Positions 1 to 64,000 of a stretch of DNA of 64,000 nt are shown here, piece after piece. Source of the stretch: Meandrina meandrites (Eukaryota; Cnidaria; Anthozoa; Scleractinia; Meandrinidae); assembly GCA_963693305.1 (NCBI GenBank), contig OY855903.1, positions 51,049,150 to 51,113,149 of the forward strand, read 5' to 3'. The notes under the pieces were generated by a model. The model searched no databases. It was given only the letters and a program-made list of their open reading frames with translations, and was not told where the DNA came from. The stretch's first letter is position 1; each line of letters starts with the position of its first letter. The translations under genes were made by a program, and so were the position numbers.

Positions 1-520
1 CGTGTCAAATATTGTAATTTCTTGTGGAATCATCGAGTGAAATTCGAACAATGATGACCTATCTTAGATCTCCAGAAATGGTTGAAATGTAAGTCGAGTT
101 TCCGTTTATAAATACGATTTTAACTCTTTCATTTGAACTGTAATACATTTATATTGCCTTTTTCTTTATTTCTGATGGTTTTAGATACATCTGTGAGGCA
201 AGTTGATGAAACGCTTCGTCCTGACGAGTACCTCAAAATGGCGGCAAACATGAAGATCGTCGAAATTTGGCAAGTTTGCGCAGCTATAAATATTTCAATC
301 AGGCGAGACCACAAGGTTTCTTTCTGTAGTGACATTGTCTTATGTATCAACTTTTCGGCTGCGTTGGTTTGATTCAAATAGACCGTCTCACTTTTTCAAA
401 AATAAAGTTTGAATCTGATCCGTTTTCGCGTGTTTCATCAAGGTGTGTGATAGGAGTGTCGTTAATGTCTTGTTGCTGGCTTGATTCGAACGCAATGTTG
501 ATGAAGATCGGTGTGAGAAA
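1..520. repeat. Direct repeat, first copy (partner 10450..10969)
   Basis: Bases 1-520 match 10450-10969 almost base for base, with an offset of 10449. An AATAAA lies at 401-406 and again in the partner. The copies diverge after the stretch with TTGATTCGAA / TTGATTCAAA. This looks like the right edge of a preceding tRNA-cluster unit, giving a repeat period near 10.4 kb. Open frames of about 80 codons exist on both strands in both copies, but no protein family is recognised, so no gene is called. Confidence 0.85.
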
Positions 521-1344
521 TGTGGTGTTTTTTTGGTACAGAAGGTATTCGTTTTTGTTTAATTCATCTTGAAAGTTGTGGTAAATTTAATCCCTGACAT
601 TTTTCGTTACGGGCGCTCGTTGGGGTGAACCGAAAATCCTTAAAACTCGAAAAAAAAAAATGATCTTGTCAAGCGCATTGTGGTTTTAATATAAGTACAT
701 GAAAGTCTTGCAACACACAAGAAATAAGCGAAATCTATTTTTCAAGCCAGATCGACCAGACCGAAATTACAGAGACCGTCTCTTAAGAGCCGGTCTTAAA
801 TTTCAGTCTGACAAGAAAACAAGGAAACGCCCAAAGATTCTTAATAAGTGAATCTATTAACTATGTTTATTTCTTTGCTTGACATCTCTCGCACTGAACC
901 GCAGAGCCAGACGTGCGCGGCATTAACGTGTGACAACCAAGAGAAAAAATTTCTTAAAAAAAAATATGTGTATAGCATTTGCAGGTACAGCCAGTTCCAC
1001 AACTTCCGTTTATTGGGGAGATCCCCTACATCGTTCCCCGTATTTTTCCCCTTTTCCTTCCTTGGGTCGTAAACTTTTGTTTCTAATTCCTCTAACCAAT
1101 GCATAACTTAACTTGACGATGAAATTTTAAAAATGTCTACAAATGTGAAACGTATTGAAGCAATGGGTGATGAGATAATTACAGCTATGTCAAAAGCATG
1201 CGTTGCGAGCATTTTCTTATTTGAATTGTTAAAAAAAAACTAGAAAGCATTTGCTGTCCTTGAAATTATTACAAATAAACGCGGGCTCCTAGGAAACATG
1301 GGTTCTATGGCTGCCTGGACATCATATGAAAACGTTCGATACCT
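521..1344. other. Noncoding spacer; left edge of tRNA-cluster copy A near 838
   Basis: No gene is seen. From about 838 the sequence becomes nearly identical to copy B from about 52945, apart from small indels. That marks the left boundary of the duplicated tRNA cluster in this window. Confidence 0.5.
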
Positions 1345-1419
1345 CACCGCGATCTTGGTCACCGCGATTTTCATTACCGTGACCTTGCTTACCGCAATGG
1401 CGTTCACCACGATGTTCGT
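1345..1419. repeat. 15-bp minisatellite, five units
   Basis: Five consecutive 15-bp units of the type CACCGCGATNTTNGT are visible. The same array is present in copy B (about 53400-53476) and copy C (about 61682-61766, with a small insertion). It sits about 80 bp from the tRNA-Val gene. No function is evident. Confidence 0.8.
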
Positions 1420-1498
1420 CTAATTTTCTTATTTTTTTGTAATGTCTTAAAAGTTGCATTAAAAATTGGAAAAAAACATACTAAACAAAGGAAAAGCG

Positions 1499-1571
1499 TG
1501 TTTCCGGCCGGACTCGAACCGGCGACCTTCCGCGTGTGAGGCGGACGTGATAACCACTACACTACGGAAAC
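1499..1571 (-). tRNA. tRNA-Val (CAC)
   Basis: On the minus strand the 73-nt cloverleaf has a paired acceptor (GTTTCCG with CGGAAAC), a D arm, an anticodon arm TCCGC-CTCACAC-GCGGA with anticodon CAC, and a T arm with loop TTCGAGT. The internal B box GGTTCGAGTCC is intact. Orthologous copies lie at 53555-53627 and 61863-61935. Confidence 0.95.
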
Positions 1572-1990
1572 GACGGTGAATGGCACCAGTTCAGATTAGG
1601 AGGCCTTGTTGTATTCTAGAAATGTACCTTTCTTTGTAAGTCTATTCTTCCCCATTTTGGCAATAATTTATTTCTATAATTCTTATTCAGACATTTTTGT
1701 CAGATTCATGAAAATTTAGACGCGATCAGGCAGGCAGAGAGATAATAAGATATATTAAAATTGTCGTAATTAGCTTTCTTAACAAGAAACCCTGTGGGTT
1801 CAAAGATTCGCCTTGGAAAGTGAGTGCTTTACGATAAAAATTTCACTGCTTTTTTGGTAGAAAAGTCATTGTGTTATCCTATAGCGCCACAGTCAAGGTC
1901 AATTGTGTAGTTTTACTCATTTGAAACTAAGAAATGCAATTTTTGTAAGGTACGTAAGGTTCAAAATATATACAAAAAAGATTCATTAAA

Positions 1991-2064
1991 AGGCACCGAT
2001 GGGATTTGAACCCATGACCTTCTGTTTACTAGACAGGCGCTCTAACCAACTGAGCTACGGCGCC
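1991..2064 (-). tRNA. tRNA-Thr (AGT)
   Basis: The 74-nt minus-strand cloverleaf has acceptor GGCGCCG paired with CGGTGCC, anticodon loop CTAGTAA with anticodon AGT, and T loop TTCAAAT. All stems pair. It is repeated at 54046-54119 and, with acceptor changes, at 62812-62885. Confidence 0.95.
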
Positions 2065-3167
2065 ATATGCATATGTTATTAGCAACGTGGTTAAAGTTCA
2101 CTCAAATTGAAGATTAGTTCTTTGAAGTACTTTATGTCAAGTGTTTGGCACACTTCTCAGCAATAAGCGAGGCTTCATTAATTCGAATTAAGGTCTCCGA
2201 GGACTTATTCATGGGTGCCAAAGGCTCTGATTCATTGATCGGTCCAGTCCAAGCAAACGATGAGCCAGTAAAGTGGCTGTTCTTTTCTTATGGCCTCGCC
2301 ACACCAATTGAGTCTGGCTGACCAATCCACCCACCTACAATCGCATCCAGAAAAGCCTTTGTTAGCCAGGGTACAGAAACATTTTCATAAAGTTAAAAGT
2401 AAATAAGGATACGGACGAGTAATTATGGTCTTATCATTTTTTTGCTCCTACCAAATAACGAAGTGGAGAAATTACATTGGTCCTCAATATCTAAATTTTG
2501 TTGATCGCAATTAACATAAATTAATACGTTTGAAAGAGTGCGTTGACAACTTGTGACATTCTTCGTCTTTTATTTGCACTTACTTAATTTTTACCTCGTT
2601 TTTTGGAAATGTTGCACCATAGCATTGGTTCTCTGTCACTATTTTTCCCTGTAGCGGTTTGTAGGGGTAACGTGCCCAGCTTTGGTGCATATAAGCTTTG
2701 GATGTAACTTTATCCGTGTTTGCTGTATCCTATAGACTTGCTACAAGTCGACCTCACGAGTTTAAATAGTGCTTTTGGCCATAATCAAGGCGAAGGACTT
2801 TATTGAAAGTCTATGTATCCTACTGATGTGTCAAATAAATGCATATCTTGGGCCTGGCTGTCCAACACGGCCATGCATCACAATCTTGACGTGTGTACGT
2901 GTTTGATTGTGTCGTGAAGGCAAAATTGGGTCCATCCTATCGCGACCTTTTGAACTGAAAAGGAAAAATAAATAAATGTTAGTACTATCTATTCACAGGC
3001 ATATAAAGCCTGTCAATCAAGACGTTACAAATTACAACGAAAACGACATTTTGCGTTAACAAAACATCGATAGCAGTAACTAACCCGCGTCTCAAAAAAG
3101 CAAATCCACCATATGCAAAACGTCGAAATCCACCCGACATCATCTCCTAGTCCAAAAATGTTTTTTT
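2065..3167. other. Conserved spacer between tRNA-Thr and tRNA-Pro, no gene recognised
   Basis: About 1.1 kb of noncoding sequence is shared with copies B and C. A 71-codon frame that is open in B and C (54187-54402 and 62953-63168, minus strand) is shifted here by one base in an A run. This argues against a protein. No snRNA, 5S rRNA or 7SL signature was recognised. Confidence 0.5.
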
Positions 3168-3238
3168 GGGCCTGTCCGGGAGTCGAACCCGGGACCTCTC
3201 GCACCTAAGCGAGAATCATGCCACTAGACCAACAGGGC
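3168..3238 (-). pseudogene. tRNA-Pro (AGG-like), anticodon loop one base short
   Basis: The minus strand resembles the intact tRNA-Pro at 5475. The anticodon stem CTCGC/GCGAG encloses only six bases (TTAGGT) instead of seven. The 5' acceptor has a change (GCCCTGT instead of GGCCTGT) that breaks pairing. The D and T arms are intact. It is probably a recently damaged tRNA-Pro gene; a functional gene with a non-standard loop is less likely. Confidence 0.7.
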
Positions 3239-3461
3239 AAGCTTGAAGAAATAGTTTTTGATAAAGGCGTTAATTTGCTACTCCTCTGATTCGCTGATAG
3301 TGTGACACCTGTTCTGTGTCGTGCTATCCAGAGCTGACTGCCTCTTCCGTCATTCAGTTCTAACAGAAAATAAATTTCCTAGCCGAGTTTCATCAACATA
3401 ATGAAATGTGATGAACTCTCAACCCCTTATCACTTAAAAAAATGCTCAAAGATACTAACAA

Positions 3462-3521
<60 letters not shown>

Positions 3522-3535
3522 ACCACCCGGGGGCG
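3462..3535 (+). tRNA. tRNA-Asn (GTT)
   Basis: The 74-nt plus-strand cloverleaf has anticodon arm TTCGG-CTGTTAA-CCGAA with anticodon GTT, T arm GGTGG-TTCAAGA-CCACC, and acceptor GTCTCCG opposite CGGGGGC with G-T pairs. Copy B (55490-55563) keeps a more standard T loop (TTCAAGC), so this copy may be slightly degraded. Confidence 0.9.
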
Positions 3536-4078
3536 TTGCATTTGGCTTTAGTCAATAGAAAAATCATACCAATAGTTACTATCATGTTGTTCTACTTAAG
3601 AATATATTTAAGAAAAACTCGAGCTCCTTTTCGAACATTCATTGCCATTCTCCACTCCTTTCCCTTTTGTGTTACTTCTGAGTTCTTTTACGGTCGCTGT
3701 TTAGATAATTTTAGGTGTGAATTAAAAAAGGAGAAAAGCAAGTCTTGAAAGAAAAGTAGCGCCTAGTAATATTAAAGAATGTTTACTGAAGACGAGTCAT
3801 GAGGCCAACGCATTGCCAAATTTCAAGATGGAAGTTGCAAATACTCATTAGTAGTATAGTGAAAAGTGATAGGAGTCTTCGTGGCGCTATCGTAACTAGA
3901 TATTGAAAAAACATACTGTTTTTGCTTAGGGGATATCATTCAGAGAATTAATCGTTTGATTAACTTTGTTTAAACAACAACAACAACAACAACAACAAAA
4001 GACTTAAACGATCCCCAAACTCTTATTCACTAACAAAACGCTCTCATAGAAAATATAGAAAAGTAAAATTTCGAATAG
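3536..4078. other. Spacer with a CAA microsatellite
   Basis: No gene is seen. A run of about nine CAA units occupies roughly 3974-4000. The sequence TCGTAACTAGATATTG near 3890-3905 is the paralogous empty site for the SINE at 5026-5322. Confidence 0.6.
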
Positions 4079-4151
4079 TGGTCCGTGCGAGGCTTGAACT
4101 CACGACCTTGGCGTTATCAGCACCACGCTCTGCCGAGTGAGCTAACTGGCC
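4079..4151 (-). pseudogene. tRNA-Ile (GAT), acceptor stem damaged
   Basis: The minus strand matches the intact tRNA-Ile at 6410-6482. Anticodon loop CTGATAA gives GAT and the T loop is TTCAAGC. The 5' acceptor (GGCCAGT) pairs poorly with CGGACC, with two mismatches, and the D arm has a C for G change. It is likely decaying, though the internal promoter is largely intact. Confidence 0.65.
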
Positions 4152-4328
4152 AGACGCTGATAGGTAAGTTTTGAGAATATTTATATCAGATGCGAACTCC
4201 AAGAAGGCTTTGTATTTTGTTTACAATCCTTCAGGGAGATAGCGCGTGGTTAATCAAATACATATTAGCAGGCATATGTTCAGATGTTTTAATTAGTAAA
4301 GTCAAAAAAATAGCGTAGCGTGTAATAA

Positions 4329-4388
4329 GGTATTGATCCCGGTCGTACTTGTGAAAAGCAAGTGCTCTACTATCTGATCAATCTTCCT
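4329..4388 (-). pseudogene. tRNA-Ala-like relic
   Basis: The minus strand keeps an AGATAGTAGAGCACTTGC core resembling the D and anticodon arms of the local tRNA-Ala genes. The D-arm 5' half, acceptor and T stem are lost. Related relics are at 6669-6727 and 56139-56183; the last keeps a TTTGCA anticodon region, suggesting descent from tRNA-Ala (TGC). Confidence 0.5.
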
Positions 4389-4734
4389 CTTCATTGATGG
4401 CAAAGAGAGCAAACGACCTCAATCCTTTGTTTCAGCAAAAAGGCGCATGCTCTGCACAGTGGCTGCACTGCAAAGTTTTTCCCCGTAAACTCGTACCAAG
4501 AGTCCTCGTTCCTTACTGCGCAAGCTTGACCGAACAAGCAACTCTCGAAAGTTCCGTTTTGATTGGTTTTAAACAGCAGTATTACAAACACTCGCCATCA
4601 AACCGCAAGTGTTGACACGTTCGTATTTCCTTGGGGTGACGTATTCGTCGCCCACAAGGCAGAGTATTCTCTTGGGAGTTAAAACTGAGAACTGACTGAT
4701 CAATCCACGGAGTGAAATTAAGCCCACTACAGTA

Positions 4735-4812
4735 CAGTAATAGCCCGTGTATAAGAACCTGAATTTTTCAATTTAGCCTAAATAGGTTCTTATATAAATG
4801 GTACTTAAATAA
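4735..4812. mobile_element. Truncated TA-flanked MITE (same family as 56456..56898)
   Basis: It begins with CAGTAATAGCCCGTGTATAA directly after a TA, as does the full element at 56456-56898. It loses homology after about 75 bp. The opposite TIR is absent. Confidence 0.7.
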
Positions 4813-5025
4813 TGAAAAATAATTGTACGGTCGCTGATTAGATAATATTAGGTGTGAATGATGAAGAAAAAAAATGAGGAAAAAGGAGGAAGCAGGTCTT
4901 GAAAGAAAAGTTGCGCCTAGAAATATTAAAGAATGTTTACATTAGACGTGAGGCCAACGCATTGCCAAATTTTAAGAATCAAGTTGCAAATGCTCATAAG
5001 TAGTACAGTGACGCTATCATAACTA

Positions 5026-5322
5026 GGTAAAGTCTGCGTCAAGCCTACAAAGTGGCTCATACCGCCGGAGCTTATCCCGGTTTCCGTAGCATTAAGCGAC
5101 TAGGAGTATTTCTACTCCCCCCTGGATGGGATGCTAGTCCATCGCAGGGTTACCCCCAGCAGTATTTCGCCGGTACCCATTTATACACCTGGGTGGAGAG
5201 AAGCACTATGAGAGTAACGTGTCTTGCCTAAGAACACAACACAATGGTCCCGACTAGGGCTCGAACCCGGACAGTTCGATCCGGAGTCCAGCGCACTAAC
5301 CATTAGGCCACCGCGCCACCCA
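5026..5322 (-). mobile_element. tRNA-derived SINE with a TAACTAG target duplication
   Basis: Read on the minus strand it starts with a tRNA-like head (GGCGCGGTGGCCTAATGG, then GGGTTCGAGCCC as B box). A conserved core of about 200 bp follows, ending near CTTTACC. A near-identical copy is at 49191-49485 and a diverged one at 17556-17815. TAACTAG flanks both sides. The paralogous positions 3881-3915 and about 55913-55935 lack the insert, so the boundaries are supported by empty sites. Confidence 0.9.
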
Positions 5323-5474
5323 CGCGCCTCCTAACTAGATAGTGAAAAAACATGCTGCTGTTGCTTAGGGCATATCATTCAGAGAATTAATCGTTTGATC
5401 AGCTTTTCCGAAATAGACTGGTACCCGTCATCGTCATAACTACTCTTTAATTCACAATGAATGATAGTATGAAA

Positions 5475-5546
5475 GGCCTGTTGGTCTAGTGGCATGATTC
5501 TCGCTTTGGGTGCGAGAGGTCCCGGGTTCGACTCCCGGACAGGCCC
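5475..5546 (+). tRNA. tRNA-Pro (TGG)
   Basis: The 72-nt plus-strand cloverleaf has acceptor GGCCTGT with ACAGGCC, anticodon stem CTCGC/GCGAG with loop TTTGGGT (anticodon TGG), T loop TTCGACT, and both internal promoter boxes. This is the only fully intact tRNA-Pro in the window. Confidence 0.95.
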
Positions 5547-5840
5547 TGTTAAACCCTATTTCCAAATGATTTCCACAAAGTTATGCCGCCATAATAAAAT
5601 GTCCATTTAATTTTTATGCAAAAAGTCGCAATAGCCTTTTAGACTACAATACTCCTTTTCCATTTTGTTTTTTTCTTTTCTTTTCTGAAAAAAAACTAGT
5701 TCTGTCTACAACAGGCATGAAAAAAAATAAGCAAGATAAACCCGTTTTGATAATCTTATGAAAAATAAATTTAACAAAATACTGTTATTGTACGTATAAA
5801 AAAAATACTTGTTGAGCTGCTAAGGTTATAAAATCGACAC

Positions 5841-5912
5841 GGAGAATCCGGATATTTATCCTGATACTTCCTGCATGCTAAGCAGGTGCTCTACAATTTG
5901 AGCTATTGCCTC
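5841..5912 (-). pseudogene. tRNA-Ala (AGC), decayed
   Basis: The minus strand retains the tRNA-Ala outline with anticodon loop TTAGCAT. The 5' acceptor (TGAGGCAA in place of GGGGAAT) no longer pairs with ATTCTCC, and the D and T arms carry substitutions. A further-decayed inverted copy of this Pro-Ala pair lies at 59917-60327. Confidence 0.8.
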
Positions 5913-6409
5913 AGACATGACTGTTATCTATTGCAACTTGTGAAAATAAACTTACCTGGAAAATGTCCATGTATGTAACTGGAATAAATTTCAAGTACCT
6001 ACTCTACGAAAGAGTTTTTTCCTTAAAAAGAGAACAAGCTAATTTTAAGAAAGATCTGTCACTAAGAACTACCTAGTTTCGTCTTTTGTTTGCCTAACCA
6101 CGTGGAGAAATCCAACATGGCCTTTATTGGCTCGATGTAACAGATTGTTTTTCGTTCCATTCCTAATAAAAATACACATTCGGAGTTCAAAAATGAAAAG
6201 AAATTATGCATAAGAATACTAGTCATTTTTTTTGTCGGGCCAGTTTCAATAGACCTCTATGGCGGAACCGCGGAGTCTCCAGATATGAGTTATTTTAATA
6301 AAAGGAATAAAATTTGTTTTAGCAAAAAAGACTTAAACCATCCCCAAACTCTTATTCACTAACAAAAATCTCTCATAGAAAATATAAAAAAGAAAAATAG
6401 CGATCGATG

Positions 6410-6482
6410 TGGTCCGTGTGAGGCTCGAACTTACGACCTTGGCGTTATCAGCACCACGCTCTGCCGACTGAGCTAACGGACC
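6410..6482 (-). tRNA. tRNA-Ile (GAT)
   Basis: The 73-nt minus-strand cloverleaf has acceptor GGTCCGT with ACGGACC and discriminator A, D arm GCTCAGTCGGCAGAGC, anticodon loop CTGATAA (GAT) and T loop TTCGAGC. One A-C mismatch lies in the T stem. It is the best Ile copy here. Confidence 0.85.
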
Positions 6483-6668
6483 AGGTGGTGCTCAAAAGAC
6501 GTGAGAATATTTATATCAGATGCAAACTTCAACAATGCTTTGTACTTTGTTCACAATGCTTTAGGTAGATGTGCTTTAGGGTGGCGGATCGTATCTATTT
6601 TAGGGGGTGTATGATCAGATTTTTTAATTCGTAAAGTCAAAGAAATAGCGTAGCGAGTAATAAGGTAT

Positions 6669-6727
6669 TGATCCCGGTAGTACTTCCTGTGTGCAAACCA
6701 AGTGCTCTATCATCTGATCTATCTTCC
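6669..6727 (-). pseudogene. tRNA-Ala-like relic
   Basis: This is a second copy of the relic at 4329-4388, again 3' of a tRNA-Ile copy. The Ile-relic pair was therefore duplicated together within copy A. The acceptor stem is gone. Confidence 0.5.
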
Positions 6728-7485
6728 TCTTCATTGATGGCAAAGACAGCAAACGACCTCAATCCTTTGTTTCAACAAAAAAGGCGCATGCTCTGCACAG
6801 TGGCTGCACTGTGAAGTTTTTTCCCGTAAACTCGTACCTAGAGTCCTCGTTCCTTACTGCGCAAGCTTGAGAGAGCATGCGACTCTCAAAAGTTCCGTTG
6901 CAGGATCACGTTTGATTGGTTTTAAAAAACAGTAGAAATGACCGGAAGTAAAATACCATGGTTTTCATTGAGCCATGCTTTTGAATGCTAAGCATGGGCA
7001 TTTCAACCGGAAGTCCAATATTTTCGGACTTCCAAGGTCGCTTGCATTCTCGTCCCCCATAGCCCTTTTCGCTTCTCTTAGCCGGCAGGGCCTTGGCACG
7101 AGAATCGACGAGCTGTGAGGACAAAGGATTTCCAACCCTAGATTCTATGACTTCCCGTCTTCATGTATGCAGTCGTGATGTTTCTAAAGACTGTGTGGGA
7201 CAGTCATGCCGTTTTTTAATACCGCTCAAGATTTCTTTGTTTCAAACGGCCAGTTAAAAAAAAAATCGAATTAATTCAAAAATCCTATGTCCCCAGAGCC
7301 CTTCGTTTCTTGTGTCAAGGCCCCAGCCGGCTAAGAGTAGTGAAAAGGGTTATAGGGACGAAAATGAGCAGCCGCATGCTTTTGTCTTGGCCGCTAAGTC
7401 GCGAGGGGATTGGTGAGAAGTCGAGGACGCTGGCGGCATTCGCGAGCGAGTGATATTTTAACGGCGTGAGATGTGTTTGTGCACG
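6728..7485. other. Spacer; last 115 bp shared with sequence upstream of 57091
   Basis: No gene is seen. The stretch around 7372-7485 (CTTTTGTCTTGGCCGCTAAG onward) is repeated at 56977-57090, immediately upstream of tRNA-Ala in both places. Confidence 0.5.
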
Positions 7486-7558
7486 GGGGAATTAGCTCAA
7501 ATGGGAGAGCGCCCGCTTAGCATGCGGGAGGTACCGGGATCGACACCCGGATTCTCCA
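7486..7558 (+). tRNA. tRNA-Ala (AGC)
   Basis: The 73-nt plus-strand cloverleaf has acceptor GGGGAAT with ATTCTCC plus A, anticodon stem CCCGC/GCGGG with loop TTAGCAT (AGC), and T arm CCGGG/CCCGG with loop ATCGACA. The D loop carries GGGA where sister genes have GGTA. Confidence 0.9.
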
Positions 7559-9732
7559 TTTTCTCCTTTTTACGACTGTTTTTGCGTATGCAAAACGGGA
7601 GTTACGGATTGAGGGGCGATTTGAAGCCATCCTTCCTTCACTCCTTCACTCGGTCATCTGTAAACAAAAGGCCGTTGACAGATGGTTGGCAGACCTACAT
7701 GTAACGCCACTCTCATTTTGACGTTGCGGTTTATTAAGACCGATGACAGACCACTGTACTTTACGCGCTGATGGTTTTGTTTTGATGGGTATGTGATGAT
7801 AATTTGAAAATCGATTGTGAACATATTTTATTTTTATTTTACTTTAAATCAGGTGTGTTGTTTCTGCCCTATAGAAAAATTAACAGAATTTTCTAAAGTT
7901 TGCGTGTGACGGTGAAAGCGAAATTGAAAGTGAAGTTTGCGTAATCGGTATCTGACAGAAGATTATCAGTGTCACGCGACAAAGGTCAACCTAGCCGATT
8001 TCAAAATAAATTTTATGCGACGCTTAATCTTTACAGCAATCAAAGAATGCAAGATAAAACCTATCATGCTCATGGCACTATCAAAACACATTCCGGAAAT
8101 TGAACGTTAATCGTAAACGCTGTACAGAGAAAAGAGTATACACACGCTAGCACGAAAACACGCAAACTTGAATTTGTCTGCTTGGAGCTTGCTTCTTTTA
8201 CTCCCAATGCAAATCACAATGAAACACAACGTAAATCCGTATAGATCTTTACAAGTGATGCACGTTCGACTTCGACGATTGAATTCGTCACTTGTTAAAT
8301 AGAAGCTACAAGAAGGAACAATTGCATCGTGTGCTTCACAGCGACAACCTAAATCAACGCATTTCAAACAACTTTTATAGGCCTCGGAGTTAAGAAGTAC
8401 CCTTGCTGAGTTTTATAACCCACAACAGATAAATGTTCATCGCATGCAAGCAAAATCATCAGCACAGGTCGCAGTGGAGAACACTCGAGTTTCAACGACG
8501 AGATAAAATCTGGAGCGAGATTTATTCCTAGCAGAAGACTACCTATCCCAAAAGCCAGAGGACCCTACCGCAAGTAAAGAAGGAACAACAAAACTCACAG
8601 TACAAGCAACCAAAATAGCGGTCGCAGAAGACAGGCAAAGTCATATTTTAAAAGCATATTAAAATAAAAGACGATGTGCGGATCGTTAAAAGTGATCATA
8701 TGTTTTCAAACACGAATAGAAAAATACATAGAAGAAAACAACTTGCCCCCAAAGTTATCCAGATATACACGCAATCGAATTCCACCAAAAAGTCGTTCCA
8801 CGTACCATTGAGTTCACCACAAAAATCAGAATTATCAGTGTCACGCGACAAAGGTCAACGCAGCCGATTTTAAAATAAATTTTATGCGACGTTAATCTTC
8901 ACAGCAATCAAGGCACGCAAGATCATGCTCATGGCACTATCAAAACACATTCCGGAAATTGAACGTCAATCGTACACGCTGTACAGGAAAAAGAGTGTAC
9001 ACATGCTAGCACGAAAACACGCAAACTTGAATTTGTCTGCTTGGAGCTTGCTTCTTTTACAACCAATGCAAAACAAAATGAAAAACAACGTAAATACGTA
9101 TAGATCTTTACAAGTGATGCACGTTCGACTTTGACGATTTAATTCGTCACTTGTTAAATAAAAGCGACAAGAACTCGCACGAACACATTAAATGATGAAG
9201 TCATCGCTTAAAAAACAGTCGTGGCCCAATAGGGCCTTTTGGTTTCCAATATGCAGCGAGTAATCAGAACCCTACAACAAGCACAAACAGGGCGACAAGA
9301 AGCACAATTTTTCGATTATACAAGGCAAAATTAAACATTTTATATCTATCCCACCTATCGCGTCATTTGTCAGTTTATTTTCGATAAAATCTTAGCATGG
9401 CAACAACGAACATTAAGAAAACTCCTTGTAAATTTTCATCACCAGAGTTTCCATTTCTTAGGAGAAATAAAGCCGCCATGTCGACAACTTCTAACTATCC
9501 GCTTATCAGTTGCAATGACAACTCTCTCAGGCACTTTCATTCTGGCATATATACATACTTTTATAAAATCATTCATAAAATAATAATGTTTAGACATTTT
9601 TCGTTTTTCAATGCCCTGCAAGGACGTTAACGTCGCTTGAAGGTTCTAAAAAGCAGGGATGAGCGGGAAAAGAACAGTATCCCTGGCTTGTAACGGCGGA
9701 TATGTACTGGTTTGAGTACAAAACTCTAAATT
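7559..9732. other. Spacer between opposed tRNA-Ala genes, with an internal duplication
   Basis: No protein gene is recognised. A direct duplication of about 330 bp is present (separate entry). The last 480 bp or so recur reverse-complemented at 57164-57690, showing an inversion in copy B. Confidence 0.5.
7968..9165. repeat. Direct repeat pair, about 330 bp each (7968-8300 and 8836-9165)
   Basis: Both arms start with GTGTCACGCGACAAAGGTCA and run through TTCCGGAAATTGAACG, CTAGCACGAAAACACGCAAA and the GATGCACGTTCGACTT stretch, with a few substitutions and short indels. The intervening 535 bp is unique. Short open frames across both copies are not conserved in length, so it is treated as noncoding. 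Confidence 0.8.
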
Positions 9733-9805
9733 TGGAGAATCCGGGTATCGATCCCGGTACATCCCGCATGCGAAGCGGGCGCTCTACCATTTGAGCTAAT
9801 TCCCC
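9733..9805 (-). tRNA. tRNA-Ala (CGC)
   Basis: The 73-nt minus-strand cloverleaf has acceptor GGGGAAT with ATTCTCC, anticodon loop TTCGCAT (CGC) and T loop ATCGATA. It faces the tRNA-Ala at 7486, forming an inverted pair. With AGC at 7486 and TGC at 57091, three Ala isoacceptors come from one near-identical sequence. Confidence 0.92.
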
Positions 9806-10036
9806 GTGTATACACGGGAGGAAATAGATCGCTTAATTTACAGTGACACCAAAAATCCCGACACAACTGATAGTCTTTTCACAACAAGATGAACACCGTA
9901 AAAAAAAAAAAAAACAATTTTTTCTTTCGTTTTTTTTTTTCGTTCGAACACTTCAGCTTTAAAGTCCAAAGCAATGTTTGATCATCATAATTTCAATTAA
10001 AATTAGTCAGTGTGAAACAGAAAAGGAGGTAATTAT

Positions 10037-10113
10037 TGGAGAATCGATCCGGGTATCGATCCCGGTATTTCCCGCATGCTAAGCGGGGGCTCTACCATTT
10101 AAGCTAATTCCCC
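10037..10113 (-). pseudogene. tRNA-Ala (AGC) with a 4-bp duplication in the 3' acceptor side
   Basis: The minus strand is a tRNA-Ala with anticodon loop TTAGCAT. Between the T stem and acceptor it reads GGATCGATTCTCC where sister genes read GGATTCTCC, a four-base tandem duplication. The D-arm stem is also altered. It is probably non-functional. Confidence 0.7.
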
Positions 10114-10247
10114 AGCTCACGACTTGTAAGTTTTAATTAAACATTACCTTAAGGGGCCTAACGCACCTGCCTTTTCCATTTTTAAAATTATATAACTATC
10201 AATTGCTGCCAAAAATTGTAACAGTGGCACGAAAAACGCGTTTATAC

Positions 10248-10314
<67 letters not shown>

Positions 10315-10315
10315 T
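10248..10315. repeat. TTTC microsatellite
   Basis: About 17 perfect TTTC units. The paralogous site in copy B (about 58459-58474) has only three to four units. Homology between copies A and B ends here. Confidence 0.95.
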
Positions 10316-10449
10316 AGTTATTCTAAGTCGGTTGTTGTTCGACGTTCAACGTTTTGCAATGGAAATTCTTCGCTGTGTACCAGCAAGGAAGGAAAAGGAC
10401 GACGTTTCTACCTTAACCTGATTCATATGCTTCATCAGGTAAAAGTTTG

Positions 10450-10969
10450 CGTGTCAAATATTGTAATTTCTTGTGGAATCATCGAGAGAAATTCGAACAA
10501 TGATGACCTATCTTAGATCTCCAGAAATGGTTGAAATGTAGGTCGAGTTTCCGCTTATAAACACGATTTTAACTCTTTCATTTGAACTGTAATACATTTA
10601 TATTGCCTTTTTCTTTATTTCTGATGGTTTTAGATACATCTGTGAGGCAAGTTGATGAAACGCTTCGTCCTGACGAGTACCTCAAAATGGCGGCAAACAT
10701 GAAGATCGTCGAAATTTGGCAAGTTTGCGCAGCTATAAATATTTCAATCAGGCGAGACCACAAGGTTTCTTTCTGTAGTGACATTGTCTTATGTATCAAC
10801 TTTTCGGCTGCGTTGGTTTGATTCAAATAGACCGTCTCACTTTTTCAAAAATAAAGTTTGAATCTGATCCGTTTTCGCGTGTTTCATCAAGGTGTGTGAT
10901 AGGGGTGTCGTTAATGTCTTGTTGCTGGCTTGATTCAAAGTCAATGTTCCTGAAAGTCGGTGTGATAAA
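10450..10969. repeat. Direct repeat, second copy (partner 1..520)
   Basis: This is nearly identical to 1-520, including AATAAA in the same context. It marks the right edge of the tandem tRNA unit. No product is recognised. Confidence 0.85.
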
Positions 10970-11160
10970 TTAAGAAGACATAATATAACTGGCTGTTTGT
11001 TGGGGTGAACCGATGAGGACACTCACTTGTAAACACAAAATCTGCGAGAAAAAAGTAGTACATTGGAGCCCCGATTTTATTCCCTTACGTGTTTTCAATG
11101 ATCTTGAAACTTGCAGTCCATATAAACTGATATCTAACCTTTCGTTTGACAAATTTTTAG

Positions 11161-11203
11161 CGGAGCTCCCGCGGGCGCCGAAGGCGCCCGCGGGCGGAGC
11201 TCC
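11161..11203. other. GC-rich hairpin
   Basis: An almost perfect inverted repeat: GGAGCTCC and GCGGGCGCC on the left face GGCGCCCGC and GGAGCTCC on the right across a GAA-type loop. It stands out against the AT-rich surroundings. It sits between the tRNA unit and the Helitron gene and may mark a transposon end; no partner was found nearby. Confidence 0.7.
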
Positions 11204-11264
11204 ATACCCATAGAATTTGGTAAACCATCAAGGCAAGAAAATTTGGTGGTCGCCCGCGTCCGTC

Positions 11265-11302
11265 CGTACGTACGTACGTACGTACGTACGTACGTACGTA
11301 CG
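11265..11302. repeat. TACG microsatellite
   Basis: About nine TACG units. Being self-complementary, the array is open in several frames on both strands, which produces spurious reading frames. Confidence 0.95.
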
Positions 11303-11488
11303 CACGGATTAGGCCTGGGAACAAGTTGCTTGCCGTTGGCAACCCGCGTTTCGTGGCGGGAAATAGCATTACCCAAAGGCTGTTGTCGCAAAAAAAAAGT
11401 TTCAAAACGACAACATAGTCGACGTCTATTCAGCTAGTCTGAAGTTTAAAACGTGAGGGAAAAAATTATTCTTAACTCTAATCTTGTT

Positions 11489-12227
11489 ATGTCAATGTCG
11501 ACAAACGAGAGTGGAGTAAATTCAACTTCAAGGAGACAGGGTTCAAGCGAACTGCGACAGGAAAGAGAGCGAGAACGAGCGAGAGAAAACAGGCGAAGGA
11601 GTAGTAAAGAGCAGCGTCAAAGAGAGCAGGAAAGGGCCCGTCAAAACAGGCAGAAAGGCAGCGAAGAGCAACTCGAAAAAGAGCGAGAGAGGGCCCGGCT
11701 TAACCGACAGAAAAGCAGCGAAGAGCAACTCGAAAAAGAGCAAGAGAGGGCCCGTCTAAACCGACAGAAAAGCAGCGAAGAGCAACTCGAAAAAGAGCGG
11801 GAGAGGGCCCGGCTTAACCGACAGAAAGGCAGCGAAGAGCAGCTCGAAAAAGAGCGGGAGAGGGCCCGGCTTAACCGACAGAAAGGCAGCGAAGAGCAAC
11901 TCGAAAAAGAGCAAGAGAGGGCCCGTCTAAACCGACAGAAAAGCAGCGAAGAGCAACTCGAAAAAGAGCGAGAGAGGGCCCGTCTAAAGCGACAGAAAAG
12001 CAGCGAAGAGCAACTCGAAAAAGAGCAAGAGAGGGCCCGGCAAAAGAGGCAGAGAATAAGCGAAGACCAACGAGAAAAAAAGCGAGAAAGGGCCAGGCAA
12101 AACTGGCACAGAAGAGGCGAGGAGCAAAGAGAAAAAAAGCGAGAGAGGGACCGACAAAGAAGACAAAGAATCAGGAAAGAACAACGGGAACGAGAAAGGC
12201 AAAGAAAAAGACAAAACGAGAATGGAG
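11489..12227 (+). CDS. Helitron Rep-helicase, exon 1: Glu/Arg-rich repeat region
   Basis: Exon 1 runs from the ATG at 11489 (a second in-frame ATG is at 11495; the upstream open frame has no ATG) to a GGAG|GTGAGA donor, ending in phase 1. It encodes 246 residues dominated by a 19-residue repeat of the form RQKSSEEQLEKERERARLN. About ten to twelve copies are present, the middle seven nearly identical. The composition predicts a long charged single helix or coiled coil. Arg/Glu-rich N-termini are familiar in cnidarian Helitron proteins (from memory), but their role is unknown. Linkage to the downstream exons is inferred from matching splice phase and a continuous frame. Confidence 0.7.
11640..12215 (+). 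repeat. 57-bp coding minisatellite inside Helitron exon 1
   Basis: The 57-bp unit alternates between AAAGGCAGC and AAAAGCAGC at its start and between GAGCGAGAG, GAGCGGGAG and GAGCAAGAG in the middle. The central copies differ only at those positions, indicating recent unequal exchange. The outer copies are diverged. There are no unique spacers, so it is not a CRISPR array. Confidence 0.9.
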
Positions 12228-13906
12228 GTGAGACCTAACCCTTAGTTAAAAAATTAAGAGGTTGTGTTTATTGTAGTTTAATCAGATTTATTTTAGCGCT
12301 TCCAAATCTGGATAATCTGGTACGACATAAAAACGTACCTTTTTACCGCCGAAATACGTAGTTTATTGTGATGTTTTCACTCTGGATATAACTGACAATT
12401 CTGTCTCGTTCGTTTAATCTTAATTTTATTGGTATCAACATTATTGTTACCCGTATAAAAGTTATATGCTTGATATTGTAGGGGTAAAGTTCACAAAATA
12501 CTATCGGGTGATACGTTTTTAAAGGTAGTTTGATTTTGTGACAGTGTGTTTCGAGTATGTTAGTAATTAAACCGTAAGTCTTTCAGTTTATTGTAAACGG
12601 CCGATGAAAACCGGTGGGCTAGCAGCATTCAGGTTCTGTATCAGAAGTAAGGAAACCAACATTACGTTTTTACGAGTATTTTCCTGTTTTATGTTCTCTT
12701 CGAGCAGGGCATCCGATAGGGTGCGGAAAAAATTACAAATTATGCGGAATTTTTCGGAAATATTATGCGGAAAACACGTTGGATTATGCGGAAATTCTGA
12801 AAAAAAAAAATTTTGGTATTTGGGCCTTTTGGTATTTAACTTGCATTTATTTGGTATGTTATGTAATTATCTAGGTAATTAGGCTTATGTGGTTTTTTTC
12901 CGCTAAAAGTAATCAGAAGTAAAACAAAGCTGGTTTCATCTTTGCATTTCGTTGATTAGTTGATTTTGTTCTTATCAATAGATGATTTAAAGTGATTGCC
13001 AAGGACAGATTTCCTTACGTTAACTTATAGAACACTGCACATGGAACACAATAACAAGCCATTAATATCCGCATAAAAAAAAACTCTGGGATAATGGCTC
13101 ACTCCATCCATGGCTGTTACCGTTCGTATTTTCAGTCTTTATTTTGTTAAGTGTACAGCCACTTCTCTTTGACGAAAAATTTATCCATATTAATGATAAT
13201 TAACCACAGATGATTACGAGCAAAAGAAGACAAATCAGTTTCTTATTAATTATTACTGCTATTCGCTGCATGAAATGATAATCGCTGGTAATTCTTTTCC
13301 GCCTTTCAGTGTCAAAACAAAACTGGTGTCCAGGCCTATAACGAAAATACACGTGGAACGCCTGGAGGTAAAAAACTGTGTATGATCAAAGTGGCGTTTT
13401 TTCGTCGATATTTTGAAGAAAAACTGTTTCAAAATAATCAATTTCTTGGAATTTTCTGTTTGTGAAAATGGTAAGCAGCTGCTGTATCATAAATATGCAT
13501 CAAATTTTTCTGTGTTATGCGGAAAATGCTCGGAAGATGCGGAAGTCGATTGTTACATGTACTCGGAAAGATCGAGGATTAATCGAAGTGATTTGCAGCT
13601 CGCAGAGTACTAAGTGACTGATAAATCATGAGTTATTCCAAAAAGCTAGTCACCAAAGAGAACGTCTCTTAAGTTTTGTTTTTGTGAAGCTAACTTGGTA
13701 AAAATAATTTTCACCGATGTTTTCAATCTTATACTTCGATTATCCTCGACGCTCAACGAACAACAGGTATTGATTTTCATTTATGGAGTATCATTTACGT
13801 GTATCATTTACGTAATCAAATATTTATGGGGCGCTTTCAAGGACGAATTTATATACAAATTAGACAGATTTAAAGACATTTGTGATGTGATTATTTTGTT
13901 TCACAG
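12228..13906. other. Helitron intron 1
   Basis: Bounded by GTGAGA at 12228 and TTTCACAG ending at 13906. It is noncoding. A stretch near 12706-12800 rich in ATGCGGAA, starting AGGGCATCCGATAGGGTGCG, resembles in reverse the sequence near 52075-52120 and may be the end of a dispersed repeat. Confidence 0.6.
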
Positions 13907-14035
13907 TGCTGGGAGAGCAGCTGCTGGAATGCCATGATGAAAATGAAAGTGATGGCAGTTTGCAAGAAGCACCTGACATGTTATTATCTCCAACTGAAAG
14001 TGATTCATTGCACTTTATTGAAGATTATGATGCAG
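13907..14035 (+). CDS. Helitron Rep-helicase, exon 2 (acidic linker)
   Basis: A 129-nt exon lies between a TTTCACAG acceptor and a GCAG|GTAGAA donor. It enters and leaves in phase 1, so its 43 codons keep the frame. The residues are acidic (HDENESDGSLQEAPDM, DSDSLHFIEDYDA-like). No domain is recognised; it is likely a disordered linker between the repeat region and the Rep domain. Confidence 0.6.
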
Positions 14036-15053
14036 GTAGAATCACTTTTCATGATTTTAATCAATCAGATTGCATAAGCATTAGTGTCAGGCTATCTCTT
14101 TCATAAGATCTACAATCATGTCACTGAGTCCCAGATGATTTGAGTTGCTTGTTTCAAGTTCATTTTTGAGGTTTGGGAAGTGTTAGATATACACTGTATT
14201 TCAACCCCTTGCCTTTGGTTGTAATGCTTTGCTGGTTCTATTTAGAATGAAAAAGTAAATGTAATATTTATCATAAAATTATTCAATCTTGTTTTGGAAC
14301 TTGCACAAAATGCACACAAGAAAGGTTACATGTAATGCCTACTGAATGCTGGGTTTTTTCGTGAGTTAATTCATCTGATTTTAGACCTGTTAATTGATAT
14401 GCAAACTATCGCAATAGTACATTCATTTTGACAACAGTGTTGATGCGAGTCTTTAAACATCGTGCCACCTGCAGTGAGAAGAACAGCTTTGGGATGTGAC
14501 AAATGTTTCTCCTTTACAAGTCAAACATGTAATTATCAAATGTTGCTACAGTACATTGTATTATGCACTTACCAGTGGAACCCCAGGCATTAATTTGCAC
14601 AACATTTTCAAATCCCCCCCTACTTACGCCACTCCGTGGGAGTAAAGAGGTGTGTTCTGCCAAGACAAAAAGTCCATTAATTTAAGAGGTTCAGCTTACC
14701 TTGTAAGTCATGGAATTGGAGAGGAGAGAATATTCTTGGTACAGTGGTAAAGAAGAACTAAAATTCATTGATTTGTTTTGCAGAAATATAATCAGAAACA
14801 AAGTTAAGTTTTGAAAACTAACACATTGCAATGAAAAGACAATAATGAAAGCTCTGTTTTTCTGTTCCTGTGTTGCTTGCAACACAGAAATTTACAGTTT
14901 ATAAGTGCATTCAGATTCTTATCAAGGCCAGGAAAATGTGTAACAAATAAAATGAAATTCTTAGTTATTCTTACTGTGTTACATGTGCTATTATTAATTT
15001 TTAGAGCTGTTGTGGTAGTTTTTAAGAGATTATTATGTCAATTCCTCTTTTAG
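14036..15053. other. Helitron intron 2
   Basis: GTAGAA donor at 14036 and TCTTTTAG acceptor ending at 15053. No gene or clear repeat is seen inside. Confidence 0.55.
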
Positions 15054-15149
15054 TGTTGCCTGCCAGTGCCAGTGAAGAACAAAGTCAAGTTGTTGATCTT
15101 AATGGTGTAGAATGCTCTCTGCAAAGTGGGCAACAACAAAGTGATTCAG
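15054..15149 (+). CDS. Helitron Rep-helicase, exon 3
   Basis: A 96-nt exon (32 codons) lies between a CCTCTTTTAG acceptor and a TCAG|GTATCA donor, again phase 1 to phase 1. It encodes Ser/Gln/Glu-rich sequence with no recognised motif. The call rests on splice signals, phase conservation and position. Confidence 0.55.
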
Positions 15150-17194
15150 GTATCAATTTTTATATGATTGTTTTCATAGGTTTTATTCAGTTCGGACTTC
15201 CTGTCACTATTTTCTGCTGCTTTTTGATCTGTTTGGCTGCTGTTGATCTTCCCACATATATGTGAAATATTTTGCCTTCATCTTTCTAATTAATCCACTC
15301 TTGTTAACTTTCAAAACAACTATTGGTAAAAAAATTGAAATCTGAATTTTCACTTAAAGTATGTTTTCATAGAATGTCTTGCTCCAGACAATATCTGTGA
15401 GTCTGTACTCACACTTTGGAACATTTTACAGTTTGAACACCGCCTCTTACACACTAAATTTGAAAATTCTATTGTGTGGTTTCAGAAAATTAACATTCCG
15501 GAGCTCACAAAACTGGCAGAGCTGTTTATAGTCTGTTACAAATCTGCAAACACATCTGTAGCAAATCTACAGATTGTCTTTGCATCATCTACAGATTATC
15601 CGTAGATCATCCAACGAATGTCTGCAGAATATCTGCAAAATATCTGTAAAATGTCTGCAGACCTGCAGATATGCAATTCGTCTGTTGAATAGCAGACAAA
15701 ACGTACATGAAGTACACCAATCAAACAATTAGTTTTGGAGTACATTATACATTACCAGGGCTCGACAAAAATTTGAATTCCAACTTGCCCTTTGGGCAAG
15801 CAAGTCTCAAAACTTGCTTTGCTGAGCCAATTTCCCACTTGCCCGCATCAAAAAAAAAAAAATAAATAAAGTAAGAAATAAGCTCATTAAAATTCTTAAT
15901 CCTTGGATGACTAGATCTCACAGTGTTTTTTGATTGCTTTACTTCGTTTGAACGTTTGCCTTATTAACATAACAATTGAAGTGACTGAAGTGGTTTTCTT
16001 TTTCGTGTATTTTTCTCCCAAGCCGGCGTGTCGCAAGACTGCACGGTGGAATGCTTATTTTCGGCATTGGAGGACACTTAACTGGTTTCTCATCAGTGGT
16101 GGTTATTTTATGAGGATTTTATTTTTGATTTTTGTACAAATGAAAAGAACTTGGTTTCGTTAACTTTAGGAGGTTCACTGAAACTTTATTTTGCTGATCA
16201 AAAGCTTCGGCCTAGTTGTTTACACTGCGTTCATGCAAAATCTCACACTGTTAAATGTAGAAAGAAATTTGATAAGGTCAGATTTTAGTCACGTGCTAGG
16301 CAACCAAGGTGGTCGACTTCCCAGACTTAAAAGCATAAAATAAAACCCAAGCTCAAGCTCAAGCTTATACATTCACAGTGCAGACCTTCGAACTGGAACA
16401 TTAACGATTTTTTAAAACATTTTGGAAGATTTTTTACAGCTTTTTTCGGAAAAGGCTTATGCTTTGACAGCTCCAACTTCAGGTTTCGGTTTCAGCAGAT
16501 GCAAGAAACAAAGTACAACTGTAACTGAAAGTAAACATCGAACTGTAACTGAAAGTAAATGTTGAACTGCAACACTTTTGTTTAGATCCAATTTTAGAGC
16601 CTTTCCGTTCATTCAAATTGAAGTTTTGTATTCGTATTCCCCGACAGAACGGATGGGAAGAAAATTCTGAGTTTGTTCAGCACCGACCAACTCGCAATAT
16701 TTTACGTTTGAACAAACACGGTAGAATTTTAGCCGTCACAGATCACGCTTCAACGTACTTTAGTAAGAAACTTATTTAAAGATGTGTAGTACATTAGAAA
16801 AAGTCATTTTAAGTGCTTAACGATTGACATTTTTCACAGCTTGAGCATTGTGAAACAATATTTTTACACTGTCTGTAGTTCTGATTATTTGTCATTTAGT
16901 TGATGGAGGGTTTTGCCTGGGAACTTGCCCGACGTTGGGCAAGTGACCGTGAAAAGTTACTTGCCCGGCCTTGAAAACTACTTGTCCTGGACGACCATAC
17001 GGGACTTTTGTCGAGCCCTGATTACACAACAGATTTCTTGTTTGAAATGCCATTTTTACATGTACATGACTATACTAAAATCTTTCATATTGTTATGACT
17101 ATGCCTCCTGATGCATTCCCTGCTGGCTAGCCCTAGGTTAGAAAAACTTGTTAGGTAATACCAGGTAATACCTTTCTCACTTGTTTATCTGTAG
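15150..17194. other. Helitron intron 3
   Basis: GTATCA donor at 15150 and TTATCTGTAG acceptor ending at 17194. It hosts the hAT-like element at 15756-17020. A run of short CTGCAGA/ATCTGTAGA variants occupies about 15530-15690 and forms a degenerate tandem array. Confidence 0.6.
15756..17020. mobile_element. Non-autonomous hAT-like TIR element in intron 3
   Basis: It starts CAGGGCTCGACAAAA and ends TTTTGTCGAGCCCTG. Subterminal CTTGCCC / GGGCAAG motifs are repeated on both sides. An ATTAC target duplication of 5 bp flanks it (15751-15755 and 17021-17025). CAGGGNTCGA-type ends are typical of hAT elements, and 5-bp duplications occur in the hAT5 group. No transposase frame lies inside, so it is non-autonomous. 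It fits entirely within intron 3 of the Helitron gene. Confidence 0.8.
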
Positions 17195-17305
17195 ACTGTT
17201 TTTATGAACAAGGCAGACTTGGTCAAGATGTTGCAGATGCTGCTCAAGAGAATGATACGGAAAATGCTAACCCTGTCTCTATTGCAATAACAGCAATGAA
17301 TACAG
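17195..17305 (+). CDS. Helitron Rep-helicase, exon 4
   Basis: A 111-nt exon (37 codons) runs from an ATCTGTAG acceptor to an ACAG|GTACTG donor, in phase 1 at both ends. It encodes GRLGQDVADAAQENDTENAN and flanking residues, acidic and without a known motif. Support is the splice signals and preserved phase. Confidence 0.55.
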
Positions 17306-18094
17306 GTACTGCACATTGTCAACTGATCAAATCAATTCATAACCCTTTGTAATGTTTTTTGCTTTTTAGAATTGTAAAGGGCTAATAGAGATGTTATAAC
17401 CACTAAAGCGATTTTAAGCTTTTCATTGTATTATTATTACAATTATAACAAGAGTTTATAAATAAGTATTATAATTGCTAAAGCTCATTAAAAATAAAAT
17501 AATTTTCTGGTCAGGTGTTATACGAAAACATAAAAAAATGCAGCTTTACAAATAATTAGTTTGTGATCATGGTGTGAGTGGTCAAGGTTTGAGCCCTGGC
17601 TGGGGTCATTGCATTGTGTTCTACCTTGGACAAGACACTGTATTCTCACAATGCCTTTCTCTGCCCGAGTGTATAAATTGGTAACAGTAAATTCAATGTT
17701 GGGGGTAGCCCTGCAATAGACTAGCATCCCATCCATGGGGGTGTAGAAATACTCCTTCTGCTTCATGCTTTGAAACCAAGATAAGCTCTAGGCTCATAAC
17801 CTAGTTTACCTATAATTTAAATCAATTCTGTTTTTAAACTACAAAATTATGTATTTGGTTGCTGATCACCATGCAGCTACAACATGGTTTTAAAGACCTC
17901 TGACTTGCATTAATGCGAACAGTTTTTTTGTTAAGTTCATAAACGAGTCCGAAATTTACTACTTTAGTGATTTTTTTATCCTTGTTTTAAAATGTCTCAG
18001 TATTTTAATTTAAATAGCGTCCCCATTCAGTGTTTTTTGGAAAAAAAACTATTTCAGTATCTACACTGTTTTCTTCATTTATTCATTCATTCAG
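17306..18094. other. Helitron intron 4, containing a diverged SINE
   Basis: GTACTG donor at 17306 and ATTCATTCAG acceptor ending at 18094. A plus-oriented, diverged SINE occupies about 17556-17815. Confidence 0.6.
17556..17815 (+). mobile_element. Diverged tRNA-derived SINE
   Basis: It matches the copies at 5026-5322 and 49191-49485 on the opposite strand. Shared blocks are GGTTTGAGCCCTGGCTGGGG (B box), GTGTATAAATTGGTAAC, GGGGGTAGCCCTGCAATAGA and CTAGCATCCCATCCATGGGG. Divergence is much higher than between the other two, so this is an older insertion. Confidence 0.75.
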
Positions 18095-18442
18095 AGGATT
18101 TTGAAAGGGAAAATCCTGTATTAGAAGAAAGTCTGATATTGGAGGCAAGCAACTCATTGGAAACACAGCAGCCTGTTCCACAAGTAAACAGCAGCCACTT
18201 AGAAGATAGTCACCTGATTGCCAGAGCAAGGGCAGTAGGGGTTGTCTATGAGTTTGCACAGCCTGGTGTAATTGAAACTGTGGATGACAGAAGAAAAAGA
18301 CAGCGACGAAATCAAAGGAGAGTTACAGACGAGGAGAGAAGGCTACGTGAAGTTGTTGGAGATTTGCCACCACCTCCACCAACAGGGTCAAGTCAGTTGG
18401 AGGATAATGCATACTTTGCCATACGGAAATTTGAGGTAGAGC
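18095..18442 (+). CDS. Helitron Rep-helicase, exon 5 (5' part, interrupted by the Polinton)
   Basis: The exon opens after an ATTCATTCAG acceptor and completes the phase-1 codon. It encodes a segment with a basic cluster (KRQRRNQRRV), then LPPPPPTG and AIRKFEVE. The frame is cut at 18442 by the Polinton and resumes at 33914: the C at 18442 plus AG at 33914-33915 forms the Gln codon between EVE and MTYMF. As it stands the exon runs into the Polinton TIR and stops there, so this copy cannot make the replicase. Confidence 0.75.
18437..18442. repeat. Polinton target-site duplication, left copy
   Basis: TAGAGC here recurs at 33908-33913. The T can be assigned to either the element end or the duplication, so it is 5 bp (AGAGC) or 6 bp (TAGAGC). 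Six is usual for Polintons. Confidence 0.85.
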
Positions 18443-18605
18443 ACACACATATAATATACTGGTTCCGAGACAAAAAAGGTGAAGAACACCCGAGAATTGC
18501 TTAATATCCAAAAACTCCGCTCCCACAGGTCGCTCCGTTTTTGGATTAAGCAATTCGGGTGTTCTTCACCTTTTTTGTCTCGGAACCAGTATATTATATG
18601 TGTGT
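18443..18605. other. Terminal imperfect palindrome (hairpin) of left TIR
   Basis: The arm starting ACACACATATAATATACTGG is answered by CCAGTATATTATATGTGTGT. Both arms continue through GAGACAAAAAAGGTGAAGAA and ACCCGA...ATTGCTTAAT up to an asymmetric central segment with CTCCGCTCC and TCGCTCCG around CACAGG. Two 2-base asymmetries (GA and AT) would bulge. A single strand could fold into a stem of about 70 bp. The right end carries the same structure at 33746-33908. Confidence 0.92.
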
Positions 18606-18810
18606 GGCACATAAATAGTGAATAAAAAGACCAAGCCAGAAAAGCTCAATAAAACAAATCAAACGCCTCAAAGCAAACAAAAATAAAAACAGAGTGAACA
18701 GAAAGCCAACCACCCCCAACTACCCATTTATGTACATAGAATAATAAAAATGTCTTAGAATTATTTTCCATTTGAACATTTATCTGCAGTTGTATATACG
18801 GCGAGATGGC
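18443..18810 (+). repeat. Polinton left TIR, 368 bp
   Basis: Bases 18443-18810 are the exact reverse complement of 33541-33908 over all stretches compared by eye. The outermost 163 bp is itself a palindrome; the inner 205 bp is ordinary AT-rich sequence. It ends four bases past the PolB ATG start, so the start codon is part of the TIR. Confidence 0.95.
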
Positions 18811-21800
18811 GGCAGCATACAATTCATACATTTTGAACACTATTTTTGGACCTGAAGGCGAAATTATACGCGATAGATTTAAAATAAGTCAGACAAATTT
18901 TCAACAATGGCTACGTGTTTGGATAATGGATATATCCGTAACAAACCCAAACAACAAAGACATTTTTATGTTTAGAGACGAGAATAAAGAAAAATACATA
19001 GACTTGATACAGAGTGAAATAAAAAACTTGGGAAGTGTAAAGGTGAGCTTCGGTTTAAAAGTTAACTTTCAAACAGAAAGAAACGGAGAACTGCAAGAAA
19101 TGTCGCACTATTTCAAAGAGGACCAACCGCACGTATTTACAGCAAAAGACAGAGAACCGATAGAAGAAAAATACGAAGAATTCATGGACAGAATAAGAGG
19201 GGAAATTGAAAACTGGTCAGCGCAGGGATCGGGATGGGATATCGAAAGCATAGAGATGGCCTACATAAACGTGGCAAAATACGTACCGATACGCGGAGGA
19301 AGCTATTTACCACTTCCAGCCAAACTAGCAAACAAAAAAGCAATAGTAAACGTGAAAAACAAAGACAACGAATGTTTGAAGTGGGCATTGAGAGCGGCAT
19401 TATACCCACCCAAAGACGGTGTACACCCAGAAAGGCCAAGCAAATATAACCCCCAAAACGATCGGATAAACTACGATAATATTGACTTTCCAACACCGCT
19501 AAAACAAATCGACAATCTTGAAAAACAAAACCAAAACCTGGCGATAAACGTTTTTGGATGGGAAAAGGAAACAGTAATAGTGCACAGAATAAGTAGAAAA
19601 GAAAAAAGCGTAAAAAGAATAAATCTAATGCTAATCGAATCAGGGGGGAGGCAACACTACTGCTGGGTAAAAAGGGTAAGTGCGTTGCTATTTGACAAAG
19701 CAATAAACAACAAAACATTTTACTGCATGTTATGCTTATCACGTTTTACAAAAGCTCACGTTTTGGTGGAACATGAAAAACACTGCAACGGAGTGAATGG
19801 AAGACCAACAAGGATTGACATGCCGGAAGAGGGAAACAACAACCTAACCTTTAAAAACTACCATAAACAGATGAAAGCGCCCTACGTCATATACGCAGAT
19901 TTTGAGGCAGTAGTAAGAAAATTTAAAGGATGCGAGCGGGGCCCAGACTACATAAACAAAAACAAAACCAAATGTTACACAGACAAGACAGAACACCATG
20001 AAGCATGCGGTTACTCATTTGTTGTGGTAAGAAGTGATGGGCAAGTTACAGGACCCATCGTATACAGGGGAGAAAACGCGGTAAAGTCTTTTCTGGAAAG
20101 GCTTGTAATAGTAAAAGACAAAATAAGAGAAAACCTCTCAAAAGTAAAACCCTTAACATTGACACAAGAAGATTGGTATAATTTTAAAAATGCGGAAAGC
20201 TGCCACATCTGTGAAAAAAAGCTGGTAAAAGAAAACTTTTTAGATTCACAGCCGGTCTACACAACAGGTTACATAACAAAAAAGGAGAAATACCGGGGAC
20301 AGTACCATAAAAGGTGTTTTTACGAACAGCTAAATCAGCAAAGCGACCTTATGGAAATAATGTCTCATAACGCAACAAAGGAAGATGATTTTGAAATGAT
20401 AAAGCTGAAAAGGGTAGGAAAAGATGACAAGCAGAAAGCAGAAAAACAAACCAACTGCTATGCATGTAAAAAACCACTACTTCATAAATACTACAGAGAC
20501 GCGGTAAAAGACCATTGTCATCTGACTGGTAAATACAGGGGAGCAGCGCACAGCGAATGCAACTTAAAACTAAAAATAAATCCAAAAACGCACCAAGTAC
20601 CAGTTGTATTTCACAACCTTAGGGGGTACGATGCACACCATTTGATGCAGGCAATGGCAAACCTGAACAAAGAGGTAAAATGCGTGGCCAACAACATGGA
20701 AAAATACATTACATTTTCAGTAGACGGACTGAGATTTATAGACAGTTTGAACTTTATGCAAGGAAGCTTAGACTCGCTGGTAGAAGTAACGCCAAAGGAG
20801 GCACTTAAAATCACAAAATCAATATCAAACTGCAGCGAACTTTTATACAAAAAAGGGATTTATCCATACGAATATGTGGATTCATTTGAAAAATTCGCAG
20901 AAACAAGTTTGCCACCAAAAGAAGAATTCTACAGCAGCCTAAATGATCAACACATAAGCGAAGAAGAATACACCCACGCGAAGGAAGTATGGAAAACCTT
21001 TGATTGCAAAACATTGGGGGATTACCACGATTTGTACGTAAAAACAGATGTGGCGCTACTAGCAGATGTGTTTGAAAATTTTCGTAAACTGTGTTTAAAA
21101 AAGTACGGACTTGATCCAGCACACTACTTTACATCACCAGGTCTGTCATGGGATGCACTTTTAAAAATGACAGGAGTAAATCTCGAGCTTTTGACAGACC
21201 ATGACATGCATCTTTTCGTAGAAAGAGGAATTCGAGGGGGTATCTCAATGGTGAGCAAAAGGTACGCAAAAGCGAACAACCCTTTGCTAAAGGATTATGA
21301 CAAAAGCAAACCGAACAGCTACATAATGTATCTGGACGCAAACAATCTGTACGGTTGGGCAATGAGCAAGCCCCTACCCAAAAGCGGATTTAAATGGAAA
21401 AGGGTGATGCCAACTGAGGAAGAAATTTTGAACAAAAAAGAAAACGACAAAAAAGGTTGGATACTAGAAGTTGATTTGGAGTACCCCGCGGAACTGCATA
21501 AAGAACATAACAGCTACCCACTGGCGCCGGAGAAAAAGGCTGTAGAAAGTGAAAAAATGTCAGACTACCAAAATAAACTGATAAAAGATCTAAAACTTAA
21601 ATTACCCAACAGCAAAAAACTTCTGCTTACGTTAGAGGACAAAAACGATTACGTAGTACACTATGAAAATCTAAAATTTTATCTAAATCAGGGGATGAAA
21701 CTGAAGCGTGTAAAAAGGGCGTTAGAGTTCGATCAAGAATGCTGGATGGAGCCATACATCAGAATGAACACTGAATTCAGAAAGCTGGCGAAAAATGATT

Positions 21801-22909
21801 TTGAAAAGAACTTTTACAAACTGATGAATAATTCAGTTTTTGGTAAAACCATGGAAAACCTGCGAAACCGAGTAGACATAAGAATAGTCCGCAGCAATGA
21901 AAAAGACAAAATAAGGAAATTGGTCGCCAGCCCTCTGTACGCAAGGCACATAATATTTACAAACGACCTGGTGGGCATTGACATGCACAAAAGCCGCCTG
22001 CTTCTCAACAAGCCGGTCTACACAGGAATGACAATCCTTGACAAAAGCAAGATACTTATGTACAACTTCTTTTACAACCACCTGAAAAAGCAGTACGGTG
22101 AGAAATGCGAGCTCCTGTACACGGACACGGACAGCCTGCTGCTGAAGATAGAAACAGAGGATGTCTACAAAGACATAAAAGAAAACGAAAACTTCTATGA
22201 TACATCAAACTACCCGAAGGAGCATCCGCTCCACTCAACAGTGAACAAAAAGGTACTGGGAAAAATGAAAGATGAGTGCGAGGGGATCCCAATATCGGAG
22301 TATGTGGGCCTGAGGTCAAAGATGTACTCGGTAATGCAAGAAGGTAAAAGCGAACAGCGGATAGAAAAAATAAAGAAAGACTTCCCGGAGACGGAAATAA
22401 AAGAGTGCAGCTGCGAAGGAAAAAAAGTGCAGGCAATAATGGCAAAAGGCGCAGAGTTGGTCAAAAAAATAATGGCAAAAGACGCAGAGTCGGTCAAAAA
22501 AACGGATCATCCGAAAGCAAGAGTGTCGCAATGCTGTAACATGATAAAAGTTGACGAAACAAACGTAAGAAAAGCGAAAGGCGTGAAAAAGAACGTTATA
22601 AAGAAGCAGATAAAGCATGAACAGTACAAGCAGGCGCTATTCAAAAATGAGCAGATGTGGCATGGAATGAAAATGTTGCGAAGCGATGGGCACGAGATAT
22701 ACGGAATACATGTAAATAAAATTTCACTGTCCCCGTTTGATTCAAAACGCTGGATATCCGAAGATGGGGTAAACACAAGGGCATACGGATACAACAACCA
22801 GATAGAAGAAATGGAATCTCTATTCAGTAATATAGAAATGGATGATATTGAATTAACAAATACAGAAATGAAAGAAATAGAAGAAGCTTTAAAGTCGCTC
22901 GGGTGGTAA
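18806..22909 (+). CDS. Polinton protein-primed DNA polymerase B
   Basis: 1367 residues, starting at the ATG inside the TIR. It replicates the element by protein priming. Exonuclease motifs are ADFEA (D365, E367), FHNLRGYD (N604, D609) and the TDVALLADV region (D748). Polymerase motifs are LDANNLYGWAM (D844), MNNSVFGKT (from about 1006) and YTDTDS (D1107, D1109). All expected acidic residues are present. Before the exonuclease lies a C2HC-like finger (CMLC then HEKHC, about 306-330); between Exo motifs are Cys/His clusters (CHIC..., CYAC..., HCHLTGKYRGAAHSECN at about 551-593) resembling HNH/endonuclease VII fingers. The length is usual for Polintons. The 3' end overlaps the convergent integrase gene by 21 bp. 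No damage is seen. Confidence 0.96.
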   Translation: MAAAYNSYILNTIFGPEGEIIRDRFKISQTNFQQWLRVWIMDISVTNPNNKDIFMFRDENKEKYIDLIQSEIKNLGSVKVSFGLKVNFQTERNGELQEMSHYFKEDQPHVFTAKDREPIEEKYEEFMDRIRGEIENWSAQGSGWDIESIEMAYINVAKYVPIRGGSYLPLPAKLANKKAIVNVKNKDNECLKWALRAALYPPKDGVHPERPSKYNPQNDRINYDNIDFPTPLKQIDNLEKQNQNLAINVFGWEKETVIVHRISRKEKSVKRINLMLIESGGRQHYCWVKRVSALLFDKAINNKTFYCMLCLSRFTKAHVLVEHEKHCNGVNGRPTRIDMPEEGNNNLTFKNYHKQMKAPYVIYADFEAVVRKFKGCERGPDYINKNKTKCYTDKTEHHEACGYSFVVVRSDGQVTGPIVYRGENAVKSFLERLVIVKDKIRENLSKVKPLTLTQEDWYNFKNAESCHICEKKLVKENFLDSQPVYTTGYITKKEKYRGQYHKRCFYEQLNQQSDLMEIMSHNATKEDDFEMIKLKRVGKDDKQKAEKQTNCYACKKPLLHKYYRDAVKDHCHLTGKYRGAAHSECNLKLKINPKTHQVPVVFHNLRGYDAHHLMQAMANLNKEVKCVANNMEKYITFSVDGLRFIDSLNFMQGSLDSLVEVTPKEALKITKSISNCSELLYKKGIYPYEYVDSFEKFAETSLPPKEEFYSSLNDQHISEEEYTHAKEVWKTFDCKTLGDYHDLYVKTDVALLADVFENFRKLCLKKYGLDPAHYFTSPGLSWDALLKMTGVNLELLTDHDMHLFVERGIRGGISMVSKRYAKANNPLLKDYDKSKPNSYIMYLDANNLYGWAMSKPLPKSGFKWKRVMPTEEEILNKKENDKKGWILEVDLEYPAELHKEHNSYPLAPEKKAVESEKMSDYQNKLIKDLKLKLPNSKKLLLTLEDKNDYVVHYENLKFYLNQGMKLKRVKRALEFDQECWMEPYIRMNTEFRKLAKNDFEKNFYKLMNNSVFGKTMENLRNRVDIRIVRSNEKDKIRKLVASPLYARHIIFTNDLVGIDMHKSRLLLNKPVYTGMTILDKSKILMYNFFYNHLKKQYGEKCELLYTDTDSLLLKIETEDVYKDIKENENFYDTSNYPKEHPLHSTVNKKVLGKMKDECEGIPISEYVGLRSKMYSVMQEGKSEQRIEKIKKDFPETEIKECSCEGKKVQAIMAKGAELVKKIMAKDAESVKKTDHPKARVSQCCNMIKVDETNVRKAKGVKKNVIKKQIKHEQYKQALFKNEQMWHGMKMLRSDGHEIYGIHVNKISLSPFDSKRWISEDGVNTRAYGYNNQIEEMESLFSNIEMDDIELTNTEMKEIEEALKSLGW

Positions 22910-23881
22910 TTCTGTGTTTGGAGGCACAACAAGCAGTTCTTCACGCACGAAGCCGCGCTTGGGCCCGTCATGCAAATAGTAGAGAACGGGCTGATTCGGT
23001 TTGGTAAAAGAACGTTTAATGTTGTAAACTTTCAAAGACCAGATTGGATCAGTGGCTCTTTTAACACCACCTTCAAGCTCGCCAGGTTGGTACAAATACC
23101 TAACATTCACACGAGAGGGGAGCTTTTTTTCGCTTTCTCCAACAGGCCTCAAATAAGGTGTGGATGGCTTTGCATAAATATTTTTTTCTTTGATGGCAAC
23201 TACAGGTTTCTTGCCGATAAGGCTTGTTACTTCATTGTTCAGAGCGGCTACAACTTCAGGAAGTCTTTTTACCCACGCCGTGTACCGCTGTCCCTCAGGC
23301 ATTCGCATTTCAACAGCGTACTGGTGCCCGAACAAGCGCTCAGCCAGGGTGCGGTTAAAACGTTCAACAATGGCCTGATCACGGTGAATGTCAACTCGCC
23401 CACGCCTAATATATGTTTTGTGATTTTCCATTTCTTTTGTAACAGCGCCCATAAATTCGCGCCCAGGGTCAACCTGCAGCAGTTCAGGCCATTTCAGAGG
23501 CGAGCGTTTGTAAATTCTCTTAAAAGCAAGAGCAACTTCATCAGAGTTTTTCGATGTCAAGGGTTCAGCCTCTTTGTATCTGCTGGCAACATCGACAACG
23601 GTGAGTGCATATTTAAAAACTTTGCGTCCGCGGGGTAGTTTGTCATGCGGCAAAAAAAGAAGATCCGCCTGATGCACTTTGTTTGGTATAGGTACATCGA
23701 ATTTCGGCCGAGGAATGCGCTTCGGTGCTGGGATGAATATCTGCCAGAGTGCTTGCTTGAACAGCCACTTTTTTGTGGTTTCTTCTGGTACCTTGGCAGC
23801 TTCGGCTAATTTTTTGATTGCAGCAAAACCTTTCCAGTAGCCCCCAGGGCTATAGTATATCTTTGCGAGTTTGGCATCCAT
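22889..23881 (-). CDS. Polinton integrase (retroviral-type, DDE)
   Basis: 330 residues from the ATG at 23881. It inserts the element by strand transfer. The rve core has HQADLLFLP (D73), QVDPGREFMG (D138) and QAIVERFNRTLAERLF (E173), giving a DD35E-type triad. An N-terminal region (about 1-60) precedes it and a C-terminal chromo/SH3-like tail (YYLHDGPKRGFVREELLVV) follows. It is the first gene of a leftward block and overlaps the polymerase 3' end tail to tail. TATATATTATCAACTTTG lies immediately upstream of the ATG, like other start regions in this element. It appears intact. Confidence 0.94.
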   Translation of the reverse strand: MDAKLAKIYYSPGGYWKGFAAIKKLAEAAKVPEETTKKWLFKQALWQIFIPAPKRIPRPKFDVPIPNKVHQADLLFLPHDKLPRGRKVFKYALTVVDVASRYKEAEPLTSKNSDEVALAFKRIYKRSPLKWPELLQVDPGREFMGAVTKEMENHKTYIRRGRVDIHRDQAIVERFNRTLAERLFGHQYAVEMRMPEGQRYTAWVKRLPEVVAALNNEVTSLIGKKPVVAIKEKNIYAKPSTPYLRPVGESEKKLPSRVNVRYLYQPGELEGGVKRATDPIWSLKVYNIKRSFTKPNQPVLYYLHDGPKRGFVREELLVVPPNTELPPERL

Positions 23882-23918
23882 CAAAGTTGATAATATATAA
23901 GTAAGGAATTAAAAAAGT

Positions 23919-24341
23919 TTAAAGGAAACGAAAGGCAGCGTAGCCCAAAGCAAGAGCCCCGGCACCCACGAACATAAGTTCACCATTTTTCTGCTGCTGG
24001 CTTGGTTGATAGAAATCTGAGAACTTGGGTTCTTTGGGGGGTATCATTTGTTTGTCAGGGTGCGCCTGGTTATACAGTTTGAAGGCGTAGTCAGTGTTAG
24101 TAAAGTTCTGTTTGGCCTGCTCTTTTATTTGCGTGTTAGTCGCAATCCAGTCGAGAAGTTTGGTGCGGTCACGGGAGTATTTGGCATAAGCTGCTTGATA
24201 CGCCTCGAGAGCTTTGTCATGTCGTACTTTTTCATCAAGTGCAGCGTCACCTCCGCCAAGTGCCTTTGCAAGATAATTGCCACCTATAAAAGCTGCAGCA
24301 TTCAATATAGCTCCACCAGCCATAATCGCGATACTTGCCAT
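23919..24341 (-). CDS. Polinton small membrane protein, 140 aa
   Basis: Not assigned to a family. The N-terminus (about 3-27) is small and hydrophobic (AIMAGGAILNAAAFIGGNYL), a likely membrane segment. The middle (35-115) is hydrophilic, helical and Lys/Gln/Tyr-rich. The C-terminus (about 120-140) is a second hydrophobic segment (GAGALALGYAAFRFL). Its place between integrase and other small membrane-protein genes suggests a virion-associated or membrane role. The start has TTTTAATATATCACA directly upstream, matching the AT-rich pattern of its neighbours. Confidence 0.75.
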   Translation of the reverse strand: MASIAIMAGGAILNAAAFIGGNYLAKALGGGDAALDEKVRHDKALEAYQAAYAKYSRDRTKLLDWIATNTQIKEQAKQNFTNTDYAFKLYNQAHPDKQMIPPKEPKFSDFYQPSQQQKNGELMFVGAGALALGYAAFRFL

Positions 24342-24388
24342 TGTGATATATTAAAAGAGCAGAGTTTTTTCAAATCAAAATCCTGGGT

Positions 24389-24404
24389 AGCAACTCAGTT
24401 GCTG
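24389..24404. promoter_or_regulatory. Palindrome AGCAACTCAGTTGCTG upstream of the 140-aa gene
   Basis: A near-perfect palindrome 48 bp upstream of the ATG at 24341. A variant lies just upstream of the ATPase start (26671-26686), and another lies inside the 162-aa gene (25157-25172). It resembles in layout the ATCAACNNNGTTGAT palindromes of this element. A regulatory role is inferred. Confidence 0.45.
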
Positions 24405-24414
24405 ATGCCCCACT

Positions 24415-24636
24415 TTACATGCTGGTGGGAAGGATTTTTTGGTCCTCCAGGTACTGTTTGAGTGCAATGCTACCTGCCATGACGGCGGTGAACTTCACGT
24501 AGTTCATAGCACTGCTGCTGGGGTCAGAAGTAAAATTCTCTTTCACAACCTTTTTTGCGACCCAGCCGATGCCGGCGGCCAAACCGGTTATAGTAGCAGC
24601 ATCCATGATGGTTTTAACAAGCTTGTTGTCTGACAT
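24415..24636 (-). CDS. Polinton small membrane protein, 73 aa
   Basis: A short protein with two hydrophobic stretches (about 12-27, ITGLAAGIGWVAKK, and 45-62, VKFTAVMAGSIALKQYL) and charged ends. No family is assigned. The frame is followed closely by the 140-aa gene on the same strand. The start is preceded within 5-21 bp by the TATCAAC-TTT-GTTGATA palindrome and then a TATATA stretch, the best sign that it is a genuine gene. Confidence 0.7.
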   Translation of the reverse strand: MSDNKLVKTIMDAATITGLAAGIGWVAKKVVKENFTSDPSSSAMNYVKFTAVMAGSIALKQYLEDQKILPTSM

Positions 24637-24640
24637 TATC

Positions 24641-24657
24641 TATCAACTTTGTTGATA
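24641..24657. promoter_or_regulatory. Palindrome TATCAACTTTGTTGATA ahead of the 73-aa gene
   Basis: A 17-bp palindrome located 5 bp upstream of the ATG at 24636. A TATATA lies just further upstream (24659-24664). The identical sequence is at 28011-28027 and a variant at 24863-24879. It is probably an element-specific promoter component or transcription-factor site. Confidence 0.6.
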
Positions 24658-24691
24658 CGTATATAAAACATACAAAAAGTTTAAATAAAAA

Positions 24692-24853
24692 TTAATCTGT
24701 CTCTTCTGCGTCCGTGTCCGGGTCAAATATTGTGGCCTTCATAAGATCGCGGACTGTAAGAAAAATCTTCACATTGAAGTCGTACCATAACAGTCCGATC
24801 CCAAAAATGGCTGCGGTTGAGATAAGAACTTGTGGAATATCAACTTTCTTCAT
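24692..24853 (-). CDS. Polinton 53-aa single-span membrane protein
   Basis: A small gene found by direct translation: ATG at 24853 and TAA at 24692. Residues about 8-24 (VLISTAAIFGIGLLWYDF) form one hydrophobic span. The C-terminus is acidic (DPDTDAEETD). It lies between the 73-aa and 162-aa genes on the same strand, has its own palindrome 10 bp upstream, and overlaps nothing. No family is recognised. Position and upstream motif support it despite its size. Confidence 0.65.
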   Translation of the reverse strand: MKKVDIPQVLISTAAIFGIGLLWYDFNVKIFLTVRDLMKATIFDPDTDAEETD

Positions 24854-24862
24854 GATATATTG

Positions 24863-24879
24863 TATCAACAAAGTTGATG
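24863..24879. promoter_or_regulatory. Palindrome TATCAACAAAGTTGATG ahead of the 53-aa gene
   Basis: The core ATCAACAAAGTTGAT is the reverse complement of ATCAACTTTGTTGAT, so it is the same palindrome as at 24641 and 28011. It lies 10 bp upstream of the ATG at 24853, with a TATAAT-like stretch beyond it (24882-24888). Confidence 0.6.
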
Positions 24880-24904
24880 AGGTATAATATTAATTCGTAA
24901 ATAT

Positions 24905-25393
24905 TTAATCCATATGACTTAAAACTCTGGTCTGTGTCGGGCGAGCAGGTTGTAGCTCAGCACGTGCTGGCTCAGGTGTATTTTTTTTGCTGAATGCGGC
25001 CTTGAGCTCTTCACGTTTGTAATAAATACCGATCAGTGAAACGACTATGCCGACAACACCAATCCATTGTGTGGTGCTGAGACTGCTATTTTTTTCTTCG
25101 GTACTTTTTAGGGTTTCATCTGCAATAGTCGGTGTTGGCTCAGAAACCGGGGGATCAGCAACTGAGTTGCTACCCTTTGCCTTGTTGTTTGCGATTATGA
25201 CAGCAGCCTCAGCTGCGGCTTTTTTCTGTTGTTCACGGGCTAGCCGCGTTCTTTCAGCAACCGCTTTGCCAGCAGCCACACGCTTGGGATTTTTTGCACG
25301 CGGGGCTGTAGTTGGAGTTGGAGTTGTTGCTTGCTGTGTTATATCTACCTGTTGTTGCGGGGTTTCGACCTGCTCGGATTGTTCGGTTGACAT
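24905..25393 (-). CDS. Polinton 162-aa single-span membrane protein with basic Ala-rich segment
   Basis: The N-terminus (1-30) is Gln/Thr/Pro-rich. About 32-75 is basic and Ala-rich (KRVAAGKAVAERTRLAREQQ), fit for nucleic-acid or coiled-coil contact. About 108-125 is hydrophobic (WIGVVGIVVSLIGIYYKR). The tail is Lys/Pro/Arg-rich. A basic arm plus one membrane span recalls core or minor virion proteins of related viruses, but no homology is claimed. It starts at 25393 with ATATAATG-like sequence at the ATG. Confidence 0.75.
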   Translation of the reverse strand: MSTEQSEQVETPQQQVDITQQATTPTPTTAPRAKNPKRVAAGKAVAERTRLAREQQKKAAAEAAVIIANNKAKGSNSVADPPVSEPTPTIADETLKSTEEKNSSLSTTQWIGVVGIVVSLIGIYYKREELKAAFSKKNTPEPARAELQPARPTQTRVLSHMD

Positions 25394-25426
25394 TATATGT
25401 TAAGCAAATAAAAAATTATTAAGCAA

Positions 25427-26002
25427 TTATTCAGAATTTGTCTGCAAATGTTCAGTAGTTGGTGAGGAATGCTCAGGAATTTCTTCTAATTTTGCTTTGT
25501 CATTTTTCTCCAAATGCGAATTAAAATCAATGTGCTTCGCCGTTATCAAAGCAGCAGAAATAGGAGCAAGAAATTTTCCATATTTCAAAGAGAGACTGCC
25601 AACAAAATTTGTCATTTCTTTGTTAATAATGAAGTCTTCTTTTAGTTCTTTTTTCATGGCATCAACGTCATCTATTTCAATAACCATTTGCAGGCCTCTT
25701 GTCACAAGCGTAAGCAGGTTGTCAACCATGCTTTCGGTTGTCTTGCTGCCAACGAAGGTTTCATATCTCTTGTAGTACTTTTCAACTTCTTTATCAGTCA
25801 AGCGTTTCAACTGCTCATGTGTTAACTGCACTCCAATGGCCTCTTTGGATTTGCCTGTTGATACAAGCACGGCCAGCTGCTCACGAAGGGCAGGAATGTT
25901 AGGTCCTGATATCAACTGTGGCACAAGGCTACTATCAGCTGGGCTGCTTGACGGCTCAGCTTCCAGTAGGTTTATAACATCTGCGAACTCTTGTTCACCC
26001 AT
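25427..26002 (-). CDS. Polinton conserved unknown protein, 191 aa
   Basis: A soluble, mostly helical protein without a membrane span. The first 30 residues are acidic and Ser/Pro-rich. A helical core follows (about 55-165) with KEAIGVQLTHEQLKRL, SMVDNLLTLVTRGLQM and SLKYGKFLAPISAALITAK. The tail is Glu/Ser-rich. I do not recognise the family. It lies between the packaging ATPase and the 162-aa gene on the same strand. AGTTGTATATAGTATATAAA lies directly before the ATG and resembles the AGTTGTATATA in the TIRs ahead of PolB. Confidence 0.7.
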   Translation of the reverse strand: MGEQEFADVINLLEAEPSSSPADSSLVPQLISGPNIPALREQLAVLVSTGKSKEAIGVQLTHEQLKRLTDKEVEKYYKRYETFVGSKTTESMVDNLLTLVTRGLQMVIEIDDVDAMKKELKEDFIINKEMTNFVGSLSLKYGKFLAPISAALITAKHIDFNSHLEKNDKAKLEEIPEHSSPTTEHLQTNSE

Positions 26003-26069
26003 GTTTATATACTATATACAACTTTTATTTTTTTAATTCAAAAAAGTTTAAAACTCTGGGGTGTGGGGT

Positions 26070-26666
26070 TTACCCCACTGATAATCCGTAGGGGTAGCGA
26101 AGCGAGAACACGAGATAAGAGAACTTCCGCTCTTTCAGCTTTGAAATCAGATTTTTGTACTCATCGTGGGAGAGTTCGCCGGCGTAATCTTCAAATATTG
26201 CCTTCGTAGTTTTGGCTGAGGGAGTGTAAAATAAAACGATAGCCGCCACGTTTTCACGGAAGGAAGGTGTTATGCTGGTTATCTTCTGGGTCAGCACCCA
26301 AACGCTGATGCCGATATGTCGAGCGGAAAAGCCAAGATTCACCAGCTGGCCTGTGCGCCCTTTTACATCTTTGGAGGCTGCGCAGTCATCTAGGATTATG
26401 AGCGTGTTGGTGCCCTCAAACAGCCAGCTCACGGCCTTCAACCAAATTTCAACCTCATGCTGCTTGCATATTATCACAAACATTCTTTGGTCATTTTCAC
26501 CAATTCGGTGGTAGGTCTTGTTGTGCGCGAATGTTGGGCAGATAAGCACAATGTAGTCAAACTTGCCGCGGAAAGGGCCATAGATCTGGTCAACCACATA
26601 TTTAGATTTGCCTGAATTTGTCGGCCCCACAATCAGAGCGTTAAAGGGTATCTTGCTCGGATCCAT
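26070..26666 (-). CDS. Polinton FtsK/HerA-like genome-packaging ATPase
   Basis: 198 residues from the ATG at 26666; the open frame upstream of it has no ATG. It is expected to drive DNA into capsids. Walker A is GPTNSGKS (residues 14-21). Walker B is TLIILDDC (acidic pair D93-D94). A sensor-like Gln lies in VWVLTQKIT (Q127). The compact size fits the Polinton/adintovirus/virophage A32-like ATPases rather than longer poxvirus ones. It sits next to the major capsid candidate on the same strand, 22 bp apart. The palindrome AGCAACTCAGTTGCTA is 5 bp upstream of the ATG. Confidence 0.93.
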   Translation of the reverse strand: MDPSKIPFNALIVGPTNSGKSKYVVDQIYGPFRGKFDYIVLICPTFAHNKTYHRIGENDQRMFVIICKQHEVEIWLKAVSWLFEGTNTLIILDDCAASKDVKGRTGQLVNLGFSARHIGISVWVLTQKITSITPSFRENVAAIVLFYTPSAKTTKAIFEDYAGELSHDEYKNLISKLKERKFSYLVFSLRYPYGLSVG

Positions 26667-26670
26667 CTTC

Positions 26671-26686
26671 AGCAACTCAGTTGCTA
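26671..26686. promoter_or_regulatory. Palindrome AGCAACTCAGTTGCTA ahead of the ATPase gene
   Basis: This is the same 15-bp core as at 24389-24404, here 5 bp upstream of the ATPase ATG and just inside the spacer following the capsid gene stop. ATATTAATA adjoins it. Confidence 0.5.
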
Positions 26687-26688
26687 TA

Positions 26689-27942
26689 TTAATACAGAAC
26701 AGATTCTAATTGCCTTTTTAATATATTCATCTGCGCATCACTGATTACGTAAATGTGGCAGTTCACATTGCCAGAGCCGCTTGCATTCCTCTCGAGCTCC
26801 AGCTGTACCCCATCCTTTGTGTTTACAAGTCGCGTGCCGCTTCCGTGCATAGAGTGATCAGCCATGGAACGCAGATCGATCATAACCCCGAACTTGTTAT
26901 CTGCATAAAACTTTGTTACATTCATGTGCTGTGTTTTGTTTTCATTTTTGAGAAAGAAGCGTTTGACCTCCTCCCAAATATCAATTCCTTCAAGTCCGTT
27001 GTTGTACAGCCTGTTGGGCGAGCCATTTACTGTGACACTGACTTTTGTCAGGTCTGGGTTAAAGTATGCTTCTGACTGCCTTGCACCAGCAACATAGGGC
27101 TCGACAAAAAGTAGCAAGATGCCTTTGAGGGACCTTCTCTGAGGGTTAACTCTGAGATTCAGCCTTGTGTCACTGCCTTTTTTAAAGGTAACAATTTCGT
27201 CACGCTGGATGTGGTCATACGCAAATTCTTTTCCATTTGTGTACTCGCTGAGGGCTTCATCTGCCAGTGTTTTGCTTCTTATCATCTCGTACTCCAGCTG
27301 GATGTTTGTCAGCTTGTATTCCAGTTTTGTTTTATCGGAGCCTCTGACAACCTGAGAAGCTGGCGCAAGTGTCAGTTCGAACACAAGATCGTTGAATAGA
27401 GCCTGTGGGTAAAAGGTCCCGTGGTCATTCAAAATCTGGTGGTCAAGTCGTATCCTGTATTTTGATCCGTAAATCCCGTTCAGTTTGTTTTCCGAATCGA
27501 CGCCTGTGGTCTGCTTGTCACCAGCGTTTGAGCGAATTTTGTTGAGGCCCTGACTCTGGATTCCATCTTGCAACATGTTGTCGCGCTCCTCCTGTGATAG
27601 AAAGAGATCCTCGAATATCTTGTAAATGTCATAACCAACTGTGTCCTGCAGTATGGTACCAGAGTACTTCACAACAAGTTTGTCAACTAGCGCCCGTCCA
27701 ACATTGTCGACTAGAAAGTTGTTGGCATGGCCTCCGCTCAAATCGATGTTGAAGCGCAGTGCAAGTGAGCCGGGAACAATGACTTCGTTTTCATTCAGCT
27801 TGGGCACCGAAACATAAAGCGTTTCCTGTGGATTGGCTTCTGTGCGCTCGAAAGTGATTCGTTTCACCGCGCGCTCCGCTCTTAGCGCGCCAAGAGTTTT
27901 TTCACTGCGTGTTGGCCGAAGGTTTTCCTGTACACCGTCCAT
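26689..27942 (-). CDS. Polinton major capsid protein candidate (double jelly-roll)
   Basis: 417 residues. It is the best candidate for the hexon-forming major capsid protein. It is beta-rich with long hydrophobic/polar alternation from ETLYVSVPKL through VIVPGSLALRFNIDL, LVDNVGRALVDKLVVKYSG, LTNIQLEYEMIRS and SLKGILLLFVEPYV. From memory this family is common in cnidarian Polintons and sits beside the packaging ATPase, as here. 417 residues is short for Polinton MCPs but adequate for two jelly rolls. The alternative is that it is a minor capsid protein and the 587-residue product is the MCP. A structure prediction would decide. No disruptions are seen. Confidence 0.6.
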   Translation of the reverse strand: MDGVQENLRPTRSEKTLGALRAERAVKRITFERTEANPQETLYVSVPKLNENEVIVPGSLALRFNIDLSGGHANNFLVDNVGRALVDKLVVKYSGTILQDTVGYDIYKIFEDLFLSQEERDNMLQDGIQSQGLNKIRSNAGDKQTTGVDSENKLNGIYGSKYRIRLDHQILNDHGTFYPQALFNDLVFELTLAPASQVVRGSDKTKLEYKLTNIQLEYEMIRSKTLADEALSEYTNGKEFAYDHIQRDEIVTFKKGSDTRLNLRVNPQRRSLKGILLLFVEPYVAGARQSEAYFNPDLTKVSVTVNGSPNRLYNNGLEGIDIWEEVKRFFLKNENKTQHMNVTKFYADNKFGVMIDLRSMADHSMHGSGTRLVNTKDGVQLELERNASGSGNVNCHIYVISDAQMNILKRQLESVLY

Positions 27943-28010
27943 TATTGTAAAGAATATAAAATATTCAATTAAAAAATTTCAATTGTAAATATAAAATTAC
28001 TTCATCAACT

Positions 28011-28027
28011 TATCAACTTTGTTGATA
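28011..28027. promoter_or_regulatory. Palindrome TATCAACTTTGTTGATA ahead of the 454-aa gene
   Basis: Identical to 24641-24657 but serving the opposite strand. It is 5 bp upstream of the ATG at 28032. Identical spacing to the start codon in both orientations argues for function. It lies in the 89-bp divergent region between the MCP and coiled-coil genes. Confidence 0.65.
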
Positions 28028-28031
28028 TTCG

Positions 28032-29396
28032 ATGGCAGAAGGTGGCGAATTTGGTATGGAGCAACCAGATCTTGACAAGGATCTTGACCATGATTCTGTA
28101 GATGAACAAGAGGTCGATACATCCCGGACGTTTAATCCTGACGCAGAATCCACACGGTATGGTGAACAAATTGAAATGCAAAATATGCAGCACGAACAGA
28201 GCGGACTTCCAGAAACATCATTTGATGAAGATATACCTTTGTTGAGTGGCTTTATTCATCAAGATGACAAACCAGCACGTGTTGAAAGAGCAAGAAATTT
28301 TATTAAAAGGAAGTTTCCAAGAGTTGACTTCGGGAAATTAGGCCCAATCGGTTTCAGCAAAAAGCCTGGCAATGACACTACAATCGTTTCATTTGGAACA
28401 AGGGGTGGCGAGACTGAAATTTTCAGAAAAGATGGGAAAGGTCTTCTCCAAAAATTTAAAGACAAGTTCAAAACATCACTTGGTCCAGATGCTGAATCTC
28501 TGATTGCTCAAGACAATGATGAAATAAGAGAAAACCGGCAGAGATTAAGAGAAGCTGAAAAAGAACTCAGAGATGCAGAAAAACTCGCCTCTGAAAGAGA
28601 AAAAGCCGCCCAAGAAGTGCAAGATCTGAGAACCAGAATCGATCGAACTCAAGCCAATATTGATCAACTGGGATCAAACGTTGAAAGTGAATCAGAACTG
28701 CAGAGACTGCAGCAACTGAAAAAAAATTATCAAAAGGATTTTGAAAATGCAAAAAAAGAGGTAGCAGCTCTCGAGAAACAGGCTAAAACCAAAGCCAAAG
28801 AACAAACTAGGGTCAACCAACTTAGAGCAAGCCTGGCGGCCAAAGAGAGCGAAAGAAACACAATGGAAGCGAGGCTCAACGACACTAGAACGTTAGATGA
28901 GCTGAAAGAACAAGAAGCAGAACTGCAGCGCCAAAATGAGGAAGATCAGGCAGTTATCGACGATGAAAACACATCACCTTCTGATAAACAAGCTGCCGAA
29001 GGAAGAGTAGCGGAAAGACAAGAGGAGCTTGCTCGTTTGCAAACGCAGATTGATGAAAGAGAAAGAGCGCTTCCACTTCGTGAGCGGGTAAAAGAGATAT
29101 TTAAAAAATATGGTGTGACCGTTACGGCTATCGTTATTGCAGCTGGGGTCACAATTGGTGCTGTCATTGGGGCTATTACAAACGCTTTGAGAGCCACCGG
29201 TAAAGCGTTGGGAAAAGGTCTAAAAGATATTGGCTCAAAGATTGCATCAGCTCTGCCAGGTCTTATTGGATCAATTGTGAGCTTTCTTTTCAAAGCCGCC
29301 GGTCAAGCTATCGGTTTTCTTGCTGAGCACACCTGGCTGATTATTTTGGCTGTGGTTGCCTTTCTTGTTGAAAAATACATAAAGAAGCGGCGTTAA
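28032..29396 (+). CDS. Polinton coiled-coil membrane protein, 454 aa
   Basis: Domains in order: acidic N-terminus (1-75); basic segment around RARNFIKRKFPRVDFGK (about 86-110); long heptad-rich coiled coil (about 155-350) with dense Glu/Lys/Gln; then Gly/Ala/Val-rich membrane segments (about 366-392, TAIVIAAGVTIGAVIGA, and 410-450, SIVSFLFKAAGQAIGFL plus WLIILAVVAFLVE), ending in KKRR. Such a layout suits a spike, tape-measure-like or membrane-remodelling structural protein; that is inference. It is divergent from the MCP gene and overlaps the 3' end of the 587-aa gene by four bases tail to tail. Confidence 0.75.
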   Translation: MAEGGEFGMEQPDLDKDLDHDSVDEQEVDTSRTFNPDAESTRYGEQIEMQNMQHEQSGLPETSFDEDIPLLSGFIHQDDKPARVERARNFIKRKFPRVDFGKLGPIGFSKKPGNDTTIVSFGTRGGETEIFRKDGKGLLQKFKDKFKTSLGPDAESLIAQDNDEIRENRQRLREAEKELRDAEKLASEREKAAQEVQDLRTRIDRTQANIDQLGSNVESESELQRLQQLKKNYQKDFENAKKEVAALEKQAKTKAKEQTRVNQLRASLAAKESERNTMEARLNDTRTLDELKEQEAELQRQNEEDQAVIDDENTSPSDKQAAEGRVAERQEELARLQTQIDERERALPLRERVKEIFKKYGVTVTAIVIAAGVTIGAVIGAITNALRATGKALGKGLKDIGSKIASALPGLIGSIVSFLFKAAGQAIGFLAEHTWLIILAVVAFLVEKYIKKRR

Positions 29397-31156
29397 CGCA
29401 TAAAAGCGTAAATCAAAGCCGCAACACCTACCGCGACAACAACAATAGCTGCTTTGTTATTTTCGTGTGTTTCAGTGCCACCTACATCTTTTACTGGCTC
29501 ATCAGGCTGAGGTGTTTGTTCTTCAGTCTCGGGCCTATTTTTTTCAGGCTGCGTTGCTTGCTTATGTATTGGGTTTGAGGGGTGGCTGTTTGGTGGGTTT
29601 ATCTTTGTCGGCCCTCCTGCCATCAGCTTTAGCCCTGATTTTTTTGTGCTCTTATTTACTTCGTCGTTAACCCCTAGCTTCATGCCTGGTATAGCTTGTT
29701 TTAGCTGGTTGTTGTAACCAATAACACTTCCCGTATTTATTACCATCCGCGCAGGCATCAGCCAGGCCCCCGGACACACAGCAAGGTTAAGCCTCACCTT
29801 AGCCTCATCTACAGCAAGTTGATACCTTTGAACTGACTTTGCCAGATCCGGTTGCCTTATTGAGTCTTCCACTAAAACAAGGAACTCACTTTGCGCTTCC
29901 TTTGCGCGCCCTCCTGACCCCAGAATGCTACTTCTAACGTTTACCTGTGAACCCAAAACACAGTAAACGAACGCCTCTATCGACTGGTTTATTCGCGACA
30001 AACCCGCCTGCGTTAGACCTTCTGCTACATTTGGACAAAACCAGTCTGCCTGTCCGTAGGCAGCGTCATCTGGCTCGATATAATAAATCAAGTTACCTTT
30101 TGAGCCTGATCCACCTTCGTCTGAGAACTTTTTTGACCCCCCGGGGTAAATGTCTCCCTCTTCTTTAGACGGTCCAATGTTTGACACATATATGTAAACA
30201 CTTCCCAGGCCGTGGTTTTCGCCTCTTGTAAAACGAAAATCGCTTGACGGGTCGACTCCGAACTCATTGCATATTCTTTTGTATGAAGCCACGTCGTATT
30301 TGTTGTTAATCTGGTCAAAAATTGGGTCGCCTGGCAAAGCGCTTATGCTTTGTATTCCCCCCATCTGAAACAATATTCGCCTGACAGTAAAATATATATG
30401 GAACTTGTAAAAAGCTCGCACATTCTCTGGCATAGCATAGTTGTTATCGAAAATTTCGCGACTTATACCACAGCCCGTTGTCGCACACCATACAGCAAAA
30501 TTCAGCTGCTGTGGCCAATATCTCATATTTGGGCCGGCTAGCCATGTTTTTGACTCTTTCCCTGAATGGTGGGTGAGTTTGGTTTTTTGAAATACCTCTC
30601 TGAACTTTGTTGTGAAATACTGGTCCGGTGTTACGTAAATATTCAGTTGGTTATTAAATATTTTTTTCAAACTCGGTGCGGCATCGTGAAAGCCAACAGC
30701 AGGAATCGGCAAAGAGTCACCTTTTAAACCACTTGGTGTAAGCTGTTGTGGAAAACCTTCTGATGATTGGCCAACACCCAGCGCACTTTTCATTTCCGGA
30801 CTCCAATATTTGCTGTCTGAACCAAAAACGTTTATCAAATTGCCTGGCCCTGCTTTGAAATAAATTTCTGAGGTTGCTGTGTGGTCTTTGGCGAAATCGG
30901 TCTGTGGCTCAAACTTTGATTTATCAGCATTCGGGTATTTTGCATTAAAAGTTTTCCATGCCTTTTGTTCTGCTACTTTGGCAATGCTGTTAGCTTCTGG
31001 TGTCTGGATCCATTTTAGAAGCGCAGATGCGCTGCTGTGCTGTGACGGCTGAGGGGTCTTGTCTTTTGCTGTATCAGCTTTCGCTGCACTTTTGGTTCTT
31101 TGCTTCTTCGAATAAGCATCCAACCATCCTCCACCACCGGTCCATTCATTATCCAT
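29393..31156 (-). CDS. Polinton structural protein candidate, 587 aa, C-terminal anchor
   Basis: The N-terminus (1-45) is Gly/Trp then Lys/Ala-rich. A large globular part (about 60-500) contains ISREIFDNNYAMPENVRAFY, FTVRRILFQMGGIQSISALP, NHGLGSVYIYVSNIGPSKEE and INQSIEAFVYCVLGSQVNVR. A Pro/Thr/Glu-rich linker follows, then a C-terminal hydrophobic tail (AAIVVVAVGVAALIYAFMR) ending the protein. From memory, relatives occur in cnidarian Polintons beside capsid genes. No enzymatic motif is visible. Likely a virion or membrane-anchored surface component, or less likely the MCP. It diverges from the penton gene across 33 bp. Confidence 0.65.
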   Translation of the reverse strand: MDNEWTGGGGWLDAYSKKQRTKSAAKADTAKDKTPQPSQHSSASALLKWIQTPEANSIAKVAEQKAWKTFNAKYPNADKSKFEPQTDFAKDHTATSEIYFKAGPGNLINVFGSDSKYWSPEMKSALGVGQSSEGFPQQLTPSGLKGDSLPIPAVGFHDAAPSLKKIFNNQLNIYVTPDQYFTTKFREVFQKTKLTHHSGKESKTWLAGPNMRYWPQQLNFAVWCATTGCGISREIFDNNYAMPENVRAFYKFHIYFTVRRILFQMGGIQSISALPGDPIFDQINNKYDVASYKRICNEFGVDPSSDFRFTRGENHGLGSVYIYVSNIGPSKEEGDIYPGGSKKFSDEGGSGSKGNLIYYIEPDDAAYGQADWFCPNVAEGLTQAGLSRINQSIEAFVYCVLGSQVNVRSSILGSGGRAKEAQSEFLVLVEDSIRQPDLAKSVQRYQLAVDEAKVRLNLAVCPGAWLMPARMVINTGSVIGYNNQLKQAIPGMKLGVNDEVNKSTKKSGLKLMAGGPTKINPPNSHPSNPIHKQATQPEKNRPETEEQTPQPDEPVKDVGGTETHENNKAAIVVVAVGVAALIYAFMR

Positions 31157-31189
31157 TATTTAAACAAAATATTTTTCTCTAATTATAAA
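31157..31189. promoter_or_regulatory. 33-bp divergent start region
   Basis: It separates the ATGs of the 587-aa gene (minus) and the penton candidate (plus). It is almost entirely A/T (ATTTAAACAAAATATTTTTC, then TCTAATTATAAA). Both promoters, or a shared one, must lie here or within the genes. Confidence 0.45.
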
Positions 31190-31861
31190 ATGGTTATTCT
31201 AACTGTTGTTACAAAAGAAAATCCACATACGGTCTATTTTGAACCCCAGCCTATTCAAAAACCAAGCTATATCCGTCTGTTAAGTTGTTCTCTTTACAAT
31301 TCGTGGTTTAACTTAAAGAAAGAGGGGGGAATTACTTTGTTTGATGATGTCGATAAGCCTTTCAAAGTTACTTTTTTGCCTGGCCATTATACACTTGATT
31401 CGTTGTCGAGTGAAATCAAACACAGTTTATCCAAATATAAGGTCCCACTGCTAACAGATATTTATAATATCGTTGGCCAGCTTGTAATCACAAATCCACA
31501 TCAAAAAAAGATTGTTTTTGATTCCTACTTAGGTAATTTACTTAATTTAAAATCTTTTACATTGGGATTAAAAACGTTCATAAAAAAGCTGAATTCCGAA
31601 ACGACATATTACATTCATTGCGACCTACTTGACAAAGAACAGAATCTGTTAAATGGCAAACCGTCTACTGTTTTACAAACTTTTGACATAACAGGAAAAC
31701 CATTTGAAAAAGTTTTTTATCAAAGTGGCCCACAACATGTCTTACGCGATGTTTCTGCTGATAAGCATATCTCAAATATGACAATTTCTGTCAGGGACCA
31801 AAATAATAATCTATTTGACTTTAACGGCATGCCTCTTCAGTTTCTAATTGAAATTAATTGA
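31190..31861 (+). CDS. Polinton penton/minor capsid protein candidate, 223 aa
   Basis: The ATG at 31190 is chosen because earlier in-frame codons lie over the divergent 587-aa gene. The protein is beta-rich with a single-jelly-roll look: FKVTFLPGHYTLDSLSSEI near 60, GNLLNLKSF near 115, TTYYIHCDLLDKEQNLL around 142-158, and a C-terminal ISVRDQNNNLFDFNGMPLQF. The last motif, and CDL plus a hydrophobic strand, match my memory of Polinton penton-like minor capsid proteins. The next gene starts 28 bp after its stop on the same strand. Confidence 0.6.
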   Translation: MVILTVVTKENPHTVYFEPQPIQKPSYIRLLSCSLYNSWFNLKKEGGITLFDDVDKPFKVTFLPGHYTLDSLSSEIKHSLSKYKVPLLTDIYNIVGQLVITNPHQKKIVFDSYLGNLLNLKSFTLGLKTFIKKLNSETTYYIHCDLLDKEQNLLNGKPSTVLQTFDITGKPFEKVFYQSGPQHVLRDVSADKHISNMTISVRDQNNNLFDFNGMPLQFLIEIN

Positions 31862-31889
31862 ACAAGAAAATAATTTTGTAAATATAACC

Positions 31890-32558
31890 ATGGCATCCAA
31901 CGTATTACCATCTGCACCAGCTTATGAACAAACAGAAACTCAGACAACACTTTATCCAGTTCTACCAAATCAACCAGATAACAATTTTCGTATGCAGAAA
32001 GCCAATGAAGTTTTAAAATATTTAAGTGACGAAGTTTCACATTATAGGCTTGTTGCCAAAAAATATAAAAGAACTAAAACCATTATCAACTATGCTAGCT
32101 TTTCTTCTGGCGGTATTAGTGGTTTTCTATCCGCAGGTGGAGTAGCGGCTGCTTTTACAGGCATTGGAATTCCAGCGGCAATACCAATTGGCTGTGTTGC
32201 CTCTTTATTTGGGCTAACAGCTGCTGGGCTAACCGGTTTTTACAAAAAGCTTGAGCCCAAACTTATCAAACACTGCAAAATCATGACACTGGCTTTGTCA
32301 AAATGCGATACTGTCAACCGCATACTGTCAAAATCACTTATTGACGGCAAAATCAGCGATTGTGAGTTTCAAAGCATTCTTGATGAAAAAGAGAGCTATC
32401 GAATTCAGAAGGAAATTCTTCGGAAAGGCACACTTCCCAAGGAAAAAAATAAACAAAGTAGCCCTGACATAGAAAAAATACGACAAGAGGCCATGCACGA
32501 AGAAAGAATTAGGCTTCAAAAAAAGTTTCTGGGCAGCGCGGTCGACGTTTCGAAATAA
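31890..32558 (+). CDS. Polinton membrane-hairpin protein, 222 aa
   Basis: The ATG at 31890 lies in ACCATGG, a strong Kozak context; an in-frame ATG at 31848 overlaps the penton gene. The order is a Pro/Thr-rich N-terminus, a basic helix (HYRLVAKKYKRTKTIIN), a Gly/Ala-rich hydrophobic hairpin (about 78-130: SFSSGGISGFLSAGGVAAAF and IPAAIPIGCVASLFGLTAAG), then a charged helical C-terminus. From memory, close relatives occur in many cnidarian Polintons. A membrane or capsid-internal role is inferred from the hydrophobic hairpin. Confidence 0.7.
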   Translation: MASNVLPSAPAYEQTETQTTLYPVLPNQPDNNFRMQKANEVLKYLSDEVSHYRLVAKKYKRTKTIINYASFSSGGISGFLSAGGVAAAFTGIGIPAAIPIGCVASLFGLTAAGLTGFYKKLEPKLIKHCKIMTLALSKCDTVNRILSKSLIDGKISDCEFQSILDEKESYRIQKEILRKGTLPKEKNKQSSPDIEKIRQEAMHEERIRLQKKFLGSAVDVSK

Positions 32559-33152
32559 GATATCAGTCTAAGCGCACACTTTTTCACTTTATTAAAGAAT
32601 GATTTCCTGCTCCCATAAGGACATATGATTATGATATTCTCGGAAAACAGGAAGTTGCTGATGTAATGTCTCGGGGCTTTCCCTTTGCTATGAGTCATCA
32701 AAAGCTATTGTTTTAAAGAGATATGATTATTGTATTCTCGGAAAACAGGAAGTTGATGATGTAATATAGCGGGACTTTCCCTTGTAAGATGCATCTTACA
32801 GATTTTAACTGATGTAATAAGCAAGTGAAAGTTTCACAGTCATTAGACGTTAGTAAAATTATGTAAACACAAAAAGTTTTTGAAGTTAATTACATATAAT
32901 TACACGCAAAATGATTTTTCTGTTTCATGCTCTTATGTATGTTATAAAAAACGAAATTTCTACACCCGTTTGGCAGAATGAGGTCAGACAGATAACATAT
33001 CAAGTAGTGGAGGCTATGAGAGAGGCGGAAAAAATTAAACAGTCTCGCTTGGTAAGTTAACTTCACTCAATATCGGTCTTCTTCTCAGAAATATCACGCA
33101 ACTCACATATTTCGAAACAAAAATATTGCAACCAAAAGAAGGTATCGACCGC
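32559..33152. other. Polinton right-end noncoding region with a 98-bp-period duplication
   Basis: This is the only gene-poor part of the element. Two copies of a 64-bp block (ATATGATTATGATATTCTCG..., 32623-32686, and 32721-32784) sit 98 bp apart. TTAATTACATATAATTACAC follows, then a short frame (next entry). It may hold regulatory or replication sequences. Confidence 0.6.
32911..33060 (+). CDS. Possible 49-aa Polinton micro-protein
   Basis: ATG at 32911 to TAA at 33060. The product starts hydrophobic (MIFLFHALMYVI) and ends helical and charged (VVEAMREAEKIKQSR). The frame closes through GGTAAGTTAA, which also reads as a good splice donor, so it may be an exon rather than a full gene. No family is recognised. 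Support is only the ATG, composition and location in an otherwise empty 600-bp gap. Confidence 0.3.
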   Translation: MIFLFHALMYVIKNEISTPVWQNEVRQITYQVVEAMREAEKIKQSRLVS

Positions 33153-33545
33153 TCAGTAAAATTCCCTTATGATTTCTCGCATTGGGTCTAAACCTTTTAC
33201 CTTACAATGGATCCATTTATGTTCTAATTCATCTTCGCATATCTCAACACAGCGTCTAAAGCAGTTGTATTCGAGCTTGTCTGAGAAAACATAATGATTT
33301 ATATTGCTTTTTCGCATGCATGGTACACAAATACCATCAACTCCGCAATCAAAATGATCTACACAATACATCGCTTTTACAAAACTTTCCCTCCTTTCAC
33401 AAAATGGGGTTTTTTCTAACTCTTTGTGTACTTCAGCCCAGCCAAGCATTTTACGCTGCCAGAGTCTTATTATAATATACTCCGTACAGATTTTTTCCCG
33501 AAGTTCAGCCGGAAGTGCTTGTATTAGTTCAAGTGTGCCTGCCAT
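33153..33545 (-). CDS. Polinton F-box-like Cys-rich protein, 130 aa
   Basis: Starts at the ATG inside the right TIR. Residues about 5-45 (LIQALPAELREKICTEYIII) read as a short F-box-like helix with the LPxEL start. Two Cys clusters follow (CVDHFDCGVDGICVPCMR about 61-78; CFRRCVEICEDE near 96). F-box proteins recruit SCF ubiquitin ligases, so it may redirect host protein degradation; this is inference from a weak motif. It is the only gene besides PolB whose start lies in a TIR, so both have the same promoter DNA. Alternatively it is a small zinc-binding protein. Confidence 0.55.
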   Translation of the reverse strand: MAGTLELIQALPAELREKICTEYIIIRLWQRKMLGWAEVHKELEKTPFCERRESFVKAMYCVDHFDCGVDGICVPCMRKSNINHYVFSDKLEYNCFRRCVEICEDELEHKWIHCKVKGLDPMREIIREFY

Positions 33546-33908
33546 CTCGCCGTATATACAACTGCAGATAAATGTTCAAATGGAAAATAATTCTAAGACA
33601 TTTTTATTATTCTATGTACATAAATGGGTAGTTGGGGGTGGTTGGCTTTCTGTTCACTCTGTTTTTATTTTTGTTTGCTTTGAGGCGTTTGATTTGTTTT
33701 ATTGAGCTTTTCTGGCTTGGTCTTTTTATTCACTATTTATGTGCCACACACATATAATATACTGGTTCCGAGACAAAAAAGGTGAAGAACACCCGAATTG
33801 CTTAATCCAAAAACGGAGCGACCTGTGGGAGCGGAGTTTTTGGATATTAAGCAATTCTCGGGTGTTCTTCACCTTTTTTGTCTCGGAACCAGTATATTAT
33901 ATGTGTGT
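33541..33908 (-). repeat. Polinton right TIR, 368 bp
   Basis: The reverse complement of 18443-18810 with no difference detected. Homology stops one base after the shared ATGGC. Confidence 0.95.
33746..33908. other. Terminal imperfect palindrome (hairpin) of right TIR
   Basis: Same 163-bp structure as 18443-18605. Read inward from each terminus, the asymmetric loop has the same orientation at both ends. Confidence 0.92.
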
Positions 33909-33913
33909 AGAGC
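33908..33913. repeat. Polinton target-site duplication, right copy
   Basis: TAGAGC (or AGAGC from 33909) matches 18437-18442. The Helitron frame resumes in the base after it. Confidence 0.85.
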
Positions 33914-36900
33914 AGATGACTTACATGTTCAGTTGTTGTGAAGTTTGCAAGGAACGGCGATTGGAAGGCAAAGGCACAGGGAATTTGTGTACTCGCTGCA
34001 GGAGAGATAAAAAGGTACCTAAAGTTTGGTCAGATGAGAACAACATGGATCCAATGTGTGTTCCTGAGGAACTGTCTGACATGTCAGATGCAGAGCAGAT
34101 GCTGATAGCAAGGCTAGCACCCACTGTACATGTGCACATGTTGAAACATGGAGGTATTGCTTCTAGAGGACACTGCATTGCATTCCCTCAAGCAGTGCAA
34201 GAACCAGCTACCATTCTGCCTCGTCTACCAGCAGAAGTGGATATCATACGTGTGAGAAGGCAGGGGAAAGATGATACCCATAAAGACTTCCGGGTAAGAA
34301 GGCATCGTGTTGAAGGTGCTCTCCGTTGGCTTAAGGACAATAATCCTGCTTATGGTGACATTGTAATTGATGACACTCGTCTGCAGAATTTACCAGCAGA
34401 TGGCGAATTGCCCAATTTGAGGACAGTTGAGTTTTCAGAAACAGCAGAACACATTGATGACCAAGGCCCTGCTCCACAGCAGTTGGATGCAGGTGAAACA
34501 GATGGCAATGATGATTCAACAGTTTCTGGAGTTATTCTTCCAGAGCCGGGAGTGAATGTGCAGGCACGTGTTGAAGCAGCCATAAATGAAGTTGTGTCTG
34601 AGCCTCGTGAAGATGAAACAGAAAGGGTTCAACAAGGCACTGAACGACCAGTGATTCCATGGCCAACCACTGACTCAAATCCTGCATCTGAGTTCAGCAC
34701 TCCTTATTTTTTCACAATGGCCTTTCCTTGCCTGTTCCCATATGGAAAGGGCGATTTTCACATCAATCGTCCAGTAACATGTCCCACACTCCATGACTGG
34801 GCAGAGCATTTGCTGTGGTATAAAGATGGGAGGTTTGCTCGACACAAAGTGTGGAAGTTTGTTGTTCACAACATGATCATGAGGAAGCGTGCCCTAGAAC
34901 AGAGCAGGTACTTTGTTGATCAGCAGCTAGGAGATCCCCATTTAACAGTTGCAGATCTGCAGGAGCGGCTAGCAAGGGGTGATACGTCAATTGCCAACAA
35001 GCTGTTGTATTTTGGAGCAAATCTGCGTGGCACAGCTCAGTATTGGCATCAACGACGCAGAGAGCTTCGAGCGCTGGTTGAGTTCATGGTCAATGAGAAG
35101 AATGGATTGCCTTCATTTTTCATGACCGGAAGTTGTGCGGAGTTTTACTTTCCCCCACTGAGAAGACTGTTAGAACAGTACATTTTGCAGACCACTGGGA
35201 AAGAAGTTAACCTTGCTGAGGATAGCAATGCCCGCTACAAGGCTGTTCAAGAGAATACCCATGTGGTTGTGAATTACTTTGACCTGCGCACCCAGTCATA
35301 CCATGACAAGGTACTAAAGCCTGTGTTTGGTGTCTCTGACTATTGGTACCGGTATGAATTTGCCAAGTCCCGTGGTCAAATCCACTGGCACCAACTCAGC
35401 TGGAGAGAGGACAGACAGCCACACCAACTGTTGCATGAGGCTCGTGAAGACGATTGTGACGAAGATGAGTATGCCGCTATACTTAACCAGTGGGCCAATT
35501 CGAACCTTGCCATGACAGCGCTACACCCAGCTGGTAGTGATGGTGAGGGAAAGCCAAGAAAGGATCTCTGGCCTCCACCTGAGGGTTCGGCTGACCCAAT
35601 ATCAGATGAGAGTGATCCCCTGGTAAAGATGCTTATGGAAGTAGCTGCAACGCAACAAGCGATGCTGGAGGATCATTTGCTATTGGTAAACCGAGTCGGC
35701 CTGCACAGCTGTTCTGATTACTGCCTGAGGACACCTCGTCACCCTGAGCCAGGCTTGCAGGCAAATGAGAGGGTTTGTCGCATGGAATTTGGAAGCGAGT
35801 TTCGTCCAGGGAAGAAACTGCACAATGGCCCAGAAATTGTTGATGATCACAATGGAGCACCTCGCCTCGAGATGCCACGTGACCACCCACGTATGGTTCA
35901 ACACTCCCGCTATCAGATGCAGTCGTGGAGAGCAAATGGTGATGTAAGCCTGATTCTGTCAAATTCTTCTCCAGACAATCCCAGCACAGATGATATCATT
36001 GCAATAATTGACTATGTGTGTGGTTATGCATGCAAGGACAGTGAACCCACTGGTGCAACTGCTGATCTCTTTGAGGACATGGTAAATGCTGTAGATTCAA
36101 CTGATGCAAGCCAAGTGTCTGGAAAGTCAGTTTGTGCCAAGATGCTAATAAAGACCGTGGGAAGAAGAGATATTAGTGGTCCTGAGGCATCATTTGAGCT
36201 GAGCGGATTAGCCCTTTGGCGATGTAGCCGTCAGTTTGCATATGTGTCAATGACAGGGTCAAGGCGTCTTGAACGTGATGGTGACACTGCTACACGCAGC
36301 ACCCCTTTGGATAAGTACCTTGCCCGTCCACAGGACAAGCACTGTTCTTGGTACCAGTTTGCATCTGCAGATGGCAAGGTTCCTGTGGTGAGCGGTGGTG
36401 CCACACACGCGACATGGCCACTGAATGAGGACTATTGCAGAACAATGCTTCTATTGCACTGGCCAAACTGGTTTGACATCCAAGAAGTAAAGGGAGATGC
36501 TGAATCTTGGATTGATCGGTTTAAGGACTTTCTTGCTACCGACCAGTGCCCATTGTTTGTAAAGGCCCAAGTTGCTAAAGCACAGCGTTATGCAGAGCAT
36601 CAACAAGAACCAGTATTTGAAGATGACATGGATGACGACGCTGTTGAAGCAGAAGAACAACCAGATTGGATTGATGTCTATGCAGGCCAGAACCAGAGAT
36701 ATGAGGGTGTAGAGAAGGACTTTGATTATGATGATGGTGGAGAGCAGTATGACTGGAGTAGTCTTTCCATTGATCTTCCTGAGGGCAAAGACCCAAAGAC
36801 ATGGCTTCAAGAACGCATCAAACAAGATGAAGAACAGCAAACAGAAAATGTTGGTCTTGAATTGCCAGATGTTTCTCCATTGTCCTTAAATGACAATCAG

Positions 36901-38484
36901 AGAGCTTTAGTCTGTCTGGTGTTGCAGACACTCTATAACTTTGTCGAGAACCCAAATGATTACCAACCTTTGCGACTTGTTGTGTCTGGAACTGCCGGAA
37001 CAGGAAAGTCCTATGTTATCAAGTGCCTTCAGAGGCTAGTGCGTCAGCTGTTTGGAAAGAATGATGCAATACAGGTGATTACCCCAACTGGAAATTCTGC
37101 CTATCTTGTTGAAGGCAGTACAGCTCACAGCTTTTTAGGAATCCCAACTGGTGCAAGATCTTGTAATGAGCTTACTGTGCCTTCTGGTTCTGTGCTGGAG
37201 AAAATTCAGAGCAGGTGTGAAAATCTGAAAGTTCTAGTTGGCGATGAGCGATCAATGTTTGGCCGCATCACAATGGGCTGGATGGAGCAGCATACACGCT
37301 ATGCAATTAACAGAGGAGCCAATGCAGACAAGCTGTGGGGAGGCATCCCTGTGGTAGTGCTTATGGGAGATGATGTGCAGCTACCTCCTGTTTGTGACAC
37401 TCCTGTGTACATTCAACACAGCCGCAGTGCACCGTCTAACCATGGCCGGCTTGTGTGGACAAGTTTTGATAGTGCTGTAGAGTTAACAGAGATTGTCAGG
37501 CAAACTGAATCCGAACAGCAGCTAAGAGATGTGTTAATGTCGATGCGAAGTTACACTACTACACCCCAGCAAGTCCGTTGGCTGCAGAAATTTCAGTGGC
37601 ACAATCTGCGCATCAGCCATGGTACAGATCTTCTTCGTAGGATGGATGAGCAGGGGTTGTATGTCTTTCCAACACATCGTTTGGAATGGGAGCGGAACAA
37701 AGCTAAGCTTCTTGAGTGTAACAGACAGCCAAACCATCCAGTGGCAAAGATCAAGTCAGTCGACAATGGCAGGCATGCTCAGAAGGCTGACAGTAATAAG
37801 GCAGGAGGTTTGCTACCACTACTGTACCTCTGTCGTGACAGTAAGGTAATGCTTACAGTTAACCTCAAGGCTGGATGGGGTTTGTACAATGGAGCTGTGG
37901 GCACAGTAGTGGACATTGCCTACAAACCCGGTTCCCGACCAACTGATGATTCTGCATCATTACCCGATACTGTGTTTGTGCGGTTTCCAGGGTATAAGGG
38001 TCCACCTTATGTCAATGAAGATGCAACACTTGTGCCAATTGTACCTGTAAGTCGCTCCACCGATTGCACATGTAGGTGCAAGCGTCTGCAGGTGCCATTA
38101 CGGCTGTCATGGGGAACCACAATCCACAAGTGCCAAGGGATGACTGTAGGCACAGGGGAGGCATTCAGGTATGTTGTGATTCACCCTGGGAAGCACAACT
38201 TTGAAGCTAAGAATCCAGGAGCTCTGTTTGTGGCATTGTCGAGAGCGAAATCAGCAGGTGGAGAAGGCATGGATCCTGATTTTGCATTTCACGAAGAAGT
38301 CCTGCTGAACGATGATAGGTTAAAGCCTGTAAACACTCCTACTACTCGCGCTAGAGCAGTGGAAATGGAAAGACTGCGTGTATTAGCCACTCAATGTCAG
38401 CAGCGAGCAGATTTAGCACCATTATATCGAGAAGAAACCTTTCTCAGACTGGTGGAGTGGGCACAGTCTCAAAGTCATCACTGA
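33914..38484 (+). CDS. Helitron Rep-helicase, exon 5 (3' part): HUH nuclease and Pif1 helicase
   Basis: About 1523 residues, from the junction codon to TGA at 38482. An N-terminal Cys-rich motif (CCEVCKERR, LCTRCRR) is followed by the Rep domain. The metal-binding HUH motif GQIHWHQL is at 35374-35397, and the tyrosine motif DYVCGYACK has two Tyr four apart (codons 36013 and 36025). The SF1 helicase has Walker A GTAGTGKSY (about 36988-37014), motif II GDERS (37240-37254), motif III GDDVQLPPV, and C-terminal TTIHKCQGMTV and ALSRAKS. All catalytic residues are present. It would nick and unwind DNA for rolling-circle transposition. Open codons upstream, into the Polinton TIR, are not part of the gene. 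Confidence 0.93.
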
Positions 38485-41029
38485 GGTATTACTGAAATAA
38501 TTTGCTGCATTTTGAGCAGAATTATAAAGGTATGATGAAGTTGTATATCTGAGCTTAATTATCACTACTTTTCTGTAATCAGCCAGTGTAGCTGTGGGCC
38601 TGTGAATGCCCATATGAAGTAATTAGTGACAAGGCTATAAAGGGCTAATCAATTTGTGTGCACGCAATTAAGTGTCTATGTGACTAGACATGCATGGCAG
38701 ATAAGAAGCCTATCTCCTTTTTTACCCCTGCATATAGTAGAAGCACTAATTGTTTGTGTTTACTCAGTAGCTAGTAGCAGTATGTAGCTAGCCACAACAG
38801 AACGTGAAAGATCAATGTAAAATTGATTGGCAGATCACAGCAATGTAATGTTTATTGTGATAATGGATGTTGAAAACAGTGGGATTTGTGATTTCACTAA
38901 AAAGTATTATGGAAAAATAATGGTAGTTCACAACTACAGACTAAATCCCAGTTCATGACAAACAGCCAATAATTTGCCATTTTATATTGATGGGAAAAAC
39001 AAGTCCATTCACAAAACCTTTAACACCCTCTTGTACATTTAGCAGATGGCTGGGAGTTGTGGCAGACGTCAGCCGGCTCCCTTTGGAAATACTAGCTTGA
39101 CCATATATGGCAGCCGTCTCTGAATTGTAAGCAGATGACAGTGCTTATATGCAGCACTAGTGTGTTTGATTCTGAGCAGAAGGCAGCTAGCAAAGAGATG
39201 GTTCTGATAATGCTGGGTAATCTATCACCATAAAATTCACAAAATGCCTAACAACATCATTCAGCATTTTATATGTAAAATCACATGATATGCAATATTA
39301 CGTATCCATTGTTTACAATATTGAATAATTGCATCTTAATTGAAAAACTTATTCATCATTATCATTCACATGGATATCAGGATGTGAATCATCAAGCAAC
39401 ATAATAAGTGAAAGAAGCCTTTTAAATTTATAAAATATAAATTTACTTTAATGTTGAATTTAAAAGTAATTGCTCGGGAGTACTATGTATTTTGTGAATT
39501 TTTTTGGAATGATGTTGAGAGAATTTACCAGACAGCATGAACCATTGGTACTGTTTTGCCAGCTCTGTCATTTGAAGTTGACGTTGAGCAGATGGCCATG
39601 AATAGACTTGCAACTGATGCCAGCTCTGTGGTACACTGAGCAGATGGCTAAACCTGTGGCAGATGCCAGCTCCCTTGGAAGATGGTGTAAATGGGGTTTA
39701 ACTGTGTAGCATCTATCAAAGTATTCTCTCTATTATAACCACATAAATGTCAAACTATAAAATCACTTTAAGCATATAAAAGAAAGTTGACTTTTAAGTG
39801 TAAACAGTTCATTAAAGGCCTCAGTTTGAAGAGTTTCAAGGATTAATAACATTTTTTCTATATATATAAATATAAATTTCAAATTTTGTGCTGGCCTGAA
39901 CTAGCTCTTGTTGAGACCCTTTTACAGTCCTGACAAGTCTTGCCCTATGCTCTGCCTCATGTTCTGGTTTCTACTCAACTGCCAGATTTCATTTCAAATA
40001 ATAATTTTTTAAAAAGGATTATTATCACTAATTTCACCATGTAGCTGTTTAAAAATTTAAAATGGCACAAATTTACTTACTTAATTCCTTTGTGCTGTTT
40101 ACTGACTTAATCCATTTGTTCTAACAGTTTACTGACTATAATAATGACAACATTTTGATAGCTGTTTAATGACAAGAGATGTACCCCATTTTCACCTTGG
40201 AGCAGATGGCAGCCACCAGTACATTGCTATGCAGATGCCCGCTCTGTGATCTGAGGAGGTGATTGTATGAATAATGGCTCTGAAATGCTGGGTAACCATA
40301 GAATTCGGAAAAAGGTAACTTTTTATGCATTACTGGTTGATTGGGCTTCACTTTCTTTAAGAGCAATATTTCTGAACAGCAAAATAACAGTTGTATAATC
40401 ATGAATAATTATACAGCTATAATCAGGGCTCAAGATTAACATTTTTGCCACCTAGCCTGGTTGCCAGTGGCCTGCAGCTTTGATTCTTCAAGCCGAAACC
40501 AATTTTCCACTGGAAAGAAATTTCAAGCACAGTTTTGCTTTTTCTCTTTCTTTTTTTACCAAGCCCACCGAGAAAAATGCAGATGATGAATCCAAGAATG
40601 TTGGTTTGTTTTTCTTTACAAACAGTAGAACATCACGTTATCTTGACACGCAAATTTTGTGAATTACTAATCCCGTGGTCTTCTTGAATGGTTGATGGCT
40701 ACAAGCATTTTTTCAGAATTTTATGGAATGACACAGGTCAGCATTTACCAGACAGCATGAGCCATTGGTATTATTCAGTGACCTTGCGCTGGTGTGGTCA
40801 TGCATAATAAATTTAAGGAGCACTATCTTGTAATATAAGCCTTGGTGGCAATGTTGTAATTAGTGTGGGTGGCTTAGGGCCTTTATGTCCACGCAAAACA
40901 AATAGAAGGGTTATTACATACACAAGGCAACTTAGTTTGTTTCTCTTTGCCCGGCAACAATGAGTGAAGATGGTGCCTTCATGAAACCCCCGCCTCTAGA
41001 GCGGATAATACCCGGCAAGGTCTGGGACC
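38485..41029. other. Helitron 3' flank, AT-rich, with dispersed GAGCAGATGGC-type repeats
   Basis: No gene is seen. Variants of GAGCAGATGGC and CAGATGCCAGCTCTGTG recur near 39042, 39173, 39586, 39636 and 40200, usually as an outward and inward pair 30-60 bp apart. A CAGGGCTCAAGATTAAC stretch at 40428 resembles the end of another hAT-like repeat. The Helitron terminus may lie here but was not identified. Confidence 0.5.
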
Positions 41030-41037
41030 CGGAGGGG

Positions 41038-41712
41038 AGGTGCTCGGGATTTCAAGTGACGTGAATCATAGAAGGACTTTTTGGGGTTTTTAATTTTTGA
41101 TTCCAGGATCTTTGAGGGTAGGAAAATTAATAAATGAGCAGCAGTGTTTTATCAAGTTTAAACACGAGGCACAGCGAATTTATTGAACGCCTTCAAAATC
41201 TTCTGATGTAGACCAACTCATTCCTGCACTAATGTTTAGATTTGGGGTTATTTTGTCCTAGAAAGTTGGACGTGACGTTTTGCCGTGTCTATACCACATG
41301 TAAAGACACTCATTAAACATTAATTTCTTTTGTATTCTCTTTATGAATTATTAATGAGTTTTTGAATGTGTGTTACTGACCTTGGCTGTGCAGTTCTGTG
41401 AAAAGAGCACAATCAAAAGAAGTGTTCTTGGTTAACTCTAGTGTGAAAATGCAACCAGTTGAAGGAAAGATAAAAATCAGATGGTATGATGAATAAGCAA
41501 ACACACATACATTCAATTCCCAATTTTTTTAATGTATAAAATTTTAAGGGTTGGAAATAATTCGGTATGGGATTTATTTGGAGTTAATTTTCAGTCCAGG
41601 GATTCCATTGGGTTTTGTTGGAAGCCCTAGGGACTTTTTTAGGTCTTGATTTTTACTCCCACTGATTCGATCATCTCCGTCACTTGAAATCCTGAGTACC
41701 TCCCCCCCTGGG
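41038..41712. mobile_element. Non-autonomous TIR element with 8-bp target duplication
   Basis: The left end CCCGGAGGGGAGGTGCTCGG matches the right end reversed (CCCAGGGGGGGAGGTACTC). Both continue into GGATTTCAAGTGACG. GTCTGGGA flanks it (41030-41037 and 41713-41720). An 8-bp duplication fits hAT elements. It encodes nothing recognisable. Confidence 0.8.
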
Positions 41713-41720
41713 GTCTGGGA

Positions 41721-42433
41721 GGAGATCTTTAATATGCCGGGGGGGGACTGGGATACCCACTTTTTACAAGAACATTTTTTGTGAACGATATTGCACAGCA
41801 TTAGCATCATGTGACATGCCATCCTTATTTGTAACATCATCCACACTTCCTTATCATCTTCAATGCATTGAATAATATTAAAAATATTGATACTGATTCC
41901 AATAATCAATTAACAACACTTTATATGTGATCATTTTCTTTTTTAGGGTTAACACCAGCTGTAGAGTTGGCACAGAGAGTCACAGACTCAAAGACAGATA
42001 AATGGACAAGGAGATTAGTAGTTTATTTCTTCATTAAACATTTAACTACACAAGACTTGATAAGATCTTTGCATTATGCTTAGCCTGTTCCTGGAAAGGC
42101 TACATTATGCTGGGAGTGGTAATGGAGTTGTACATCACCATGTAACAATTTGGATTGGTGCTGTTGACTAATTAATATATAGTTCATAGAGTTGAAACAG
42201 GTGGTACAGTTAAGTGAAGAAATTCTTAATTCAAGGTCATTTGCCTAAGGGTTAACATGAGTTGATGTTTAAAATTGTGATTGCAAGTGATACCCGCCCT
42301 GGATTCCTGCCTTGGTCCAGCAAGAAAAAGTTCTCTTTTTGCCCATATTATAATAAATCCTTTATTGAAACTTGTTGGTCAAAATAGCTGGATATTGGCT
42401 TCGTTCTCTGGGGATCGAGACTAACTTTTTAGG
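41721..42433. other. Noncoding stretch left of the Tc1 element
   Basis: No gene is seen. The last part (GGGGATCGAGACTAACTTTT before 42434) continues on the far side of the Tc1 element at 48932 (CTACATGTAGCCTAATGGCT and CTAGCC repeats). The Tc1 element therefore landed near the end of an older hAT-like repeat. Confidence 0.5.
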
Positions 42434-42435
42434 TA

Positions 42436-42464
42436 CAGTACCGCTCAAAAGTAAGTTACCACCC
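42436..42464 (+). repeat. Tc1 element left TIR
   Basis: 29 bp that match the reverse complement of 48901-48929 without a difference. The CAGT...CAAAAGT layout is typical of Tc1-like ends. Confidence 0.92.
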
Positions 42465-42559
42465 TCTCGCGAGACGAGATTCTCGTCTCGAGAGACGAGA
42501 GTCTCGTCTCGAGAGACGAGAGTCTCGTCTCGAGAGACGAGACTCTCGTCTCGAGAGAG
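42465..42559. repeat. Palindromic GAGACGAG array beside left TIR
   Basis: Alternating CTCGTCTCGAGAGACGAGAG blocks form about four nested palindromes, each about 21-23 bp. The same motif family abuts the right TIR (48817-48900). It may be a set of transposase-binding sites or a cruciform. Confidence 0.88.
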
Positions 42560-43695
42560 TGTTAAAAAACTGTAAGTACACGGCACGAACTTCTCGCGAG
42601 ACTTCAATTGCCTTTTGTTAACTAGGCAATAAGCGAACGAGCGCCGGTCAAGCAAAGATTGCTGTGTTCACGTTAAAAATTGGCCCGACGCTGCTTTCGC
42701 CTTTCACGTCTTAGCTAATCTCTTCCTCAAATGTCGGTTGTAAAAAGAAATCTTACATTGTATTCGTGAAAATTTTGCAAAGTTTTATGCCTACATTAAA
42801 ATCAAAATCCTTTCGTTCGCGGCTTTCCAATTCATGTTTCTATCACTCGCTTTATACACTGCACAATGCCTATCGATCTCAGCAAGCTTCGTTGTCGACT
42901 AAAACCGCGTGCTGTGAAAACAAACATCCACAGATTTACTGATTTAAAGTTTTTATATTTGAAATCTTAGTTCGATCATTTATGGATTTCAGATTGTTGA
43001 TAGTTTCTATAACCGGAGCAGATTCTTCGCGTCGACGATCAAGCGAACACACAGTTGTTGCTAAGCGCGTTCGATGCTCTCAAGGCGTTTTGATTTAACG
43101 ATCGCTCATCAGATCTTGTTTACTAGTTGCAGAGTAAGTTCAACACCAGTTAATCAAACATAAACACAACATATGAGTGTCTTTCCACTGGGCAAAGGTT
43201 TGAAACCAGTTTATATTTCGCTGAGCGAAAACCACGAAGCAACGATTCTATACGCATTGTTTATTCACTTGTTCGGCGTTGCTAAGCACGTGCGAAACTT
43301 CGCATGCAAGAGTGAATTTGGCAGAGCCGTTTCAGGCACAACGCAACTACATGTAACAAATCTAAGGGGTATTATAAATCTTTGGTAATTAAAGGAATAT
43401 TTAAAGACAGGTTACTTCAACTTATATTTCAAATTCTGCGATTGCTCTCACGGTGTTTGGATACATCTATTGTTTTCTAGTGAATACCTTTCTAGTTGCT
43501 TAGCGCGTGCAACACCGGTTAATTTGGCTTAGACTCAATAAATCTGCTTTTCGCTTACATCTTAAAGCATTGGGAGGTTGATTTAAAACAGCTCTTCTTT
43601 AGGGACTAGAGATAGTTTTTATTGTTGGTCATAACTTTTGACAATGTGGTGGCTCCTAAAGGAGCCGTTGTGGTTCTGAAAGAACCGTTGGTGTT
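42560..43695. other. Left internal region of the Tc1 element
   Basis: No gene is recognised in about 1.1 kb between the palindromic array and the transposase stop. A short 71-codon frame at 43173-43388 shows no family features. Confidence 0.5.
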
Positions 43696-44715
43696 TTAAT
43701 GCCCAGAGGCACTGCCTTCTCGTTCGATAACTATCGGCACAACCTTCTGAAGGTGGTTGATGTATGCCTGGCACTTCTCCGCCGTCATCCGTTCCCTCCA
43801 GAACCGCCTAATGCCGTCAAGCAGCTCGTCTTTGGTCATGGGCTTCACAATTGTGCGAAGGAAGTTCTTCAGTTCATGCCACAGCATCTCGATTGGGTTT
43901 AGGTCTGGGCTCTCCGCGGGGGTCTCGAACCACTGTATGCCATTGGTCTCGATAAAGGCTTTCGCCAACCTGCTGGTGTGCTTCGGGTCATTATCCTGCT
44001 GGAATCTGTGACCATCGGGAAAGTTTGTGTGGATGAATGGAAGCAGGGTTCTCTCTAGGATTTCTTCGACGTAAAATTTGGCATCCATATTGCCAACGAA
44101 CATGAGGACTCTAGTCGCACCACGCTTGGAAATCCCGGCCCAGATGTGGACTTTGTAAGGATGCTTGGGGCGACCCTTCAGTTTCGGAGGCTCCCACCTG
44201 CGACGGAAACAAATCCTCGCGTGCTTTTCCATGTGAACGGAACACTCGTCGGTGAATATGACGTTGTCGAACGTCTCTCCGTCCTCCTCGCACTTCAAAC
44301 AAAACGCCAAGCGTTTTGCGCGGTTTGCCTCTTTAATGAGCTGGCAGTACTTGGTTCCGGTCTGCACCCAGCCAAGTTTTTTACGAAGGCGCTTCACTTT
44401 GCTTTCCGAAAAGTCGATTCCGAACTCTTCGAAGATTTTTCTGCGGAGGTTGGGCGCGGTCAGCTCGTCGTTCCTCTCCATCTGGGCGTCAATGAAGTTC
44501 ATAATCGGCAGTGTCACCTCTTCAGCAGGTCGGCCAGGCAGCGGGGTATTTTCAAACGATTGCCTCTCGTGAAAACGTCTCAAGAAACGTCTTACACTAA
44601 GGCGACTGATTTTACAATCGTCTTCTGCAAGTGTTCTAACTATTTCACTGATGTTTTTGTTTCTTTCACGAAGCCTCACAATTTTTGCTTTCTGCTCGTG
44701 CGTTAAACGACCCAT
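43696..44715 (-). CDS. Tc1/mariner transposase (DD34E)
   Basis: 339 residues from the ATG at 44715 (MGRLTHEQKAKIV); an upstream in-frame ATG at 44793 is less likely, since the helix-turn-helix usually starts near the N-terminus. It cuts and pastes the element at TA sites. The paired HTH region (about 1-110) is followed by a GRP-type linker. The catalytic core has VIFTDECSVH (D156), FQQDNDPKHTS (D241) and SPDLNPIEMLWHELK (E276), with 34 residues between the last two. All three acids are present and the frame is intact. It shares a 266-bp divergent upstream region with the BEN-domain gene. Confidence 0.93.
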   Translation of the reverse strand: MGRLTHEQKAKIVRLRERNKNISEIVRTLAEDDCKISRLSVRRFLRRFHERQSFENTPLPGRPAEEVTLPIMNFIDAQMERNDELTAPNLRRKIFEEFGIDFSESKVKRLRKKLGWVQTGTKYCQLIKEANRAKRLAFCLKCEEDGETFDNVIFTDECSVHMEKHARICFRRRWEPPKLKGRPKHPYKVHIWAGISKRGATRVLMFVGNMDAKFYVEEILERTLLPFIHTNFPDGHRFQQDNDPKHTSRLAKAFIETNGIQWFETPAESPDLNPIEMLWHELKNFLRTIVKPMTKDELLDGIRRFWRERMTAEKCQAYINHLQKVVPIVIEREGSASGH

Positions 44716-44981
44716 GGTAGTCAAATGATCGTAAAATCTCAAACAAACTCCAACAGAAACAAATTTGAGACAATTAGGATCACTTGCAGCCAATGAGTGA
44801 ACATAGATGTTAAGTAATTATATTCAATAAAAAATTAGCATTTTACGCAACCAATCGATAACACGTATTTTCGATCCGATTTAAACAATAGCAACCCAAC
44901 CTTGCACTATAAAGGTCACCTCAACCGTACACTAGATCACAGTTAGTCAGACTTACACTTGACACATCAGTTAAAATCAAA
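44716..44981. promoter_or_regulatory. Divergent promoter region, TATA box at 44908
   Basis: It lies between the ATGs of the transposase (minus) and BEN gene (plus). TATAAAG at 44908-44914 is 68 bp upstream of the BEN gene ATG, a good spacing for a short leader. No clear TATA box was seen for the transposase. Confidence 0.5.
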
Positions 44982-45171
44982 ATGGCCGCACGCAAGTTAT
45001 GCCGTGAAACTCAAATCCCTTCAATGGCACTTTTCTTCTTCTTTGCCGAGGAGACAACAGGCATCGCGCCATCTCGTCGAATCATTGAGAAAAACAACAT
45101 TGCTGTTGGAAATGAAGTCACCGTCAACTGGGAAGGGAAACTAGTACCGGCTAAAATTCTAGCCCTAAGTG
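44982..45171 (+). CDS. BEN-domain protein of the Tc1 element, exon 1
   Basis: ATG at 44982 in AAAATGG context; the exon ends at a GTG|GTAAGT donor in phase 1. The 63 residues include RRIIEKNNIAVGNEVTVNWE and KLVPAKILALSG, a small beta-rich module resembling the chromatin-reader-like N-termini of some BEN proteins (weak). Five exons (44982-45171, 45271-45398, 45750-45839, 46110-46187, 46411-47241) total 1317 nt, or 438 codons plus stop, with frame kept throughout. Confidence 0.75.
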
Positions 45172-45270
45172 GTAAGTACTATGTCGTTAAGTGGAAGCTT
45201 TTCTGTGGCTCAATTAACTTAATCAGTTTTTATTGATTCTTACCTTTTGCTTGTTCTTGTTTAATTGCAG

Positions 45271-45398
45271 ACAACTCCAAACAGTTGAGTGATAAAGAGA
45301 ACGCCTGGTTGGCCGAAAACTACCCACAGCAACTGAATCGAGAACAAGAAGACGACGAAGACGAAGACCAAGAACCAGTGAAGAAAAAGCCTCGTTCC
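45271..45398 (+). CDS. BEN-domain protein, exon 2 (acidic)
   Basis: TTTAATTGCAG acceptor and TTCC|GTAAGT donor, entering in phase 1 and leaving in phase 0. The sequence includes KENAWLAENYPQQLNR followed by a Glu/Asp run and KKKPR. The short acidic-then-basic stretch suggests a disordered linker with a nuclear localisation signal. Confidence 0.7.
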
Positions 45399-45749
45399 GT
45401 AAGTACAGACTTGTTGTTTCAAAGTCAATTAAGAATCTAGCACGCGCTCGAATCCTTCCATGTGTTGTTACATCACTGTGAAGAATTGTTTTTCACGCGT
45501 TAAGTCAATTAGCACTCAAGCACGCGCTCGAATCTATCTTTCAATGCGAGTTGAAGGCTCTGTCGCGCTTAGTCATTGTAAGTTATATAGTTTGGAATCA
45601 GGAGTTGAGTTAACACAGCACGCGCTATGCCACGCTTAAGTAAAATTATCGCAAGTGATATAAAATTGGATCAGGAGTTAGTTATCGTAAGTTAAATAAT
45701 TTTGGATCATGAATTACGCTTAGATTGCTATCATTTTTCTTGGTTTTAG

Positions 45750-45839
45750 AATACAACAAACAAAAAGCAGAAAGAAGTAAAGAAAACGAAAGAGAAGAAG
45801 GAAAAGAAGCCGAAAAAAACGAAAGAGGACAAGAAAAAG
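45750..45839 (+). CDS. BEN-domain protein, exon 3 (Lys-rich)
   Basis: TGGTTTTAG acceptor and AAAAAG|GTAACT donor, phase 0 to 0, 30 codons. Almost all residues are Lys, Glu or Thr (KKTKEKKEKKPKKTKEDKKK), a likely nuclear localisation or nucleic-acid contact. Confidence 0.65.
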
Positions 45840-46109
45840 GTAACTGTATGATCTATTTGTTTACGGTTAATCGAGCCTGTCAACAAGTATCCCGAATTAA
45901 AATAGTTGTTTACAAAACGAGGTCGACCGCTTTTCGCTTTGTTTAAACAATTCTTTGAAACGAAGGCGGCCCGCTTTTAATTAGTGCACTATTGTTCCTT
46001 TAGTTCTCACACATTGTTTGAATGAGTGTTGAGGGTTTGACATCGGAGTTATGTTTAGGTAGCTGGAAAATTGCTCATTAACTTTTGTGTTGTATTTTGG
46101 TATTTAAAG

Positions 46110-46187
46110 GAATGTCGCGTGGTCATGTCCGCCGAACCGCCTTCTCCTGTTGTCGTTGAATCAGATGAGGAGGATGAAGGAGAGGAG
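46110..46187 (+). CDS. BEN-domain protein, exon 4
   Basis: TATTTAAAG acceptor and GAGGAG|GTAATA donor, phase 0 to 0, 26 codons. The sequence includes VMSAEPPSPVVVESDEEDEG, an acidic, Ser/Pro-containing linker. Confidence 0.65.
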
Positions 46188-46410
46188 GTAATATGTTGTT
46201 TTTACCACTTACGACGAACCTGTTATTCAGTGGTCATTTCATAAACAAATTTGTTCTATCGTCTGAGGGGGAAGTTAGCCACACATTTTCCGCATATTGA
46301 TTGAAAAGGGTCGACTGGGTAGTGTTTAAGGAAAAAATCTAGCTTATTATATTTTGATTGAAGCGTTTCTTTGATTAACTAATTAATCAATTTATGTCTA
46401 TTTTCCGTAG

Positions 46411-47241
46411 GATGACCAAGATTTGCGGACGTATTCTTCTCCGCCCGGGTCGCCACTTTCAAGCATCTCGCTCAGTTCCCTGGCCTCTGATGTTACCGAT
46501 CCTCCGCCTCCAGCCGCTTACCTGGACGAATTATTGGACGAGAACCTTGGCTGCCTGACGGGAGAGCAGAAGTTAGATCGGATTCTAGAGAATCAAAACG
46601 TTTTATTTAAGCTAGTGTCAGATTTATTAAGGGAGACAAGGGAAAGGAAATGTTGTTGTGATCGGGATAGGGTGCCTAAACCTAGTTTGGGGAGGGAAAA
46701 TTCACTCAATTCTGGTTCGGGTTTTTCAGACAATCTCGGGAGGGTTAGTGCTTTTTCATTTTCAAGTATGGGTGGGGATAGTGGCAGGGATGGGCTCAGT
46801 ACAATTGGTGTTGGGGATATTAGGGAATCCAGGGTTGGGCCAGTTAGCTCGGATTGGGATATTGGGGAAACCAGAGCTGGATCAGCTGACTCTAACAATT
46901 CAGGTTTGGGTGATGGGTTCGACATGGAGGATTTAACTGGGGAGGCAGGGGACGGGCTTTTGCGGGAGGCAGTTAAGATTAAAAGTAAGAGTTGTAGTGT
47001 AGGGAATTTTGCGGGTAAACTTTTGCAAGTCATTTTTCAACCCGGGGAGCTGGAGGGGCGTAATTGTTCAGGGACCAGGGGGAAAAGGTCATTAGACCAA
47101 GGGAAGCTGGATATAATTAAAAAATATGTTTTTAAACTATATCCGTGTGGGCAAGCACTGGAAGATGCGCAATGGCGCAGGTGCGTTATCGCCATAGACG
47201 AGGTTCTACGGAGGGGAAAGAAGGGTGCAAGGCAACAATAA
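46411..47241 (+). CDS. BEN-domain protein, exon 5 (BEN domain and stop)
   Basis: It follows a TTTTCCGTAG acceptor and encodes 276 residues. The first 180 are Ser/Gly/Asp-rich with a coiled segment (KLDRILENQNVLFKLVSDLL). The last 100 form a BEN-like domain: SVGNFAGKLLQVIFQPGELEG, RNCSGTRGKRSLDQGKLDII, KYVFKLYPCG and WRRCVIAIDEVLRR. BEN domains bind DNA or chromatin proteins in animals and occur in some large DNA viruses. In this element it may bind the palindromic or 200-bp repeats, or affect chromatin at the insertion; both are inference. Confidence 0.78.
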   Translation, partial: DDQDLRTYSSPPGSPLSSISLSSLASDVTDPPPPAAYLDELLDENLGCLTGEQKLDRILENQNVLFKLVSDLLRETRERKCCCDRDRVPKPSLGRENSLNSGSGFSDNLGRVSAFSFSSMGGDSGRDGLSTIGVGDIRESRVGPVSSDWDIGETRAGSADSNNSGLGDGFDMEDLTGEAGDGLLREAVKIKSKSCSVGNFAGKLLQVIFQPGELEGRNCSGTRGKRSLDQGKLDIIKKYVFKLYPCGQALEDAQWRRCVIAIDEVLRRGKKGARQQ

Positions 47242-47649
47242 GTTTTTTAATTAGCAACAAAATTTGGTGGTTGCGGGGGGCGGTTCTTTAAGTAAAAATG
47301 TAGGTGTTTTAGGATTTTTGTAAGTTTGTAAATTTGTTTGTTGTCTAGGACGTTCACTAAGAGATTGCAATAAGATTTAACTGTAGGTGTAAAACGACTA
47401 AGGAAGGCACGAAAGATTTTTGTATACTCATTACTAATAGATAGCAGTACTATTAATTAAGTAATAAGTAGTTCATACACATATAAGTTCTTCATCGATA
47501 ACTTGTAACTAGAATAAAACAGATAATAAAAAAAATGTTAGACTTAATGAAGCAAGATTCGCTTGTTCGCGTGTGTAATGTAAGCTAATGTAATATGCAA
47601 CATTTTGTTTTCAGCGCATTGGCAAAAATACACGTATTAATTAACGTTG
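47242..47649. other. 3' flank of the BEN gene
   Basis: No gene is seen. AATAAA occurs at about 47514-47519 (TAGAATAAAACAG) and could serve as the polyadenylation signal. Confidence 0.5.
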
Positions 47650-48680
47650 TTGCTTTCAAAAGCATCTTGATTTTCGATTTTTTAGACTGCTTTCATTGAT
47701 GTTTTAGATTTGGGATGGTAGTAATAGGGTCAAGCGATGCTCTAACTTTGATTTGAAAGCTTTCAGATCTTATCGCTCGTGTATATTTATACACGACATG
47801 CAAATTCAATGCGCTGTCTGTGTGAGATAAAATGACCTGTGAAAAAGTTGCTCATTTACGCTAGCGCTTTCGCTGTGGTATAGATTTTGACTTTCTAAAA
47901 GATTACTCATTCACGATTTACATTTGTGATGCGACGCTACAACTTTCGATTCAAAAGCTTTCCGTGTTCGACCGCTCGTTTACACGACATGCAAATTCAA
48001 TGCGCTGTCTGTGTGAGATAAAAATAACCTGTGAAAAAGTTGCTCTTTTACGCTAGCGCTTTCGCTGTGGTATAGATTTTGACTTTCTAAAAGATTACTC
48101 ATTCACGATTTACATTTGTGACGAGAGGTGACGCGACGCTACAACTTTCGATTCAAAAGCTTTCCGTGTTCGACCGCTCGTTTACACGACATGCAAATTC
48201 ACTGCACTGTCTGTGTTAGATAAAAATAACCCGTGAAGATATTGTACTGTATTGCAACCGCTTTCGCTAGAATCTACAAATGCAGATATTCGAGTTTTGA
48301 GATTGCTTTCATTGATATTTTGCATTTGTGGTTGTAGTCATAAAGTGTAGCGACGCTACCAAAAGCTTTCCGACTTCGCTCGAAGTTTATAAACAAAATG
48401 CAAATTCAATGTGCTGTCTGTGTGAGATAAAAATAACCTGAGAAGATATTGCACGTTGCTGTCGCAAGCGCTTAAGCAAGTGTGTAGATCGATTTTTTAG
48501 ATCACTTTCATTCACGTTCTGTTTTTTGTCGACTGCAATGAAGTCTAGCGACGCTAAAACTTTCAAAAAAAAGCTTCCTCGAGATCGCTCGATCGATAAA
48601 CATTTCAAGCAAATAAATATGCAAATTCCATGCGCTCAGTCGCTGGTTTCCTTTAAGTTGGATAAGACATACCGATTATT
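47650..48680. repeat. Degenerate ~200-bp tandem array with ATGCAAAT octamers
   Basis: About five diverged units carry ATGCAAATTCAATGCGCTGT, GTGTGAGATAAAAATAACCT and TTTACGCTAGCGCTTTCGCT. ATGCAAAT starts at 47798, 47989, 48191, 48408 and 48619 (spacings 191, 202, 217, 211). Adjacent units around 47830-48190 are nearly identical; the outer ones are older. ATGCAAAT is the classic POU/octamer site. It occupies the subterminal region of the Tc1 element. Confidence 0.85.
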
Positions 48681-48816
48681 GCGAACAAACCAGCAATCTT
48701 TCTTACAAGGCAAGTTCTTTGAACTAGTCAAAACACAAAAGCACTCGCGAGAGTTCAACCGTTTTTCACGCAAGATAATCGCTCGTAATTTATTCCAAAA
48801 TTTTCGCTTCACTGAT

Positions 48817-48900
48817 TCTCTCGAGACGAGAGTCTCGTCTCTCGAGACGAGAGTCTCGTCTCGAGAGACGAGACTCTCGTCTCGAGAGAAACGAGACGAG
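48817..48900. repeat. Palindromic GAGACGAG array beside right TIR
   Basis: TCTCGAGACGAGAGTCTCGT and variants repeat three to four times and end against the TIR. It is the counterpart of 42465-42559 but with different unit order, so it is not simply part of the TIR. Confidence 0.88.
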
Positions 48901-48929
48901 GGGTGGTAACTTACTTTTGAGCGGTACTG
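48901..48929 (-). repeat. Tc1 element right TIR
   Basis: 29 bp, the reverse complement of 42436-42464, followed by TA. Confidence 0.92.
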
Positions 48930-48931
48930 TA

Positions 48932-49190
48932 ACTACATGTAGCCTAATGGCTAGTGATTTTACTAGCCAAAACCAATTTTCTGCTAGCCAACTTGTATGT
49001 AACTAATTGACAGACTGCAGTTCCTTTCATTTGTGGTTTTAATCGAGGAAAGGCATGAAAAAAAAATTTGCTCAGTTATTTGCTTTTTGGTTCAGCATGT
49101 TGCTTAAAGGCATTCCATTCTTTGAATATATGACAACCAGGTTCTCAACAGAAGACTTGGCTAAAAGGGTTTCTTTGGTGTAAGTAAAAA
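48932..49190. other. Resumed hAT-like repeat end and spacer
   Basis: GTAGCCTAATGGCTAGTGAT and CTAGCC repeats continue the repeat interrupted by the Tc1 element. No gene is seen. Confidence 0.45.
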
Positions 49191-49485
49191 GGTAAAGTCT
49201 GCGTCGAGCCTACTAGTGGCTCATACCGCTGGAGCTTATCCCGGTTTCCGTAGCATTAAGCGACTAGGAGTATTTCTACTCCCCCCTGGATGGGATGCTA
49301 GTCCATCGCAGGGTTACCCCCAGCAGTATTTCGCCGGTACCCATTTATACACCTTGGTGGAGAGAAGCACTATGAGAGTTAAGTGCCTTGCTTAAGAACA
49401 GAACACAGTGACCCCGACCAGGACTCGAACCCGGACCGTTCGATCCGGAGTCCAGCGCACTAACCATTAGGCCACCGCGCCTCCC
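49191..49485 (-). mobile_element. tRNA-derived SINE with 12-bp target duplication
   Basis: Nearly identical to the SINE at 5026-5322. TTCTTTGGTGTA flanks it (49171-49182, followed by AGTAAAAA, and 49486-49497). The minus-strand head has GGCGCGGTGGCCTAATGG and a TTCGAGTCC B box. The high identity to the copy in the tRNA cluster indicates recent activity. Confidence 0.9.
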
Positions 49486-49497
49486 TTCTTTGGTGTA

Positions 49498-50413
49498 CAC
49501 AGGCATAAATTGGCCGAAAGCCACATAATCTCCTGCCCACCGGGCAAGAAATTCTAGGGGTGTCTGGGTCATGCTTGCTTGGAAGATGTTTGAATTTAGA
49601 CCCTCAGAAATGTGTTTTCCTTGCATTTGGGGGGGGGGGGGATCTTAAAATTTTAACTGAATGATTATGAAAGCCAAAAGATTAAGATTAAAAGCAATAT
49701 TAAGTTGATTTAATGTCAACAGCACCATCACATGCATTTATAACAATATTTGTTGACAAAATAATTAGTTTTCAACTCAAGCATTGCCTTTTCTTGAGTT
49801 AGACATCACCAGAGACACAATCCATCGGCATACATAACGTAAATTCATTCAAAGGTTTCCAATGCATTATACAGCAATTTTCAAATGTGGTTCTTTTTAG
49901 GGCACAGACACATGTAGTCTCTTTCGCAACCATTGTTTGGGCTCGTCACGCAATGCTCCCTCTCCCACCAAGGGCTACTTAAACCTCAGCCACATTCCTT
50001 TCCTTTTGTTTCGACTCTAGTTGCTTTGACACCCATCAGTTGCTGTTAGCCGAAAAGCTGTTATATTGCTTCAGATATCGATCTTAGATTCCTGTTGTAC
50101 TTGAAACCAGAACTTCAGTTGTGTTTTTACTTAGTTACATCTCTGTTTTATTTTGATGTTTGGTATGGGTCAAATTCAAAAACTGGTGTCGGTTTAGAGT
50201 TTCTGACACTAGGGTCACAATAAGACACTTGTGATTGGTTTAGTCGGCGAGTTTTGGCATGACTACCTCAGAAAAATGTGAAGGAAGCTGTGATTGGCTA
50301 AACTGCAGAAAGGAATGTGTTTCAGTTTGGTGGGGTAGGGAGCGTTGTGTGACGAGTCCAAACAATGCCTGTGAAGGAGACTAATTAATACTAAGACACA
50401 TGCAGCCATATGC
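49498..50413. other. Noncoding spacer
   Basis: No gene is seen. A 12-base G run lies at about 49629-49640. Confidence 0.5.
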
Positions 50414-50420
50414 TATGAAT

Positions 50421-51136
50421 CCCGACATTACTAATCAAACCAAATCAAATCGAACTAAATCATGCGATTAGGTTCGATTCAGTTCGGTAATCAAACAGAA
50501 TCGAACTCTCAGAAAAAATTTTGAGAAATCGAACTCAATCGAACATTCGATTAAGTTCGATTCGGTTCAATTGGGTTCAATATGAGGATGGATGTTGGTT
50601 GAAAAACTACGGTCGTAAAATTCACGGTCTAATTACATTAGGCTGGAATGGCGGTATGCGAATAACGGGTGTGAATACGAGTGTCACAGTCACCACTGGG
50701 ACTCCTAGGTTGATAAGACCAAATCATAACATGACATAGAAGTACGGTGAAGTAAGATTGATTTTCTATTGTCTGCTGAAATTTGTGTTTTGGAATTTTT
50801 TGGCAATTTTACAGACAGTTTATTCTTTCAGTGTATGTTCCATGCCAAAAGTCTATACATAAATACAAATATAACAAGGTAATTAGTCATTTGTAACTGT
50901 TACTTAGACAGACTGTTCAATTGCCTGGTTGTATTAGGGTGAATTTGAGATTTGTCTATTGTGTTCGATTTAGTTTGATTGGGTTCGATTATTTTGGAAA
51001 TCGAACGCAATTGAACGCTCTCACAAAAATTTATGGGTTCGATTCTGTTCGATTATCGAACTAATCGAACGTTCGATTAAGTTCGATTTAGTTCGATCGA
51101 GTTCGAGTACCGAACAGTTCGATTAGTGACGTCGGG
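50421..51136. mobile_element. Fold-back element rich in TTCGATT motifs, 7-bp target duplication
   Basis: The ends CCCGACATTACTAATCAAAC and its reversed counterpart (GATTAGTGACGTCGGG) are flanked by TATGAAT (50414-50420 and 51137-51143). About 150 bp at each side is packed with TCGAACT / AGTTCGA variants that could pair with each other. The middle is unique and noncoding. Confidence 0.8.
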
Positions 51137-51143
51137 TATGAAT

Positions 51144-52944
51144 ACTTATTCACATAAAAATATCAAAGAAATACTAACACAGCAAATAATCAGGTGGTGG
51201 ACTTAGTGCTGAGATACCAGCAAAATTTGCCCATGATAGGTAATTACTTCTCCTATGCCGATATTCCATGTTCATTTGGTAATTACTAAAGGATAAAATG
51301 ATTTTAAAATTATGTAATTGAAGAGACAAATGCCTCATTTCTCAAAGAGTAAAAGGAAGCTGGCAAAGAATGGGCAACAAGGCACTACAAATCACAATTC
51401 ATTAAAAATCGCATAATTAGACAAAATCGCGCAATGCGAGCAAAATATATCTTGAATAAATTCTCGCTTTCTCTTGGTCTTTCGCAGGTGAAAGCAAGCG
51501 GGTGATTTACCTGTAAAACCCTGATGCTGCCAACTTCCTTTTACAGTTTCAAGTCAGCGAGGGAAACGGTCGCATGAATGAATCTGCTTTCTTGTATTCC
51601 ACTGAAGTTTACAAAGTAAAATTACTCGATTCAGACTGAAAGCCCTTCCATGAAGTCAAAATACGAGTGTCATGGAGTCGTCTGTCTGTGGTGTTTACAA
51701 CGTGACACGTGCGCCTGCATTAATACGGACAGCTGATTCTTCTAACACGTCATGTAATGTGTCTCAAAAGACTGATTAAAATCAACCTGGTTCCCAGGCC
51801 CTCTCTCCTTTTCCTGCCTTGGAGAGAGGGCCCACAAGGTTGAGTGAAAGTAATCAAACGTATTCTAATGCAGATATTTATCGTTCCTTTATGCTCTAAT
51901 TATTTAGTTCAAAAACAAAAAGGTGATTTTTCTCTTCTAAAACCTAGAAAAGCAAAGTCAAAACAGCTTAAAAAGAAAATGCATAATTTACCGCATGATA
52001 GGCAGGCTACCTTGACATGTGCCCTATCCACCCCTCGTGAACCAGTTGATATGCATAATAGCCCAGCCCCTTTTAGCCGCATTTTTTACTTTTTTCCGCA
52101 CCCTATCATCAGCGCGGACCGATATACTTCAAGATCATCCGGGAGTTTATGCACAGCCGGACTGCTGGCTGATAATGCTGAAGGTGGAATGATTTCCTTT
52201 TCATTGATTTTGTGTTTGTTTGTTTCTCTCTCTCATTTGCTGCTGTTGAAAATTGTATCATCACATAAATTCAGAATGAAATAAAATGTAAAAATAAAAC
52301 TGGGGAGCTCCGCTTTTAGGCTTGGCTAAATCTATTTAATAAAAAAAGTTCATCGAGTGGTTTCCAAATAATTATCACATTTGTAGGTGTAGACCAAATT
52401 ATTTCCAAAAGTGGCAACAAGAGCACCTGACTGCACGCTCATCAAATCCGTTTTTTTCGCAATCGGTCATGGCGATCCCCATCAATTTTGTATACACAAT
52501 TTTAAATGGCATCAAACTACGACGAGATGAAACTACATTCCCAAAGCGCGTCGTGTTCTTTAGATATTACCCCATTATCTCCATAGTATGTTTTTTACTG
52601 TATTTACAACCCTCAAAACTTCATCCCCAAAAATTTGGATAACGCTCTCACAGAATTTGTTCAAACTTTGCCAACATTGAGGCAGGTATAGGAGGTACAT
52701 GCTCCCTTGAGCGATTTCCGAAAAAATCTCCTGGTGCCGAGCAATACGAACGAAATTGGTAAGCGTGATGACGTCATTACGTTGCTATGACAACTCCGAT
52801 GTCAAAATAACACTGGTCATAAAAAATTTTAACCTTTACCTAATTCAGCTGTGGTGATCGTTTTTCGATGGCATTGTTAATGACGATCTGATTAGTTCTC
52901 AAACTTGAGCAGTGTTGCCCCTAAAAAATCCAGTCGAGCCACCT
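51144..52944. other. Noncoding region between fold-back element and tRNA copy B
   Basis: No convincing gene is seen. A 12-bp-stem hairpin (GGCCCTCTCTCC with GGAGAGAGGGCC) lies at about 51799-51834. CCGCACCCTATCATC near 52102 is the reverse of the sequence at 12714. A 146-codon frame at 51844-52284 has no domain and spans repeat-like sequence. Confidence 0.45.
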
Positions 52945-53554
52945 TAATAAGTGAATCTATTAACTATGTTTATTTCTTTGCTTGACATCTCTCGCACTGA
53001 ACCGCAGAGCCAGACATTAACGTGTATAGCATTTGCAGGTACAGCCAGTTCCACAACTTCCGTTTATTGGGGAGATCCCCTACATCGTTCCCCGAATTTT
53101 TCCCCTTTTCCTTCCTTGGGTCGTAAACTTTTGTTTCAAATTCCGCTGACCAATGCATAACTTAACTTGACGATGAAATTTTAAAAATGTCTACAAATGT
53201 GAAACATAGGGAAGCAATGGGTGATGAGATAATTACAGCTATGTCAAAAGCATGCGTTGCGAGCATTTTCTTATTTGAATTGTTAAAAAAAATCTAGAAA
53301 GCATTTGCTGTCCTTGCAATTATTACAAATAAACGCGGGCTCCTGGCAAACATGGGTTCTATGGCTGCCTTGACGTCATATGAAAACGTTCGATACCTCA
53401 CCGCGATCTCGGTCACCGCGATTTTCGTTACCGTGACCTTGCTTACCGCAATGGCGTTCACCACGATATTCGTCTAATGTTCCTTATTTTTTTGTAATGT
53501 CTTAAAAGTTGCATTAAGAATTGGAAAAAAATATACTAAACAAAGGCTAAAGCG

Positions 53555-53627
53555 TGTTTCCGGCCGGACTCGAACCGGCGACCTTCCGCGTGTGAGGCGG
53601 ACGTGATAACCACTACACTACGGAAAC
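53555..53627 (-). tRNA. tRNA-Val (CAC)
   Basis: Identical to the gene at 1499-1571 across the cloverleaf, anticodon CAC. A run of T-rich sequence follows on the coding strand. Confidence 0.95.
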
Positions 53628-54045
53628 GACGGTGAATGGCAACGGTTCAGATTCGGAGGCCTTGTTGTATTCTAGAAATGTACCTCTCTTTGTAAGTCTA
53701 TTCTTCCCCATTTTGGCAATAATTTATTTCTATAATTCTTATTCAGACATTTTTGTCAGATTCATGAAAATTTAGACGCGATCAGGCGGGCAGAGAGATA
53801 ATAAGATATATTAAAATAGCCGTAATCAGCTTTCTTAACAAGAAACCCTGTGGGTTCAAAGATCGGTCTTGGAAAGTGAGTGCTTTATGATAAAAATTTC
53901 ACTGCTTTTTTGGTAGAATAGTCATTGTGTTATCCTATAGCGCCACAGTCAAAGTCAATTGTGTAGTTTTACTCATTTGAAACTAAGAAGTGCAATATTT
54001 GTAAGGTAAGTAAGGTTCAAAATATATAAAAAGAGATTTATTAAA

Positions 54046-54119
54046 AGGCACCGATGGGATTTGAACCCATGACCTCCTGTTTACTAGACAGGCGCTCTAA
54101 CCAACTGAGCTACGGCGCC
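54046..54119 (-). tRNA. tRNA-Thr (AGT)
   Basis: Intact copy of the gene at 1991-2064, with one substitution in the variable region. Confidence 0.95.
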
Positions 54120-55234
54120 ATATGTATATCTTATTAGCAACGTGGTTAAAGTTCAGTCAAACTAAAGATTAGTTCCTTGAAGTACTTCATGTCAAGTGTT
54201 TGGCATACTTTTCAGCAATAAGCGAGGCTTCATTAATTCGAATTAAGGTCTCCGAGGACTTATTCATGGGTGTCAAAGGCTCTGATTCATTGATCGGTCC
54301 AGTCCAAGCAAACGATGAGCCAGTAAAAGTGGCTGTTCCTTTCTTATGGCCTCGCCACACGAATTGAGTCTGGCTGACCAATCCACCCACCTGCAATCGC
54401 ATCCAGAAAAGCCTTTGTTAGCCAGGGTACAGAAACATTTTCATAAAGTTTAAAGTAAATAAGGATACGGACGAGTGATTATGGTCTTATCATTTTTTTG
54501 CTCCTACCAAATGACGTAGTGGAGGAATTACATTGGTCCTTAATATCTAATTTTTATTGATTACAATTGACATAAATTAATACTTTGCCGTTTGAAAGAG
54601 TGCGTTGAGAACTTGTGACATTCTTCGTCTTTTATTTGCACTTACTTAATTTTTACTTCGTTTTTTTTGGAAATGTTGCACCATAGCATTGGTTCTCGGT
54701 CACTATTTTTCCCTGTAGCGGTTTGTAGGGTTAACGTGCCCAGCTTTGGTGCATATAAGCTTTGGATGTAACTTTATCCGTGTTAATTTGCTGTATCCTA
54801 TAGACTTGCTACAAGTCGACCTCACGAGTTAAATGAGTGCTTTTGGCCATAATCAAGGCGAAGGACTTTATTGAAAGTCTATGTATCCTACTGATGTGTC
54901 AAATAAATGCATATCTTGGGCCTGGTTGTCCAACACGGCCATGAATCATAATCTTGATGTGTGTACGCGTTTGATTGTGTCGTGAAGGCAAAATTGGGTC
55001 CATCCTATCGCGACCTTTTGAACTGAAAACTGAAGAAAGATCAAGAAATGTTAGTACTATCTATTCACAGGCATATTAAGCCTGTCAATCAAGACGTTAC
55101 AAATTACAACGAAAACGACATTTTGCGTTAACAAAACATCAATAGTAGTAACTAATCCGGGTCTCAAAAAAAAAATCCACCATATGCAAAACATCGAATT
55201 CTACCCGACATCACTAGTCCAAAGATGTTTTATT
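54120..55234. other. Conserved Thr-Pro spacer, copy B
   Basis: Counterpart of 2065-3167 with scattered substitutions and small indels. No gene is assigned. Confidence 0.5.
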
Positions 55235-55299
55235 GGGCCTGTGCGGGAGTCGAATCCGGGACCTCCTAAGCAAGATTCATGCCACTAGACCAACAGGCC
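55235..55299 (-). pseudogene. tRNA-Pro relic lacking the anticodon
   Basis: Counterpart of 3168-3238. The anticodon loop and one side of its stem are deleted (65 nt remain) and the T stem has a C-to-G-type change. Non-functional. Confidence 0.88.
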
Positions 55300-55489
55300 A
55301 TGCTTGAAGAAATAGTTTTTGATAAAGGCGTTAATTTGCTACTCCTCTGATTCGCTGGTAGTCTGACATCTGTTCTGTGTCGTGGTATCCAGAGCTGACT
55401 GCCTCTTCCGTCATACAGTCCTAGCCGAGTTTCATCAACATAATGAAATGTGATGCACTTTCAACCCATTATCACATAATAACTAACAA

Positions 55490-55563
<74 letters not shown>
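55490..55563 (+). tRNA. tRNA-Asn (GTT)
   Basis: Intact 74-nt copy with anticodon GTT, T loop TTCAAGC and acceptor GTCTCCG with CGGGGAC. It is better paired than the copy at 3462. Confidence 0.95.
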
Positions 55564-56100
55564 TTTCGTTTTGCTTTAGTCAATAGAAAAATCATTCCAA
55601 TAGTTACTATCATGTTGTTCTACTTAAGAATATATTTAAAAAAAACTCGAGCTCCTTTTCGAACATTCAATGCCATTCTCCACTCCTTTTCCCTTTTGTG
55701 TTACTTCTGAGTTCTTTTACGGTCGCTGATTAGATAATTCTAGGTGTGAATTTAAAAAGGGGGAAAGCAGGTCTTGAAAGAAAAGTAGCGCCTAGAAATA
55801 TTAAAGAATGTTTACTGAAGACGAGTCATGAGGCCAACGCATTGCCAAATTTCAAGATGGAAGTTGCAAATACTCATTAGTAGCATAGTGAAAAGTGATA
55901 GGAGTCTTCGTGGCGCTATCGTAACTAGATATTGAAAAAACATACTGTTTTTGCTTAGGGGATATCATTCAGAGAATTAATCGTTTGATTAACTTTGTTT
56001 TAACAACAACAACAAAAAAAAGAGTTAAACGATCCCCAAACTCTTATTCACTAACAAAACGCTCTCATAGAAAATATAGAAAAGTAAAATTTCGAATCGT
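55564..56100. other. Spacer with the SINE empty site
   Basis: Matches 3536-4078. GCTATCGTAACTAGATATTG near 55915-55934 is uninterrupted. No gene. Confidence 0.55.
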
Positions 56101-56183
56101 GGTCCGTGTGAGGCTTCAACTCACGACCTTGGCGTTATGGTCCTACTTGTGCAAAGCAAGTGCTCTACTATCTGATCAATCTT
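56101..56183 (-). pseudogene. Fused tRNA-Ile / tRNA-Ala-like fragments
   Basis: The T arm and anticodon side of tRNA-Ile (to GGCGTTAT, about 56138) join directly to the tRNA-Ala-like relic (GTCCTACTTGTGCAAAGCAA). In copy A the two are about 200 bp apart, so a deletion fused them here. Confidence 0.75.
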
Positions 56184-56455
56184 CCTCTTCATTGATGGCA
56201 AAGAGAGCAAACGACCTCAATCCTTTGTTTCAGCAAAAAGGCGCATGCTCTACACAGTGGCTGCACTGCAAAGTTTTTTTCCCGTAAACTCGTACTTAGA
56301 GTCCTCGTTCCTTACTGCGCAACCTTGACCGAACAAGCAACTCTCGAAAGTTCCGTTTTGATTGGTTTTCGTCGCCCACAAGGCAGAGTATTCTCTTGGG
56401 AGTTTACGAGAACTGACTGATCAATCCACGGAGTGAAATTAAGCCCACTACAGTA

Positions 56456-56898
56456 CAGTAATAGCCCGCGTATAAGAACCTGAATTTTTCAATTTAGCCT
56501 AAATAGGTTCTTATATAAATGGTACTTAAAGCAAATTTAGGCTACCAAGGTTCTTAAAATAGGTTCTTATATTTTCATATGAATTTCATCTGAATATACT
56601 AGAGTAGTAGAGTACAGTACTTGCAAATACTTGGGGAATTATTCGAATGGCAAACACAATAGACATACAACATGGTACTAAAAAGCTTGAAAGAAAAAAA
56701 AGTTTTGTCAAGTTACTTTTAAATAGATGATGATTTTAATTCAGCAGTTTCTACCTATACAGTTTTACAGCAACCCACTGATAAGAACCTAACTTAAAAT
56801 TTTAGCCTAAATAGGTTCTTTTGTGGAGGGGGTTTAAAATGAAAATTTTAGTCCAACAGGTTCTTAAAACCCAGGTTCTTATACGCGGGCTATTACTG
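56456..56898. mobile_element. TA-flanked MITE, 443 bp
   Basis: TIRs of about 27 bp start CAGTAATAGCCCGCGTATAA. Flanking TA lies at 56454-56455 and 56899-56900. AGGTTCTTA / TAAGAACCT motifs recur inside as subterminal repeats. There is no coding capacity. A truncated copy is at 4735-4812. It is Tc1/mariner-like by ends and target. Confidence 0.85.
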
Positions 56899-57090
56899 TA
56901 CTTCTATTTGCAAAATAATCGTACTACCCAGCATGCGTACCTGGCGGGATACGCAATCGTGTGATATTTTTAGCGGCCGCATGCTTTTGTCTTGGCCGCT
57001 AAGTCGCGAGGGGATTGGTGTGAAGTCGAGTAAGCTGGCGGGATTCGCGAGCGAGTGATATTTTAGCGGCGTGGTATAAGCTTGAACACG

Positions 57091-57163
57091 GGGGAATTAG
57101 CTCAAATGGTAGAGCGCCCGCTTTGCATGCGGGAAGTACCGGGATCGATACCCGGATTCTCCA
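57091..57163 (+). tRNA. tRNA-Ala (TGC)
   Basis: A 73-nt cloverleaf with acceptor GGGGAAT/ATTCTCC plus A, anticodon loop TTTGCAT (TGC) and T loop ATCGATA. Its 5' flank matches the gene at 7486 and its 3' flank matches the reverse complement of the 3' flank of the gene at 9733, so it is a recombinant junction. Confidence 0.94.
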
Positions 57164-57715
57164 AATTTAGAGTTTTGTAATCAAACCAGTAAATATCCGC
57201 CGGTACAAGCCAGAGAAACTGTTCTCATAAAATATCTTTATCGCCGGCACTCTAATTAAATGATTATTTTTCCTTATTTTGGTCTTTTCCCGCTTTTCCC
57301 TGCTTTTTAGAACCCTTCAAGCGACGTTATCGTCTTTGCAGGGCATTGAAAAACGAAAAAAATGTCTAAACATTATTATTTTATGAATGATTATATAAAA
57401 AAATATATATATATATGCCAGAATGAAAGTGCCTGAGAGAGTTTTCATTGCAATTGATAAGCGGTTAGTTAGAAGTTCTCGACATGGAGGCTTTATTTCT
57501 CCTAAGAAATTGAAACTCTGGTGAGGGGTTTTCGTAATGTTCGTTGTTGAAATGGTAAGATTTTATCGAAAAATAAACTGGCAAATGACGTGATGGGATG
57601 GGTATAGGATGTTTAATTTTGCGTTGTATGCATCGTAAAATTGTGCTTCTTGTCGCGCTGTTTGTGCTGGTTGTAGGGTTCTGATTACTCGCTGCATATT
57701 AAAAAAGGTGAATAA

Positions 57716-57740
57716 TGGAGAATGAGCTAATTCCCCAGCT
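57716..57740 (-). pseudogene. tRNA-Ala remnant, middle deleted
   Basis: TGGAGAAT joins directly to GAGCTAATTCCCC, so both acceptor sides remain but the D, anticodon and T arms are gone. It corresponds to 10037-10113 in copy A. Confidence 0.8.
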
Positions 57741-57827
57741 CACGATTTGTAACTTTTAATTAAACATTACCTTAAGGGGCCTAACGCACCTGCCTTTTCC
57801 CTTTTTAAAATTATATACCGTATTTTC

Positions 57828-58402
57828 TCAATTAAACGCCCGACCCCGATTAAACACCGGCCTCGTATAAACGCTGGGTAAAAACGGTTGTTTTTAAAAT
57901 AAACGCCGGGGGCGTTTAATCGAGGCCCCGGCGTTTGTTTGCGTTCGAACCAACAAGTTACTTTTCTCATTAAATAGTACTACTGCGACATACTAGTACG
58001 CAATGGTATTTTGATAATCTTAAAAACATTTATGCGGAACTTAAAACTTTGCACCCAAACTTGCTCCTATTTTTTAGATATTATTTGCGTTCTCTCTGCC
58101 GCATATCCTGAATTGCAACATTCAAGTGCTGTATGTAATGCTGTTATTTTTGGTAATAATATTCCTCAAAGACTTAGGGACAGTTTGCCAGGGCGGTACG
58201 AAGGGAAAACTCGTTCTGCGTTGACAAACTGCCCTTGGTCTAGGAGAATGGGTGATAATAAATCAGTCTGAAAAAAAATCGGAAAACTGCACTTCATAAA
58301 TAAACGCCGGGCCCCGATTTAACGCCGGCTTCAAAATAAACGCCGGGTACACAAGGCCAATTTTGAAATAAACGCCGGGGGCGTTTAATTGAGAAAATAC
58401 GG
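57828..58402. mobile_element. TA-flanked MITE, 575 bp, with empty site in copy A
   Basis: TIRs start CCGTATTTTCTCAATTAAAC and are flanked by TA (57826-57827 and 58403-58404). CGCCGGG and GCGTTTAAT motifs repeat inside. Copy A near 10185-10200 has the same flank with no insert, which fixes the boundaries. It is noncoding. Confidence 0.9.
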
Positions 58403-58665
58403 TACTATTAATTGCCGCCAAAAATTGTAACAGTGGCACGAAAAACACGTTCATACCTTTCTTTCTTTCTTTTCTTATCATAAGCGCGTAGTTCTCTTAG
58501 CACAACCTGATGAAAGGGAGTACAGTGTGTTGCTAATAACCAAGAGTTTATGTCCATGCATTTCTCGGCTTCACTTTTGAAACAAAACAACTTCGATTCT
58601 ATAGTAAAACAAGAAGACGACAGGTACCTATCTGACGGTGCACTATTTACTAGTACTCAACAAGT

Positions 58666-59426
58666 GTCAAACTACCTACTGCTGCAATTACTATCGTAGT
58701 TGGAGCAGGAATCGCTAGAAACATTTCAGTCCTGTTAATAATCAATAAATTGTCAATAAGTAAGTAATCTCAGTACTGTCAGTTATTTAGTTTGTTTCGT
58801 TATCATTGTATATTGTAGAGTGATTATCGTAAGCTAGTCTTGTTTAATTGTAATTTTATTTGTAATATATAATTTGTAAGTAACTTTAATTGTAAGCTGT
58901 ATATGTCACTTGTAGAGTAATATTTTGTAAGTAATCTTTTTTGTGTGAAATGCTAATAAAAATTAAGTTATACAAAAAAAACAATAATAATAATAATAAT
59001 AATAGTAATAATAATCAAGAGAAGTCAGACAGTTCACACTGAGCAAAATTATTTGCTGGCAAATCTTGCAGCCGCCGACATCAGGAGTTTGCTGTTTTAC
59101 TGTTTTCCCCTCATCCCACTAATGAGGAGGGTACTTCAATGCAGATGGAGTTGTTGGAACCAGGGAACTGCTCTTTGTACATTCTTTGTCAGCTTCAATG
59201 TCCTCTCACATCGACAGTTACCTCCGTATTTACGCTTACAATTTTTGCAATAGAGCGTTATAACGCCATGCGAAGACTTCTGAAGATGTTGCAGCTTACG
59301 CGAGAAACGGTTCGATACGCAATAATCGGAATATGGATTTCGTCTGTTACATTAAACATTCCATTGTTTTTTCATACAGACTACTGCTTCAAGACGGCGG
59401 CTTACCTACATACATACAGCGATTAA
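58666..59426 (+). pseudogene. Class A GPCR relic (TM1-TM4)
   Basis: Three frames together resemble the first half of a rhodopsin-family receptor. TM1-like AAITIVVGAGIARNISVLLI is at 58666-58767, followed by a stop. TM2-like LANLAAADIRSLLFY lies near 59050-59100. In another frame TM3 has SVFTLTIFAIERYNAMRR (ERY motif) and TM4 has YAIIGIWISSVTLNIPLFF, ending at 59426. Stops, a frameshift and about 290 bp of intervening sequence including an AAT run separate the pieces. No TM5-TM7 was seen. It is a decayed host gene copy. Confidence 0.7.
58982..59016. repeat. AAT microsatellite
   Basis: About ten AAT units with one interruption, inside the GPCR relic. Confidence 0.85.
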
Positions 59427-59916
59427 GCGGAGTTAACTCACATACCCATTTACATCATTTTTGTTTTCCTTTCCTTTCCTTATCAGCTTTTGCTGCAATA
59501 AAATTGTAAGAGTGTTTTACCTCAGAACTGCACTTACGCCTGAAAGCAGCATACCCAACCAGGTCTTCAGTTAATCTTGTGTTTGGAGCGTCCTTTATTC
59601 CAACCAGTGTTACTGCTGTTTTTCGCCATTTTCGACTTGGAATGGAAAGAAAAATCGTCTGTTACATTGCGCCAAGCAAAGCAATGTTGGATATCTCTAC
59701 GTAGTTGGGATCAAAAGACGAAACTTGGTGTTACGGATGCATCATCTTAGTGCCAGAACTTTCTGTAAATTACCGTGTTTTCCTGCAGTAAGTGTTAGCA
59801 TTTTTTTTATGAAAGAGCTCCTTTCGTAGAGAAGTCATTTTAAATTTATTCCAGTGGCATAAATGGACATTCTTCCAAGTTTCTCAACAAGTTGCAATAG
59901 ACAGCAGGCGTGTCTG
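59427..59916. other. Noncoding spacer after the GPCR relic
   Basis: No gene is seen. There may be eroded receptor sequence near 59560-59660 (TTCCAACCAGTGTTACTGCT), but no frame is open. Confidence 0.4.
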
Positions 59917-59969
59917 GGGGATTCATTTAAATGTTAGAGCACCTGGATAAATACCCAGATTCTCCAATT
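59917..59969 (+). pseudogene. tRNA-Ala relic (inverted copy of 5841..5912)
   Basis: A GATTCATTTAAATGTTAGAG start, then a deletion of the anticodon arm, then AATACCCAGATTCTCCA. Together with 60278-60327 and the shared spacer it is an inverted, decayed copy of 5475-5912. Confidence 0.7.
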
Positions 59970-60277
59970 CGTTTTTATAGCCTTAGCATCTCAACTAGTA
60001 TTTTCTACATGTACAATAACAACCTTTCGATCTAAGAGGATCAGACGTGATTTATCTTGTTTATTTCCTTTCTGTTGTGGAAAGAACTAGTTTCAGAAAA
60101 AAAAAAATAAAATTTTAAAGATGGTAAGGGAGTATTTTAGTCTAGAAGGCTATTGCGACTTCTTTCATAAAAATTACCTTTTTTGTTCCAGATAAATGTT
60201 ACTGTTTCATCTTTGTAATAACGATATGGCCGCCGTGACGTCACAAAACCATCTTGGAACTCAAAATAGCATTCAAT

Positions 60278-60327
60278 GGGACCTCTCGCACCCGAAGCGA
60301 GAATCATACCACTAGACCAACAGGCCA
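60278..60327 (-). pseudogene. tRNA-Pro 5' fragment (CGG)
   Basis: The acceptor 5' side, D arm and anticodon arm with loop TTCGGGT (CGG) are present. The T arm and 3' acceptor are missing, replaced by unrelated sequence. Confidence 0.8.
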
Positions 60328-61397
60328 GACTTGAAGCCTCGTTTTTTCGTCAATCATCAGTAATTATCAGTTGACTGTAAAACCACCTGTCTGGTAAGAA
60401 AATATCCCCTGGTAAATGCCTGTTTGAACCAATAAATACGAGTTGTTTAATGTGTACTTTAGATATTCGGAAGGTAAGCTGTTACTACACGTGTGTACGC
60501 TGTGTGGCAGACAAGTCACGGGATTCTTTATATTTTAAAGTGTATCCTGAAGTCTTCATAAGCGGACATACGCGACGCAACTCAGTGGTGATATTGGTTA
60601 CTGACTTGCATTAAAGGAAGACTTCATATTTTTATGAAACATGAATTGAACGGAGAGAGGAATATACCGTATGCGTATACATGTATACAGCTATTTCGAG
60701 AAAGGTTGTCGGAAAAAAAAAACATCAAAGTGCACGCGACAAGACCGAAAGGTGGTCTGGGTATTCACTGGAATTTTGCATATTGGCCTAGAGGAAATTT
60801 ACAAGTTTGTATTTTTGCACGAGGAGAATTTGTTTTTCCTCTCAGGAGGCCTATATCTGTAGCTTTACTTTTACTGTCGCATGTCTTTGAGTGAGGAAAA
60901 ATTCTTCTAAACTTCAGAGGGTCTAAACGCACCTTGTTTCTACATGTCTGAAAAGAAATTCGTGCTTATTTTGTTGTTATATCTCATTAGTATTCAACAC
61001 GTGCAGTAGTTCAATACGTCTACCCATACTATCTTTCGGGATTGGCTTGTGCAGTTTTGTGCTTTTCTCCGACAACGTTTCTCGAAATAGCTGTATTTGG
61101 AAATGCAATATCTCAACTGATCTACAAATATTCAAATATCGAGCGTTTTTGTTTTGTTGTCGAGGACAAAAGATTTTCTTACATTGAAGCTTAAGTTTTA
61201 ACGGCAACAAAACGAATGATTTAGAAATATTGACTGTGACATTTTTTTATGGTTTTCCAGTAATAAAAAATCTTCTATACTAAAGCCAATTTAGGGCTAT
61301 TAACATAAATTGAAGGAAGTTAAAAAATTTCTAAGAATTCTTGTTGGAAGACTACCTGTAACACAAGAGAATGAGTTGAGTGGATTCACTTTTCCTG
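60328..61397. other. Noncoding spacer with an inverted repeat
   Basis: Arms of about 75 bp at 60687-60765 and 61020-61095 (CAGCTATTTCGAGAAAGGTT and its reverse) are partly diverged. They yield opposed short frames sharing LFRERLSEK-like residues, which I take as a by-product. No gene is called. Confidence 0.5.
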
Positions 61398-61862
61398 TCG
61401 TAAACTTTAGTTTCTAATTCCGCTGAACAATGCAAAACTTAACTTGACGATGAAACTTTAAAAATGTCTACAAATGTGAAACGTAGTGAAGCAATGGGTG
61501 ATGAAATAATTACAGCTATGTCAAAAGCATGCGTTGCGAGCATTTTCTTATTTGAATTGTTAAAAATAAACCTAGAAAGCATTTCCTGTCCTTGCAATTA
61601 TTACAAATAAACGCGGGCTCCTGCAGCTGGCAAGCATGCGTTCTATGGCTGCCTTGACCTCATATGAAAACGTTCGATACCTCACCGCGATCTTGGTCAC
61701 CGCGATTTTCGTTACCGTGACCTTGCAATTGCTTACCGCAATGGTGTTCACCACGATGTTCGTCTAATTTTCCTTATTTTTTTGTAATGTCTTAAAAGTT
61801 TTTGTAATGTCTTAAATGCATTAAAAATTGGAAAAAAAATGTACTAAACAAAAGCTAAAGTG

Positions 61863-61935
61863 TGTTTCCGGCCGGACTCGAACCGGCGACCTTCCGGTTG
61901 TGAGGCGGACGTGATAACCACTACACTACGGAAAC
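61863..61935 (-). tRNA. tRNA-Val (CAC), one anticodon-stem mismatch
   Basis: Same as 1499-1571 except that CACGCGG became CAACCGG, giving a C-C mismatch at the closing pair of the anticodon stem. Anticodon CAC is unchanged. It may be functional but weakened. Confidence 0.75.
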
Positions 61936-62115
61936 GACGGTGAATGGTAACGGTTCAGATTAGGAGGCCTTGTTGTATTCTAGAAATGTACCTTTCTTTG
62001 TAAGTCTATTCTTCCCCATTTTGGCAACAATTTATTTCTATAATTCTTATTCCGACATTTTTGTCAGATTCATGAAAATTTAGACGCGAGCAGGCGGGCA
62101 GAGAGATAATAAGAT

Positions 62116-62575
62116 TAATCACAACTATAACAAAATTCTTGAATCTGATTGGTTCTTAGCACGCCCTATTTTTTACCAAATAGGAGCGCGAGCGGCTAAA
62201 GTGTCCAATAACAAAGTGTCCAATAACAAGGTGTCCAATAACAAAGTTCGCTTGCTGCACTTGCGCGCGCTCTTTATTTGGTTTCTTGTTGTGACTAAAT
62301 ACTCCTTGATATTCCTAAAACGTTCAGCTTCAAGAATGGCTTTTTTGCCTTAGTGATGATAAGTCCTTAGTAGGCTTCGCTTTATCTAAATTTTTTCTCG
62401 AATTTTGTTATACTTATGATTAATTGGTAACAGGACTTTGTGTCGTCCAATTCTGTCTGTAATCATACTCGTGATTAAACAAATCGGACTCCCGCTGCGC
62501 GGTCGTCCGATTTTGTTAATCACTCGTATGATTACAGACCGAATTGGACTCCACTCAGTCCTATTACCATTACAT
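62116..62575. mobile_element. Palindrome-bearing insertion unique to copy C
   Basis: Copies A and B read AATAAGATATATTAAAAT straight through here. Copy C is interrupted after AATAAGAT. The insert has three tandem GTGTCCAATAACAAAG units (about 62200-62248) and a long imperfect palindrome (62427-62570: GGTAACAGGACT...GTAATCATACTCGTGATTAA facing its reverse across GCTGCGCGG). It is non-coding and MITE-like; exact ends and target duplication are uncertain. Confidence 0.7.
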
Positions 62576-62811
62576 ATCAAAATAGCCGTAATTAGCTTTG
62601 TTAACAAGAAACCCTGTGGGTTCAAAGATTGGTCTTGGAATGTGAGTGCTTTATGATAAAAATTTCACTGCTTTTTTGGTAGAAAAGTCATTGTGTTATC
62701 CTATAGCGCCACAGTCAAAGTCAATTGTGTAGTTTTACTCATTTGAAACTAAGAAGTGCAATTTTTGTAAGATACGTAAGGTTCAAAATATATAAAAAGA
62801 GATTTATTAAA

Positions 62812-62885
62812 AGACAACGATGGGATTTGAACCCATGACCTCCTGTTTACTAGACAGGCGCTCTAACCAACTGAGCTACGGCGCC
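62812..62885 (-). tRNA. tRNA-Thr (AGT), acceptor partly degraded
   Basis: Like 54046-54119, but the 3' acceptor reads CGTTGTC instead of CGGTGCC, giving one mismatch and G-T pairs. The anticodon AGT and arms are intact. Function is uncertain. Confidence 0.7.
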
Positions 62886-64000
62886 ATATGTATATCTTAT
62901 TAGCAACGTGGTTAAAGTTCAGTCAAACTAAAGATTAGTTCCTTGAAGTACTTCATGTCAAGTGTTTGGCATACTTGTCAGCAATAAGCGAGGCTTCATT
63001 AATTCGAATTAAGGTCTCCGAGGACTTATTCATGGGTGTCAAAGGCTCTGATTCATTGATCGGTCCAGTCCAAGCAAACGATGAGCCAGTAAAAGTTGCT
63101 GTTCCTTTCTTATGGCCTCGCCACACGAATTGAGTCTGGCTGACCAATCCACCCACCTGCAATCGCATCCAGAAAAGCCTTTGTTAGCCAGGGTACAGAA
63201 ACATTTTCATAAAGTTAAAAGTAAATAAGGATACAGACGAGTAATTATGGTCTTATCATTTTTTTGCTCCTACCAAATAACGAAGTGGAGGAATTACATT
63301 GGTCCTTAATATCTAATTTTTATTGATTGCAATTGACATAAATTAATACTTTGCCGATTGAAAGAGTGCGTTGAGAACTTGTGACATTCTTCGTCTTTTA
63401 TTTGCACTTACTTAATTTTTACTTCGTTTTTTGGAAATGTTGCACCATAGCATTGGTTCTCTGTCACTATTTATCCCTGTAGAGGTTTGTAGGGTTAACG
63501 TGCCCAGCTTTGGTGCATATAAGCTTTGGATGTAACTTTATCCGTGTTAATTTGCTGTATCCTATAGACTTGCTACAAGTCGACCTCACGAGTTAAATGA
63601 GTGCTCTTGGCCATAATCAAGGCGAAGGACTTTATTGGAAGTCTATGTATCCTACTGATGTGTCAAATAAATGCATATCTTGGACCTGGCTGTCCAACAC
63701 GCCCATGCATCACAGTCTTGATGTGTGCACGTGTTTGATTGTGTCGTGAAGGCAAAATTGGGTCCATCCTATCGCGACCTTTTGAACTGAAAAAGAAAAA
63801 TCAAGAAACGTTAGTACTATCTATTCACAGGCATATAAAGCATGTCAATCAAGACGTTACAAATTACAACGAAAACGTCATTTTGCGTTAACAAAACATC
63901 AATAGCAGTAACTAATCCACGTGTCCAAAAAAAATCCACCATATGCAAAACGTCGAAATCCACCGGAAATCATCTCCTAGTCCAAAAGTGTTTTTCTGGG
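62886..64000. other. Conserved Thr-Pro spacer, copy C
   Basis: Counterpart of 2065-3167 and 54120-55234. No gene is assigned. The window ends at TCTGGG, the position of the tRNA-Pro 3' end in copy A. Confidence 0.5.

Follow-up and report, generated by a model that had tools for sequence, protein, structure and literature searches.

A Tc1 (DD34E) element of the coral Meandrina meandrites carries a second, predicted spliced gene with a BEN domain

In the textbook picture, a Tc1/mariner element is a transposon with one gene. According to PMC7731502, most of them carry a lone gene and measure 1.3-2.4 kb, and the Tc1 elements described in PMC7325037 average ~1.3 kb, with one ORF each. The latter account presents the organisation of DNA transposons as flexible and includes multi-ORF members from ciliates, TBE and Tec, which are of Tc1/mariner type and combine a DD34E transposase with several ORFs (PMC7325037). 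PIF/Harbinger elements, as set out in PMC2836001, need a second protein of their own, which binds the terminal inverted repeats (TIRs), and non-autonomous copies are served in trans. BEN-coding sequences also occur on mobile DNA: PMC4190172 reports that polydnaviruses have carried them from wasps into Lepidoptera. A literature search for a BEN-carrying DNA transposon found none; the passages that mention BEN in PMC5704228, PMC4190172 and PMC11075544 concern a reference, polydnavirus-related sequences and zebrafish genes, respectively, and do not place BEN on a DNA transposon. The coral MITEs of PMC2872659, considered as possibly the same elements, are described there as piggyBac-related with TTAA and were ruled out.

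Here we describe a complete Tc1 element of 6,494 bp in the 64,000-nucleotide stretch of Meandrina meandrites DNA that was analysed (the window), with perfect 29-bp TIRs, a TA duplication, an open DD34E transposase and, in divergent orientation, a predicted BEN gene of five exons (Table 1). A preliminary description had placed the element at 42436-48929 and had assigned it to Tc1 from its TIRs, TA duplication and DD34E transposase; the coordinates proved right, and the assignment was borne out by the perfect repeats with flanking TA and by the transposase profile and alignment. The TIR sequence, CAGTACCGCTCAAAAGTAAGTTACCACCC, is identical at both ends over 29 bp with TA on either side, and the 29-mer, at up to 3 mismatches, occurs at 219 places in the genome against 0 for the reversed pattern used as a control, and is thus a real repeat terminus. 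The transposase ORF matches Pfam DDE_3 (1.4e-12) and Sleeping Beauty in the PDB (4.5e-18). Across an alignment of 15 sequences (A3), D182 and E302 never vary and D267 hardly does, and since 34 residues lie between D267 and E302 the enzyme is of the DD34E type. With this spacing from the second D to the E, and with TIRs flanked by a TA duplication, the element falls within Tc1 (DD34E), and its ~30-bp TIRs, TA duplication and Sleeping Beauty-like catalytic domain liken it to members such as Sleeping Beauty itself.

Unlike the described Tc1 elements of one ORF and ~1.3 kb, however, it is 6.5 kb long with a second, spliced gene; a single ORF of about 1.3-2.4 kb is a usual but not a defining trait of Tc1, and here 6,494 bp hold two genes. 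It shares with PIF/Harbinger a second gene for a DNA-binding-type protein but cannot be placed there, as its transposase is Tc1-type and its duplication TA, whereas PIF/Harbinger has a transposase of another superfamily, a 3-bp duplication and a Myb-like ORF1 instead of BEN. The ciliate elements are set apart by their description, which names a site-specific recombinase for Tec and not BEN (PMC7325037), as are the polydnavirus BEN genes, which are described in connection with viral particles and without a link to a transposase (PMC4190172).

Table 1. Features of the element, in window coordinates.
Feature	Position	Strand	Basis or remark
TA target-site duplication, left	42434..42435	.	sequence
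Left TIR, 29 bp	42436..42464	+	219 genomic matches, control 0
Left subterminal array, 21-bp period, TCTCG/CGAGA half-sites (TCTCGCGAGA, TCTCGAGAGACGAGAGTCTCG)	42465..42558	.	18 half-sites in 42436-42565
Isolated TCTCGCGAGA palindrome	42592..42601	.	sequence
DD34E transposase CDS	43696..44715	-	likely ATG 44715; open frame reaches 44793
Region between the two divergent genes, 266 bp	44716..44981	.	head-to-head order also in two diverged relatives
BEN gene exon 1	44982..45171	+	residues ~14-62 (45021-45167) modelled as Tudor-like barrel
BEN gene exon 2, acidic and basic stretch	45271..45398	+	gene model
BEN gene exon 3, lysine-rich, possible NLS	45750..45839	+	gene model
BEN gene exon 4	46110..46187	+	gene model
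BEN gene exon 5: predicted helix, low-complexity linker, BEN domain, stop	46411..47241	+	gene model, profile, structure model
BEN domain, residues 362-430	47008..47214	+	PF10523 profile, fold match
Internal ~200-bp imperfect tandem repeats	47669..48636	.	partly common to 2.16-kb non-autonomous copy
CTCGCGAG palindrome near right end	48744..48751	.	sequence
Right subterminal array, TCTCG/CGAGA half-sites	48817..48889	.	15 half-sites in 48800-48929
Right TIR, 29 bp	48901..48929	-	sequence
TA target-site duplication, right	48930..48931	.	sequence

The second gene had been described as a 438-residue, five-exon gene with a C-terminal BEN-like domain, and both statements stand: the predicted model is in frame over 438 aa with GT/AG at all 4 introns, and the domain is recognised both by profile and by structure. 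Its match to PF10523 scores 25.4 bits and passes the gathering cut-off of 23.2 by a small margin; the last exon alone scores 25.5 bits, and the BEN domains of two diverged relatives reach 28.7 and 25.4 bits. A profile built from the domain and its relatives matches the BEN structures of BEND3 (3e-15), Foldseek pairs the domain model with 7w27 (E 8.8e-5, probability 1.00), and the exon-5 model has pLDDT values of 78-96 in a block of residues 181-260. Like the host proteins BANP, BEND3, BEND6 and Insv, the element protein thus has a BEN fold, which is a DNA-binding fold, the nearest match being the BEND3 BEN4-DNA structure; it differs from them in an N-terminus modelled as Tudor-like and in its low identity to the BANP BEN domain (20-23% in fold alignments). 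The Tudor-like domain encoded by exon 1, new in the present analysis, is a candidate for the hybrid/interdigitated Tudor type, proposed from a structural match of a 63-residue model of modest confidence (pLDDT 74). The junction of exons 1 and 2 is matched by a predicted Acropora protein (P0020). The 266 bp between the genes are a possible bidirectional promoter; a bacterial-type promoter scan, irrelevant to such a region, returned one weak site at chance level.

Comparison of copies within this one genome, covering two BEN-carrying lineages and one BEN-less lineage, indicates that the BEN gene belongs to the element family. All four near copies that retain transposase sequence, the window's included, keep BEN sequence at the same place and orientation, and copies with the same transposase-BEN join occur on other chromosomes. 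In both diverged relatives, whose transposases are about 56-65% identical, BEN adjoins the transposase head-to-head, and the homology of exon 1 stops within 2 residues of the window's exon boundary; one of the two is a 6.7-kb element bounded by TA and related TIRs, and each of the two lineages is thus represented by one full element with BEN between its TIRs. A pairing of Tc1 and BEN, as claimed in the preliminary description, was therefore upheld by near copies and diverged relatives alike. Whether BEN always lies between the TIRs was examined in this genome, other cnidarians being represented by single proteins; the near copy at C9:11.84 Mb lacks a portion of BEN exon 1 and almost the whole of exon 5, with a transposase still open over residues 1-362. 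Copies without BEN, named beforehand as grounds for rejecting the pairing, do occur, but the short ones with the same TIRs also appear to lack the transposase (one was examined, the others being absent from the match lists). They make up 23 of the 25 listed TIR pairs and so outnumber the full element; the one examined, a non-autonomous copy of 2.16 kb, has neither gene and retains the TIRs and subterminal arrays. A relic at C1:3.39 Mb, with a transposase 77% identical and no BEN match in 9.9 kb, was considered as a BEN-less member and set aside as uninformative, since it has no convincing TIR and resembles the window element at the DNA level only around the transposase. At C4:24.54 Mb there is a broken BEN stretch of 78% DNA identity with no transposase match within the 3.4 kb examined. 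In the related BEN-less Tc1 lineage only 0.5-0.9 kb lie upstream of the transposase, with no BEN match.

The proposed dN/dS comparison across copies gave a divided answer. Between lineages pS is saturated (0.75-0.89) and pN is 0.29-0.44, and in recent copy pairs dN/dS over exon 5 is 0.56-0.80; BEN is under purifying constraint between lineages, and that constraint is relaxed among recent copies. Related proteins were also found in other sources. P0015 joins BEN, in the same orientation, to a related transposase read in antisense. The transposase P0050 and the BEN protein P0149 each come with jgi as one source and with 6,356 bases as the length of the longest contig, which suggests that they share one contig, the one such coincidence among the 120 of 878 entries listed. 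Viral contigs searched with BEN and transposase profiles yielded no confirmed relative.

Also new here are arrays of TCTCG/CGAGA with a 21-bp period inside both TIRs, which match the published half-site of the BANP BEN domain. The two 130-bp ends hold 33 of the window's 121 such sites. Among the ends examined, CTCGAG is present in all 8 that come from BEN-carrying families or their derivative and in none of the 9 that come from the BEN-less lineage. Against 200 shuffles, perfect 8-bp palindromes exceed every shuffle at 2 of the 8 BEN-lineage ends, both belonging to the window element, equal the highest shuffle at 4, and fall short of it at the remaining 2, which are the ends of the second lineage. 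The BEN-less lineage has CpG-rich subterminal repeats too, of a TTCG type, so such arrays are not unique to BEN carriers. As reported in PMC10206803, the BANP BEN domain prefers TCTCG, in vivo within TCTCGCGAGA, BEND3, which is nearer to the element's BEN, is cited as a binder of CCCACGCG, and base contacts differ from one BEN protein to another (section 7).

We favour, at a probability of roughly 0.55, a two-component Tc1 element whose BEN protein binds the arrays lying within the TIRs and prepares the ends for the transposase by pairing or opening them. The architecture and its conservation are observed directly; we infer the binding and the role. An ancestor of the Tc1 lineage probably acquired the BEN gene with its introns, hence at the DNA level, and has retained it since. 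The transposase is expected to recognise the 29-bp TIRs and to use TA as its target, and the divergent gene would supply a nuclear-type protein with a Tudor-like domain, a lysine-rich stretch, a helix and a BEN domain. The BEN domain would bind the TCTCG/CGAGA arrays, the Tudor-like and helical parts could serve chromatin contact and multimerisation, and the protein might also regulate the common promoter; non-autonomous copies would draw on both proteins in trans. Of the three functions raised in the preliminary description, an accessory DNA-binding factor fits best, and capture of a host-type gene would explain the origin of BEN and be compatible with that role. More tentatively, this may be a two-component Tc1 branch in animals, in which a Tudor-BEN protein is a dedicated end-binder reading helically phased TCTCG arrays and transposase, BEN and array motif have co-diverged.

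A clearly less likely possibility is that the BEN protein is a regulator outside the transposition machinery, setting the chromatin state at the CpG-rich arrays or the common promoter, either against silencing or as a trans repressor that limits copy number. PMC10206803 presents BEN proteins as transcription factors with links to chromatin, and the modelled Tudor-like domain, the CpG-rich ends and the 266-bp region common to both genes would suit such a role, but regulation alone leaves the arrays at both ends of a gene-less, promoter-less copy unexplained, unless end chromatin affects mobility. We think it unlikely that the gene is a captured host-type passenger, spreading with the element and useless to it. 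A Tudor-like exon with a weak BEN match nearby does recur in the genome (from a single protein query), the short copies outnumber the full element, and one copy has lost most of its BEN coding sequence beside an open transposase; yet the protein is conserved and its gene keeps its place in lineages whose synonymous sites are saturated, and over such a span a useless passenger would be expected to decay or to be lost by deletion. Chance nesting, whether of a BEN gene or other mobile element in one Tc1 copy or of Tc1 in a host BEN gene, would account for the unusual size, and nothing further was found in its favour; it was rejected as very improbable, given the same join in copies on other chromosomes, the same order in diverged relatives and the P0015 fusion from another source.

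If the two-component reading is confirmed, a long-lived animal branch of Tc1 has a second, constrained chromatin- or DNA-binding gene, the Tc1/mariner superfamily can, like PIF/Harbinger, turn two-component, and the element gives a testable case of protein specificity evolving together with end arrays. A coral element of a normally one-gene family would then carry a long-kept second gene whose product, probably a chromatin- or DNA-binding protein, may act on the element's own ends. The element also bears on the origin of some of the genome's many BEN genes. In a tree of BEN domains the two Tc1 lineages did not group, with long branches, weak forks and bootstrap values that did not settle, and a nearest non-element BEN gene did not emerge. 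One pair of BEN gene copies (L039, L040) lies in what seems to be another repeat family, one that has subterminal TAACGG repeats of its own and numerous short relatives, and Tudor-BEN genes may thus be recurrent accessory modules.

The element boundaries placed in the preliminary description proved exact, as judged by a perfect pair of 29-bp TIRs with TA flanks, and between them lie an open, Tc1-like DD34E transposase frame and a divergent second gene, predicted to yield a 438-residue protein once its five exons are spliced. When the 551-Mb genome (in which the window is C1:51049150-51113149) was searched with the 29-mer at up to 3 mismatches, we obtained 219 matches, against 0 for the reversed control. 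That the second protein carries a BEN domain, which had been proposed from the sequence, was borne out by both profile and structure: the domain exceeds the Pfam cut-off, its profile matches BEND3 BEN structures at 3e-15, and the top PDB match of its structural model is the BEND3-BEN4-DNA complex. Relatives lend some outside support to the predicted gene model, in that exon 1 homology at two diverged loci ends at residue 62, at most 2 residues from the window exon boundary, P0020, a predicted Acropora digitifera protein, runs from '...KILALS' into 'DN...' as does the spliced window protein at the exon 1-2 junction, and two near copies preserve 14 of the 16 splice dinucleotides (7 of 8 in each).

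A genome search with the transposase DNA returned 15 matches, four with at least 95% identity, and all four (the window, C9:26.45 Mb, C7:15.48 Mb and C9:11.84 Mb) have BEN sequence in the same position and orientation; among them, only the window copy combines two TIRs with two open genes. A search with BEN exon 5 DNA found, beyond these near copies, a broken stretch of 78% identity at C4:24.54 Mb, with no transposase match in the 3.4 kb read there.

Features of the window element, its other near copies, and exon-1 matches outside Tc1 elements
Feature	Position	State
Left TIR, 29 bp	42436-42464	pair perfect, TA-flanked
Right TIR, 29 bp	48901-48929	pair perfect, TA-flanked
Near copy	C9:26.45 Mb	left TIR; one stop inside the BEN gene, exon-5 acceptor altered; transposase broken
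Near copy	C7:15.48 Mb	no TIR within stretch read; both genes broken
Near copy	C9:11.84 Mb	right TIR; transposase open, residues 1-362; BEN exon 1 partly, exon 5 almost wholly missing
Exon-1 match	C4:23201742	
Exon-1 match	C6:19585531	
Exon-1 match	C8:22619547	
Exon-1 match	C8:21159877	
Exon-1 match	C1:43689748	
Exon-1 match	C1:41937328	
Exon-1 match	C1:40625279	

Not every copy with these TIRs has the BEN gene between them: L078, a 2.16-kb copy and the one short copy read, retains the TIRs together with the subterminal arrays and some of the internal repeats, and has no similarity to the transposase or the BEN gene. Pairing convergent TIRs less than 12 kb apart, among 100 places listed of the 219, gave at least 25 pairs, of which 23 span 0.3-3.2 kb and the remaining two are the window element and a pair 8.6 kb apart. 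The other short pairs are absent from the transposase and BEN matches listed (these lists being lower bounds), and we take them to be non-autonomous copies. The 8.6-kb pair (C13:11401938-11410562), which has no transposase or BEN entry among the matches listed, may be a non-autonomous copy that has received an insertion. Within the window, 47669-48636 holds imperfect repeats of ~200 bp with ATGCAAATTCAATGCGCTGTCTGTG, ~65-75% similar to those of the 2.16-kb copy.

The pairing of the two genes extends to a second lineage, at C1:33.08 Mb and C2:43.91 Mb, where the transposase is ~56-65% identical to that of the window, BEN exon 1 (56-59%) stands head-to-head with it, and exon 5 follows ~1.7-2.1 kb past exon 1. 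At C1:33.08 Mb the set lies within TA-flanked TIRs 28/29 identical to each other (CAGTACC.../CAGAACC...), giving a calculated element of 6.7 kb (33080754-33087496, with ~80 bp between its two loci unread); at C2:43.91 Mb the stretch examined held no convincing TIR. At both loci the transposase is broken, but the BEN exons are open and exceed the Pfam cut-off. Another, related lineage of Tc1 elements (protein identity 37-57%, TIR CAGTAT[TC]GT...) gave no BEN match at any of 11 loci within 1.5 kb each side of the transposase match, and its TIR lies only ~0.5-0.9 kb from the transposase start at the eight loci with an upstream TIR seen (L053, L054, L057, L059, L061, L063, L065 and L067, the start being extrapolated for L054 and L063; L060, L062 and L066 were left out). 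Two such BEN-less relatives lie in opposite orientation within less than 5 kb at C7:15293536-15298212, both with stop-free transposase matches, one of them without the first 69 residues.

In the transposase tree, whose rows are mostly proteins from elsewhere, the two lineages called BEN-carrying after their genomic loci are sisters, one of 16 rows (100/98) and the other of 13 (100/100), with 95/75 support for the node uniting them; the BEN-less loci fall far outside. The simplest reading, though not proven, would be a single gain of BEN in the common ancestor of both lineages; in the BEN-domain tree, the two Tc1 BEN lineages did not cluster.

Proteins from other sources matched as well. Besides its own record, the 438-residue query found 20 proteins at E <=1, the weakest at 4e-6, and the second-lineage BEN exon found 21, the first probably its own record. 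Two stony corals are named among the sources, Oculina patagonica and, for the N-terminal part, Acropora digitifera, which makes a coral the probable host. In P0015, a BEN domain is joined to a related transposase read in antisense (48% over 147 residues to the antisense frame of the window), oriented as in the window element, so the two genes adjoin in its source too. For P0050 (transposase) as for P0149 (BEN), jgi is one of the sources and the longest contig measures 6,356 bases, which suggests that they share one contig.

The proposed dN/dS comparison, made by Nei-Gojobori, revealed clear constraint on the BEN gene between lineages but only weak constraint among recent copies. Comparing the window with each second-lineage locus in turn gave pS of 0.76 and 0.75 with pN of 0.44 and 0.43 for exon 5, and pS of 0.80 and 0.79 with pN of 0.34 and 0.36 for the BEN domain; one exon 1 pair gave pS 0.89 and pN 0.29, and the window transposase against the C1:3.39 Mb relic 0.76 and 0.13. 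Synonymous sites are saturated, so these values yield no exact between-lineage ratio. Among recent pairs, dN/dS was 0.65 for exon 5 (window and C9:26.45 Mb), 0.56, 0.80 and 0.21 for exon 5, BEN domain and exon 1 (C1:33.08 Mb and C2:43.91 Mb), and 0.53 for the transposase (window and C9:11.84 Mb). Such weakening among recent copies is expected where the majority decay once inserted. Protein identity of the window to the second lineage is ~40% for BEN exon 5 and 56-65% for the transposase, so BEN evolves faster.

Directly inside each TIR are arrays of TCTCG and its complement CGAGA with a 21-bp period; of 121 such sites in the window, the two 130-bp ends hold 33, the remainder of the element 15 and the DNA outside it 73, and both occurrences of TCTCGCGAGA in the 64 kb are at the element's left end. 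In the account of PMC10206803, TCTCG is the preferred half-site of the BANP BEN domain and TCTCGCGAGA its in-vivo context, BEN proteins differ in base contacts and preferences, and the BEND3 site is cited as CCCACGCG; the element's BEN is nearer to BEND3, whereas its ends carry BANP-type half-sites. CTCGAG is present at 8/8 ends from the two BEN-carrying families and a derivative versus 0/9 BEN-less ends (a comparison of two lineages with one), which have their own TTCG-type repeats. Of the 8 BEN-lineage ends, the 2 of the window element had more perfect 8-bp palindromes than any of 200 shuffles; four tied with the highest shuffle, and the two second-lineage ends fell below it. We regard the arrays as a lead to a putative BEN-protein target rather than a demonstration.

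Gene content, linkage, conservation and arrays are matters of observation; from them, the BEN protein might bind the end arrays and serve transposition, or else regulate the element. We favour an accessory end-binding factor, at a probability of about 0.55. A purely regulatory protein seems rather unlikely, and a passenger gene, to be set beside the between-lineage constraint and the recurrent linkage, would be more improbable still. As a working analogy for a two-gene Tc1 element, the BEN protein may be compared with the second protein of PIF/Harbinger, which is described as binding TIRs and being required for transposition; in one reconstructed system the transposase also depends on it to enter the nucleus, although in a yeast Ping study co-expression left localisation unchanged (PMC2836001). 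Tc1 is described as a single-ORF element of ~1.3 kb, with the ciliate TBE/Tec elements as multi-ORF exceptions within Tc1/mariner (PMC7325037); a lone gene and a length of 1.3-2.4 kb are given for most Tc1/mariner elements (PMC7731502). Our search of open-licence papers brought up no description of a DNA transposon that carries a BEN gene.

Other BEN sequences occur in this genome. Open BEN frames at L023 (342 residues, minus strand) and L026:985-1797 (271 residues), each with no Tc1 transposase match in the ~3.3 kb read around it, are candidate host genes. The Tudor-like exon-1 domain has at least 26 matches among those listed, and seven outside Tc1 elements (see table) have a weak BEN match (E 6e-4 to 0.12) on the same strand at a distance of ~1.7-2.4 kb, so that genes combining a Tudor-like domain with BEN may be a type that recurs at dispersed places. 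Finally, BEN gene copies on different chromosomes, at L040:127-3222 (C1:41.93 Mb) and L039 (C7:18.15 Mb), with no transposase seen at either, look like a second, different repeat family carrying a BEN gene: they are 98% identical over 2.2 kb, have TAACGG repeats in subterminal position and share an end, GTGACCGTGAACGGG..., to which many short matches are scattered elsewhere.
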